Source: Rhodospirillales bacterium
Lineage (GTDB): Bacteria > Pseudomonadota > Alphaproteobacteria > UBA828
Direction: 5' to 3'
Assembly: GCA_028818565.1 (NCBI GenBank)
Contig: JAPPNV010000443.1
Coordinates: 1 to 35,827 of the forward strand
DNA length: 35,827 nt
Shown here: in pieces, positions 1-35,827 of the stretch
How positions within the stretch are numbered: position 1 is the stretch's first letter
How the letters are laid out: each line of letters opens with the position of its first letter
Position numbers and translations under genes: made by a program
Notes under the pieces: model-generated
Told to the model about the DNA's origin: nothing
The model's database searches: none
Seen by the model: the letters and a program-made list of their open reading frames with translations, nothing else

Positions 1-248
1 TCGAAGGCACGGCGCTCGTGGTGCTCACCGATCCGTCGGGCGCGAACCGCGCCTACGCGAGTGAAGACGTGACGTTCATCCGGTACGACGGCGACCGGGG
101 CGTCGAGGACGGATCCGGCACGATCTGGACGATGGACGAGCACGCGCTCACCGCCGAAGACGGGCGTGTGCTCCGCCGTGTCCCGGCGCAGCGGGCGTTC
201 TGGTTCGGCTGGTACGCCGCGTTCCCGGGCACCCGTCTGGTGCGGTAG
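1..248 (+). CDS. DUF3179-family protein, C-terminal fragment
   Basis: The reading frame is open from the left edge of the window (first full codon at base 3) to a TAG at 246-248, so only about 81 C-terminal residues are seen. The ending, with the AFWFGWYAAFPGTRL motif just before the stop, is characteristic of DUF3179 proteins, as is the preceding 'SG..W' strand (DGSGTIWTMDE). These are mostly secreted or periplasmic proteins of unknown function. The in-frame ATG offered by the ORF track at 18 is internal to the domain and is not the start. No terminator is evident downstream. The family call rests on the C-terminal motif only; function is unknown. Confidence 0.75.
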   Translation, partial: EGTALVVLTDPSGANRAYASEDVTFIRYDGDRGVEDGSGTIWTMDEHALTAEDGRVLRRVPAQRAFWFGWYAAFPGTRLVR

Positions 249-767
249 CGGGCCGGAGGCCGGCGGGCGCGCGACGATCCCAGCCGGCACGGCCGGAGCC
301 TGAACTCGATCCGGAGTGTGTAGGTGGTGGATCCGCGGCCTCATTCGAATGATCGGGCTTGGCCGCAACCCAATTCCCGAGGACCTTTGGCCGATTTGTT
401 GTTCGGCGCCCAACTTTGAACCCACCGTGTCACGTAAAATCAATGAGTTAGAACGCCGATCGGCGTCCAATCTGCGCGCCGAACAACAACAATTCGAGAC
501 TGGTGTAGACTGGATATAGATTTCGCACGGTGTTCAGAGCATGGGTCTTGCGCCAATTGGCGGTCACCGTCGGCCGCAGCCTGTCACGTGTCCGTCGGTT
601 CGATCTCGCTGCGACCGACCGCTACTTGCAGGGTCTCGCCAGGCACCATCGCGCAGCAAGCGAGATTGTATCGGAATTCGTGCAGCCAAGCGTGCTCAAG
701 CGAGCCCTGGCGTGGGCGATCTGCTAAACATCCTCGGCGCGCCCGTCCGCTCGTTGGTCCTTCCCGG
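249..767. other. Long non-coding stretch with inverted repeat
   Basis: These 519 bases contain no ORF that I recognise. The short ORFs listed here (316-519, 530-727, 541-771) overlap one another, have mixed composition and show no known motif. The stretch is visibly less GC-rich in its middle (about 340-540) than the genes around it. It holds a 14-bp inverted repeat and a 14-bp perfect palindrome, listed separately. A possible sigma70-like pair, TTCGAG (493-498) and TATAGA (515-520) 16 bp apart, lies about 250 bases before the 768 gene; this is weak. Confidence 0.5.
396..489. repeat. 14-bp inverted repeat flanking a palindrome
   Basis: TTGTTGTTCGGCGC at 396-409 is the exact reverse complement of GCGCCGAACAACAA at 476-489. 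The 66 bases between them carry a second perfect palindrome, ACGCCGATCGGCGT, at 453-466. The arrangement could be a long hairpin, the terminal repeats of a tiny mobile element or IS scar, or a regulatory site. I cannot decide between these from sequence alone. Confidence 0.7.
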
Positions 768-1760
768 ATGAACACGACGCTTCCCTGCATACTCGTTGCC
801 CACGACCCGTCGCCGGAGGCGCGCGCCGCCTACAGGCAAGAGCTCGGCTCCGGCTGCGAACTGATTTTCAAACCCGATCTCTCGCCGGAGAGCTGGGCCA
901 CCGCACGGGCGCGGGCGCGCGTGCTGATCGCCCTGAACCCCCGGGTCGAGATCACGGCCGACGATGTTGCAGCGATGACGGCGCTCGGCTTCGTGCAACT
1001 CTTGCCCGCAGGCGTCGATCACGTGCCGCTGCAACTCTTCCCGCGCGATCTGCCGATCGCCTCGAACGCGGGCGCCTACGCCGGCCAGATGGCGGAGTTC
1101 GTGCTGGCAATCACGCTGGCCGCGGCCAAGCGCCTGCCGGTCGAGCACCAGGAGATGCGGGAAGGGCGGTTCAACCAGTTCGTCGACAACAAGACGCTCA
1201 AGGGAGCGGTTTGCGCGATTGTCGGCTTCGGCGGCGTCGGGCGCGCTGCGGCCCGGCTGTTCAGAGCGCTGGGCGCCGAGATCCACGCCATCAACCGCAG
1301 CGGCCAGACTGATGAGGAGGTGGCGTTCATCGGCACCGTTGCGGCGCTGAAAGATGTGCTCCGCCGCGCCGATGTCGTCGTCGTCTCGATGTCCCTGACC
1401 GGCGCGACGGCGGGGCTGATCGGCGCCCGCGAGCTCGGCTGGATGAAGGACGATGCGATCCTGGTCAATGTCGCGCGCGGCGAGATCGTCGACCAGGACG
1501 CGCTCTACCGCCACCTGGTCGAGAACGAGCGGTTCTTCGCGTGCCTTGAGTCGTGGTGGATCGAGCCGGTGCGGCATGGCGTGTTCCGCATCGACCACCC
1601 GTTCCTCGATCTGCCTAATGTGATCGCCGCGCCGCATAACTCGGCGAGCGTGCCCGGCGGGCAGCTCCAAGCGATGCGCCAGGGCGCACGCAACGTCCGC
1701 CGATGGTTGGACGGCGAGGTGCCCCGAAACCTGCTGGGCGCGGACGAACGCGGAGGCTGA
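768..1760 (+). CDS. D-isomer-specific 2-hydroxyacid dehydrogenase
   Basis: A predicted cytosolic NAD(P)-dependent oxidoreductase of 330 residues that interconverts a 2-oxoacid and a D-2-hydroxyacid. The nucleotide-binding glycine motif GFGGVG is at residues 153-158. The family's catalytic residues are all in place: Arg237 in VNVARGEI, Glu266 in WWIEP and His290 in APHNS. The ORF track starts this frame at 588, but those 60 extra residues look non-coding; the ATG at 768 gives the usual family length and N-terminus. The gene is on the opposite strand to the large catabolic cluster and converges on its last gene (250-base gap), so it may serve the same pathway, but that is inference. The exact substrate (glyoxylate, hydroxypyruvate, phosphonate or other) cannot be read from the sequence. 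Confidence 0.88.
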   Translation: MNTTLPCILVAHDPSPEARAAYRQELGSGCELIFKPDLSPESWATARARARVLIALNPRVEITADDVAAMTALGFVQLLPAGVDHVPLQLFPRDLPIASNAGAYAGQMAEFVLAITLAAAKRLPVEHQEMREGRFNQFVDNKTLKGAVCAIVGFGGVGRAAARLFRALGAEIHAINRSGQTDEEVAFIGTVAALKDVLRRADVVVVSMSLTGATAGLIGARELGWMKDDAILVNVARGEIVDQDALYRHLVENERFFACLESWWIEPVRHGVFRIDHPFLDLPNVIAAPHNSASVPGGQLQAMRQGARNVRRWLDGEVPRNLLGADERGG

Positions 1761-2012
1761 GAAGCCAGGCATCGGTCCGGTGCCCAAACGCGGGTCGTTG
1801 CTGCGGATGCAAGGAGGCCGCCGCCGCCAATCTGCACGCCGGACATGCGGGTCAGGATACGAACGCGATGCCGTTCGCGTGCGCGTGCGCTGGCTCTTGA
1901 TTCTTGGTGATTCCCGATAACCCCCAACTTCGATGACGGGCGGTATCTGCGGTCACGGAGCTCGCGCTTTACCGATGGAAATCAAGGGGAAAGGTGGTGG
2001 GCGCACTGCGAC

Positions 2013-3185
2013 CTAGTCCTCGATACCGTAGAGGCGCAGGAAGTGCCGCATGCGTGCGACGGCGCCTTGGGGGTCGCGCAACAGGCCCGCATTGTCCGCC
2101 AGGCGAAACAGTTCGGTGAAGTAGGGCAAGGGACGCATCGCCTGCGCGCCACCAATCATCACGAAATGGTCCTGGAAGCCGTTGAGGTAGGCCAGGAACA
2201 CGACGCCCGTCTTGTAGCGTTGGGTGGGCGCCCGGAAGATCAAGCGCGATAGTGGAACGGTCGGCTCCAGCAGGAGGCGGTAAGCCGATCGATCGCCCTT
2301 CGCCAGCGCCGAGAGGGCCGCCGAGGCTGCGGGAGCGACGGGATCGAAGATGCCGAGCAGCGCGTCGCTGTAACCCCGGTCGTCGCCTTCGATCAGGGCC
2401 GGGTAGTTGAAGTCGTCGCCCGTGTACATCCTGACGCCGTCCGGCAGGCGCCGACGCATCTCTATTTCCTTGCGGTCGTCCAGGAGGGAGAGCTTGATCC
2501 CATCGATCCTGGCGGCGTTGGCATGGATCACGGCCAGCGCGGTCTCGAGTGCGGGCGGGAAGTCGCCCGCGCCCCAGTAGCCGGCGAGCGCCGGGTCGAA
2601 CATCTCGCCCAGCCAATGCAGGATCACCGGCTGGTCGGCCTCGGCCAGCACGCGGGCGTAAACGGCTTCGTAGTCGGCGGGGCCTGTCGCGATGCGGGCC
2701 AGCGCGCGGCTCGCCATGAGGACGACCCGCCCGCCCGCCTTCTGCACGGCGGCGAGTTGCTCCAGATAGGCGGCGACAACGTCGTCGAGCGAGCGCGCCT
2801 CAGCGGGGTCGAGGTGGTCGGTGCCGACGCCGCAGACGATGCGCTTCTGCTCCGCCGGGGCCGCAGCGGCGAGCGAGCGCTCGATCAGCTCCCTGGCGGC
2901 GGGCCAGTCGAGACCCATGCCGCGCTGGGCCGTGTCCATCGCCTCCGCGATACCGAGGCCGAGGTCCAGGATGTGGCGGCGGAAGGCCAGCGTGGCCTCC
3001 CAGTCGATGGCGGGACTGAGTCCGGGCTCTTGCGCGGCGAAGGGGTCGGCCACCACGTGCACCGCCGCGAAGGCCGTGCGGTTGAAGCGGTGCGGGCCCG
3101 CCGGAGCCTCGATCGGGCGCCCCGCCAGTTGATAAGGGGTCAACCGGCCTGTTTCGTCGGGGAGATGGATCGCGAGAGCCGTCAT
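2013..3185 (-). CDS. DUF993 / dihydrodipicolinate synthase-like aldolase
   Basis: A 390-residue protein of the DUF993 family, which is related to the DHDPS/N-acetylneuraminate lyase TIM-barrel aldolases. The probable Schiff-base lysine is Lys231 in DGIKLSLLDD, the strand where this superfamily carries its catalytic lysine. The N-terminal 60 residues (FNRTAFAAVHVVADPF) are typical of DUF993 and absent from ordinary DHDPS. It is the last gene of the minus-strand catabolic cluster, 15 bases after the GMC stop codon. By family logic it would carry out an aldol or retro-aldol cleavage or a dehydration of a keto-sugar-like acid; the true substrate is unknown. The ATG at 3185 has only a weak ribosome-binding site, consistent with translation coupled to the upstream gene. 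Confidence 0.85.
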   Translation of the reverse strand: MTALAIHLPDETGRLTPYQLAGRPIEAPAGPHRFNRTAFAAVHVVADPFAAQEPGLSPAIDWEATLAFRRHILDLGLGIAEAMDTAQRGMGLDWPAARELIERSLAAAAPAEQKRIVCGVGTDHLDPAEARSLDDVVAAYLEQLAAVQKAGGRVVLMASRALARIATGPADYEAVYARVLAEADQPVILHWLGEMFDPALAGYWGAGDFPPALETALAVIHANAARIDGIKLSLLDDRKEIEMRRRLPDGVRMYTGDDFNYPALIEGDDRGYSDALLGIFDPVAPAASAALSALAKGDRSAYRLLLEPTVPLSRLIFRAPTQRYKTGVVFLAYLNGFQDHFVMIGGAQAMRPLPYFTELFRLADNAGLLRDPQGAVARMRHFLRLYGIED

Positions 3186-3200
3186 CGGGTCACGTAACCG

Positions 3201-4787
3201 TCAGATCAGCCCGCGGACGTGGTCGGCGCCCTTCTCCGCCACCATGATCGTCGCCGCGTTGGTGTTGCTGCTGGGCAGCGCCGGCATGACCGATGAGTCG
3301 ATGACCCGCAGGCCCTCCAGGCCGCGCACCCTCAGCGCCGGGTCAACCACCGCCAGCTCGTCGCTGCCCATCTTGCAGGTGCCGACGGGATGGTAGTCGG
3401 TCTTGCCCACCTTGCGAGCGTAATCGGCGATGTCGGCATCGCTCTGCACGTCGGGGCCCGGATAACGCTCGCACAGGATGAAGGGCCGGAATGCTTCCTG
3501 CGCCATGATCTCGCGCGCGAGCCTGAAGCCGCGCAGCGACATCTCGCGGTCATAAGCGTTGCCCCAGTAGTTGGGGTCGATCACGGGCGCGGTGCGCGGG
3601 TCAGCATCCCGCAGGGTCACCGTGCCGCGCGAGCGTGGCCGGGAGAAGCACGAGTTGAGGGTGACGCCGGCATTTCTCAGCTTGGCAAGACCGTGTTCCA
3701 GCCCCGCGCCGAGCACAAAGTGCATCTGGATGTCGGGCGCTCTGGCGTCAGGGTCGGCGTACCAGAACCCGCCGGCGTCGATCAGGGTCGATGCAATCGG
3801 GCCTTGGCGGAACAGGAGGTACTGCACGACGGCCCAGAGGGCGCGGTGGGGCCGGGCGAGCTTGTCGTAGCTGAAGTCGCCGCGGCATTCGCTCACGACG
3901 TAGACATCGAAGTGATCCTGCAGATTCTGCCCGACGCCGGGTAGGTCGTGGATCACGTCGATGCCGAGCGCCTTCAGGTCGTCACCGCGGCCGATGCCCG
4001 ACAGCATCAGCAGCTTGGGGGAGCCGATCGCGCCGGCGGCAACGATCACCTCATGTGCGGACCGCACCGTGGCGGCCTTCCCGCGGCGCCGGTAGTCCAC
4101 GCCGATGGCGCGCCCGTTCTCGACGACCACACGGGTCGCCATTGCGCGGGTCTGCACCGTCAGGTTGGAACGCCCCGTCGTCGGCCGCAGATAGGCGACG
4201 GCGCCGCTGCAGCGCCGGGCGTTGCGGTTGGTCACCTGGTAGTAGCCGCAGCCCTCCTGCACCGCGCCATTGAAGTCGGGGTTGAAGGGCAGGCCCGCCT
4301 GCTGCGCCGCACGCAGGAATGCGCCCGATATCGGCAAGGGGCGGACGGGGTCGCTGACGCCGAGGGGACCGCCGGACCCGTGATAGTCGTTGTGGAAGCG
4401 CTCGTTGTCCTCGGGCCGCTTGAAGTAGGGCAGCACATCGGCGAAGGTCCAGCCGGCGCAGCCCGCCTCGGCCCAGGCGTCGTAGTCCTTGGCGTTGCCG
4501 CGCGCGTAGATCATGGCGTTGATGGAACTGCCGCCGCCCAGCACCCGGCCTTGCGGGTACCACATCGCGCGCCCATCGATCTCGCGTTGGGGCGCCGTGG
4601 AATAGCCCCAGGTGTGCGACGTGCCCGTCAGCTTGGCGAAACCGGCCGGCACGTGAATGTAAGGGTGCCGGTCGCTGCCGCCGGCCTCCAGCAACAGCAC
4701 GGAGACGTCTGGGTCTTCGGAAAGCCGCGCCGCGAGACAACAGCCCGCCGGCCCGGCGCCCACGATGACGTAGTCGTATTCGCGCAC
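3201..4787 (-). CDS. GMC-family FAD oxidoreductase, choline dehydrogenase-like
   Basis: A flavoprotein of 528 residues that oxidises an alcohol to an aldehyde or ketone. It starts with the FAD-binding motif VIVGAGPAG and then LLLEAGG, carries the GMC signature around GGGSSINAMIYARGN, and ends with the catalytic His region YHPVGTCKMG and the Asn in SSNTNAATIM. The ORF track runs back to 5285 through the SDR gene, but homology begins at the GTG at 4787 (VREYDYVIVG), two bases after the SDR stop, and this gives the normal family length. It is one of two complete GMC enzymes in this cluster. No signal peptide is visible, so it is probably cytosolic or loosely membrane-associated. Its natural electron acceptor and substrate are unknown. 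Confidence 0.9.
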   Translation of the reverse strand: MREYDYVIVGAGPAGCCLAARLSEDPDVSVLLLEAGGSDRHPYIHVPAGFAKLTGTSHTWGYSTAPQREIDGRAMWYPQGRVLGGGSSINAMIYARGNAKDYDAWAEAGCAGWTFADVLPYFKRPEDNERFHNDYHGSGGPLGVSDPVRPLPISGAFLRAAQQAGLPFNPDFNGAVQEGCGYYQVTNRNARRCSGAVAYLRPTTGRSNLTVQTRAMATRVVVENGRAIGVDYRRRGKAATVRSAHEVIVAAGAIGSPKLLMLSGIGRGDDLKALGIDVIHDLPGVGQNLQDHFDVYVVSECRGDFSYDKLARPHRALWAVVQYLLFRQGPIASTLIDAGGFWYADPDARAPDIQMHFVLGAGLEHGLAKLRNAGVTLNSCFSRPRSRGTVTLRDADPRTAPVIDPNYWGNAYDREMSLRGFRLAREIMAQEAFRPFILCERYPGPDVQSDADIADYARKVGKTDYHPVGTCKMGSDELAVVDPALRVRGLEGLRVIDSSVMPALPSSNTNAATIMVAEKGADHVRGLI

Positions 4788-4789
4788 GG

Positions 4790-5587
4790 TCAGAGCCGCT
4801 GGACGGAGAGGCCGCCATCGACGTGGGCGACGCTGCCGGTGGCGAAGGCGAAGTCGCCACGTACCAGGGCGGCGGTCGCGCGCGCGACATCGGCGGGCTC
4901 GCCCCAGCGCCGGATCGGGCTCAACCCGTCGGCAATTGCGCGGTCGTACTTGTCCCTGACACTCGCGGTCATGTCGGTGCGGATGATGCCGGGGCGAATC
5001 TCGAAGACAGACACGCCTTCGTCGGCAAGACGCAGCGCCAGCAGCTTGGTGATCATGGCGAGCCCAGCCTTGGAGATGCAGTACTCGCTGCGCTCCGGCG
5101 TAGCCATCTCGGCGCTGACCGATCCGATGCTGACGATGGTGCGGCGGAAGCCGTCGCCGCGCGGGTGCGACGCCATCCACGCGGCGACGCGCTGGCTGAG
5201 GAAGAACGTGCCTCTGAGATTGACCCCGATGACCCGATCGAAGGCCTCCGGTGTCGTCGCCAGCATGTCGCCGCGCTGGGGCCACACAACTCCTGCGTTG
5301 TTCACCAGCACGTCAAGCCCGCCGCCCCAGTCGGCTACTCTCTCGACCAACGGGTTGTGGCCTTCCAGATCGGCGAGATCGCTCTCCACGTAGAGCGCCC
5401 GACCGCCGGCCGCCTCGATGCCGCGTAGCACCGGATCGTCAGCCTCGGCCGGCTGAAGGTCGGTGTAGGCCACGTCGCAGCCGGCTGCGGCCAGCTCGAC
5501 GGCGATGGCTGCGCCGATGCCGCGCATGCCTCCGGTGACCAGCGCGACGGGGCGCTGCGTGAGGGAGGAGATCGGGGTTTCGGTCAC
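4790..5587 (-). CDS. SDR-family oxidoreductase (3-ketoacyl reductase-like)
   Basis: A classical short-chain dehydrogenase of 265 residues. The cofactor motif TGGMRGIG lies near residue 18. NNAG is present, the catalytic Ser is in SIGSVS, and the Tyr-x-x-x-Lys appears as YCISK. The C-terminal AHVDGG motif is the usual SDR ending. The start is GTG at 5587. It sits between the two GMC genes (9 bases after one, 2 before the other), so all three are almost certainly translated from one message and are likely to act on successive alcohol or ketone intermediates. Automated labels such as 3-oxoacyl-ACP reductase would over-specify it, since nothing in the sequence points to fatty-acid synthesis. Confidence 0.9.
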   Translation of the reverse strand: MTETPISSLTQRPVALVTGGMRGIGAAIAVELAAAGCDVAYTDLQPAEADDPVLRGIEAAGGRALYVESDLADLEGHNPLVERVADWGGGLDVLVNNAGVVWPQRGDMLATTPEAFDRVIGVNLRGTFFLSQRVAAWMASHPRGDGFRRTIVSIGSVSAEMATPERSEYCISKAGLAMITKLLALRLADEGVSVFEIRPGIIRTDMTASVRDKYDRAIADGLSPIRRWGEPADVARATAALVRGDFAFATGSVAHVDGGLSVQRL

Positions 5588-5596
5588 GAGAGCCCT

Positions 5597-7099
5597 CTAG
5601 TGAAGCGCTGTCGACGCAATGTGCTCCCCCGCTCGCAGCGCCTGGGCAGCGACGGTGAGTGCGGGATTGACGGCGGCGGATGAGGGAAAGAACGAGGCGT
5701 CGACGACATAGAGATTGTCGAGATCGAAGGCCTTGCAGAACGGGTCGAGCGGCGCCTCGGCCGAGTCGTGGCCGAAGCGCACGGTGCCGCACTGGTGCGA
5801 CGGCGTCTCCTTGGCGAACGCCTTGCTCAGCACGATGGGAAAGCCCGCCGCGCGCAGCATCCGACGCGTCTTGGCGACCAGCGTCTTGTGCGCCGCCATG
5901 TTGGTTCGCCGCCAGTCGAGGACGATGGTGCCGTCGCCGCGCACCCTCACCCGGCTCTCGGGATGCGGCAGGTCCTCCGACATTGCGTACCAATCGACGC
6001 TATGGGCGGCGAGCCAGGCCCGCGCCCAGCGCGGCACGCGGCGGATTTCGTTACGCAGCATCGGCTCCATGATCTTGCCCAAGAGCTGCAGGTTGCCGAG
6101 CGGCGGGCCGCCCGCGCCATCACCGAGGTAGAAATCGTTGAGCGCCAGCGTCTTCTGGAAGGGCTCCCGGTTGGCCCGGAAGGGCCTCACCGCCATCACT
6201 GCCGTGCAGTTGTGGTTCATGTAGTGGCGCCCGACCACTCCCGACGAATTGGCAAGGCCGTCGGGGTGTCTCGCGTGCATCGAGCGAAGCAGGATCGCGG
6301 CGCTGTTGACCGCGCCCGCCGCGAGCACGAAGAGATCGCCCTGGACCTCCGTGCCGTCGAGCATCTCCGCCGCCACGATCCGCCGGCCGGCCGTGTCTGC
6401 ACGCAGGCGGACGACCTGCGCCTCCGTCCGCAGCGTGACGTTCTCGTGCTGCAACACCGGGTCGATCAGCCGAGTCTCCGCATCGCCCTTGGCGCCGAGG
6501 CGGCAGGGGAAGCCGTCGCAGGTGTTGCAGCGCACGCAGGCACCGCCCTCGTGGTCCTGCACCGAAGACGGCATCGGGAACGGGCGCAGCCCCTGGGCAC
6601 GCAAGCGCTCGGCGACCTCGGCGATCACCGGGTTGTGGCGGAGCGGCGGATGCGGATATGGGCCCGAACGCGGCGGCTCGGTCGGGTCCGCACCGGCCTC
6701 GCCGTGCACGCCAAAGAGGCGTTCGGCACGGGCGTAGTAGGGCTCCAGCGTGTCGTAGTCGATCGGCCAGGCCGGCGACAGCCCGCCGGCGTGCTCCATT
6801 GCCAAGAAATCCTCCCGCCGAAAGCGGAACATGGTGGCGCCGAACACCTTCGTGTGGCCGCCGACATAGTAGAACTGACCCGGACGGAAGGTGCGGCCGC
6901 TCCCGTCGATCCAGCGCTCCTCCGACTTGTAGGCGGCATTGGCGTAGACCGCCTCTGGATCCCAGTTGCGGTCCTCCCGCGGCAGCCGCGTGCCGCGCTC
7001 GAGGATCGCGATGCGGGCGCCGGTGGGAGCCAGAACGTGCGCGATGCAGCCGCCGCCCACGCCGGACCCGATGACCACTACGTCAAGACCGCCGGGCAC
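5597..7099 (-). CDS. GMC oxidoreductase with Cys4 motif, sugar dehydrogenase-like
   Basis: An FAD-dependent GMC enzyme of 500 residues, of the branch that includes gluconate, fructose and glucoside-3-dehydrogenase large subunits rather than choline dehydrogenase. The FAD motif VIGSGVGGG is at the N-terminus (GTG start at 7099) with ILERG following, and the C-terminal GMC domain has HQCGTVRFG and NPALT, supplying the His and Asn catalytic pair. Four cysteines, C188, C191, C194 and C199, sit in CVRCNTCDGFPC followed by AKGDAE; some relatives have a cysteine cluster here, in a few cases binding iron-sulfur. There is no Tat signal. It directly follows the ABC transporter ATPase (4-base gap), which supports a role in oxidising the imported sugar or glycoside. 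The precise carbon oxidised is unknown. Confidence 0.87.
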   Translation of the reverse strand: MPGGLDVVVIGSGVGGGCIAHVLAPTGARIAILERGTRLPREDRNWDPEAVYANAAYKSEERWIDGSGRTFRPGQFYYVGGHTKVFGATMFRFRREDFLAMEHAGGLSPAWPIDYDTLEPYYARAERLFGVHGEAGADPTEPPRSGPYPHPPLRHNPVIAEVAERLRAQGLRPFPMPSSVQDHEGGACVRCNTCDGFPCRLGAKGDAETRLIDPVLQHENVTLRTEAQVVRLRADTAGRRIVAAEMLDGTEVQGDLFVLAAGAVNSAAILLRSMHARHPDGLANSSGVVGRHYMNHNCTAVMAVRPFRANREPFQKTLALNDFYLGDGAGGPPLGNLQLLGKIMEPMLRNEIRRVPRWARAWLAAHSVDWYAMSEDLPHPESRVRVRGDGTIVLDWRRTNMAAHKTLVAKTRRMLRAAGFPIVLSKAFAKETPSHQCGTVRFGHDSAEAPLDPFCKAFDLDNLYVVDASFFPSSAAVNPALTVAAQALRAGEHIASTALH

Positions 7100-7103
7100 G
7101 GGC

Positions 7104-8216
7104 TCAGAGTCTCTCCTCAGTCTCGGGGTCGAAGAGCACCGCCTTGGACATGTCGACCATGAACCTGCGGCGCTCCCCGGCTCGGGCGCCGGTCTCGGCC
7201 CTGAGCCGGGCGACGGCTTCCCTGCCGCCCAGACGGATCATCGCCAGCGTATCGGCGCCGGTCGGCTGCGTGACCTCCACATGGGCTTCGAGGGGATGGC
7301 GATGGGCGCCATCGGCGTCGGCGGCGGGAGTATCGTCGATGCTCTCGGGCCGGAGCCCAAGGATCACGTCGCGGTCGACGAAGGCTTCAACGGACGCGGA
7401 GGGTCTGTGCAGCGGCAGCATGGTCGTGGAGCCGTCGGCGCGCTCCAGGCCGACGACCAGCGCCCCGTTGGCCCGGTCGAGGCGCGCCGGAACCAGATTC
7501 ATCGAAGGCGAGCCCATGAAGTCCGCCACGAAGATGTTGGCCGGCGTGTTGTAGATCTCGGCCGGGCTGCCGACCTGCTGCAGCACGCCGTCCTTCAGCA
7601 CGGCAATCACGGTCGCGAGCGTCATCGCCTCGATCTGGTCGTGGGTCACGTAAACGACGGTTGTTCCCAGCCGCTGGTGCAGCTTCTGAATCTCGGTGCG
7701 CATCTCGACGCGGAGCTTGGCGTCGAGGTTGGAGAGCGGCTCGTCGAACAGGAAAATCTTGGGGTCGCGCACCAGGGCGCGCCCCATGGCGACCCGCTGG
7801 CGCTGGCCGCCGGAGAGCTGGCTCGGCTTGCGATGCAGCAGGTCCTCGATCTGCAGCATGCTGGCCACCCTGGCCACGACCTGCTGGCGCTCCGCCCTGG
7901 GCACGCCCCGCATCTCCATGCCGAACGACATGTTCTTCGCGACATTCATGTTGGGGTAGAGCGCGTAGGACTGGAACACCATGGCGATGTCGCGCTTTGA
8001 GGGGTGAAGCTCGTTTACCCGGGCGCCGTCGATCAGAATCTCCCCGGCGGTGACGGTCTCCAGCCCCGCGATGGTGTTGAGCAGCGTCGACTTGCCGCAG
8101 CCCGACGGCCCGACCAGTACGAGGAAGCCGCCGCGCGGCACGCTGATGTCGATGCCCTTGAGCACCTCGACTGCGCCGAAGCGCTTCTCGAGGCCGCTGA
8201 CCACCAGAAAGGACAT
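7104..8216 (-). CDS. Sugar ABC transporter ATP-binding protein (UgpC/MalK type)
   Basis: The 370-residue ATPase subunit of a carbohydrate importer. It has Walker A GPSGCGKST near residue 36, signature LSGGQRQRVAMGRAL, Walker B IFLFDEPLSNLD, and the H-loop in YVTHDQ. After about residue 235 comes the C-terminal MalK-like regulatory domain, with GLRPESI as the usual marker. The length is normal for this class. It is the last of the four transporter genes (binding protein, two permeases, ATPase) and starts 4 bases after the preceding permease stop. It acts on the cytoplasmic face of the inner membrane. MalK-type ATPases can be shared between several transporters. Confidence 0.95.
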   Translation of the reverse strand: MSFLVVSGLEKRFGAVEVLKGIDISVPRGGFLVLVGPSGCGKSTLLNTIAGLETVTAGEILIDGARVNELHPSKRDIAMVFQSYALYPNMNVAKNMSFGMEMRGVPRAERQQVVARVASMLQIEDLLHRKPSQLSGGQRQRVAMGRALVRDPKIFLFDEPLSNLDAKLRVEMRTEIQKLHQRLGTTVVYVTHDQIEAMTLATVIAVLKDGVLQQVGSPAEIYNTPANIFVADFMGSPSMNLVPARLDRANGALVVGLERADGSTTMLPLHRPSASVEAFVDRDVILGLRPESIDDTPAADADGAHRHPLEAHVEVTQPTGADTLAMIRLGGREAVARLRAETGARAGERRRFMVDMSKAVLFDPETEERL

Positions 8217-8220
8217 GTCC

Positions 8221-9102
8221 CTATCCCTTGACGGCGCCGGCCATGAGGCCGCGCACGAAGTAGCGGCCGGCGACGATATAGACCAGCAGCGTCGGAATCG
8301 CCGCCAGGATCGCGCCGGCGAAGTGCACGTTGTACTCCTTCACGCCGGTCGACGAGCTGACCAGGTTATTGAGCGCCACCGTCATCGGCTGCGAGTCGAA
8401 ATCCGAGAACGAGGCGCCGAACAGGAAATCGTTCCATACGTTGGTAAATTGCCAGATGACCGTGACCACGATGATGGGGCCCGAACTCGGCAGGAGGATG
8501 CGATAGAAGATGCGCAGGAAGTTGGCACCATCGATCTGCGCGGCCTTCACCAGCTCGGTCGGGAACGCCGCGTAATAGTTGCGGAAGAAGAGTGTGGTGA
8601 AGCCGAGGCCGTAAACCACGTGCACCAGCACCAGGCCCCAGGTGGTGCCGGCGATCCCCAGGAAGCCCAGCACCCGGGCCATGGGGATGAGCACGATCTG
8701 GAAGGGAATGAAGCAGGCGAACAGCATCAGCGCGAAGACCAGCGTATCGCCCCGGAAGCGCCACTTGGTCAGCACGTAGCCGTTGAGCGCCCCCAATAGC
8801 GTGGAGATGATCACGGCGGGCACGACCATCTTGATCGAGTTCAGGAAGTAGGGCGCGAGGCCGGTGGGCTGGACACCGATCTGAGCCTGGTTCCAGGCCT
8901 TGATCCAGGGCGCGACGGTGACCAGCTCGGGCAGCGCCAGCATGTTGCCGCCCCGGATCTCGTCGAGCTCCTTGAAGGAGTTCACCATCATCACGAAGAG
9001 CGGCAGCAGGTAGTAGACTGCGAAGACCAGGAGCGCCGCGTAGATCAGCGCGCGCGTGAGCCGCCCCGTGCGGACCGCGGTCTCGACCGCGTTAGCGGCC
9101 AC
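8221..9102 (-). CDS. Sugar ABC transporter permease (MalG/GtsC-like)
   Basis: An inner-membrane permease of 293 residues with about six hydrophobic segments, beginning with ALIYAALLVFAVYYLLP. The cytoplasmic coupling loop that contacts the ATPase is visible as TELVKAAQIDGANFLRIFYR, in the C-terminal half as expected for the MalG branch. The start is GTG at 9102, which overlaps the end of the upstream permease by 11 bases, so the two are translationally coupled. Together with that protein it forms the heterodimeric channel of the importer. The closest general resemblance is to glucose/mannose-type systems; substrate specificity cannot be read from a permease. Confidence 0.94.
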   Translation of the reverse strand: MAANAVETAVRTGRLTRALIYAALLVFAVYYLLPLFVMMVNSFKELDEIRGGNMLALPELVTVAPWIKAWNQAQIGVQPTGLAPYFLNSIKMVVPAVIISTLLGALNGYVLTKWRFRGDTLVFALMLFACFIPFQIVLIPMARVLGFLGIAGTTWGLVLVHVVYGLGFTTLFFRNYYAAFPTELVKAAQIDGANFLRIFYRILLPSSGPIIVVTVIWQFTNVWNDFLFGASFSDFDSQPMTVALNNLVSSSTGVKEYNVHFAGAILAAIPTLLVYIVAGRYFVRGLMAGAVKG

Positions 9103-10000
9103 GATGCGGCTCCCTGAGCTCGGCGTAGAGATAGGGCACGATGACGGCAGCGACCATCATCAGCATGATCACGGCGGAGCCCGCACCGATGCCCATCTGG
9201 TTGCGCGTGAAGGTGTAGGAGTACATGAAGGTCGCCGGCATCTCGGTCGCCCGCCCCGGCCCGCCGCCGGTGAGCGCCACTACCAGGTCGTAGGACTTGA
9301 TCGCCATGTGGGCGAGGACGACGAAGGCGGAGAGGAACGCGGGCCGCAGCTGGGGAATGATGATCCGGGCGTAGAGCTTGAGGTTCGATGCGCCGTCGAC
9401 CTGCGCGGCCTTGATGATCTCGTTGTCGATCCCCCGCAGGCCCGCGAGGAAGATGGCCATGACGAAGCCCGAGGTCTGCCAGACCGCGGCGATCACGATG
9501 GTGTAGATCGCCATCTGCCGGTTCTTGATCCAGTCGAACTCGAAGCTGGTCCAGCCCCAGGTTTGCAGCGTCTGTTCGAGCCCGATGCCGGGGTCGAGGA
9601 ACCATTTCCACGCCGTGCCCGTGACGATGAAGCTGAGCGCCATGGGGTAGAGGTAGAGCGGCCGCAGCACCCCTTCGGCGCGGATCTTCTGGTCGAGGAG
9701 GATCGCGAGGGTGAGGCCGATTGCCGTGCAGATGGCGATGTAGAGGCCACCGAAGATCACCAGGTTCTCGACGGCGGTCGACCAGTGGCGCAGCGCAAAC
9801 AGCTTCTCGTAGTTCTCGAAGCCGATCAGGTTGTACTTCGGAAGAATCCGGGAGTTGGTGAACGACAGGTAAACGGTGAAGACGATAAAGCCGTAAACGA
9901 AGAGGACGATCGCCGCGAAGCTCGGCGCGAGCACCAGCCGGGGCAGCGCCTGCTGCGCCCAGCCGCGAAGGTAACGGCCATGCTCCGTGACGTAGGACAC
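9092..10000 (-). CDS. Sugar ABC transporter permease (MalF/GtsB-like)
   Basis: A 302-residue inner-membrane permease. The first membrane segment, ALPRLVLAPSFAAIVLFVYGF, is followed by further hydrophobic helices. The coupling loop reads NEIIKAAQVDGASNLKLYAR. The start is a GTG at 10000 with a purine-rich ribosome-binding site (GGGGAG) just upstream. It lies 76 bases after the binding-protein stop, and that gap contains a strong hairpin (listed separately). It pairs with the following permease, whose gene overlaps it by 11 bases. Confidence 0.94.
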   Translation of the reverse strand: MSYVTEHGRYLRGWAQQALPRLVLAPSFAAIVLFVYGFIVFTVYLSFTNSRILPKYNLIGFENYEKLFALRHWSTAVENLVIFGGLYIAICTAIGLTLAILLDQKIRAEGVLRPLYLYPMALSFIVTGTAWKWFLDPGIGLEQTLQTWGWTSFEFDWIKNRQMAIYTIVIAAVWQTSGFVMAIFLAGLRGIDNEIIKAAQVDGASNLKLYARIIIPQLRPAFLSAFVVLAHMAIKSYDLVVALTGGGPGRATEMPATFMYSYTFTRNQMGIGAGSAVIMLMMVAAVIVPYLYAELREPHRGR

Positions 10001-10031
10001 ACCCGCTCCCCTCGCTGCTTAGGGTCGGCGA

Positions 10032-10067
10032 CCGACCGGCTCCGACGCGATGGCCGGAGCCGGTCGG
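10032..10067 (-). promoter_or_regulatory. Intergenic hairpin after the binding-protein gene
   Basis: CCGACCGGCTCC (10032-10043) and GGAGCCGGTCGG (10056-10067) are perfect complements. They form a 12-bp (13 with the next G-C pair) GC-rich stem with a short loop between the binding-protein stop and the permease start. There is no U-tract, so it is not a standard intrinsic terminator. In sugar ABC operons such a structure often protects the upstream mRNA and lets the binding protein be made in excess; that role is inferred here. Confidence 0.65.
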
Positions 10068-10076
10068 CCTGCAATA

Positions 10077-11342
10077 CTACATCGCCGCTTCGACGGCGTT
10101 CACCAGCTCCTCGACGGCGGTCGCGGAATCGTACTCGCCGTTGAAGTGGGCGGTGACGACGTCGTAGATGGCGTTCTTGACCGACGCCGGGCTCGCGTGG
10201 CCGTGGGCGGTCGAGCCGTAGAGCGTGCCGTTGCTGTTGGCCTCGGCCAGGTCCTTCATGCCCTTCTTGCCGCAGTCGTCAAAGGCCTCGTCGGAGACGT
10301 CTGTGCGCGCGGGCACCGAGCCCTTGACCACGTTGAAGGCGGACTGGAAGGAGGTCGACATGATCGCCGACGCCAGCTTCTCCTGCGCGGAGCGGCGCTC
10401 CTCGCCGACCGCGAACATGGCGAACTGGTCGGAGTTGAAGGTCACCGTCCCCTGCGTGCCGGGATGGCGGAAGCAGACGAAGTCCACGCCCGGGGTCTTG
10501 CCGGCGTTCAGGAACTCGCCCTTGGCCCAGTCGCCCATCATCTGCATGCCGGCCTGGCCCTCGATGACCATGGCGGTGGCGAGGTTCCAGTCGCGGCCCG
10601 AGAAGTTGTCGTCGACGTAGGAGCGCAACGTCGCCATGCGATCGAACACCGCCTTCATGGTGTCCGAGCCGAGCGCGTCAGGATCGAGCTCGATCATGGA
10701 CTTCTGGTAGAACTCGGGGCCGCCCGTGGACATCAGGACGCCGTCGAAGATCGTGGCCTCCTGCCAGGCCTGGCCGCCGTGGGCGAGCGCGACGTAGCCC
10801 GCGCCCTGGATCGCGTCGAGGGCGGCGACCAGCTCGTCCCACGTTGTCGGCGCGGCGAGGCCGAGCTCGTCCAGGATCCCCTTGTTGGCCCAGACCCAGT
10901 TGGTCGAGTGGACGTTGACCGGGGCCGAGATCCACTTGTCGTCGTACTTGGCGAAGCGCTGAAGCGCCGCCGGCACCACGGCGTCCCAGCCCTCCGCCGC
11001 GGCGACGGCATTGAGGTCGGCGAGCGCGCCCTCGGCGGCCCAGTCCTGAATGTCGAAGCCCAGCATCTGCACCGCAGTCGGCGCGTTGCCGGCGGTGACG
11101 CGCGCGCGCAGCACGGTCATCGCCTCGGAGCCGCCGCCGCCGGCGACGGGCATGTCCTGCCAGGTGACGCCCTGGCCTTCGAGGTCCTGCTTGAGGACGT
11201 TGAGGGCGGCCGCCTCGCCGCCTGAGGTCCACCAGTGCAGGACCTCGACTTCTTCTGCGGCCTGGGCGGTTGAGGCCAGGCCCACCGCGAAAGTCATCGC
11301 GGCGCCGGCAACGCCCGCCGTAAGGACAGATCGAATATTCAT
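10077..11342 (-). CDS. Sugar ABC transporter substrate-binding protein
   Basis: A periplasmic solute-binding protein of 421 residues of the extracellular family 1 type, most like glucose/mannose (GtsA-like) binding proteins. The first 28 residues are a classical signal peptide with a hydrophobic core ([12 protein letters not shown]) and a TAQA cleavage site, and the mature protein begins [15 protein letters not shown] chose the ATG at 11342 instead of the track's 11408 because it begins the signal peptide and has GGGAG at good spacing upstream. It opens the transporter block and is separated from the upstream enoyl-CoA hydratase gene by 135 bases, so an extra promoter there is possible. The LHWWTSGGE and [15 protein letters not shown] segments are typical of the group. 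The ligand is not determined. Confidence 0.93.
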
Positions 11343-11477
11343 GATAGGTCTCCCATCGGTTGGTTGAATGCGCTTCTCACACTGAGTTCGGCCGGCTGCC
11401 CCGCGCATTCCGTTGGGAGCCGGTCCGGTTCTGTGGGCGGTGCTTCATCAGGCGCACTGCCCTGGTTGCGCTGTCGC

Positions 11478-12257
11478 TCATCGGTTGGAGAAATCCGGCG
11501 GCCGCTTCTCGCGGAAGCTGGCTACGCCTTCGCGACCATCCTGCGTGCCGCCGGCCACGCCGGCTGCGAGCGCTTCCAGCGTCGCCGCCCTGTTTTCACC
11601 GACGGCGGCATCGATGAGCTGCTTGGCAAGCTGCACGGCGATGGGCGCGCGCGCTGCGATACGCTGCGCCATGCCGAGCGCAGCATCGGTTGCCGTGCCC
11701 ACCGGCACGACCCTGTGCACCAGGCCGCTGCGTTCCGCGCTGCCGGCGTCGAGCCGCTCGCCGGCGAGCGCCATCAGCTTGACCGGCGCGGGCCCGATCA
11801 TGCGGACGAGGCGCTGGGTGCCGGACCACCCGGGCGGCACGCCCACGTCGGCCTCGGGCAGGCCGAAGGCGGCGTCGGCACCCGCGATGCGAAGGTCAGC
11901 CGTGGCTGCGAGCTCGAGACCGCCGCCGAGCGCCAGGCCCTCGATCGCGGCGATGAGGGGAGGTCGCAGGCGCGCCATGCGGTCGAAGACGGCGTGTCCG
12001 TCGCGCACCCAGTGGCGCCACATGTCGAGCGGGCTAGCATCGGCCCAGGCATCGATGTCGGCGCCCACGCAGAAGGCGCGATGGCCGGTAGCGCTCAGGA
12101 CGACGGCGCGGATGTCGTCGTCGGCATCGATTCGGCCGGCAGCATCGCTCAGCTGGGCTAGCATGGCCGGCGTCAGCGCGTTGAGCTTGGCCGGGCGGTC
12201 CAGCGTGATGCGGACAATCGTGCCGTCGCGCGCGAAGATGACGCTCCCGTCGCTCAT
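11478..12257 (-). CDS. Enoyl-CoA hydratase/isomerase (crotonase) family protein
   Basis: A crotonase-fold enzyme of 259 residues that would hydrate or otherwise rework a CoA thioester. The oxyanion-hole loop (FCVGADID) and IEGLALGGGLELA are present. Both acidic residues used by true hydratases are conserved, one in GGGLELA and one in FGLPEADVG, so hydratase activity is plausible. The ATG at 12257 overlaps the CoA-transferase stop as ATGA, so the two genes are translationally coupled and probably act in sequence: activation to the CoA ester, then hydration. Finding it between a LacI regulator and a sugar importer is unusual. Confidence 0.92.
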   Translation of the reverse strand: MSDGSVIFARDGTIVRITLDRPAKLNALTPAMLAQLSDAAGRIDADDDIRAVVLSATGHRAFCVGADIDAWADASPLDMWRHWVRDGHAVFDRMARLRPPLIAAIEGLALGGGLELAATADLRIAGADAAFGLPEADVGVPPGWSGTQRLVRMIGPAPVKLMALAGERLDAGSAERSGLVHRVVPVGTATDAALGMAQRIAARAPIAVQLAKQLIDAAVGENRAATLEALAAGVAGGTQDGREGVASFREKRPPDFSNR

Positions 12258-13840
12258 GCCGCGCGCTCCCTGAGTGCGAGGCCCATGGGCTCGGGCCTGA
12301 ACAGGCCGGGCGGCATCGGCTTCACGTCGCCGGCGACGGTCAGCGGAAATCCGGATTGGGCCAGCACGTCGCGCTCCAGGTCGATGCCGGGTGCGATCTC
12401 AACCACCTCCGGCCCGCTCTCGCCCAGGCGCAGAACGCAGCGCTCGGTGACGTAAAGCACGTCCTGGCCCTGGGCGCGGGCGCGGCGGCCGCTGAAGGTC
12501 ACGTGCTCGACCTCGTCGACCAGCTTCCGCACCCGTCCCTCGGACTCGATCTTCAGCGCGCCGCCAGCGATGGCGAGCTTTGCGCCGGCTGTGAAGTAGC
12601 CGGCGAAGACGATGCGGGGCGCGTTGGCGGTGATGTCCACGAAGCCGCCGGCGCCGGCGGTGACCTGGGGGCGCGCGGCGAGCCTGGAGACGTTGACGTT
12701 TCCCTCCCGGTCGATCTGGAGGAACGAGAGCAGCGAGGCATCGAAGCCGCCGCCCTGCAGGTAGGTGAACTGGTGCGGCGAGGGGATGATGGCCTCGGCG
12801 TTGGCCGCGCAGCCGAACTCGAACCCCAGCAGCGGAACCCCGCCGACCGCCCCCTGCTCCAGGACCCAGGTGACGGCGCCGTGCGCGCCTTCCTCCAACA
12901 GGATGCGGGGGACGTTGGCGGCGATGCCGAAGCCGATGTTGACCGCCATGCCGTGGCCGAGCTCCATGGCGACGCGGCGGGCGATGACCTTCTCGGGCCC
13001 GAACGCGGGGACCTCGAAGTCGGCCTCGGGCCTCCGGGTCTCGCCGCAGATGGCCGGGTCGAACGCGGTCTGCGTGGTCTGCCACTGTGCCGGCTCGACG
13101 ACCACGTGATCCACCAGCACGCCCGGCACGTGAACGGCCATCGGCTTGAGTGCGCCGGCCTCGGCACACCGCTTGACCTGGGCGATGACGATGCCGCCGT
13201 TGTTGCGCGCCGCGAGCGCCTGGTCGAGCGCGCCGAGGTAGGCGCCCTCATGCTCCCACGAGACATTGCCGCGATCGTCGGCGCTGGTGCCGCGAATGAT
13301 GGCGACATCGGGCACGATCGCAGGAAAGTAGAGCCAGATGTCGCCGTCGAATTCGGTGCGGCGGACGATGGGGTCGGCGCCGGCCAAGTCGTTCATTGCG
13401 CACCCCTGAAGCGCCGGGTCGACGAAGGTGCCGAGTCCGACCTTGGTGAGCACGCCCGGCCGCTTTGCCGCGGCCTCGCGGGTCATGTCGAAGAGGATCC
13501 CGCTCGGCACGTTGTAGGCCGGAATTTCGTTGTCCTCGATCAGGCGCCAGATCGCCGGCATCGGCAGGGAGGACGGGCCTGAGGGAAAGGAGCCGGCGAT
13601 CACGCGGGAGAGAAGGCCGGGCCTGGCGAGGTGGTCGATCCCCTTGATCCCGTACATGTCGCCGGCGGCGATGGGATGCAGCGTCGTCAGCCCGCGCGGG
13701 CTGCCGGCGCTCTCGAATCTCTCGCCGATCGCGCACAACACGCGATCGGGGCAGCCGAGCCCGCTGGACGAACTGACCGTGACCACGGCGCCGTCGGGGA
13801 TCAGCGCCGCCGCCTCGTCCGGCGAAATCACCCGGGCCAC
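12254..13840 (-). CDS. Acyl-CoA:carboxylate CoA-transferase (propionate CoA-transferase-like)
   Basis: A fused alpha-beta family I CoA-transferase of 528 residues that would move CoA from acetyl-CoA or a similar donor onto a carboxylic acid. The N-terminal half carries PDGAVVTVSSSSGLGCPDRV. The second half has MAVNIGFGIAANVP and the probable catalytic glutamate, Glu328, in VLEQGAVGGVP, which in relatives forms the glutamyl-CoA thioester. The ORF track begins at 14047 inside lacI; homology starts at the GTG at 13840, which has GAGGG upstream overlapping the lacI stop codon (TGAGGG). Length is normal for propionate CoA-transferase. As the first enzyme after the regulator it should set the entry of an acid intermediate into CoA metabolism. 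The acid is unknown. Confidence 0.9.
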   Translation of the reverse strand: MARVISPDEAAALIPDGAVVTVSSSSGLGCPDRVLCAIGERFESAGSPRGLTTLHPIAAGDMYGIKGIDHLARPGLLSRVIAGSFPSGPSSLPMPAIWRLIEDNEIPAYNVPSGILFDMTREAAAKRPGVLTKVGLGTFVDPALQGCAMNDLAGADPIVRRTEFDGDIWLYFPAIVPDVAIIRGTSADDRGNVSWEHEGAYLGALDQALAARNNGGIVIAQVKRCAEAGALKPMAVHVPGVLVDHVVVEPAQWQTTQTAFDPAICGETRRPEADFEVPAFGPEKVIARRVAMELGHGMAVNIGFGIAANVPRILLEEGAHGAVTWVLEQGAVGGVPLLGFEFGCAANAEAIIPSPHQFTYLQGGGFDASLLSFLQIDREGNVNVSRLAARPQVTAGAGGFVDITANAPRIVFAGYFTAGAKLAIAGGALKIESEGRVRKLVDEVEHVTFSGRRARAQGQDVLYVTERCVLRLGESGPEVVEIAPGIDLERDVLAQSGFPLTVAGDVKPMPPGLFRPEPMGLALRERAA

Positions 13841-13847
13841 GACGCCC

Positions 13848-14909
13848 TCACGCTTGCGGGTTCTTTGTCGGCGCGGGACCACAGGTGCCGCGTACGACCA
13901 GGGAGGGCGCCAGTATCTCTTGTTCCGGAGGTTCGCTGGGGTCGGCGATGCGGCGCAGCAGCGCCGCGGCGGAGCGCCGCCCCAGCTCGCCGGGATAGAC
14001 CGCAACGGTGGTGAGCGGCGGCAAGGTGTGGCGAGCGCCGGCAACATCGTCGAAGCCGATGACGCTGAAGTCGCGACCCACTTTCAAACCCGCCGCAGCC
14101 GAGGCATCCAGAACGCCGAAGGCGACCACGTCGCTGAAGCAGAGGGCGGCCGTCGGCGGGCTCTCGAGTGCGAGAGCGGCCCGCAACGCCTCGATGCCAC
14201 CGCCTGGGTTGACTGCTGCCGGCACGATCAGACTGGGGTCTGGCGCGATACCGGCGGCGTCGAGCGCAGCCCTGTAGCCGCGGACACGCTCGGTCGTGAC
14301 GACGTTACCTTCAATGCCGCCGAGAAAAGCGATGCGCCGATGGCCGAGTGCCAGAAGATGTTCGGCGGCCATGCGCATACCGAGCGCATAGTCGGGAACG
14401 ACCGAACCCAGCCGAACGCCCGGCAGCCAACGCATGACCTGGATCACGGGGACGTTCCAATCGCTCATGGCAGCGACCAGACGGGTCTCGGTGCCCGTGG
14501 CCGGACACAGAATGAAGCCCGCCGCGCCATGCTCGCGCATGGTCTCCATGACCTGCCGCTGTCGTACCGGGTCTTCGCCGGTGTTGGCCATAAGCGAGAC
14601 ATAGCCGGCGGCCTCCAGCGCTTCCTCCAGACCGAACGCCAGCTCCGCGAAAAACGGATTGGTCAGGTCGTTGATGATCATGGCGACCATGTCGCTGGTT
14701 CTGCGACGCAGATTGGCGGCGTTGCGGTTGTAGACGTAGCCGAGGCGCTCGATTGCCTCCTCGACCCGATGCCTGGTCTCGCGCTTGACCAGCGGGCTGT
14801 CGCGCAGCACGAGCGAGACTGTCGACCGGGACACCCCGGCCTCACGGGCGAGATCGGTCACCGTGACCCGCCGGCTCGTCTGGCTGGCCTCCTGCGCTCG
14901 TTGGCTCAT
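13848..14909 (-). CDS. LacI-family transcriptional regulator
   Basis: A repressor of 353 residues. The N-terminal helix-turn-helix is clear (VTDLAREAGVSRSTVSLVLRD, about residues 17-37), followed by the hinge-region sequence NRNAANLRRR, then a periplasmic-binding-protein-like ligand domain with the usual NPFFAELAFGLEE and DDVAGARHTLPPLTTV motifs. It is the first gene of the minus-strand cluster, and two near-identical palindromes containing GGATCGATCC lie just upstream, one overlapping a promoter. This suggests autoregulation and control of the downstream genes. The stop codon overlaps the ribosome-binding site of the CoA-transferase. The inducer is likely a sugar-like molecule, by family. 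Confidence 0.95.
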   Translation of the reverse strand: MSQRAQEASQTSRRVTVTDLAREAGVSRSTVSLVLRDSPLVKRETRHRVEEAIERLGYVYNRNAANLRRRTSDMVAMIINDLTNPFFAELAFGLEEALEAAGYVSLMANTGEDPVRQRQVMETMREHGAAGFILCPATGTETRLVAAMSDWNVPVIQVMRWLPGVRLGSVVPDYALGMRMAAEHLLALGHRRIAFLGGIEGNVVTTERVRGYRAALDAAGIAPDPSLIVPAAVNPGGGIEALRAALALESPPTAALCFSDVVAFGVLDASAAAGLKVGRDFSVIGFDDVAGARHTLPPLTTVAVYPGELGRRSAAALLRRIADPSEPPEQEILAPSLVVRGTCGPAPTKNPQA

Positions 14910-14948
14910 GCGCTGCGGTACTGCCGTTGTTCCAATCGTTCCATGGCC

Positions 14949-14963
14949 TTAGGATCGATCCAA
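14949..14963. promoter_or_regulatory. Probable LacI operator, proximal copy
   Basis: TTAGGATCGATCCAA holds the perfect palindrome GGATCGATCC (14952-14961) with matching TT and AA flanks and one mismatched pair between. It is the same core as the site at 15016-15029. The CG centre is usual for LacI-family operators. It lies between the promoter and the lacI start codon, so binding could block elongation or loop with the distal site (66 bp centre to centre). Confidence 0.72.
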
Positions 14964-15015
14964 TAATTGTTCCGCTCTACCCAGACTATTCCATGCTGGA
15001 CAAACAAGATTTTAT

Positions 15016-15029
15016 TTGGATCGATCCAA
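15016..15029. promoter_or_regulatory. Probable LacI operator overlapping the -10
   Basis: TTGGATCGATCCAA is a perfect 14-bp palindrome with a central CG, embedded in an AT-rich context (TTTAT on one side, ATAAA on the other). Four of its bases form part of the -10 hexamer of the promoter listed next, a classical repressor position. The repeated core 66 bp away makes a chance palindrome unlikely. Confidence 0.8.
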
Positions 15030-15054
15030 TAAACAGGTCCGAAATGAGTGTCAA
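15026..15054 (-). promoter_or_regulatory. Sigma70-type promoter of the lacI catabolic cluster
   Basis: Read on the minus strand, a perfect -35 TTGACA (15049-15054) is followed after exactly 17 bases by TATTGG (15026-15031) as a -10. The 5' leader to the lacI ATG at 14909 would be about 110 bases and would contain the second operator. The spacing and the operator overlap support the call; the -10 itself matches consensus at only four of six positions. Confidence 0.65.
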
Positions 15055-15235
15055 GTCCGCAGCGGCTGCTCCTCCTGACAACCGACGCCAGTTACCATGA
15101 CCTATTGAGCGAGTCGCGAGAGGTTCGAGTTCGATCCCGCTCGTGCTGGTGGCGGGTATTGCGCCGTTGGTGAGCACTGGATGCTCGCTTGCCTGTCAAT
15201 CGGCTTCGAAGATCACCCCCAATATAGAGTGATTT

Positions 15236-15730
15236 CTGGGCACCCCGACGCGCCATCTGTTTGCCACGATCTCCGGCTTCACCGGGCATGACGTGACCCA
15301 GGCGCAGGCGGTCCGCTCCCGCAAGCGCATTCTTGCAAGGCGCGGCGACGATGACGCCGCAACTTACGGTGCAGAACTCGCTGCGGAGGAGCTGTAGGCG
15401 CGCTGCGACACCTGGTGCGATACTGTCTACGGTCGCTGGTCTCGTGGCGGCCTCGGCAGTGTCTCGCCCTTCACCCACCGTACCTCATGGCCACACCCCG
15501 TGCGCCGGGTCCACGACGAGCGCGCGCTGGACGCACTGCTGGCGGAGCCGGCGAGCGGCGGCTGGCGTACGGTGCGCAAGGCCGGCATCCGCCTTGAGAA
15601 CGCTGACTACATCGCCGGCGAGCTCGGGCCGCTCGTGGGCGAGCTCGTGTGCGTCCGCCGCGATGCCGCAGACACCGACCGGCTCTACGTCTACTTGGCG
15701 TGCGGCGCCTTCGTCTGCGTGGCCGAGGAA
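15236..15730 (+). pseudogene. Mu-type (MuA/TnpA-like) transposase, C-terminal remnant
   Basis: The plus-strand frame holding the 15500 ORF can be read back to about 15236. It shows the late part of a Mu-family DDE transposase: FLGTPTRHLFATISGFTGHDVT (the region after the catalytic Glu), then WCDTVYGRWSRGGLGSVSPF, then the C-terminal beta-barrel domain with ERALDALLAEP, GIRLENADYIAGELGPLVGE and DRLYVYLACGAFVCVAEE. An in-frame TAG at 15395-15397 and a TGA at 15230 interrupt it, and the N-terminal domains and most of the catalytic core are missing. It ends abruptly where the ATPase-like sequence begins in another frame. A dead mobile element. No terminal repeats were found. Confidence 0.75.
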
Positions 15731-15731
15731 G

Positions 15732-16667
15732 CGCGACCTGCGCGCCGCCTTTCAGGTCGAGCTCGAACAATCGGGTCTCAGCACTGCCCGCGCTGCTGAT
15801 CAGATCGGCGGACACGCCTCCGGCATCACACGATGGTTGAACGGTACCTATGCCGGGGACAACGACGCCGTCGCAGCCGATGTGGAATGCTGGCTGGACA
15901 CCCGCGCCGATGCCGCAAGGCGCTCACTCGATGGCGCCGCGGCCTTGATCGCCATGCCGAGACCAGTGCTTCACGCCAGATCACCTCTGCACTGGCCTAT
16001 GCCCACGCCGCAGGCGATATCGTCGCCATCATCGGCAAGCCCGGACGGGGCAAGACATGGGCGACAGAATACTACTGTGCCGGCAGGACCACCGCCTTCA
16101 ATCTCTTTGCCTCGGGTGCCGTGAACTCCCTTCCCGGTTTTCTGTCCCTTGTAGGTGAGGCGATCGGAGTCGGCCGGCACCACCACTCGGCACTGGAGGC
16201 AGAACGCACCATCATCGACCGCCTGCGTGACCGCCAGGCGTTGATCGTGGTGGATGAGGCCCACCTCCTGCGCGACAAGCTGCTGGACGAGCTCCGCATC
16301 ATCCGGTACCGCGCGGGCTGTGGACTGGCGCTGGTGGCGGACGAGACGATCCGCATGGCGCTCGCCCGCTGCCAGCAGGAGGACGGGCGGATCGGCCTCA
16401 AGTCCGATCTCGCCACACAACCCACAGCGCACGTCGAAGACATCGCCGCCGGCGTGCTGGGCCGCGCCCCGCCACGGTGGAACTCAAGACGCTGAACACC
16501 GTCGGCAAGGTCCCGGCGGCCTTCACGCGATGCGCCGTCTCCTGGGCCGCGCCTGGATGGTGGCACAAGCGGCGAGCAGCGACGCCATCGAAGCCTCCGA
16601 CATCACCGCCGCCGCAGAAGAGAGCACGGCCGCCGGCGAGGACGCGGCGGCACGGGGAACCGGCTGA
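15732..16667 (+). pseudogene. MuB-like transposition ATPase, frameshifted
   Basis: A broken AAA+ transposition helper spread over three frames. The first part (from 15732) gives the MuB-like N-terminal helix-turn-helix: RDLRAAFQVELEQSGLSTA, then ITRWLNGTYAGDNDAV. Around 15940-15960 the frame changes, and the ATPase core follows with Walker A GKPGRGKT, Walker B ALIVVDEAHLL and a sensor-like LALVADETIRMALAR. After about 16470 the C-terminal piece continues first as ELKTLNTVGKVPAAF and then, one frame over, as MRRLLGRAWMVAQAASSDAIEASDI up to about 16667. At least three frame disruptions make it non-functional. It lies directly behind the transposase remnant, as in Mu-type and related modules. 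Confidence 0.75.
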
Positions 16668-16878
16668 CTCAAGGCCCGGCCTCGGCACCCATCCCGTCGC
16701 GCCGCCAGAGTGCATCGTCGACAGTTCAGCCCTCGCTTCGGGGGCCAATACCTCACACCGTCCCGGAATATCCCGGTTCGTCCCGCATGGCGCAGGATTT
16801 TCCGTCACTTACAACCCGACCTAGGGGTGTGTACATAGAGCTTGCCGCCATCGCGTGGCCACGCTATGAGGCCGGGCG

Positions 16879-17166
16879 ATGGACGTGCGTATCTACAGGC
16901 CGGCGAAGACGGCGACCCAGTCGGGCCGGGCGAAGACCAGCCGCTGGGTGCTTGAGCACGCGCCGCGCGGCCAGCGCGCGGTGGACAGCCTCATGGGCTG
17001 GACCGGCTCGGACGACACCACCCAGCAGATCACGCTGAGCTTCGCAACCAAGCAGCAGGCGATCGCCTACGCCAAGCGCAAGGGCCTCGCCTACGTCGTG
17101 GACGAGCCGCAGTCGCGCCCCGTCCGGCCCAAGTCCTACGCCGACAACTTCATCCGCAAGACTTGA
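16879..17166 (+). CDS. NDUFS4-like complex I accessory subunit
   Basis: A small protein of 95 residues with the full ETC complex I subunit conserved region (NDUFS4, 18-kDa subunit family). It starts RIYRPAKTATQSGRAKT, has LMGWTGSDDTTQQITLSF in the middle, and ends with RPKSYADNFIRKT, the typical family ending. In alphaproteobacteria and mitochondria this subunit sits at the matrix/cytoplasmic arm of NADH:quinone oxidoreductase and stabilises it. The ATG at 16879 is chosen because the homology starts two residues later and a GAGG lies upstream. It stands alone, converging on the SMP-30 gene with a 12-base gap, and is apparently intact although a dead transposon ends about 210 bases upstream. 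Confidence 0.93.
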   Translation: MDVRIYRPAKTATQSGRAKTSRWVLEHAPRGQRAVDSLMGWTGSDDTTQQITLSFATKQQAIAYAKRKGLAYVVDEPQSRPVRPKSYADNFIRKT

Positions 17167-17178
17167 GCCCAGCGCCGC

Positions 17179-18096
17179 TCACCCCGCGAAGCGGGGCTCC
17201 GGGATACCCCTGATGCCGAGGCCGGTGACCGCGAACAGGCCGCCGGCGAGGAACTGCGGCTTGGCTTCCACCTGGAACATGTCGTGCACCGCAGGATGCT
17301 GCACGCGCGCCATGGAGGTGACGTAGAGCACGTCGAGGTCGTCGCCGCCGAACATCACGCTGGTGACGTTCTTCACCGGCATCCCGATGCGGCGCTCCAC
17401 CGAGCCGTCCGGCGCGTAGCGCACCAGCTCGCCGCCGATCACCTGCGCGTTCCAGAGGCAGCCTTCCTCGTCCACCGTCGAGCCGTCGGCGACGCCGGCA
17501 TCGTCCCTGGTCGAGGCGAACACCCGCTTGTTGGAGAGCGTGCCGGTCTCGATGTCGTAGTCGTAGGCCCAGAACTCCTCCTGGAAGCTGTCGGCGAGGT
17601 AGAAGGTCTTGTCGTCCGGGCTCCAGCACGGGCCGTTGGTGCAGATGATGCCGCCGTCCACCTTGGTGACGCTGAGGTCGGGGTCGAGCCGCCACAGGCC
17701 GCAGATGGTGAGCTCCTCCTTGTCGTCCATGCCGCCTGCGAAGAAGCGCCCGCGCCGGTCGCACTTGCCGTCGTTGAGCCGGGTGCGCGGCTGCTCGGCG
17801 TCGACCTTGGTGATCAGCTCCATCTCCGCCTTGTCGTAGTCGAAGAAGTAGAAGCCGTCGTCCAGCGCCATCACCGCGCCGCCGCCCTGGCGCAGCGCCA
17901 TCGCGCCGACATCGTGCTCGCCGAGGGTCCAGTTCTCGACCTTGCCGGTGCGCGGGTCCATGCGCCAAAGCTCGGGCTTGCCGACCCGGCGGCCGGTGCC
18001 GTCCACCCAGTAGAGCCGGCCTTCGTCCACGTCCCACACCGGGCCTTCGCCCAGGTGGTTCCCGCAGTCGAGGATGCACTCGATCTTGATGCTCAT
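17179..18096 (-). CDS. SMP-30/gluconolactonase-family protein
   Basis: A predicted six-bladed beta-propeller of 305 residues, of the SMP-30/gluconolactonase/LRE family, which uses a bound divalent metal to hydrolyse sugar lactones. The metal ligands typical of the family can be picked out: Glu in LGEGPVWD, Asn in RLNDGKCDRRGRFF, Asn in TNGPCWSPD and Asp in VADGSTVDEEG. I start at the ATG at 18096 (MSIKIECILDCG), which has AGAGG at correct spacing; the track's extra 27 residues upstream are arginine-rich shadow. No signal peptide, so probably cytosolic. It is divergent from the RraA-family gene across a 110-base gap, which suggests shared control. A sugar-acid lactone is a reasonable substrate class. 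Confidence 0.92.
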   Translation of the reverse strand: MSIKIECILDCGNHLGEGPVWDVDEGRLYWVDGTGRRVGKPELWRMDPRTGKVENWTLGEHDVGAMALRQGGGAVMALDDGFYFFDYDKAEMELITKVDAEQPRTRLNDGKCDRRGRFFAGGMDDKEELTICGLWRLDPDLSVTKVDGGIICTNGPCWSPDDKTFYLADSFQEEFWAYDYDIETGTLSNKRVFASTRDDAGVADGSTVDEEGCLWNAQVIGGELVRYAPDGSVERRIGMPVKNVTSVMFGGDDLDVLYVTSMARVQHPAVHDMFQVEAKPQFLAGGLFAVTGLGIRGIPEPRFAG

Positions 18097-18206
18097 GCGC
18101 GTCACCTCTTGGTTTGCCCGATGGTGGCGGCGGGCGGCGCGGCGCGCAAGGCCGCGCACGTTGTCACCGCGCCGCACGGCCGCTAAGAGGGGGTGGGGAG
18201 GATCGC

Positions 18207-18893
18207 ATGACCGGTCACGACATCGATCTCGCGGCGCTCGGCCGCTACGACACGCCCACCATCTGCAACGCGCTCTTAGGTATCGCGCCGGAGGCGGCGG
18301 GGCGCTCGACCAAGGCGACGCTCCATTGCGCGCGCCCCGATCTGCCGCCCATGGTGGGCTTCGCGCGCACCACGCTCTACCGCACGCTGGAGCCCGGCGG
18401 CCTCGACGCCGAGGCCGAGAAGGCGCAGGACCTCGCCTGGTTCGACTATGTCGCAGCCGGGCCTGAGCCCCGCGTCGTCGTGGTGCAGGACGGCGACACG
18501 CCCCACGCCGCCACCAACGCGCTCTTCGGCGAGGTGATGAGCTTCATGCACAGCGCGCTCGGCTGCATCGGCCTCGTCACCAACGGCGCCGTGCGCGACG
18601 TGGCCGGCATGGCCGAGGGCTTCCAGGTTCTGCACGGCGGCATCCGGCCCAACCGCGCCGACTATCACCGGGTCGATTTCGACTGCGAGGTCAACGTCGC
18701 CGGGCTCTATGCCCGCACCGACACGCTCATCCATGCCGACGTCAACGGCGCCGTCGTCGTCCCGCCCGCGCTTGTGCCGCAGATTCTGGAGGCGGCCGCC
18801 GCGATCACCGAGAAGGAGCAGGCGATCATCGACTTTTGCCGCGACCCCGATGTCACGGCGGACAGCTTCAAGCGCTTCTGGCGCGAGGGCTGA
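18207..18893 (+). CDS. RraA-family protein (HMG/CHA aldolase-like)
   Basis: A protein of 228 residues in the RraA/demethylmenaquinone methyltransferase-like fold, whose enzymatic members are class II pyruvate aldolases (4-hydroxy-4-methyl-2-oxoglutarate aldolase) or oxaloacetate decarboxylases. The active-site strand reads IGLVTNGAVRD (residues 121-131), with the conserved Arg and Asp but Asn where many members have Asp (DGAVRD). Upstream residues VVVVQDGDTPHAAT correspond to the usual GD..A segment. The ATG at 18207 has GGGGAGG upstream. It forms a two-gene operon with the amidotransferase (6-base gap). An aldolase or decarboxylase acting on a 2-oxo acid is more likely here than the RNase E inhibitor role, given the catabolic neighbours. 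Confidence 0.88.
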   Translation: MTGHDIDLAALGRYDTPTICNALLGIAPEAAGRSTKATLHCARPDLPPMVGFARTTLYRTLEPGGLDAEAEKAQDLAWFDYVAAGPEPRVVVVQDGDTPHAATNALFGEVMSFMHSALGCIGLVTNGAVRDVAGMAEGFQVLHGGIRPNRADYHRVDFDCEVNVAGLYARTDTLIHADVNGAVVVPPALVPQILEAAAAITEKEQAIIDFCRDPDVTADSFKRFWREG

Positions 18894-18899
18894 GCGCCG

Positions 18900-19640
18900 G
18901 TGAGAATCCTTCTCCTGCAGAACCACGACAGCTCCGGCCCCGGCTACCTGGAGGAGCCGGCGGCACGGCGCGGCGCCCGCTTCGAGGCCTGCATGCCGCA
19001 CCTCAATGCCGACGACCGGCTGCCCGAGGACGACTCAGGTTACGACGGCTTCCTCCTCATGGGGGGCGCCATGCACGCGGGCCACGTGGAGGAGCATCCC
19101 TGGCTCGAGGATGCGGCGGCGCTGGTGCGGCGCTTCACGGAGGCGGAAAAGCCGGTGCTCGGCGTCTGTCTCGGCTCGCAGATCGTCGCGCGCGCCTTCG
19201 GGGCGCGGTGCTACGACATGGCCGTGCCCGAGGTGGGCTTCGTGCCGATTCGGCTGACCCAGGCGGCGGCCGACGACCCGCTGCTCTGCCAGTCCTTCGA
19301 CAACCCCGTCCACCTCGCCGAGTTCCACAGCCAGACCTTCGACCTGCCCGAGGGCGCGACCCGGCTCATGGTCGGCGACGCGGTGCCCAACCAGGCCTTC
19401 CGGATCGGGAGCGCGACCTATTCGTTCCAGCCCCATTTCGAAGTGACGCCGGAGATGATGACGTATTGGGTCTCGATCTCCGACGAGGTCGTGCCCAAGT
19501 ACGCGCCGACACTCCCCGAGGCGCTGCCGCATCAGCTGCAGCTCCACCACTACGCCGCGCACGATTTCTGCTACCGAGTGGGCGACGCCTGGCTCGACCT
19601 CGTCGCCGCACGGGCGCGGCGAAACGGGGAGGGCGATTGA
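18900..19640 (+). CDS. Class I glutamine amidotransferase domain protein
   Basis: A stand-alone class I glutamine amidotransferase-like protein of 246 residues (GMP synthase GATase-like branch). The nucleophile is Cys90 in VLGVCLGSQ; the partner pair is His179 and Glu181 in QPHFEVTPE. The start is GTG at 18900, six bases after the RraA stop. Free-standing members include gamma-glutamyl hydrolases such as PuuD and poorly characterised proteins of amine catabolism. No synthase partner is encoded nearby, so hydrolysis of a gamma-glutamyl or amide bond is the simpler guess. It converges with the UbiD-like gene, with 66 bases between and no obvious terminator. Confidence 0.9.
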   Translation: MRILLLQNHDSSGPGYLEEPAARRGARFEACMPHLNADDRLPEDDSGYDGFLLMGGAMHAGHVEEHPWLEDAAALVRRFTEAEKPVLGVCLGSQIVARAFGARCYDMAVPEVGFVPIRLTQAAADDPLLCQSFDNPVHLAEFHSQTFDLPEGATRLMVGDAVPNQAFRIGSATYSFQPHFEVTPEMMTYWVSISDEVVPKYAPTLPEALPHQLQLHHYAAHDFCYRVGDAWLDLVAARARRNGEGD

Positions 19641-19706
19641 CGCTTGCGTGACTCTGCGGGGTCGGAGTTTGGCGGTTAGCAACACATGATCGCGCCGCGT
19701 TGAGAT

Positions 19707-21101
19707 TCAGCTGTCCGTCGACGATTCCGCGCGCCTGCCCTGACGCCGACGGGCAATCCTTTCACGAACCTTCGCCAGCACCGCGTCGGGCGGGCGGGCC
19801 GGCGTCCAGTCGGGGCGATCGGCGGCGGAGGTGGTGGCGTCGATCCCGAGCTTGCCGACGACGCCGTCCTTCTCAAGCGGCTCGGCCCGGTCCGCCTGAA
19901 CGCCCGGAACGACGATCAGGTCGCGTTCGGGCCTCATGCGGGTCGCCACCGCATGCTCCACGGCAACCGGGTCCCACGGGTCGACGTCGCCTTCAACCAC
20001 CGTGACCTGCTTCACGAGGCTGACCGCGGCCCAGACGGCGAACATCGCCCTGCGCGCCGCTCCCTCGCGGGCACCGTCGAGGCTCACGACGGCATGCAGC
20101 CGTCCCGCGCCGCCCGCCGTCACCGCCACCTCGCGCACCGATGGCAGAGCCCGCTGTAGCGATCGCTTGAGCCCCGCCGCAATCGCCTCCGCACCGAGCA
20201 GAATGTGTTCGCCCGCATAGCCCGGAAGCACGCACTGGAAAACGGCGTCCTCGCGCCGGGTCATGTGGGAGAAGGTCACGACATAACCGTCGCCGTAACG
20301 CTCGTACATGCCATGAAACTCGCTGACCGGACCTTCCTCCACGGTCTCGCCGGGATCGAGCACGCCTTCCAGAACGATCTCGCAGTGCGCCGGCACGGCG
20401 AGATCAACGCTCTTTCCCGTCACCACCTCGAGCGGCTCGCCGCAAAGCGCGCCGGCGACCTCGCGCTCATCGTCCCCGAGGCCCAGGTAGAAGCAGGCCG
20501 CCAGCATGACCGCCGGATGATTGCCCAGCGTCACGGCGATCTCCAGCCGCTCGCCGCGCCCCTGCGCAGCGCGCGCCAGAACGGCGAGATGATGGTTCGG
20601 TGCAATGCCGATGAACGCGCGGTTCCCGCCAAGGGGCTTCAGCCGTGCGATCGAGAGATTGCCGCGGCCCGTGACGGTGTCCTTCGCAACGATCGCACCT
20701 GCCGTGATGTAGGGCCCGGTCTCGTGCTCGAAGAACGTGGGGACCGGCAGGGCAGCCAGGTCCGGGTCCGGCACGACAACCTCCTGGCACGGTGCATCGC
20801 CGGCAACGACCCGTGGTGCGAGCGGGCTCTGCACGGAATCGACGAGCCGAGCCTGCAACCGATCGGTTTCGACGCTCAGCGCCCGCGCCGCCTGCGCCCG
20901 TGTCGTCAGGTGATTGCCGGTCACGGCCATGGCGTGCCCGGCGACGTTTTCGAACACCACCGGGCCCCGCCCATCGAGAAGCGACAGCCAGGCGGCGATC
21001 TCGTGGACCGGATCGACCCTCTCCGCGATCCGGGTCAACCCGCCGGCCTCCTCGGCCATGGCAAGATATGCGCGCATGGATTGCGGGTGGTGCGTCGTCA
21101 T
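19707..21101 (-). CDS. UbiD-family decarboxylase
   Basis: A UbiD-type (de)carboxylase of 464 residues. The family uses prenylated FMN to decarboxylate alpha,beta-unsaturated or aromatic acids. The cofactor and active-site residues appear intact: Asn148 and Arg153 in GNLSIARL, the IGIAPNHH segment, and Glu256 and Glu261 in EEGPVSEFHGMY. The ORF track runs back to 21599 inside the lyase gene; the true start is the ATG at 21101, which overlaps the lyase stop codon as ATGA and begins a family-like N-terminus (MRAYLAMAEEAGGL). No UbiX flavin prenyltransferase is in the window, so the cofactor must be supplied from elsewhere. Tight coupling to a lyase-fold protein suggests consecutive steps on one substrate. 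Confidence 0.92.
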   Translation of the reverse strand: MTTHHPQSMRAYLAMAEEAGGLTRIAERVDPVHEIAAWLSLLDGRGPVVFENVAGHAMAVTGNHLTTRAQAARALSVETDRLQARLVDSVQSPLAPRVVAGDAPCQEVVVPDPDLAALPVPTFFEHETGPYITAGAIVAKDTVTGRGNLSIARLKPLGGNRAFIGIAPNHHLAVLARAAQGRGERLEIAVTLGNHPAVMLAACFYLGLGDDEREVAGALCGEPLEVVTGKSVDLAVPAHCEIVLEGVLDPGETVEEGPVSEFHGMYERYGDGYVVTFSHMTRREDAVFQCVLPGYAGEHILLGAEAIAAGLKRSLQRALPSVREVAVTAGGAGRLHAVVSLDGAREGAARRAMFAVWAAVSLVKQVTVVEGDVDPWDPVAVEHAVATRMRPERDLIVVPGVQADRAEPLEKDGVVGKLGIDATTSAADRPDWTPARPPDAVLAKVRERIARRRQGRRAESSTDS

Positions 21102-22582
21102 GCGGCGGCACTCCGTCCGACGCGGTCGTCGGCGAAGATGCGCGCCGTCAGATCGCCCGCGAGGCGCTGCATCTCGGGGCCCAGAACCCGGTCGCTCTCC
21201 ACCGGCGGCACGCGGCTGCGCACCAGGGACACGAGCTCGCCGAGCCGGTTCGGCACCCGTTCGCGGTTCAGGATGTGGAGCGCCTGCGAGGCTGCGACGG
21301 CCAGAACGGCAAGCGCCGAATCGAGCGATTGACCTGCCGCCATGCACTTGGGCCAGGCGAGAAACGCGGGCGCGCCCACATCGTCCTGCCCGAAGACGCT
21401 CGCGTCCGCGGCCGGAATGAAGGTCCGCGTCGCGGCCGTACGCGCCTCTTCTAGGAAGCCCGCGATCGCCATCGGCAGGTAGCCGACGGCGCCGTGACCG
21501 TCGGTCTCGCCTGCCCCGCGTCCCGCCAGCAGGAAGTCGGGATGACCGGACACGCGCCCGTTCATCAGTCCGACGCAGAGACGCAGGCATACCAGGCACA
21601 GGTCCGCCCAGGCGCCGGCAATGCCGTCGATGGCCGGCGCGGCCACCGAATTGTGAAAACCGCCGGTGCTCAGGCAGCGTCCGTGCGCGTGGGTCTCGTC
21701 GGGCGCGAGATAGACCGGATTGTGGGTCACGGCCGAGAGGCTCTGCGCCGCGCGCTCCCGTGCGAAACCGATTGCTGCATGGGCCTGCGCCAGCACGTGG
21801 GGCACGATCCGGTAGCTCACCGGCGCCTGATGGGGTCGCGGTTCGCCGCAGTCGGTTACGTCGTCGAGCAAGGCAACCAATCGCCCGAAGGCCCGCCGGT
21901 TGTGCTCGCCGCCCAGCAGCTCGCCCAGAGCCGTGCCATAGTGCTCGGATGGGGTGTTGAACGCCACGATCGCCAGCGCCAGCACCTCCTCGGCCACCGC
22001 GATCCGCCGCTCGGCGGTCAGCACCGCATCGGCCAGGACTGCGGCTGCGGCGGGGGATCCATTGATCAGCGCGCCGCGCTCTCCGGCCTGCAACTCGAAC
22101 CGCCCGGACAACTCGGCGAACAGCGTGTAGAGGACCAGGATTTCGCCCGGCCCGCCCTGACCCTGTCTCGGCACGCAGGGAATGGGGCCGCGGTTCAACA
22201 TCTCCACAAGCTCTTCGACCAGCCGTGGCGTCGCCATCCCATGACCGCCCAGCAGGTTGGCGAGCCGCGCAAGGACCATCGCGCGCGTGACGCGATGCGG
22301 GTAGGGCTCGCCGAACGCCACGGCCGCCGCCTGCGGCTTGAGGCGGGCGAGGCGCTGCCGATCCTCCTCGTCGAGTGTTCGCCCGATCATCTCGCCATGA
22401 CCCCGGTTCACGCCATACACCGACGCGTTCGGGTCTTCGTCGAGGTAGCGCAAGAAGGCGGCACGAGACGCCGCAATCGTGCTCAGAGCCGCGGCATCAA
22501 CGGCCACCGGCTCACCCTTCCAGGCAACGGCCAGCACCGCCTCGGGCGTGATGTCGAACCGCGAGGCCAGGACCACCGTCAT
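21098..22582 (-). CDS. HAL/PAL-like lyase lacking the MIO motif
   Basis: A protein of 494 residues in the aromatic amino acid ammonia-lyase superfamily. The overall pattern fits: VYGVNRGHGE (cf. YGxNTGFG), ALINGSPAAAA (cf. ALxNGTQ), SYRIVPHVLAQ (cf. YSLRxxPQV), HNPVYLAP (cf. DNPLVF) and STGGFHNS (cf. SGGNFH). The segment that should hold Ala-Ser-Gly for the self-made MIO electrophile (GSVGASGDLAP in HutH) instead reads GQGGPGEILVL at about residues 141-151. No Ala-Ser-Gly triad occurs there. NTGFG has become NRGHG and the late QED motif is QDD. It therefore should not work by the normal mechanism. The start at ATG 22582 overlaps the stop of a 56-codon ORF (ATGA), and its stop overlaps the UbiD start. 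Confidence 0.82.
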   Translation of the reverse strand: MTVVLASRFDITPEAVLAVAWKGEPVAVDAAALSTIAASRAAFLRYLDEDPNASVYGVNRGHGEMIGRTLDEEDRQRLARLKPQAAAVAFGEPYPHRVTRAMVLARLANLLGGHGMATPRLVEELVEMLNRGPIPCVPRQGQGGPGEILVLYTLFAELSGRFELQAGERGALINGSPAAAAVLADAVLTAERRIAVAEEVLALAIVAFNTPSEHYGTALGELLGGEHNRRAFGRLVALLDDVTDCGEPRPHQAPVSYRIVPHVLAQAHAAIGFARERAAQSLSAVTHNPVYLAPDETHAHGRCLSTGGFHNSVAAPAIDGIAGAWADLCLVCLRLCVGLMNGRVSGHPDFLLAGRGAGETDGHGAVGYLPMAIAGFLEEARTAATRTFIPAADASVFGQDDVGAPAFLAWPKCMAAGQSLDSALAVLAVAASQALHILNRERVPNRLGELVSLVRSRVPPVESDRVLGPEMQRLAGDLTARIFADDRVGRSAAA

Positions 22583-22749
22583 GGCGCGCGCCGCGCGCTC
22601 CGCGCGGATGTGTCTCGGGACGGCCCGGCGTCCGGCGCACCCGGCACCCGCCACGCCGCAACATATCCCCGAAGCGCGGACGGGGATGGGCTGAAGTCCG
22701 GGATCGGGCGAGAGCCACCGGCGACTTCGAAGGCATCGCCGTCGTGCAT
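22579..22749 (-). CDS. Small hypothetical ORF coupled to the lyase gene
   Basis: A 56-residue ORF (MHDGDAFEVAGGSRPIPDFSP...) that I do not recognise. Two things make it more than noise: the ATG at 22749 has a strong GAGGTGA ribosome-binding site five bases upstream, and its TGA overlaps the ATG of the lyase gene (ATGA), the same junction used between the lyase and UbiD genes. It has no membrane segment and is rich in Ser, Pro, Ala and Arg, the C-terminal third being arginine-rich. It could be a real small protein, a translated leader that couples expression, or the decayed N-terminus of a former gene. Confidence 0.4.
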   Translation of the reverse strand: MHDGDAFEVAGGSRPIPDFSPSPSALRGYVAAWRVPGAPDAGPSRDTSARSARRAP

Positions 22750-23187
22750 GAGATCACCTCGTGGGGGCTCGGTGAACGATGAACTGCCCGTGCACAAGAG
22801 TCGAGATGGTAGCCGATGGAGCGGCCGGCGCGGTGTCGCAATGGAACCTGACCAGCATGTCCAAGCCACGGCAAACCGATCCGAGCATCGACATGCACGG
22901 TGTCGGATGGTTCCCAATCGGCAGCTCGCCAAAGAACCCTTGGCGCTCCAGCGATTGAAGCGGCTCGTTGGTTGGACGGGGAGTAGTGGCGCGAAGGCAA
23001 TTCGGAGCAAGAGCGAGAGCTGCGGGAGTTTGTTTGCCCAGCCATATCGACCTGGAGGCGTGGATGACCCAGGATCACCCATAGCGGACGATCTGGGTGC
23101 TGCCCTCCATCAAGTCTTGCCGGCAAGCCCCATGTGCCGAACCGGATTGGCGGCACGTGTTTCTCCCTCGCTCGACGACCCCGCCGG
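22750..23187. other. Spacer between cyclodeaminase-like and lyase genes
   Basis: These 438 bases hold no intact gene. The listed ORFs in both strands overlap each other and show no family motif apart from the transposase-like scrap at 23043-23130. Composition is somewhat less GC-rich than the adjoining genes. A promoter for the small ORF, lyase and UbiD genes should lie here; I see no convincing -35/-10 pair. Confidence 0.45.
23043..23130 (+). pseudogene. Possible IS1182/IS5-type transposase N-terminal scrap
   Basis: One plus-strand frame reads HIDLEAWMTQDHP, stop, RTIWVL. This resembles the start of IS1182/IS5-type transposases, where a segment like VDLEAxxPxDHPxRxIW is conserved near the N-terminus. 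The in-frame TAG follows DHP directly. Nothing of the rest of a transposase is seen, and no inverted repeats were found, so this is a weak call based on one short motif. Confidence 0.3.
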
Positions 23188-24132
23188 TCATGCGTCCTCC
23201 CCGAAATTTGCGTGGGCTAGCGTCGCGGCCCCGAGGTCCGCGAGCGCGGACCCGGAGGACTTGAAGAACGTGATTTCCTGTTCACTGCCGCGGCCGGCCG
23301 CGGTTCCCCGGCAGAGGCCCGAAAGGTCGCCGGCGATCGCTTCCTCCGTCAGCGCGCCGGACCGGATCGGCCCGATGATGTCGCCGCTCTCCTTCAAGGC
23401 TCCCTCCGTATCGATGTAGACGCGCGCCCGGCGCACCGCCGCGTCGTCGGCTTCGCGCATGTGGGGCCTGAAGCTGCCGATCAGGTCGAGATGCTGTCCA
23501 GGCCTGAGCCACGCGCCCGCGATCAGCGGATCGATTGCCAGCGTCGCGCAGCTGACGATGTCGGCGTCCGCGACCGCAGCTTCGAGATCCGTCGCGGCTG
23601 CGGCGCGAAATCCTGCGCCATTCAGCCTTCGCGCCAGCCTTTCGGCATTCTCCACATTGATGTTCCAGACCGTGACGTCCTCGATCGGACGCACGGCCCG
23701 AAACGCATCGGCCAGGTTGCCGGCGACCCGCCCTGCGCCGACCACCAGCAGCCGCCGCGCGTCCGCAGGCGCCAGGTAGCTCGCCGCCAATGCGGCGGTG
23801 GCGGCGGTGCGCCGGTCGGTGAGTTCGCCGCCGTCCAACGCCGCCAGGTGCCGCCCGGTCTTCGCATCGAAGAGAAGATAGGACGAGGACACCGAGGGCA
23901 TTCCGGCGGCCGCGTTGCCCGGATTGACGTTCACGATCTTGACCCCGCCGAGCCCCGCCGGGTTCCACGCGGGCATCAGGAGCAGCGCCGCGTCCGGCTG
24001 CCCGTCGAGCGCGATGGCGTGGTGATGCCGCAACGGCGCGGCGGCGCCAACCCGGAACATCTCCCGCAACGCCTCGATCAGCGCGCCGAACGGCAGCAGG
24101 TGTCGGGTCTCTTCGGCACTGAAGACGCGCAT
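23188..24132 (-). CDS. Ornithine cyclodeaminase/mu-crystallin family protein
   Basis: An NAD(P)-dependent protein of 314 residues. Relatives are ornithine cyclodeaminase, alanine dehydrogenase (AlaDH), ketimine reductases and SbnB-type enzymes. It has the substrate-side Lys65 in GGVKIVNVN, the conserved ELTDRRTAATAALA segment (Arg at 107-108), the Rossmann motif VVGAGRVAGN (about 130-139), and DLIGSF near residue 215. I choose the ATG at 24132 (MRVFSAEE), which has GAGGAA upstream, over the one at 24153, which has none. It precedes the lyase and UbiD genes on the same strand but is separated by 438 bases, so membership of that operon is uncertain. Reductive amination or deamination of a 2-oxo/amino acid is the likely chemistry. 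Confidence 0.88.
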   Translation of the reverse strand: MRVFSAEETRHLLPFGALIEALREMFRVGAAAPLRHHHAIALDGQPDAALLLMPAWNPAGLGGVKIVNVNPGNAAAGMPSVSSSYLLFDAKTGRHLAALDGGELTDRRTAATAALAASYLAPADARRLLVVGAGRVAGNLADAFRAVRPIEDVTVWNINVENAERLARRLNGAGFRAAAATDLEAAVADADIVSCATLAIDPLIAGAWLRPGQHLDLIGSFRPHMREADDAAVRRARVYIDTEGALKESGDIIGPIRSGALTEEAIAGDLSGLCRGTAAGRGSEQEITFFKSSGSALADLGAATLAHANFGEDA

Positions 24133-24240
24133 GGTTCGGTTCCTCGATTGCATTGCGAGGGAGGCCCCTCGGGCCGGAGTCTTCCACGTTACGACGGGCG
24201 TCGCCTGTCTCGACCTCGTCGCCGCCCGCCGCTCCCGAAG

Positions 24241-25023
24241 CTAAGTCCTAAGGCTGCCAGCCCGCATCGGCATTTCTGCAATTGCTGAGATGCAATCTTC
24301 GCACTGGCAAGACCATGGATCGTGAAACTCTAGTGTAAAGAGCAGTCGACTCAATATTTGAAGAGCCCACACGTTGAGCTTTCCCCTTTCTACCTTTGCG
24401 ACGAAAAATCGGTAGTCGAGTACAGCACCATATGGGATTTTCTTTTCATCATCCGAAAGGGCAGGCATACACTCGATATACTCTGGGGGGTGGCGACTCT
24501 CGTCTGCCAAGTACTGGTTACAATTTATCGGAAGCGAATGCGGCAGAATTTGTTCTGTGTGTAGGTAATATAGGCCACGCACTATTTTCCACACCACACG
24601 AGTTATCTTGGCGCCATCTTGACGCTTTATTATTTTTCCCTGAGGTAGAAAAAGGCCACTAGGACGAGACTCGAACTCGTCAAGTACACTGAAAACACGT
24701 TTCTTGTTGGGCAAGTGACTGTCAATATCCGCGATAGCCTTGTCGAATACAGCGTCTCCCGCTTCTGAGCCCCGCACAAACGGGACAATACTCGAAACAA
24801 AATACTCTTCATCGCTCTGGTAGTGCTGGTTGCAACTGCCGTGAACGGGAATTGTGACCAGCTGGCTAGGATTACACTTTTTCCGGATTATCGGAGCGAA
24901 CAGCGCTCTTGGCGGGCAATGATCCCTACTGACTGGCTCTGAAAGTGGATGACCACACAAGTAGCAGTGCGTGTGCCCATCCTGGCGGGAGCTTCTACTC
25001 TTGGCAGAATCAGAATCCTTCAT
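24241..25023 (-). CDS. HNH-like zinc-motif protein, low-GC insert
   Basis: A protein of 260 residues with an N-terminal HNH-endonuclease-like zinc motif: Cys20-x-x-Cys23 in HCYLCGHPL, SRDHCPPRALFAP (cf. DHxPPKxLF), and HGSCNQHYQSDEEYF (cf. CNxxxSxDEEYF). A second cysteine group, CQCEDC, is near the C-terminus. Such proteins are common in defence loci and integrated elements, but many are uncharacterised; nuclease activity is inferred. The ATG at 25023 is chosen because the conserved part starts soon after and an AAAGG lies upstream; the track's start at 25158 adds 45 residues of unlikely sequence. Base composition is clearly AT-richer than all neighbours, with different codon use, and the gene lies just beyond the 3' end of a tRNA gene, so horizontal transfer is likely. 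Confidence 0.7.
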   Translation of the reverse strand: MKDSDSAKSRSSRQDGHTHCYLCGHPLSEPVSRDHCPPRALFAPIIRKKCNPSQLVTIPVHGSCNQHYQSDEEYFVSSIVPFVRGSEAGDAVFDKAIADIDSHLPNKKRVFSVLDEFESRPSGLFLPQGKIIKRQDGAKITRVVWKIVRGLYYLHTEQILPHSLPINCNQYLADESRHPPEYIECMPALSDDEKKIPYGAVLDYRFFVAKVERGKLNVWALQILSRLLFTLEFHDPWSCQCEDCISAIAEMPMRAGSLRT

Positions 25024-25176
25024 GCTGCCCTTTCCATTAGTGTTGCGAGGCAGTGCATCGTACCGGCGGGCAGTGAGTCTCCAAGGTTTGCCGGCAAGGG
25101 TAGGGGAACCGAAGCGGATCGTTTTGCCAACTAAACCGGAAACATTCTTGATAATCAATATGTTAACAAAAATGCA

Positions 25177-25251
25177 TGGTGACCCCTACGGGAATTGAAC
25201 CCGTGTCTCCACCTTGAAAGAGTGGTGTCCTAACCTCTAGACGAAGGGGTC
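25177..25251 (-). tRNA. tRNA-Glu (anticodon TTC)
   Basis: Read on the minus strand this folds as a complete tRNA. Acceptor arms GACCCCT and AGGGGTC pair perfectly. The D-arm contains AGAGGTTAGGA. The anticodon stem CCACT/GGTGG (with a G-T pair) encloses the loop CTTTCAA, giving anticodon TTC. The T-arm is ACGGG TTCAATT CCCGT. Discriminator A is followed by an encoded CCA. Length is 75 with CCA. The adjacent lower-coordinate DNA (its 3' side) is an AT-rich insert. Confidence 0.96.
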
Positions 25252-25304
25252 GCCGCAATGAACCGCGCCATGTAGCGCGCAGGGTGCCTCGGAATCAAGG
25301 GCGA

Positions 25305-27113
25305 TCACGGGTCCGATGGCGGCGGGGCGGGGGCGCCGTCGTCGATGTGAAGCTCGACCGCCCGGGTGCCCCGGCGGCGATCAAGCCGGAGCCGGCCCGC
25401 CAGGTGGAACGGATGCTCCGCGCCCGCCAGCAGCGCATGGCCGAGCGCGCTGTCGGCAGCGCGGAAGGCGATGCCCTTGAGCCGCTTGCCCGAGCGGCCC
25501 GCAAGCTGGCAGCGCACGTGGCCCCGGCCCACGATATCGGCGCGCAGCAGCTGGGCGCCGGCAATGGCGAAGCGGGGTTCCGGGTTTCCCGCGCCGTAGG
25601 GGCCGGCTGCCTCCAGCATCTCGAGCAGGTCCGCCGTCGCGCCTTCGACGCCGAGCGCGCCATCGAGGCCGAGGGTCGGGGCCCGGGCGGCCTCGTCTGC
25701 GTCCGCGCCCAGGCATTGATGCAGGAAATCCTCCAGCGGCGAGAGCTTCGCTCGCTCGACGGTGAAGCCCGCCGCCATCGGGTGGCCGCCGCCGTTGACC
25801 AGCAGGTCCGCCTGGCGCGCGGCGGTGATGGCTGCGCCGATATCGACGCCCGGCACCGAGCGGCACGAGGCCTTGCCGATGCCGCCCGCGCCATCCTCCC
25901 AGGCGACGACGACCGCCGGCCGGTTGTAGCGCTCCTTGAGCCGGCTCGCGACGATGCCGATGACGCCGGCGTGCCAGCGCTCGTCGTGGGCCAGGACCAG
26001 GGGCGCCGACGCAGGCGTGCCGCCGCCTGCCGTCTCCACCTGCTCGATGGCCTCCTCCAGCACCGCCTGCTCGATCGCCTGGCGCTCGCGGTTGAGGGCG
26101 TCGAGATGGCGGGCGATCTCCGACGCCTCCGAGTCGTCCTCGGTCGTCATCAGGCGCGCGCCCAGACTGGCCTCTCCCACCCGGCCGCCGGCGTTGACGC
26201 GCGGCCCCAGGATGAAGCCCAGGTGGTAGACCCCCGGCGGCTCCTCCAGCCCGGCGACATCGCCGAGCGCCCTGAGCCCCACGTTGCGGCGCTGGCGCAT
26301 CATCGTGAGCCCCTGGCGCACGAAGGCGCGGTTGACGCCGGTGAGCGGCACCACGTCGCAGACGGTGCCGAGCGCCACCAGGTCGAGCCATTGCCGGAGG
26401 TCCGGCTCCGCCCGCTCGCGGTACCAGCCTGCCTCGCGCAAGTGCCGGTTGAGCCCCACGACGAGGAGGAAGGCCACGCCCACGGCGGCGAGCTGGCGGT
26501 GCGGGCTCGCGTCATCCAGCCGGTTGGGGTCGATCACGGCGCATGCTTGCGGCAGCCGCGCCTCGGCCACGTGATGGTCGACCACGATCACGTCGAGTCC
26601 GGCGTCGGCGGCGTCTTCGAGCGCGTCGAAGGCGCTGATGCCGCAATCGACCGTGACGACCACCTTCACGTCCTGCGCCGCGAGTATGCGCATGGCGGCG
26701 GCGTTCGGGCCGTAGCCCTCGCGCAGGCGGTCGGGGATGTAGATGGTCGGCGCCTCGGCGACGGCCTCGAAGAATCGGCTGAGCAGCGCGGCCGAGGTCG
26801 CGCCGTCCACGTCGTAGTCGCCGAAGATCGCAATCTTCTCGCCCGCCTCCAGCGCGCGGGCGATTCGTGCGATGGCCCGCTCCATGTCCTTGAGGTGGAG
26901 CGGGTCGGGCAGGAGCCGGCGCAGCGTCGGGTCGAGGTAGTCCGGCGCGTCGTCCGCCGCGATGCCGCGGGCCGCGAGCACGCGCCCGACCAGCTCCGGC
27001 ACCTCGATGGCCTGGGCGAGCGAGAGGCCGGCCATCGAATCGTCGAGCCTTGCGCGCCAGCGCTTGCCGAGCAGCGACCGCTCGACCCCGAGCATCGCCG
27101 CCCCGTCGCTCAT
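25305..27113 (-). CDS. recJ: Single-stranded-DNA-specific exonuclease RecJ
   Basis: The 5'-3' single-strand DNA exonuclease of recombination and mismatch repair, 602 residues, cytosolic. The DHH-family catalytic motifs are clear: GDYDVDGATSAAL near residue 100, VDCGISAFDAL, VVDHHVAEA, and the DHHA1-domain motif NGGGHPMAAGF near residue 435. The N-terminus LGVERSLLGKRWRARL is typical of alphaproteobacterial RecJ. I use the ATG at 27113; a TTG at 27134 right after the glpX stop would add seven residues, and neither has a strong ribosome-binding site, so translation is probably coupled to glpX. The order hom-glpX-recJ is common in alphaproteobacteria. Confidence 0.96.
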   Translation of the reverse strand: MSDGAAMLGVERSLLGKRWRARLDDSMAGLSLAQAIEVPELVGRVLAARGIAADDAPDYLDPTLRRLLPDPLHLKDMERAIARIARALEAGEKIAIFGDYDVDGATSAALLSRFFEAVAEAPTIYIPDRLREGYGPNAAAMRILAAQDVKVVVTVDCGISAFDALEDAADAGLDVIVVDHHVAEARLPQACAVIDPNRLDDASPHRQLAAVGVAFLLVVGLNRHLREAGWYRERAEPDLRQWLDLVALGTVCDVVPLTGVNRAFVRQGLTMMRQRRNVGLRALGDVAGLEEPPGVYHLGFILGPRVNAGGRVGEASLGARLMTTEDDSEASEIARHLDALNRERQAIEQAVLEEAIEQVETAGGGTPASAPLVLAHDERWHAGVIGIVASRLKERYNRPAVVVAWEDGAGGIGKASCRSVPGVDIGAAITAARQADLLVNGGGHPMAAGFTVERAKLSPLEDFLHQCLGADADEAARAPTLGLDGALGVEGATADLLEMLEAAGPYGAGNPEPRFAIAGAQLLRADIVGRGHVRCQLAGRSGKRLKGIAFRAADSALGHALLAGAEHPFHLAGRLRLDRRRGTRAVELHIDDGAPAPPPSDP

Positions 27114-27134
27114 CGAGTCAGGCGCCGGCGCCAA

Positions 27135-28121
27135 TCACGCGCCGATTCGCTCGGGCGCGCGGGAGAAATCGTGCTCGGCTTCGATCATGCGCAGGGTGCC
27201 GGTGCGCGAGCGCATCACGACCGAGCTGGTTCGCGCGCCGTGGGGGAGGCGCGAGACGCCGCGCAGCATCGCGCCGTCCGTCACGCCGGTCGCGCAGAAC
27301 ATCACGTCGCCGCCGGCAAGCTCGTGCAGGCTGTACTTGCGGCTCAAGTCAGTGACGCCCATCGCCCGCGCGCGCCGCTTCTCGTCGTCGTTGCGGAAGA
27401 CCAGCCGGCCCATCATCTGGCCGCCGATGCAGCGGAGCGCTGCGGCGGCGAGCACCCCTTCGGGCGCACCGCCGATCCCCATGTAGATGTCGACGGTGCG
27501 GTTGAGCCGCGTGGTCGCGATCACGCCTGCGACGTCACCGTCCCGGATCAGCTGGATGCGGGCGCTGGTCTCGCGCACCTTGGCGATCAGCTCCTCGTGC
27601 CGGGGCCGGTCCAGGATCAGCACGGTCAGCTCGTTGACGTCGCAGTCCTTCGCCTTGGCAAGCTTGGCCAGCGTCGTGGCCGGCGGGTCGTCGAGATCGA
27701 TCAGCTCGTCCGGCAGCCCGTCGCCGACCGCGATCTTGTCCATGTAAGTGTCCGGCGCGGCGAGGAAGCCGCCTTTCTCCGCCATCGCCAGCACGGCGAG
27801 CGCGTTGGGGCCGCCGGTGGCGCAGATGGTGGTGCCTTCGAGCGGGTCGAGCGCGACGTCGAGGCTGGGCCCCTTGCCGGTGCCCACGCTCTCGCCGATG
27901 AAGAGCATCGGCGCCTCGTCCCGCTCGCCTTCGCCGATCACCACCGTGCCGTCGATGTCGAGCGCGTTGAGGCCGCGCCGCATGGCATCGACGGCGGCCT
28001 GGTCGGCGGCGATCTCGTCGCCCCGGCCGATCAACCGGGCCGCCGCGCGGGCCGCAGCCTCGGTCACGCGCACCGCGTCCAGCGCCAGGTTCCGGTCGAG
28101 GGAGATCGTCGCCGCTGCCAT
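27135..28121 (-). CDS. glpX: Class II fructose-1,6-bisphosphatase GlpX
   Basis: A metal-dependent fructose-1,6-bisphosphatase of 328 residues, for gluconeogenesis (class II, GlpX type; some relatives also use sedoheptulose bisphosphate). Family motifs include VIGEGERDEAPML, DVALDPLEGTT for metal binding, and MGIGGAPEGVLAAAALRC. Length is normal. The ATG at 28121 has a good AGGGGG site that lies partly over the end of hom, nine bases upstream. It is part of the hom-glpX-recJ run and is probably co-transcribed. Confidence 0.96.
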   Translation of the reverse strand: MAAATISLDRNLALDAVRVTEAAARAAARLIGRGDEIAADQAAVDAMRRGLNALDIDGTVVIGEGERDEAPMLFIGESVGTGKGPSLDVALDPLEGTTICATGGPNALAVLAMAEKGGFLAAPDTYMDKIAVGDGLPDELIDLDDPPATTLAKLAKAKDCDVNELTVLILDRPRHEELIAKVRETSARIQLIRDGDVAGVIATTRLNRTVDIYMGIGGAPEGVLAAAALRCIGGQMMGRLVFRNDDEKRRARAMGVTDLSRKYSLHELAGGDVMFCATGVTDGAMLRGVSRLPHGARTSSVVMRSRTGTLRMIEAEHDFSRAPERIGA

Positions 28122-28130
28122 TGACGCCCC

Positions 28131-29438
28131 CTAAAACGCTTCGATCCGGATCATGCGCGGCGGCTCCAGCACCGGTTCGAGGCGGTCGATGGCGGCGAGT
28201 GCGCTCACCACCGCCGCCTCCTGCGCCTCGTGGGTGGTGAGCACCACGGGCACCAGCTCGCCGGGGTTCCGTCCGCGCTGCAGCATGGCCTCCACGGAGA
28301 CCTGCTCGTCGCGCAGGCAGGCGGCGATGCCGGCGATCACGCCCGGCTTGTCCACCACCATCAGGCGAATGTAGTAGGCGCCGACGTGGCGGTCCATGGG
28401 CTTCGCCGCGGGCCGGGCCGTGCCCGCAGCGGCGGCGGGGAAGGCCGGCATGATCTGCCCGCGCGCGATATCCACGAGGTCGGCGACCACTGCCGATGCG
28501 GTCGGCCCGGCACCGGCGCCGGGGCCTTCGAACAGCGCGCTGCCGATCCGGTCGCCCTCCGCCACAACGGCGTTGAAGACGCCGTCCACGCGGGCGATGG
28601 GCGCCGTCTCGCGGATCATGCAGGGATGCACGCGTTGAGTGACCGCTATCTCGTCGGCGCGGGCGATTCCCAGGAGCTTGACCCGGTAGCCGAGCTCGAT
28701 GGCGAAGCCGATGTCGAGCGCGCTGACGTGGCGAATGCCCTCGACGTGCACGGCGTCGAAGTCGACCGGGCAGCCGAACACGACGCTGGTGAGAATCGCG
28801 AGCTTGTGCGCGGCGTCGATCCCGTCGATGTCGGTGGAGGGATCGGCCTCAGCGTAGCCCAGCTCCTGTGCTTCCCGCAGCACGGAGTCGAAATCGCGCG
28901 CCTGGCCGGCCTGCACGGATTCGTGCATCGCCGTCATGATGTAGTTGCAGGTGCCGTTCAGGATGCCGTAGACGCCGCCGATCCGGTTGCCCGCGAGGCC
29001 CTCGCGCAGCGCCTTGACGATGGGGATGCCGCCGGCGACCGCGGCCTCGTAGCCGAGGTGGCGCTCCGCCTGCAGGGCGGCGTCGGCGAGCGCCGCGCCG
29101 TGATGGGCGAGCAGGGCCTTGTTGGCGGTCACCAGGTGCTTGCCGTTGGCGAAGGCGGCCTCGGAGAGTGCCCGCGCGATCCCCTCCGAGCCGCCGATCA
29201 GCTCGACCACGACATCGACGGCGGGGTGGGCGGCAAGCTCCCGGGCATCGTCCCGCCAGTCGAGACCGTCGAGCGAGACCCCCCGATCCTTGCCCCTGTC
29301 GCGCGATGAGACCGCAACCGCCTCGATCCGCCGCCCCGTGCGTTGCTCCAGCAGCGCGGCATTGTCGCGCAGCAGCGCGAGCACGCCGCAGCCGACCGTG
29401 CCCAGCCCGGCGATGCCGATTCGTAGCGGCTCAGGCAT
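28131..29438 (-). CDS. hom: Homoserine dehydrogenase with C-terminal ACT domain
   Basis: A 435-residue enzyme that reduces aspartate semialdehyde to homoserine for threonine and methionine synthesis. The NAD(P) motif GLGTVGCG is near the N-terminus, ANKALLAHHG follows, and the catalytic region has EADPSTDIDGIDAAHKLAIL. From about residue 350 to the end there is an ACT domain (YYIRLMVVDKPGVIAGIAA), which in this family allows feedback control by threonine. ATG start at 29438; the Shine-Dalgarno is weak (AAAGAAG). The 197 bases before it hold no aminotransferase gene, though one often precedes hom in related genomes; a lipoprotein gene is there instead. Confidence 0.97.
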   Translation of the reverse strand: MPEPLRIGIAGLGTVGCGVLALLRDNAALLEQRTGRRIEAVAVSSRDRGKDRGVSLDGLDWRDDARELAAHPAVDVVVELIGGSEGIARALSEAAFANGKHLVTANKALLAHHGAALADAALQAERHLGYEAAVAGGIPIVKALREGLAGNRIGGVYGILNGTCNYIMTAMHESVQAGQARDFDSVLREAQELGYAEADPSTDIDGIDAAHKLAILTSVVFGCPVDFDAVHVEGIRHVSALDIGFAIELGYRVKLLGIARADEIAVTQRVHPCMIRETAPIARVDGVFNAVVAEGDRIGSALFEGPGAGAGPTASAVVADLVDIARGQIMPAFPAAAAGTARPAAKPMDRHVGAYYIRLMVVDKPGVIAGIAACLRDEQVSVEAMLQRGRNPGELVPVVLTTHEAQEAAVVSALAAIDRLEPVLEPPRMIRIEAF

Positions 29439-29635
29439 AGGGGTGTTCTTCTTTCGGGTTGGTTCTTGGCGTCGGGTGAGCGCGGGCGGTCGATGTCCGG
29501 CCGCCCGGTATACCGCGAGTGCGACGGGTCACGACAGGGGAGGGGTCCCGGAGAGCCGCTTGGGAAGCGAATGGTGCGGCACGCCGGCGGCTGCCGGCGC
29601 GCCGTTTGTGCGGGCGAGCGAGACGCCTGGCAGGA

Positions 29636-30076
29636 TCATCCGCCGTTCGTCGGTGCAGGCTCCGTCGGCTCCTCCGCCGGCTTGTACACCGCCCGGACCT
29701 GCATCATCGACTCTTCCGAATCCACGCGCGCACGAAGCTCCTCGGCCGTGTGCTGCGCCTTCTCGCGGTCCGCCACGAGGCCGGCCGTCAGCTGGACGCG
29801 CTCATCCGCGCTCGAAACGGCAGGCGTCTCTGTCGGCACTTCGCTGAGGGAGCGATAGGAGTCGTCGGCGGACACGCCATCGCTGCCGAAGATTTCGTCG
29901 TCGTCCTCGACATAGCTGAACAGGTCGCCGATGTAGTCGGTCGTGTCCTCGATCGCCGTGCATCCGGTCACGAGGAGGCCGAGAGCGACCGGCCCGATCG
30001 CGAGGAGCGCCAGCGGCCTCATTCGCTGCCGCCTGAGAGTGCGCGTGATCCTCTGTTGGCCCTGGGAATCCTGCAT
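29636..30076 (-). CDS. Small predicted lipoprotein, unknown function
   Basis: A 146-residue protein with a lipoprotein signal: basic N-terminus (TRTLRRQRMRPL), hydrophobic core LALLAIGPVALGLL, and lipobox LVTGC with Cys39 as the lipidated residue. The mature part is acidic (YIGDLFSYVEDDDEIFG) and then becomes a helix-forming, Glu/Ala/Arg-rich stretch. No known domain is recognised. The ATG at 30076 is preferred because of a strong AGGAGA eight bases upstream; an internal Met at 30022 would give a shorter signal peptide and is also possible. It is divergent from phaC, and its 3' end lies 197 bases before hom. Probably anchored in the inner or outer membrane facing the periplasm. Confidence 0.7.
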   Translation of the reverse strand: MQDSQGQQRITRTLRRQRMRPLALLAIGPVALGLLVTGCTAIEDTTDYIGDLFSYVEDDDEIFGSDGVSADDSYRSLSEVPTETPAVSSADERVQLTAGLVADREKAQHTAEELRARVDSEESMMQVRAVYKPAEEPTEPAPTNGG

Positions 30077-30121
30077 GGGGCGTTCTCCTGGTTGGCTGGC
30101 AATGCCCTGCAACCGCCAGCA

Positions 30122-30150
30122 TTGAGATCGGTTCGACTCGTCAGTAGCAT
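30122..30150 (+). promoter_or_regulatory. Possible phaC promoter
   Basis: TTGAGA (30122-30127) and TAGCAT (30145-30150) are separated by 17 bases in the gap between the divergent lipoprotein and phaC genes, about 85 bases before the phaC ATG. The local sequence is AT-richer than average. Both hexamers are imperfect, so this is a moderate call. Confidence 0.4.
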
Positions 30151-30234
30151 ATACGCAATTCCGATCATTCGCATTTGGCGGGTGGCGGCCGGCAGGCGCG
30201 CTCGTCAAACCACTCCACACGGACCCGGCTCACG

Positions 30235-32028
30235 ATGCCTGACGACTCCCCCGCCGCAGACGCGACGGAACACGACACGGCCGACCAACTTGCCGCCATT
30301 GCGCAGCAGAGCCAGCGAATCGCAGCGCGCTTCCTGAGCGGGCAGGGCGCGTCCGGCGCCGGGATGGCTACCGACCCGCTCAACCTGAGCGCTGCCCTGG
30401 GGGCGATGGCGCGGAGCCTGGCCGACGACCCCTCGCCGCTGATCGACGCTCAGATCAAGTGGTGGGACGGCTATCTCAGGCTATGGCAGCAGGGCGCGCA
30501 GCGGCTTGGAGGCGAAGAGCCGGCCGAGCCAGTGGCCGTGCCCGAGCCCGACGACCGGCGCTTTCGCGATCCTGCCTGGACCGAGAGCTGGGTCTTCGAT
30601 CACCTGAAGCAGTCGTACCTGCTGACCGCCGCCTGCATGCAGTCGGCGGTGGGGAACCTGAGCGGCCTCGACGAGAGGGACGCTGCCAAGCTCGCCTTCT
30701 ACACGCGCCAATTCGTCGATGCGCTCGCGCCGACCAATTTCCTCGCCACCAACCCGGCGGCACTCAGGGAGACCGCCGAGACCAGCGGCGAAAACTTGTT
30801 AAGGGGCCTGCGCAACGTGCTCGACGACCTGGAGCGCAACGAGGGCCGGTTCGCGCCGCGCATGTCGGACGAGGACCACTTCACCCTGGGCGAGACCATC
30901 GCCACGACGCCCGGAAAGGTGGTGTTCCAGAACGAGCTGATGCAGCTGATCCAGTACGCGCCGAGCACAGAGACGGTATTTCGCCGGCCGCTCCTCATCG
31001 TGCCGCCCTGGATCAACAAGTATTACGTGCTCGATCTCAGGCCGAAGAACTCGTTCGTCAGGTGGGCGCTTTCCAAGGGCTATACGGTCTTCGTGATCTC
31101 ATGGGTCAACCCGGACGAGCGCCTCGCTGAGAAGACCTTCGAGGATTACATGGTCGAGGGCCCGCTGGCGGCGCTGGATGCGATCGAGCAGGCGACGGGC
31201 GAGCGCGATGTCGCGGCGATCGGCTACTGCCTGGGCGGCACGCTGACGGCGGCGACGCTGGCTTACCTGGCGGCGCGGGGCGACAAGCGGATCAGGAGCG
31301 CGACCTTCTTCGCCTCCCTCGTCGATTTCGCCGAGCCCGGCGAGCTCGGCGTCTTCATCGACGATGCCCAGCTCGAGTCGCTGGAGGCCATGATGGCGGA
31401 GCAGGGCTATCTCGACGGCCGTCACATGGCGACGACCTTCAACATGCTGCGGGCCAACGACCTGATCTGGTCATTCGTGGTCAACAACTACCTGCTCGGC
31501 CGCGAGCCGCTGCCCTTCGACCTGCTCTTCTGGAACGCGGATTCGACCCGGATGCCGGTGGCGATGCACGGCTACTACCTGCGCAAGATGTATCAGGAGA
31601 ACCTGCTGACGCAGCCGGAGGGCCTGAGCCTCGCCGGCGTGCCGATCGACCTCGGCCGCATCGACATCCCGACCTATATCGTGGCGACGCGGGAGGACCA
31701 CATCGCGCCGTGGCAGTCCTGCTTCGCCGCCTGCGGGCTCTACCGGGGGCAGCGCCGCTTCGTGCTCGGCGCCTCCGGCCATATCGCCGGCATCATCAAC
31801 CCGCCGGCGGCCGGCAAGTACGGCTATTGGACCGGCCCGGTCCTCGAGTCGCAGGACGCCGACGCGTGGCTCACCGCCGCCGAGCACCGCGAGGGCTCGT
31901 GGTGGGACGACTGGCACGCCTGGCAGCGCCGCCGCGCCGGCGGCAAGAAGGTGCCGGCGCGGTCGCCCGGCGACGGTGCGCTCAGGCCGATCGAGGACGC
32001 ACCGGGCGTCTACGTCCTGGCCGGGTAG
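30235..32028 (+). CDS. phaC: Class I poly(3-hydroxyalkanoate) synthase PhaC
   Basis: The polymerase that joins (R)-3-hydroxyacyl-CoA units into intracellular polyhydroxyalkanoate granules. 597 residues, the size of class I single-subunit synthases. The lipase-like box is IGYCLGGTL with catalytic Cys332; the partners are Asp488 in TREDHIAPW and His516 in GASGHIAGIINPP. The N-terminal domain with FDHLKQSYLL and the PPWINKYYVLDL strand are typical. I start at the ATG at 30235 (MPDDSP); the track's extra 20 residues from 30175 look like leader. No phaA, phaB or phasin gene is next to it. Its last 47 bases overlap, tail to tail, the gamma carbonic anhydrase gene. Confidence 0.96.
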   Translation: MPDDSPAADATEHDTADQLAAIAQQSQRIAARFLSGQGASGAGMATDPLNLSAALGAMARSLADDPSPLIDAQIKWWDGYLRLWQQGAQRLGGEEPAEPVAVPEPDDRRFRDPAWTESWVFDHLKQSYLLTAACMQSAVGNLSGLDERDAAKLAFYTRQFVDALAPTNFLATNPAALRETAETSGENLLRGLRNVLDDLERNEGRFAPRMSDEDHFTLGETIATTPGKVVFQNELMQLIQYAPSTETVFRRPLLIVPPWINKYYVLDLRPKNSFVRWALSKGYTVFVISWVNPDERLAEKTFEDYMVEGPLAALDAIEQATGERDVAAIGYCLGGTLTAATLAYLAARGDKRIRSATFFASLVDFAEPGELGVFIDDAQLESLEAMMAEQGYLDGRHMATTFNMLRANDLIWSFVVNNYLLGREPLPFDLLFWNADSTRMPVAMHGYYLRKMYQENLLTQPEGLSLAGVPIDLGRIDIPTYIVATREDHIAPWQSCFAACGLYRGQRRFVLGASGHIAGIINPPAAGKYGYWTGPVLESQDADAWLTAAEHREGSWWDDWHAWQRRRAGGKKVPARSPGDGALRPIEDAPGVYVLAG

Positions 32029-32575
32029 CCTCAGCCGCCCGCAGCGGCGGGCCCGAGGATGCCCGGTATTCGCCGGCGCGGTTGGCGTAGCGCCGGGCGA
32101 TGGTGGTGATGGTCTCGCGCTCGGCGTTGCTCACCGTGCGCACCGCCTTCGCCGGCCGGCCCATCCACATCTCGCCGCTCTTGACCCGCTTGCCCGGCGT
32201 CACCAGCGCGCCGGCGGCGACCCACGCGCCGGTCTCCACCACCGCAAAGTCCATCACGGTGGCGCCCATGCCGATCATGCAGGCGTCCTCCAGGATGCAC
32301 GCGTGCAGCAGGCACATGTGGCCCACGACCACGTCGTCTCCGATCAGCGTGGGGCCGTCGGCGGTGGCGGTGTGAATGATCGTGCCGTCCTGGACGTTGC
32401 TGCGCGCGCCCATGCGGATGTAGTTCACGTCGCCCCGCAGCACGCAATTGAACCAGATGCTCGACTTCTCTCCGAGGATGACGTCGCCGATCACGGTGCT
32501 GCCGGCTGCGACGAAGGCGCTCGGCGCCACCTGCGGCCAGCGGTGCCGATAGGGGAGCAGCAGACCGGCGGACAT
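31982..32575 (-). CDS. Gamma carbonic anhydrase-family protein
   Basis: A left-handed beta-helix (hexapeptide repeat) protein of 197 residues of the gamma carbonic anhydrase family. The repeats are clear from IGDVILGEKSSIWFNCVLRGD onwards. The three zinc-ligand histidines are present, one in TIIHTA and two in VGHMCLLHAC. The ATG at 32575 begins the usual N-terminus; the long ORF from 33289 is an argC shadow. The last 20 or so residues are Pro/Arg-rich and beyond the normal family end, because no stop occurs until inside the convergent phaC gene. It follows argC by 14 bases. Relatives may be true CO2 hydratases or complex I-associated subunits. Confidence 0.9.
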   Translation of the reverse strand: MSAGLLLPYRHRWPQVAPSAFVAAGSTVIGDVILGEKSSIWFNCVLRGDVNYIRMGARSNVQDGTIIHTATADGPTLIGDDVVVGHMCLLHACILEDACMIGMGATVMDFAVVETGAWVAAGALVTPGKRVKSGEMWMGRPAKAVRTVSNAERETITTIARRYANRAGEYRASSGPPLRAAEATRPGRRRPVRPRSA

Positions 32576-32589
32576 GGGCTCTGCTCCCG

Positions 32590-33648
32590 CTAGGGGAAGA
32601 GCGGCGCCTGCTCGAGCCCCGTCGTCTCCGGCAGGGCGTGCATCAGGTTCATGTTCTGGATCGCCTGGCCGGAGGCGCCCTTGACCAGATTGTCGATGGC
32701 CGAGATCAGGATCGCGCGCCCCTCGATCCGGTCGTCGAAGACGCCGATGAGGCAGTGGTTGGAGCCCCGCACGTGGCGTGTCGCCGGCGCAGCGCCCGCA
32801 GGCAATACGCGCACGAACGGCTCGTCCACGTAGCGTCGGGTGAGGGCATCGCGCAACGCGTCGGAACCCGCACGGCTGCGCACGTATATCGTCGCCAGAA
32901 TGCCCCGGTTCATGGGCATGAGGTGGGGCGTGAAGTTGACCCGCACCGGCGCGCCGGCTGCCGCCGAGAGCCCCTGCTCGATCTCGGGCGCGTGGCGGTG
33001 GGCGGCAATGCCGTAGGCGTGCACGCCCTCCCCGACCTCGGCGAAAAGGCTCCCCTGCTTGGCCTCGCGCCCGGCGCCGGAGACCCCCGACTTGGCGTCG
33101 ATGATGATGTCGTCGCCTTCGATCAGCCCTTCCTCGAGCAGCGGCGCCAGCGGTAACTGCGCGGAGGTCGGGTAGCAGCCGGGGTTCGCCACGAGGCGGG
33201 CGCTGCGGACCTCCTCGCGTGCGAGCTCGGTCAGTCCGTAGACCGCCTCGGCCTGTAGCGCGACGGCGCCGTGCGCCCGCCCGTACCATTCTGCATAGAC
33301 CTCCGGGTCCGCGAGCCGGAAGTCGGCCGAGAGGTCCACGACCTTCAGATGGCGGGGCAAAGCGGCAACGACCTCCTGCGTGGTGCCGTGGGGCAAACAG
33401 CAGAACACCGCATCGAGCGCGTCCCAGGCGGCATCGTCGATCTTGACGAGGTCCGGGAAGCCCGCGCCGTCGAGATGGGGAAAGACCGCGCCGAGGCTCT
33501 GGCCCGCGCGCCGTTCGGCGGTCAGCAGGCCGACCGAGAAGCCGTCGTGATGCGCCAGCAGGCGCAGCAGCTCGCCGCCGGTATAGCCGCTCGCGCCGAG
33601 CACGCCGACGCGCGCCGTGTTGCCCGTGCCTGAGGAGGAGGGGCTCAT
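32590..33648 (-). CDS. argC: N-acetyl-gamma-glutamyl-phosphate reductase ArgC
   Basis: The third enzyme of arginine synthesis, which reduces N-acetylglutamyl-5-phosphate to the semialdehyde with NADPH. 352 residues, the long type 1 form. The nucleotide motif GASGYTGGEL is at residues 18-27, the catalytic cysteine is Cys158 in VANPGCYPTS, and FTPHLMPMNRGIL and GSNHCLIGVF are typical later motifs. It lies 57 bases after rpsI on the same strand, an arrangement often seen in alphaproteobacteria (rplM-rpsI-argC). Confidence 0.97.
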   Translation of the reverse strand: MSPSSSGTGNTARVGVLGASGYTGGELLRLLAHHDGFSVGLLTAERRAGQSLGAVFPHLDGAGFPDLVKIDDAAWDALDAVFCCLPHGTTQEVVAALPRHLKVVDLSADFRLADPEVYAEWYGRAHGAVALQAEAVYGLTELAREEVRSARLVANPGCYPTSAQLPLAPLLEEGLIEGDDIIIDAKSGVSGAGREAKQGSLFAEVGEGVHAYGIAAHRHAPEIEQGLSAAAGAPVRVNFTPHLMPMNRGILATIYVRSRAGSDALRDALTRRYVDEPFVRVLPAGAAPATRHVRGSNHCLIGVFDDRIEGRAILISAIDNLVKGASGQAIQNMNLMHALPETTGLEQAPLFP

Positions 33649-33705
33649 GGGAAGCCTATTTCGATCGCGAGAGCCGGAGGTAAAGGCGCGCCGGCGACGC
33701 CTGGC

Positions 33706-34188
33706 CTAACGTTTGGAGAACTGGAAGCTTCGGCGGGCCTTGCGCTTGCCGTACTTCTTGCGCTCCACGACGCGGCTGTCGCGGGTGAGGAAGCCGCCGG
33801 ACTTGAGCATCTTGCGCAGCTCCGGCTCGCGTGCCGCGAGCGCCCGGCTGATGCCGTGACGCAGCGCCCCGGCCTGGCCCGAAAGGCCGCCGCCCTTGAC
33901 CGTGCAGATGACGTCGTACTGGGTGCGGCGCCCGACCAGCTCCGCCGGCTGGTTGATGATCATCCTTAGCGCCGGCCGGGCGAAATAGTTCTCCACCGGG
34001 CGCTTGTTGACCGTGATCGTGCCGATTCCCGGCCGCAGCCACACGCGTGCCACCGCGTCCTTGCGCTTACCGGTCGAGTAGGTGCGGCCCAGGCGGTCGA
34101 TCTGCGGCTCGGGCTCGATGTCGGCGTCGGGCAGAGCGACTTCGCCGAGCTCGGCAAGGCTGGTCAGGGTCTTCGGCTCGTCAACCAC
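33706..34188 (-). CDS. rpsI: 30S ribosomal protein S9
   Basis: The small-subunit protein S9 at the P-site side of the ribosome head. The 160 residues include an N-terminal extension common in alphaproteobacteria, then the conserved core [18 protein letters not shown], and the basic tail ending [11 protein letters not shown], whose final Lys-Arg contacts P-site tRNA. The start is GTG at 34188, which overlaps the end of rplM by eight bases, so the two are translationally coupled. Confidence 0.98.
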
Positions 34189-34654
34189 GGAGCGTGCTCC
34201 TCGCGTTCTTCGGATTCATCGCGGCGATATCGAGGGGCTCCGGCTGCTGCGCCTCGTGCGGATGGTCCGGGCCGGCATAGACCTTGAGGTTCGCCATCTG
34301 CTGGCGGCCCAGGGGGCCCTTGGGGATCATCCGCTGCACCGCCTTGATCACCACCTCCTCGGGCTTCTTGCCGCCGAGAATGCGTCCGGCCGTGCGGGTC
34401 TTGAGGCCGCCGGGATACCCGGTGTGGTGATGGTAGAGCTTGTCTTCCCGCTTGCGTCCGGTGAGCCGCACCTTCCCGGCATTGACGATGATGATGTTGT
34501 CGCCGCAATCCATGTGCGGGGTGTAGCTCGGCTTGTGCTTGCCGCGCAGACGGGTCGCGACGATGCTGGCGAGCCGGCCGAGGACGAGGTCCTCGGCGTC
34601 CACCAGCATCCACTTCTTCTCGATTGTGGCAGGCGTGGCCGAGAAGGTTTTCAT
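34181..34654 (-). CDS. rplM: 50S ribosomal protein L13
   Basis: The large-subunit protein L13, an early assembly protein. 157 residues; conserved segments are [45 protein letters not shown] and [13 protein letters not shown] start at the ATG at 34654; the TTG-initiated extension to 34681 in the ORF track lacks support. It is the first gene of rplM-rpsI, with a probable promoter about 80-100 bases upstream and a divergent SDR gene beyond. Confidence 0.98.
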
Positions 34655-34729
34655 TTCGCTCACGACAATGGGATGTGACAAAACGACGCGCGGCCTCGTT
34701 CGGCTCTCGCCGGCCCGCGCGCCGCCGGG

Positions 34730-34757
34730 AGTATGCCACAGGACTTTGCCCAGTCAA
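34730..34757 (-). promoter_or_regulatory. Probable rplM-rpsI promoter
   Basis: On the minus strand TTGACT (34752-34757) and CATACT (34730-34735) are spaced by 16 bases, giving a good sigma70-like promoter about 76 bases before the rplM start codon. Five of six -35 bases and four of six -10 bases match consensus. Confidence 0.5.
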
Positions 34758-34819
34758 CGGCAGCGTTGCGGGGTGATGCGTGGCACTATCGCGCGGATCG
34801 AAGAGGGAGTTTTGGGACC

Positions 34820-35632
34820 ATGTCCGATGTAGCGGGGAAGGTAGCACTCATCACCGGCGGCGGCACCGGAATCGGCAAGGGCGTCGCGCTGCTCTTCGCG
34901 CGAGAGGGTATGAAACTGGCCCTCAACGGGCTGGAGCGTGCCCCGACTGCGGATAACCAGTACGAGACGAAGCACATCGGCGGCTACTCCGCGGCGCAGG
35001 CCGTGGCCGACGAGATCGGCGGCGACGCCATCGCCATCGATGCGGACGTGGCCGACGCCGCTGCGGTCGAGGCCATGTTCGCGCAAACGGTCGAGCGCTT
35101 CGGCCGGGTCGATGTCGTGGTCAACGCGGCCGGCGTGATCACCGCCCGCCCGATCGCCGAGATGAGCGAGGCGGAGTGGGACAACATCATGGATGTGAAC
35201 GCCAAGGGCACGTTCCTCGTGAACAAGGCGGCGGTCATCCGGATGCGCGCGCAGGGCGACGGCGGGCGCATCGTCAACATCTCCTCGGTCGCCGGAAAGT
35301 TCGGCACCGCGACGCTCTCGCACTACTGTGCGTCCAAGTTCGCGGTCATCGGCTTCTCGAACGCGCTGGCGAAGGAGGTCGCGCGCGAGGGCATCACGGT
35401 CAACTGCATCTGCCCCGGCATCGTGGGCACGCAGATGTGGACGCTGCTCAACGTCGCCTTCGGGGAATCGGGGGAGACGCCGGAGCAGACCTACGCACGC
35501 TTCATCGAAGGCTACATTCCACAGGGCGTTCCGCAGACCGAGGAAGACATGGCCGAGCTCGCGCTCTATCTCGTGCGTGCCCCCCATGTCACCGGGCAGG
35601 CCATCAACCTGGACGGCGGCGCCGCCTTGTAG
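34820..35632 (+). CDS. SDR-family oxidoreductase
   Basis: A short-chain dehydrogenase of 270 residues. Cofactor motif ITGGGTGIGKG is at the N-terminus, VVNAAGV in the middle, catalytic Ser in NISSVAG, Tyr and Lys in YCASK, and the closing AINLDGG. The track start at 34733 is upstream of the homology; the ATG at 34820 (MSDVAGKVALITGG) is preferred. The inserted segment around residues 35-50 (ERAPTADNQYETKHIGGYS) is longer than in a minimal SDR. It converges with a GMC oxidoreductase at the window edge; SDR and GMC pairs also occur in the catabolic cluster, but a link is not shown. The substrate is unknown. Its TAG stop is inside the terminator stem. Confidence 0.92.
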   Translation: MSDVAGKVALITGGGTGIGKGVALLFAREGMKLALNGLERAPTADNQYETKHIGGYSAAQAVADEIGGDAIAIDADVADAAAVEAMFAQTVERFGRVDVVVNAAGVITARPIAEMSEAEWDNIMDVNAKGTFLVNKAAVIRMRAQGDGGRIVNISSVAGKFGTATLSHYCASKFAVIGFSNALAKEVAREGITVNCICPGIVGTQMWTLLNVAFGESGETPEQTYARFIEGYIPQGVPQTEEDMAELALYLVRAPHVTGQAINLDGGAAL

Positions 35633-35662
35633 CGTTTCCGTTTCGCACGGAAACGCTACAAG
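35626..35662 (+). terminator. Intrinsic terminator overlapping the SDR stop codon
   Basis: CTTGTAGCGTTTCCGT (35626-35641) and ACGGAAACGCTACAAG (35647-35662) form a perfect 16-bp stem with the five-base loop TTCGC, followed by AATTTT. The SDR stop codon TAG (35630-35632) lies in the left arm. The short T-run is modest, but the stem is very strong. Confidence 0.85.
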
Positions 35663-35679
35663 AATTTTCGCTCACGGCA

Positions 35680-35770
35680 GCCGGCCTGCGGCCGGCGCCT
35701 CCGCGAGGGCGCCGCATAAGCGGCGGGCTGCAGTCGCGGCCTGTCGCGCGTCCGTCAAAGTCGGACGCGC
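35680..35770. repeat. Cluster of small hairpins between convergent genes
   Basis: Three more inverted repeats follow the terminator: GCCGGCC-TGC-GGCCGGC (35680-35696), GGCGCC pairing with GGCGCC (35694-35699 with 35708-35713), and GCGCGTCCG-7 bases-CGGACGCGC (35746-35770). The last is placed to act on the GMC gene entering from the right. None has a T-tract. They may be REP-like elements or bidirectional transcription barriers. Confidence 0.6.
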
Positions 35771-35777
35771 TCTAGAA

Positions 35778-35827
35778 TCACGAGCCGCGGATCAGGTCGG
35801 CGGCCTTCTCCGCGATCATGATGACCG
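35778..35827 (-). CDS. GMC-family oxidoreductase, C-terminal fragment
   Basis: Read on the minus strand from the right edge, the last 15 codons give VIMIAEKAADLIRGS and a TGA stop at 35778-35780. This is the standard C-terminal helix of choline-dehydrogenase-like GMC enzymes (compare TIMVAEKGADHVRGLI at the end of the GMC gene at 3201). Only this tail lies in the window, so family is all that can be said. Confidence 0.7.
   Translation of the reverse strand, partial: VIMIAEKAADLIRGS

Follow-up and report, generated by a model that had tools for sequence, protein, structure and literature searches.

The stretch of DNA analyzed here, referred to as the window, covers 35,827 nucleotides of the genome of a Rhodospirillales bacterium. 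On its minus strand lies a reading frame that is open without internal stops (22654..21098), for which the ATG at position 22582 is the likely start, giving a protein of 494 aa (21098..22582) that we refer to as the lyase. The TGA of this gene overlaps with the ATG of the next one as ATGA (21098..21101), in agreement with an earlier note on this DNA that described the two genes as co-translated. This second gene, also on the minus strand, encodes a UbiD-family decarboxylase of 464 aa (19707..21101), which scored 290.4 bits against TIGR00148 (cut-off 244.85). Further downstream are genes for SMP-30/gluconolactonase, RraA-like, and glutamine-amidotransferase proteins (17179-19640), and approximately 600 bases upstream of the lyase is a gene for a reductase of the ornithine cyclodeaminase/mu-crystallin family (23188-24153). 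Homologs of these outer genes were not detected in the other loci of the clade described below that we searched.

A match of 189.7 bits to the Pfam model Lyase_aromatic (PF00221; cut-off 27.3) places the 494-aa protein in the fold of histidine ammonia-lyase (HAL), while its score against the NCBIfam HutH equivalog model (hutH, TIGR01225) was 154.9 bits, far under the cut-off of 539. Its AlphaFold model (pLDDT 88, pTM 0.91) was aligned by Foldseek to both P. putida HAL and ergothionase with TM scores of 0.85-0.87 (0.87/0.87 for ergothionase 6s7j), and bacterial HAL-fold structures gave scores of 0.81-0.87; as the active sites of this fold are assembled from three subunits, the monomer model is of little use for judging the pocket. 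The motifs YGVNRGHG, ALINGS, QAPVSYRIVPHV, HNPVY, STGGFH, and GQDD, as well as the loop GQGGPGEILVL, were all found as previously quoted. A second copy, 42% identical, is located on another contig of the same genome, in which we found no match to a HAL bearing the Ala-Ser-Gly (ASG) triad, to urocanase, or to HutI.

MIO is the textbook account of amine removal by the HAL fold, and the ASG triad of MIO-dependent enzymes is missing from the window protein. Where HutH has GSVGASGDLA, residues 141-149 of the protein (22136..22162, minus strand) read GQGGPGEIL. In the alignment of GQGGPG-EILVL with GSVGASGDLAPL, the loop segment is 19 residues long in the window protein and 20 in ASG-bearing enzymes; this holds across the alignment, where 28 of 29 clade rows have 19 residues, as do all 12 rows of the ergothionase group, and all 17 ASG rows have 20. 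The GPG-type loop had been taken to stand in place of the triad, and the sequence is as quoted, but the alignment indicates that the ASG is not substituted: the Ser is deleted, which leaves the loop one residue shorter, and the Asp that follows is replaced by Glu147. As the methylidene of MIO would derive from this Ser, its deletion means that MIO cannot form, and no intact ASG occurs elsewhere in the loop of the window protein. An AASG lies a few residues before the loop in one relative (L175), but it is not conserved. The PF00221 match and the loop alignment thus bear out the view that this is a HAL-fold protein unable to make MIO.

Much of the active site is nevertheless retained. The equivalents of Tyr53, Asn195, Gln277, and Arg283 (P. 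putida HAL numbering), which together with the fold are shared with HutH (EC 4.3.1.3), are invariant in all 38 aligned members of the clade, as is the Glu directly after the loop (Glu147). The segment QAPVSYR (residues 252-258; 21809..21829, minus strand) contains the Gln277 and Arg283 equivalents, with Val255 at the position of Tyr280, and Q252, V255, and R258 are likewise present in 38/38. Tyr occupies the Tyr280 position in all 17 MIO-bearing rows and in none of the 41 rows from the two main MIO-less groups, and 29 of 29 clade rows have Val. Also unlike HutH, the clade lacks the equivalents of His83 and Glu414, with A/I and N/D in their places, and the segment after the loop is approximately 23 residues shorter. 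Retention of the Arg, Tyr, Asn, and Gln points to an enzyme that is active and binds a carboxylate of the amino-acid type, and the absence of the His83 and Glu414 equivalents suggests that its substrate recognition differs from that of HAL and ergothionase. Judging from these residues, it is quite probable that the window protein is catalytically active. The joint changes at Tyr280 (Val), His83 (Ala/Ile), and Glu414 (Asn/Asp), along with the shortened segment and the diverse neighborhoods of one part of the clade (sub-branch B), could also be read as signs of an enzyme in the same pathways that is not a carbon-nitrogen lyase, such as an isomerase, a hydratase, or another eliminase. We consider this unlikely, as neither the Arg that binds the carboxylate nor the catalytic Tyr varies, and the neighbors at several loci (HutU) consume a HAL-type product.

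A HAL-fold lyase that is stated to lack MIO is ergothionase (PMC13405746), the ergothioneine trimethylamine-lyase (PDB 6s7j/6s7q), and its crystal sequence has the same shortened loop. The claim that all HAL/PAL/TAL enzymes need MIO therefore overlooks this enzyme, and the statement on ergothionase was the only one on MIO-less lyases that we found in the literature. We obtained the ergothionase loop by way of a homolog encoded beside genes for thiourocanate hydratase and thiohydantoin desulfurase. The loop of the T. denticola enzyme (6s7j) reads SSIGEG-DITTLSH and those of homologs read GSIGCA-DIGLMGQ; both align without gaps with GQGGAG-EILSLSH of the window's clade. The two groups thus share the fold, the lack of MIO, a loop one residue shorter that is followed by an acidic residue, an aliphatic residue in place of Tyr280, and the Arg283 equivalent, and the related pathway genes ErtD and ErtE are found at some loci of the window's clade. 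However, identity in the structural alignment is only about 17%, and ergothionase keeps the His83 and Glu414 equivalents and a segment of approximately 40 residues after the loop, which the window's clade does not. Within the ergothionase group, the Glu414 equivalent is always kept, and that of His83 is kept in the ergothionases.

To place the protein among its relatives, we built an unrooted tree of the HAL fold without the loop columns. The window falls in a clade of 30 rows with a GxGE loop, which received a support of 100/100, and the GPG- and GAG-type sequences therefore form a conserved clade. A second MIO-less clade with a GxxD loop (12 rows, 95/87) consists of the ergothionases, which form a clade of their own (98/97), and several uncharacterized HAL-fold proteins. 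The window's clade is thus an MIO-less lineage separate from ergothionase. We also considered whether its members are ergothionase itself, and rejected this because of the tree, the active-site positions, and a search of 35 genomes or records in which no thiourocanate hydratase reached the NF058530 cut-off. Several other HAL-fold lineages have MIO-less loops as well. For example, a small third pair (L156, 6372-7988, and L187; loops GSVGY--LTH and GSVGY--IVH) groups with the MIO-bearing enzymes, and the gene in L156 is directly before a HutU gene, with genes for a ProV-type transporter and a HutC-like protein upstream. The uncharacterized proteins that group with the ergothionases (L014, L180, L181, L182, L183, L185, and L186) have loops one residue shorter: GAS-DL, GSS-DL, GEA-DL, GQC-DL, and GES-DL. 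Two loci have a pair of divergent MIO-less HAL-fold genes, in tandem in L179 (6519-9643) and convergent around a gene for a family-5 solute-binding protein in L077 (298-5134), and these pairs possibly encode a two-subunit enzyme. Elsewhere, an ASG-bearing HAL-fold gene lies close to a gene for thiourocanate hydratase over the curated cut-off (L155, in genome G106), which suggests that MIO-type enzymes may also serve thiourocanate-type pathways.

The clade is not confined to a few genomes. Of 385 genomes from the same class, 10 matched a degenerate loop pattern, and a scan of an 84,980-species collection with two peptide patterns gave 54 loci, which is a lower bound and includes one ASG-type enzyme (L085) and one locus with only a fragment (L088). 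At least 50 relatives, mainly alphaproteobacterial, have the same loop. Most of the names among the loci are Rhodospirillales, Rhodobacteraceae/Paracoccaceae, Hyphomicrobiales, and unclassified Alphaproteobacteria, with single MAGs labeled Gammaproteobacteria, Chloroflexota, and Acidimicrobiales, and two Rhizobium plasmids bear the gene, one of them plasmid c of R. tropici CIAT 899 (gene at 1814806-1816239). Comparison of the window gene with near relatives gave dN/dS values of 0.14-0.24, and the gene is under purifying selection. The loss of the MIO triad might have marked a degenerate copy of HutH, but the conservation across the clade, the intact frames, and these dN/dS values contradict this, and we give it next to no credence. 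The gene is neither a one-off degenerate copy nor, as had already been noted, a case of simple decay.

Ten loci, including the window, are of the type that we refer to as sub-branch A (the others are L035-L039, L078, L138, L139, and L175), and in the tree the window groups with L036-L039, L139 of R. jaguaris, and L175 of genome G265 (99/98). A UbiD gene adjoins the lyase at all ten; within the flanks searched, no UbiD was found at the remaining loci, which make up sub-branch B. The expectation that the clade would have the same neighbors throughout thus holds for UbiD in sub-branch A, but not for sub-branch B, where neighbors vary by lineage. UbiX and ErtE are also present at three sub-branch A loci (L039, L139, and L175), and ErtD at two (L039 and L139), with scores over the NCBIfam curated cut-offs (564-577 against 520 for ErtE and 760-778 against 600 for ErtD). 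In G265, the genome of L175, an ErtD over the cut-off is found on another contig, and R. tropici has kept UbiX, UbiD, and the lyase, with ErtE only as a remnant. The cluster in L175 that contains ErtE, UbiX, UbiD, and the lyase also encodes a HAL-fold protein of 627 aa (2459-4339, minus strand) with the loop GTLGEG-DL and an N-terminal extension that is a possible signal sequence.

Phenylalanine- or tyrosine-type lyases (PAL/TAL) can be paired with ferulate decarboxylase (Fdc/UbiD), in which case the UbiD-family decarboxylase would act on the unsaturated acid. The window resembles this pairing in that a gene for a HAL-fold enzyme adjoins one for a UbiD-family decarboxylase, but here the enzyme is MIO-less. 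The ATGA coupling and the adjacency at 10/10 loci would also fit a protein that has no catalytic role and serves as a partner or scaffold of UbiD. However, UbiD is on the strand opposite to the lyase in L039, L138, L139, and L175, so strict co-translation is not conserved, and the loop and the conserved active-site residues are shared by sub-branch B, where UbiD is not nearby. As UbiD is not a neighbor in most of the clade and the active-site Arg, Tyr, and Asn are invariant, we consider a non-catalytic partner improbable. Of the three options that the earlier note had put forward, which were a non-lyase member of the fold, an enzyme with another mechanism, and a non-catalytic partner of UbiD, we favor the second.

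In sub-branch B we sought a neighbor conserved across all loci and did not find one, and Flp-pilus genes, NAD-glutamate dehydrogenase, and a histidine-biosynthesis-family gene near some copies were judged to be incidental. There are nonetheless four loci (L056, L069, L072, and L082) where the lyase is directly after HutC-HutU, a position next to HutU that resembles that of HutH, and two of these also have HutI and HutG. In L082, all four Hut proteins are over their curated cut-offs (HutI 468 against 298, HutG 308 against 279, HutC 274 against 220, and HutU 945 against 375). We found no ASG-bearing HutH in the genomes of these four loci, where the PF00221 matches are all MIO-less; one of the genomes (G384 = G428) is 98% complete and has no HutI match, and the remaining ones are MAGs, some with low completeness (67% for G002 = G420) and some without a completeness figure. 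Similarly, the genomes of L054, L066, and L084 have HutI and HutU, with HAL-fold matches that are only MIO-less. In these related Hut operons HutH has probably been replaced, with similar chemistry achieved by a different mechanism. These arrangements would also be expected if the clade were an ammonia-lyase that needs no MIO and uses a free amino acid as its substrate, namely histidine in sub-branch B, where it would replace HutH in Hut operons, and some other amino acid in sub-branch A. Without MIO, however, ammonia leaves poorly, and the His83 and Glu414 equivalents that contact the imidazole are lost. Many other genomes also have a normal HutH with HutU alongside the MIO-less copy, so there is no simple mutual replacement. 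We therefore regard an ammonia-lyase as a minority possibility, although for some members of sub-branch B it would be the more surprising result.

Our best explanation, to which we give an even chance, is that the clade consists of catalytically active, MIO-independent carbon-nitrogen lyases that most likely free trimethylamine from an aromatic amino-acid betaine. Like ergothionase, a HAL-fold lyase of this kind would rely on acid/base catalysis to remove the amine from an aromatic amino-acid derivative, giving an alpha,beta-unsaturated acid. Because ammonia would leave readily only with the help of an electrophile, which is lacking here, the likeliest substrates would be betaines (N-trimethylated amino acids such as hercynine and ergothioneine), from which trimethylamine would leave; the choice of substrate and leaving group is tentative, at slightly under even chances. 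In sub-branch A, the unsaturated acid may be handed to the co-translated UbiD decarboxylase, and in some relatives in sub-branch B the product would probably be urocanate, which would pass to HutU. In mild support of a betaine, transporters of the OpuAC/ProV family (quaternary-amine type) are found beside the lyase in L050, L063, L073, and L139. Rhizobial HutXWV, which is OpuA-like, imports histidine, so transporters of this type do not prove a betaine. The family also includes the ergothioneine importer EgtU (PMC9732360). Weighing against a betaine lyase, the clade falls outside the ergothionase clade and lacks the His83 and Glu414 equivalents, the window's genome gave no match to urocanase or HutI, and N-carbamoylglutamate, which is what ErtD produces, is not easily reconciled with UbiD decarboxylating the acrylate. 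A search for literature linking hercynine, trimethylamine, a lyase, and urocanate returned nothing.

The branch that bears on whether the MIO-less state is ancestral or derived has a support of 80/62 in the unrooted tree. It is conceivable, though we think it rather doubtful, that the clade includes MIO-independent histidine ammonia-lyases that replace HutH in otherwise normal Hut operons and also that the MIO-less lineages preserve the state before the one-residue insertion that gave rise to the triad. A large second MIO-less lineage, found in Hut operons and next to UbiD genes, would show that the fold has an alternative mechanism whose use extends beyond ergothionase. As proteins of the clade match histidine ammonia-lyase models below the cut-offs, they are likely to be mis-annotated, and they may instead release trimethylamine from betaines. 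The clade, which includes a member in Rhizobium tropici CIAT 899, would provide a tractable set for asking what MIO is for and how it arose.

Follow-up and report, generated by a model that had tools for sequence, protein, structure and literature searches.

A tRNA-Glu gene and an ornithine-cyclodeaminase-like gene of a Rhodospirillales bacterium are separated by a single AT-rich gene with HNH-like motifs, and this gene has been acquired horizontally. It is best read as encoding a standalone nuclease of the HNH fold, likely a one-gene defence that cuts phage or plasmid DNA, a combined reading to which we give roughly even chances. Catalysis, target, defence role and entry route are what we infer for this gene. 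The window, i.e. the whole stretch of 35,827 nucleotides that was analyzed, represents contig C170 of a draft assembly (464 contigs, 92% complete; this genome is referred to as G000).

Coordinates of the HNH-like gene and its surroundings in the window
Feature	Coordinates	Strand	Remarks
ornithine-cyclodeaminase-like gene (ocd)	23188..24153	minus	named from sequence character; far flank of the slot
slot between tRNA-Glu 3' end and ocd start	24154..25176	minus	1023 bp, 51% GC
HNH-like gene	24241..25023	minus	260 codons, 783 bp; best start ATG 25023, stop 24241
tRNA-Glu (TTC)	25177..25251	minus	complete, single-copy
recJ-like gene	25305..27134	minus	named from sequence character; upstream of tRNA-Glu

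The open frame of the gene (24241-25158, minus strand) extends 5' of the ATG at 25023 up to a TTG at 25158. The ATG is the likelier start, because a homologue with 45% identity (L083) begins shortly ahead of the same CxxC, and a plausible ribosome-binding site (GGAAAGG) lies upstream of it. A promoter and terminator scan at the gene, restricted to the sigma-70 consensus for promoters, found neither, and the sequence downstream folds no better than its shuffles (z 0.04). The initial annotation described the gene as far more AT-rich than the rest of the window, and this is borne out by a GC content of 0.490 versus a window mean of 0.682 (sd 0.037), the minimum among all window stretches of that size. 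The next lowest value outside the gene's own region in a 500-base profile is 0.60, at positions 15001-15500. At third codon positions, the GC content is 0.50, versus 0.84, 0.92 and 0.94 in the neighboring ocd, recJ and glpX genes. The low-GC tract reaches from about 24250 to the tRNA-Glu, the anomaly being confined to the HNH-like gene and the sequence between it and the tRNA. Gene and tRNA together make up the interval 24241-25251, and the description of a complete tRNA with the gene on its 3' side holds, both lying on the same strand.

Comparison of this site among related genomes supports horizontal gain. The initial annotation had named one finding as fatal to its view, the presence of the gene at the same site in all members of the genus. 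That it is such a core gene is rejected, as protein or two-sequence profile searches detected it in none of the order's 21 other genomes, the seven congeners included. Within the sampled genomes of the class, a homologue of any kind occurs in 8 out of 385, the window's own genome counted. The order recJ, then tRNA-Glu, is conserved throughout the family, and two relatives, G001 and G003, share both flanks with the window (recJ, tRNA-Glu and the ocd-like gene). In these two genomes the element is absent from the site, as would be expected of a tRNA island; their slot consists of a noncoding stretch of about 250 bp, common to both and without similarity to the 1023 bp of the window. The simplest reading is that the lineage of the window gained the gene, the old slot content being replaced. 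In the recJ tree, G000 joins G001 with a support of 0.96, a pairing that favors a recent gain; G003 is placed near both with a low support of 0.365, and the ocd tree is poorly resolved. An assembly chimera, which was also considered, is unlikely, because G001 and G003 have both flanks in unchanged order.

Further congeners differ in what follows the tRNA (all gene names in this comparison are from sequence character). Past the tRNA-Glu, G002, G004, G006 and G007 show a different gene order with amidotransferase-like and gluconolactonase-like genes. Directly 3' of the same tRNA, a HigA-like gene is found in G002, a HigBA-like pair in G004, and a low-GC, Cys-containing frame of 89 aa in G006, G007 has nothing there, and G005 carries IS66-like sequence. 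The slot looks like a variable spot for cargo of one or two genes, and the window offers a well-polarized case of single-gene acquisition at such a spot in one lineage.

As initially annotated, the encoded protein carries HNH-like Cys/His motifs and a C-terminal CQCEDC; the former are CYLC, RDHCPP and VHGSCN, and the latter corresponds to a CxCxxC at residues 239-244. The HNH-type zinc site and core comprise C20, C23, H61 and C64, a DH at 34-35, and N65. An alignment of ten family members shows no variation at C20, C23, H35, P37, L55, N65 and G150. Positions 61 and 64 are occupied by C or H in all ten, in keeping with a zinc-binding CxxC...CxxC/H pair, and the invariant H35, the position of the catalytic His, is preceded by D or E in every member. 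The third motif residue, N65, falls within the helix 62-67 of an AlphaFold model (mean pLDDT 70.6, pTM 0.71), which over the motif predicts a strand (31-35), a second strand (57-61) and this helix, with block pLDDT values of 75-92, as well as a separate C-terminal sheet. The position of the central Asn of HNH proteins is Gln54 here; six of the ten members have N at this position, with E, S or Q in the remaining four. As read from the alignment, the order of residues in the ten members is that of the HNH core, with the central Asn replaced by Gln54 in the window protein.

Assignment to a known family is indirect. Queried alone, the window protein reaches the cut-off of no model in Pfam, NCBIfam, PADLOC or PHROGs (best Pfam match DUF6011, E 0.0074). 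It has no direct match to PF14279 (HNH_5), and its relatives score 15.8-25.8 bits versus a curated cut-off of 27.5. A profile built from the window protein and its nearest relative retrieves the protein L087 (E 1.2e-7), which in turn matches HNH_5 (E 9.9e-6), and one member of the alignment matches the HNH endonuclease family phrog_1808 (E 5e-4); homology to HNH_5-type proteins is therefore stepwise. With the whole model, Foldseek returned no significant structural neighbor in PDB and BFVD, and a sequence profile search of PDB hit kinases outside the motif and, weakly, one HNH endonuclease (4h9d, E 1.2), neither of which serves as evidence here. The protein is probably an unstudied relative of a known enzyme class and not new in kind. 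It belongs to a branch of HNH_5-like proteins for which the four collections named above have no model; this branch is now connected with a larger group whose members occur in prophages and next to restriction and abortive-infection genes.

The nearest relatives show 36-53% identity to the window protein over the matched part. An intact, full-length copy with 45% identity is present in a genome of the same class (G330/JADFMW010000148.1). The copy in a Nitrospina MAG (45% identity) contains one frameshift, that in a Desulfobacteraceae MAG (36%) is devoid of the N-terminal motif, and a Microvirga plasmid harbors a fragment with frameshifts, so that three of the four nearest relatives are truncated, frameshifted or split. 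All four (L083, L084, L085 and L003) are solitary and have no defence neighbors; an IS remnant lies near L083 and transposase-like ORFs near L003, the surroundings otherwise consisting of housekeeping genes. The Nitrospina copy (L084:9971-10671), split by its single frameshift, is likewise a lone AT-rich gene (36-40% GC vs 49%) between nadE-like and elbB-like genes. Scans with the single protein gave no match in the genome and viral contig collections, and phage records gave none either. A search with the two-sequence alignment produced three relatives in genomes and none in viral contigs; an 11-sequence alignment was too diverse for use as a query.

Distant relatives, some of them from the viral collection, are the members with neighborhood evidence, and these share only about 16-22% identity with the window protein. 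A Vsr gene adjoins L007, L080, L088 and L089, and a cytosine methylase gene (Dcm) is present in L007 and L080, the former also having a type II restriction enzyme as neighbor. GHKL, Z1 and AIPR genes accompany L077, CBASS is next to L005, and a SIR2 protein is encoded next to L004. Such neighborhoods make a defence nuclease, as proposed in the initial annotation, plausible, but because the closest relatives lack defence neighbors, a defence role for the gene itself is one we infer. The four Vsr-associated members form one branch (DHVPSK type, about 50% identity within) that recurs next to Vsr; L089 is a contig from the viral collection.

Several known systems resemble the gene in part. With HNH_5 (PF14279) it shares a core of the type CxxC...[DE]H.P...NL...CxxCN, intermediate relatives matching the model; it differs by HxxCN in place of CxxCN, by the Gln at the central Asn and by a long C-terminal domain with CxCxxC. 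Several distant family members weakly match the PADLOC models of PtuB of Septu and PDC-M01B over the HNH core. In L087 the HNH gene comes after an ATPase gene, as PtuB comes after PtuA, but this ATPase is closest to AbiLi and not to PtuA. Unlike Septu (PtuAB), the window gene has no PtuA ATPase partner, its flanks being the ocd-like gene, the tRNA-Glu and the recJ-like gene, and it lacks a PADLOC match. HNH nucleases have been described in GHKL (MORC/paraMORC) restriction-modification loci (PMC2292703, PMC8011034). Some relatives likewise occur with cytosine methylase, Vsr, GHKL ATPase, Z1 or AIPR genes; the window gene differs in being solitary and in belonging to a separate branch (about 20% identity). 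Among the genes associated with integrons in metagenomes, PF14279 endonucleases rank with the abundant ones (PMC7370490). The shared element is an HNH_5-type gene carried singly as mobile cargo, but no attC-like pair (RYYYAAC...GTTRRRY) was found around the window gene.

Regarding the route of entry, the initial annotation favored the remnant or cargo of a larger island, which would have been brought to the tRNA-Glu by an integrase and have decayed since. tRNA genes classically serve as attachment sites at their 3' ends, and the slot contents do differ between species, both of which speak for such an origin. However, the contig encodes no phage-type integrase (PF00589), even though the rest of the genome contains 25 matches, and a search of the 92%-complete assembly for the 23-nt tRNA 3' end, with up to three mismatches allowed, recovers just the one copy. 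The absence of both from view had already been recorded initially and now holds for contig and assembly, respectively, and the window contains no direct repeat of the tRNA 3' end of at least 12 nt. Since the contig is devoid of an integrase and the tRNA 3' end of a second copy, a large integrase-borne island is unsupported; the insert measures about 1 kb with one gene, and the ocd-like gene, at most 90 bp away from the HNH-like gene, is the same neighbor as in G001 and G003. Island origin is hence considered rather unlikely. A selfish free-standing HNH gene of the homing type, spreading by cutting and copying itself into empty sites, would fit the solitary AT-rich copies between housekeeping genes here and in the Nitrospina MAG, and the decayed copies in L003, L084 and L085 are as in a homing cycle. 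Yet the copies occupy unrelated intergenic sites with no single conserved target, no intron or intein host is present, and distant relatives travel with defence genes, which leaves this explanation quite improbable. It is more doubtful still, to the point of being conjecture, that the free-standing family moves as a lone gene into intergenic slots across distant phyla, without integrase, transposase or intron and perhaps with the protein itself cutting the empty site.

Two other explanations concern the product itself. A descendant of the HNH fold that has no catalytic role, being instead a zinc-binding, DNA-binding or regulatory protein, would agree with Gln54, the extra CxCxxC and the failure to match a nuclease model directly. 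Against this, H35 and N65 remain invariant over ten diverse members, with an acidic residue before H35 throughout, and the loss of catalysis appears to have only a small chance of being correct. That the gene is dead or decaying and has no current function is suggested by its nearest relatives, three out of four being broken or split, and by the lack of a promoter-like site in the sigma-70 scan; its full-length open frame, the retained invariant residues of the family and the plausible ribosome-binding site argue otherwise, and decay ranks lower in probability than a non-catalytic protein.

If the preferred reading of a solitary, acquired HNH-fold nuclease is followed, the zinc knuckle formed by C20, C23, H61 and C64 would hold a beta-beta-alpha metal fold, in which H35 would serve as the general base and N65 would complete the active site. 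The C-terminal beta domain with its CxCxxC may contribute to recognition or assembly. The protein would then cut invading phage or plasmid DNA as a one-gene accessory defence, its gene occupying what may be a small-cargo spot between the tRNA-Glu and the next gene. This makes the protein a sensible candidate for a defence assay.

Other family members were encountered in more complex settings. In L087 (101-2220), an AbiLi-like ATPase gene (E 5e-79) is followed 33 bp on by the HNH_5-like gene in a layout resembling Septu, and the product of the latter bears a C-terminal CxCxxC-like motif. L091, L094, L095 and L096 contain family members as apparent cargo of prophage contigs, a designation made by eye only; likewise by eye, the member in L094 lies beside a tail-tape-measure-like gene and that in L096 beside a Zot-like gene of filamentous phage.
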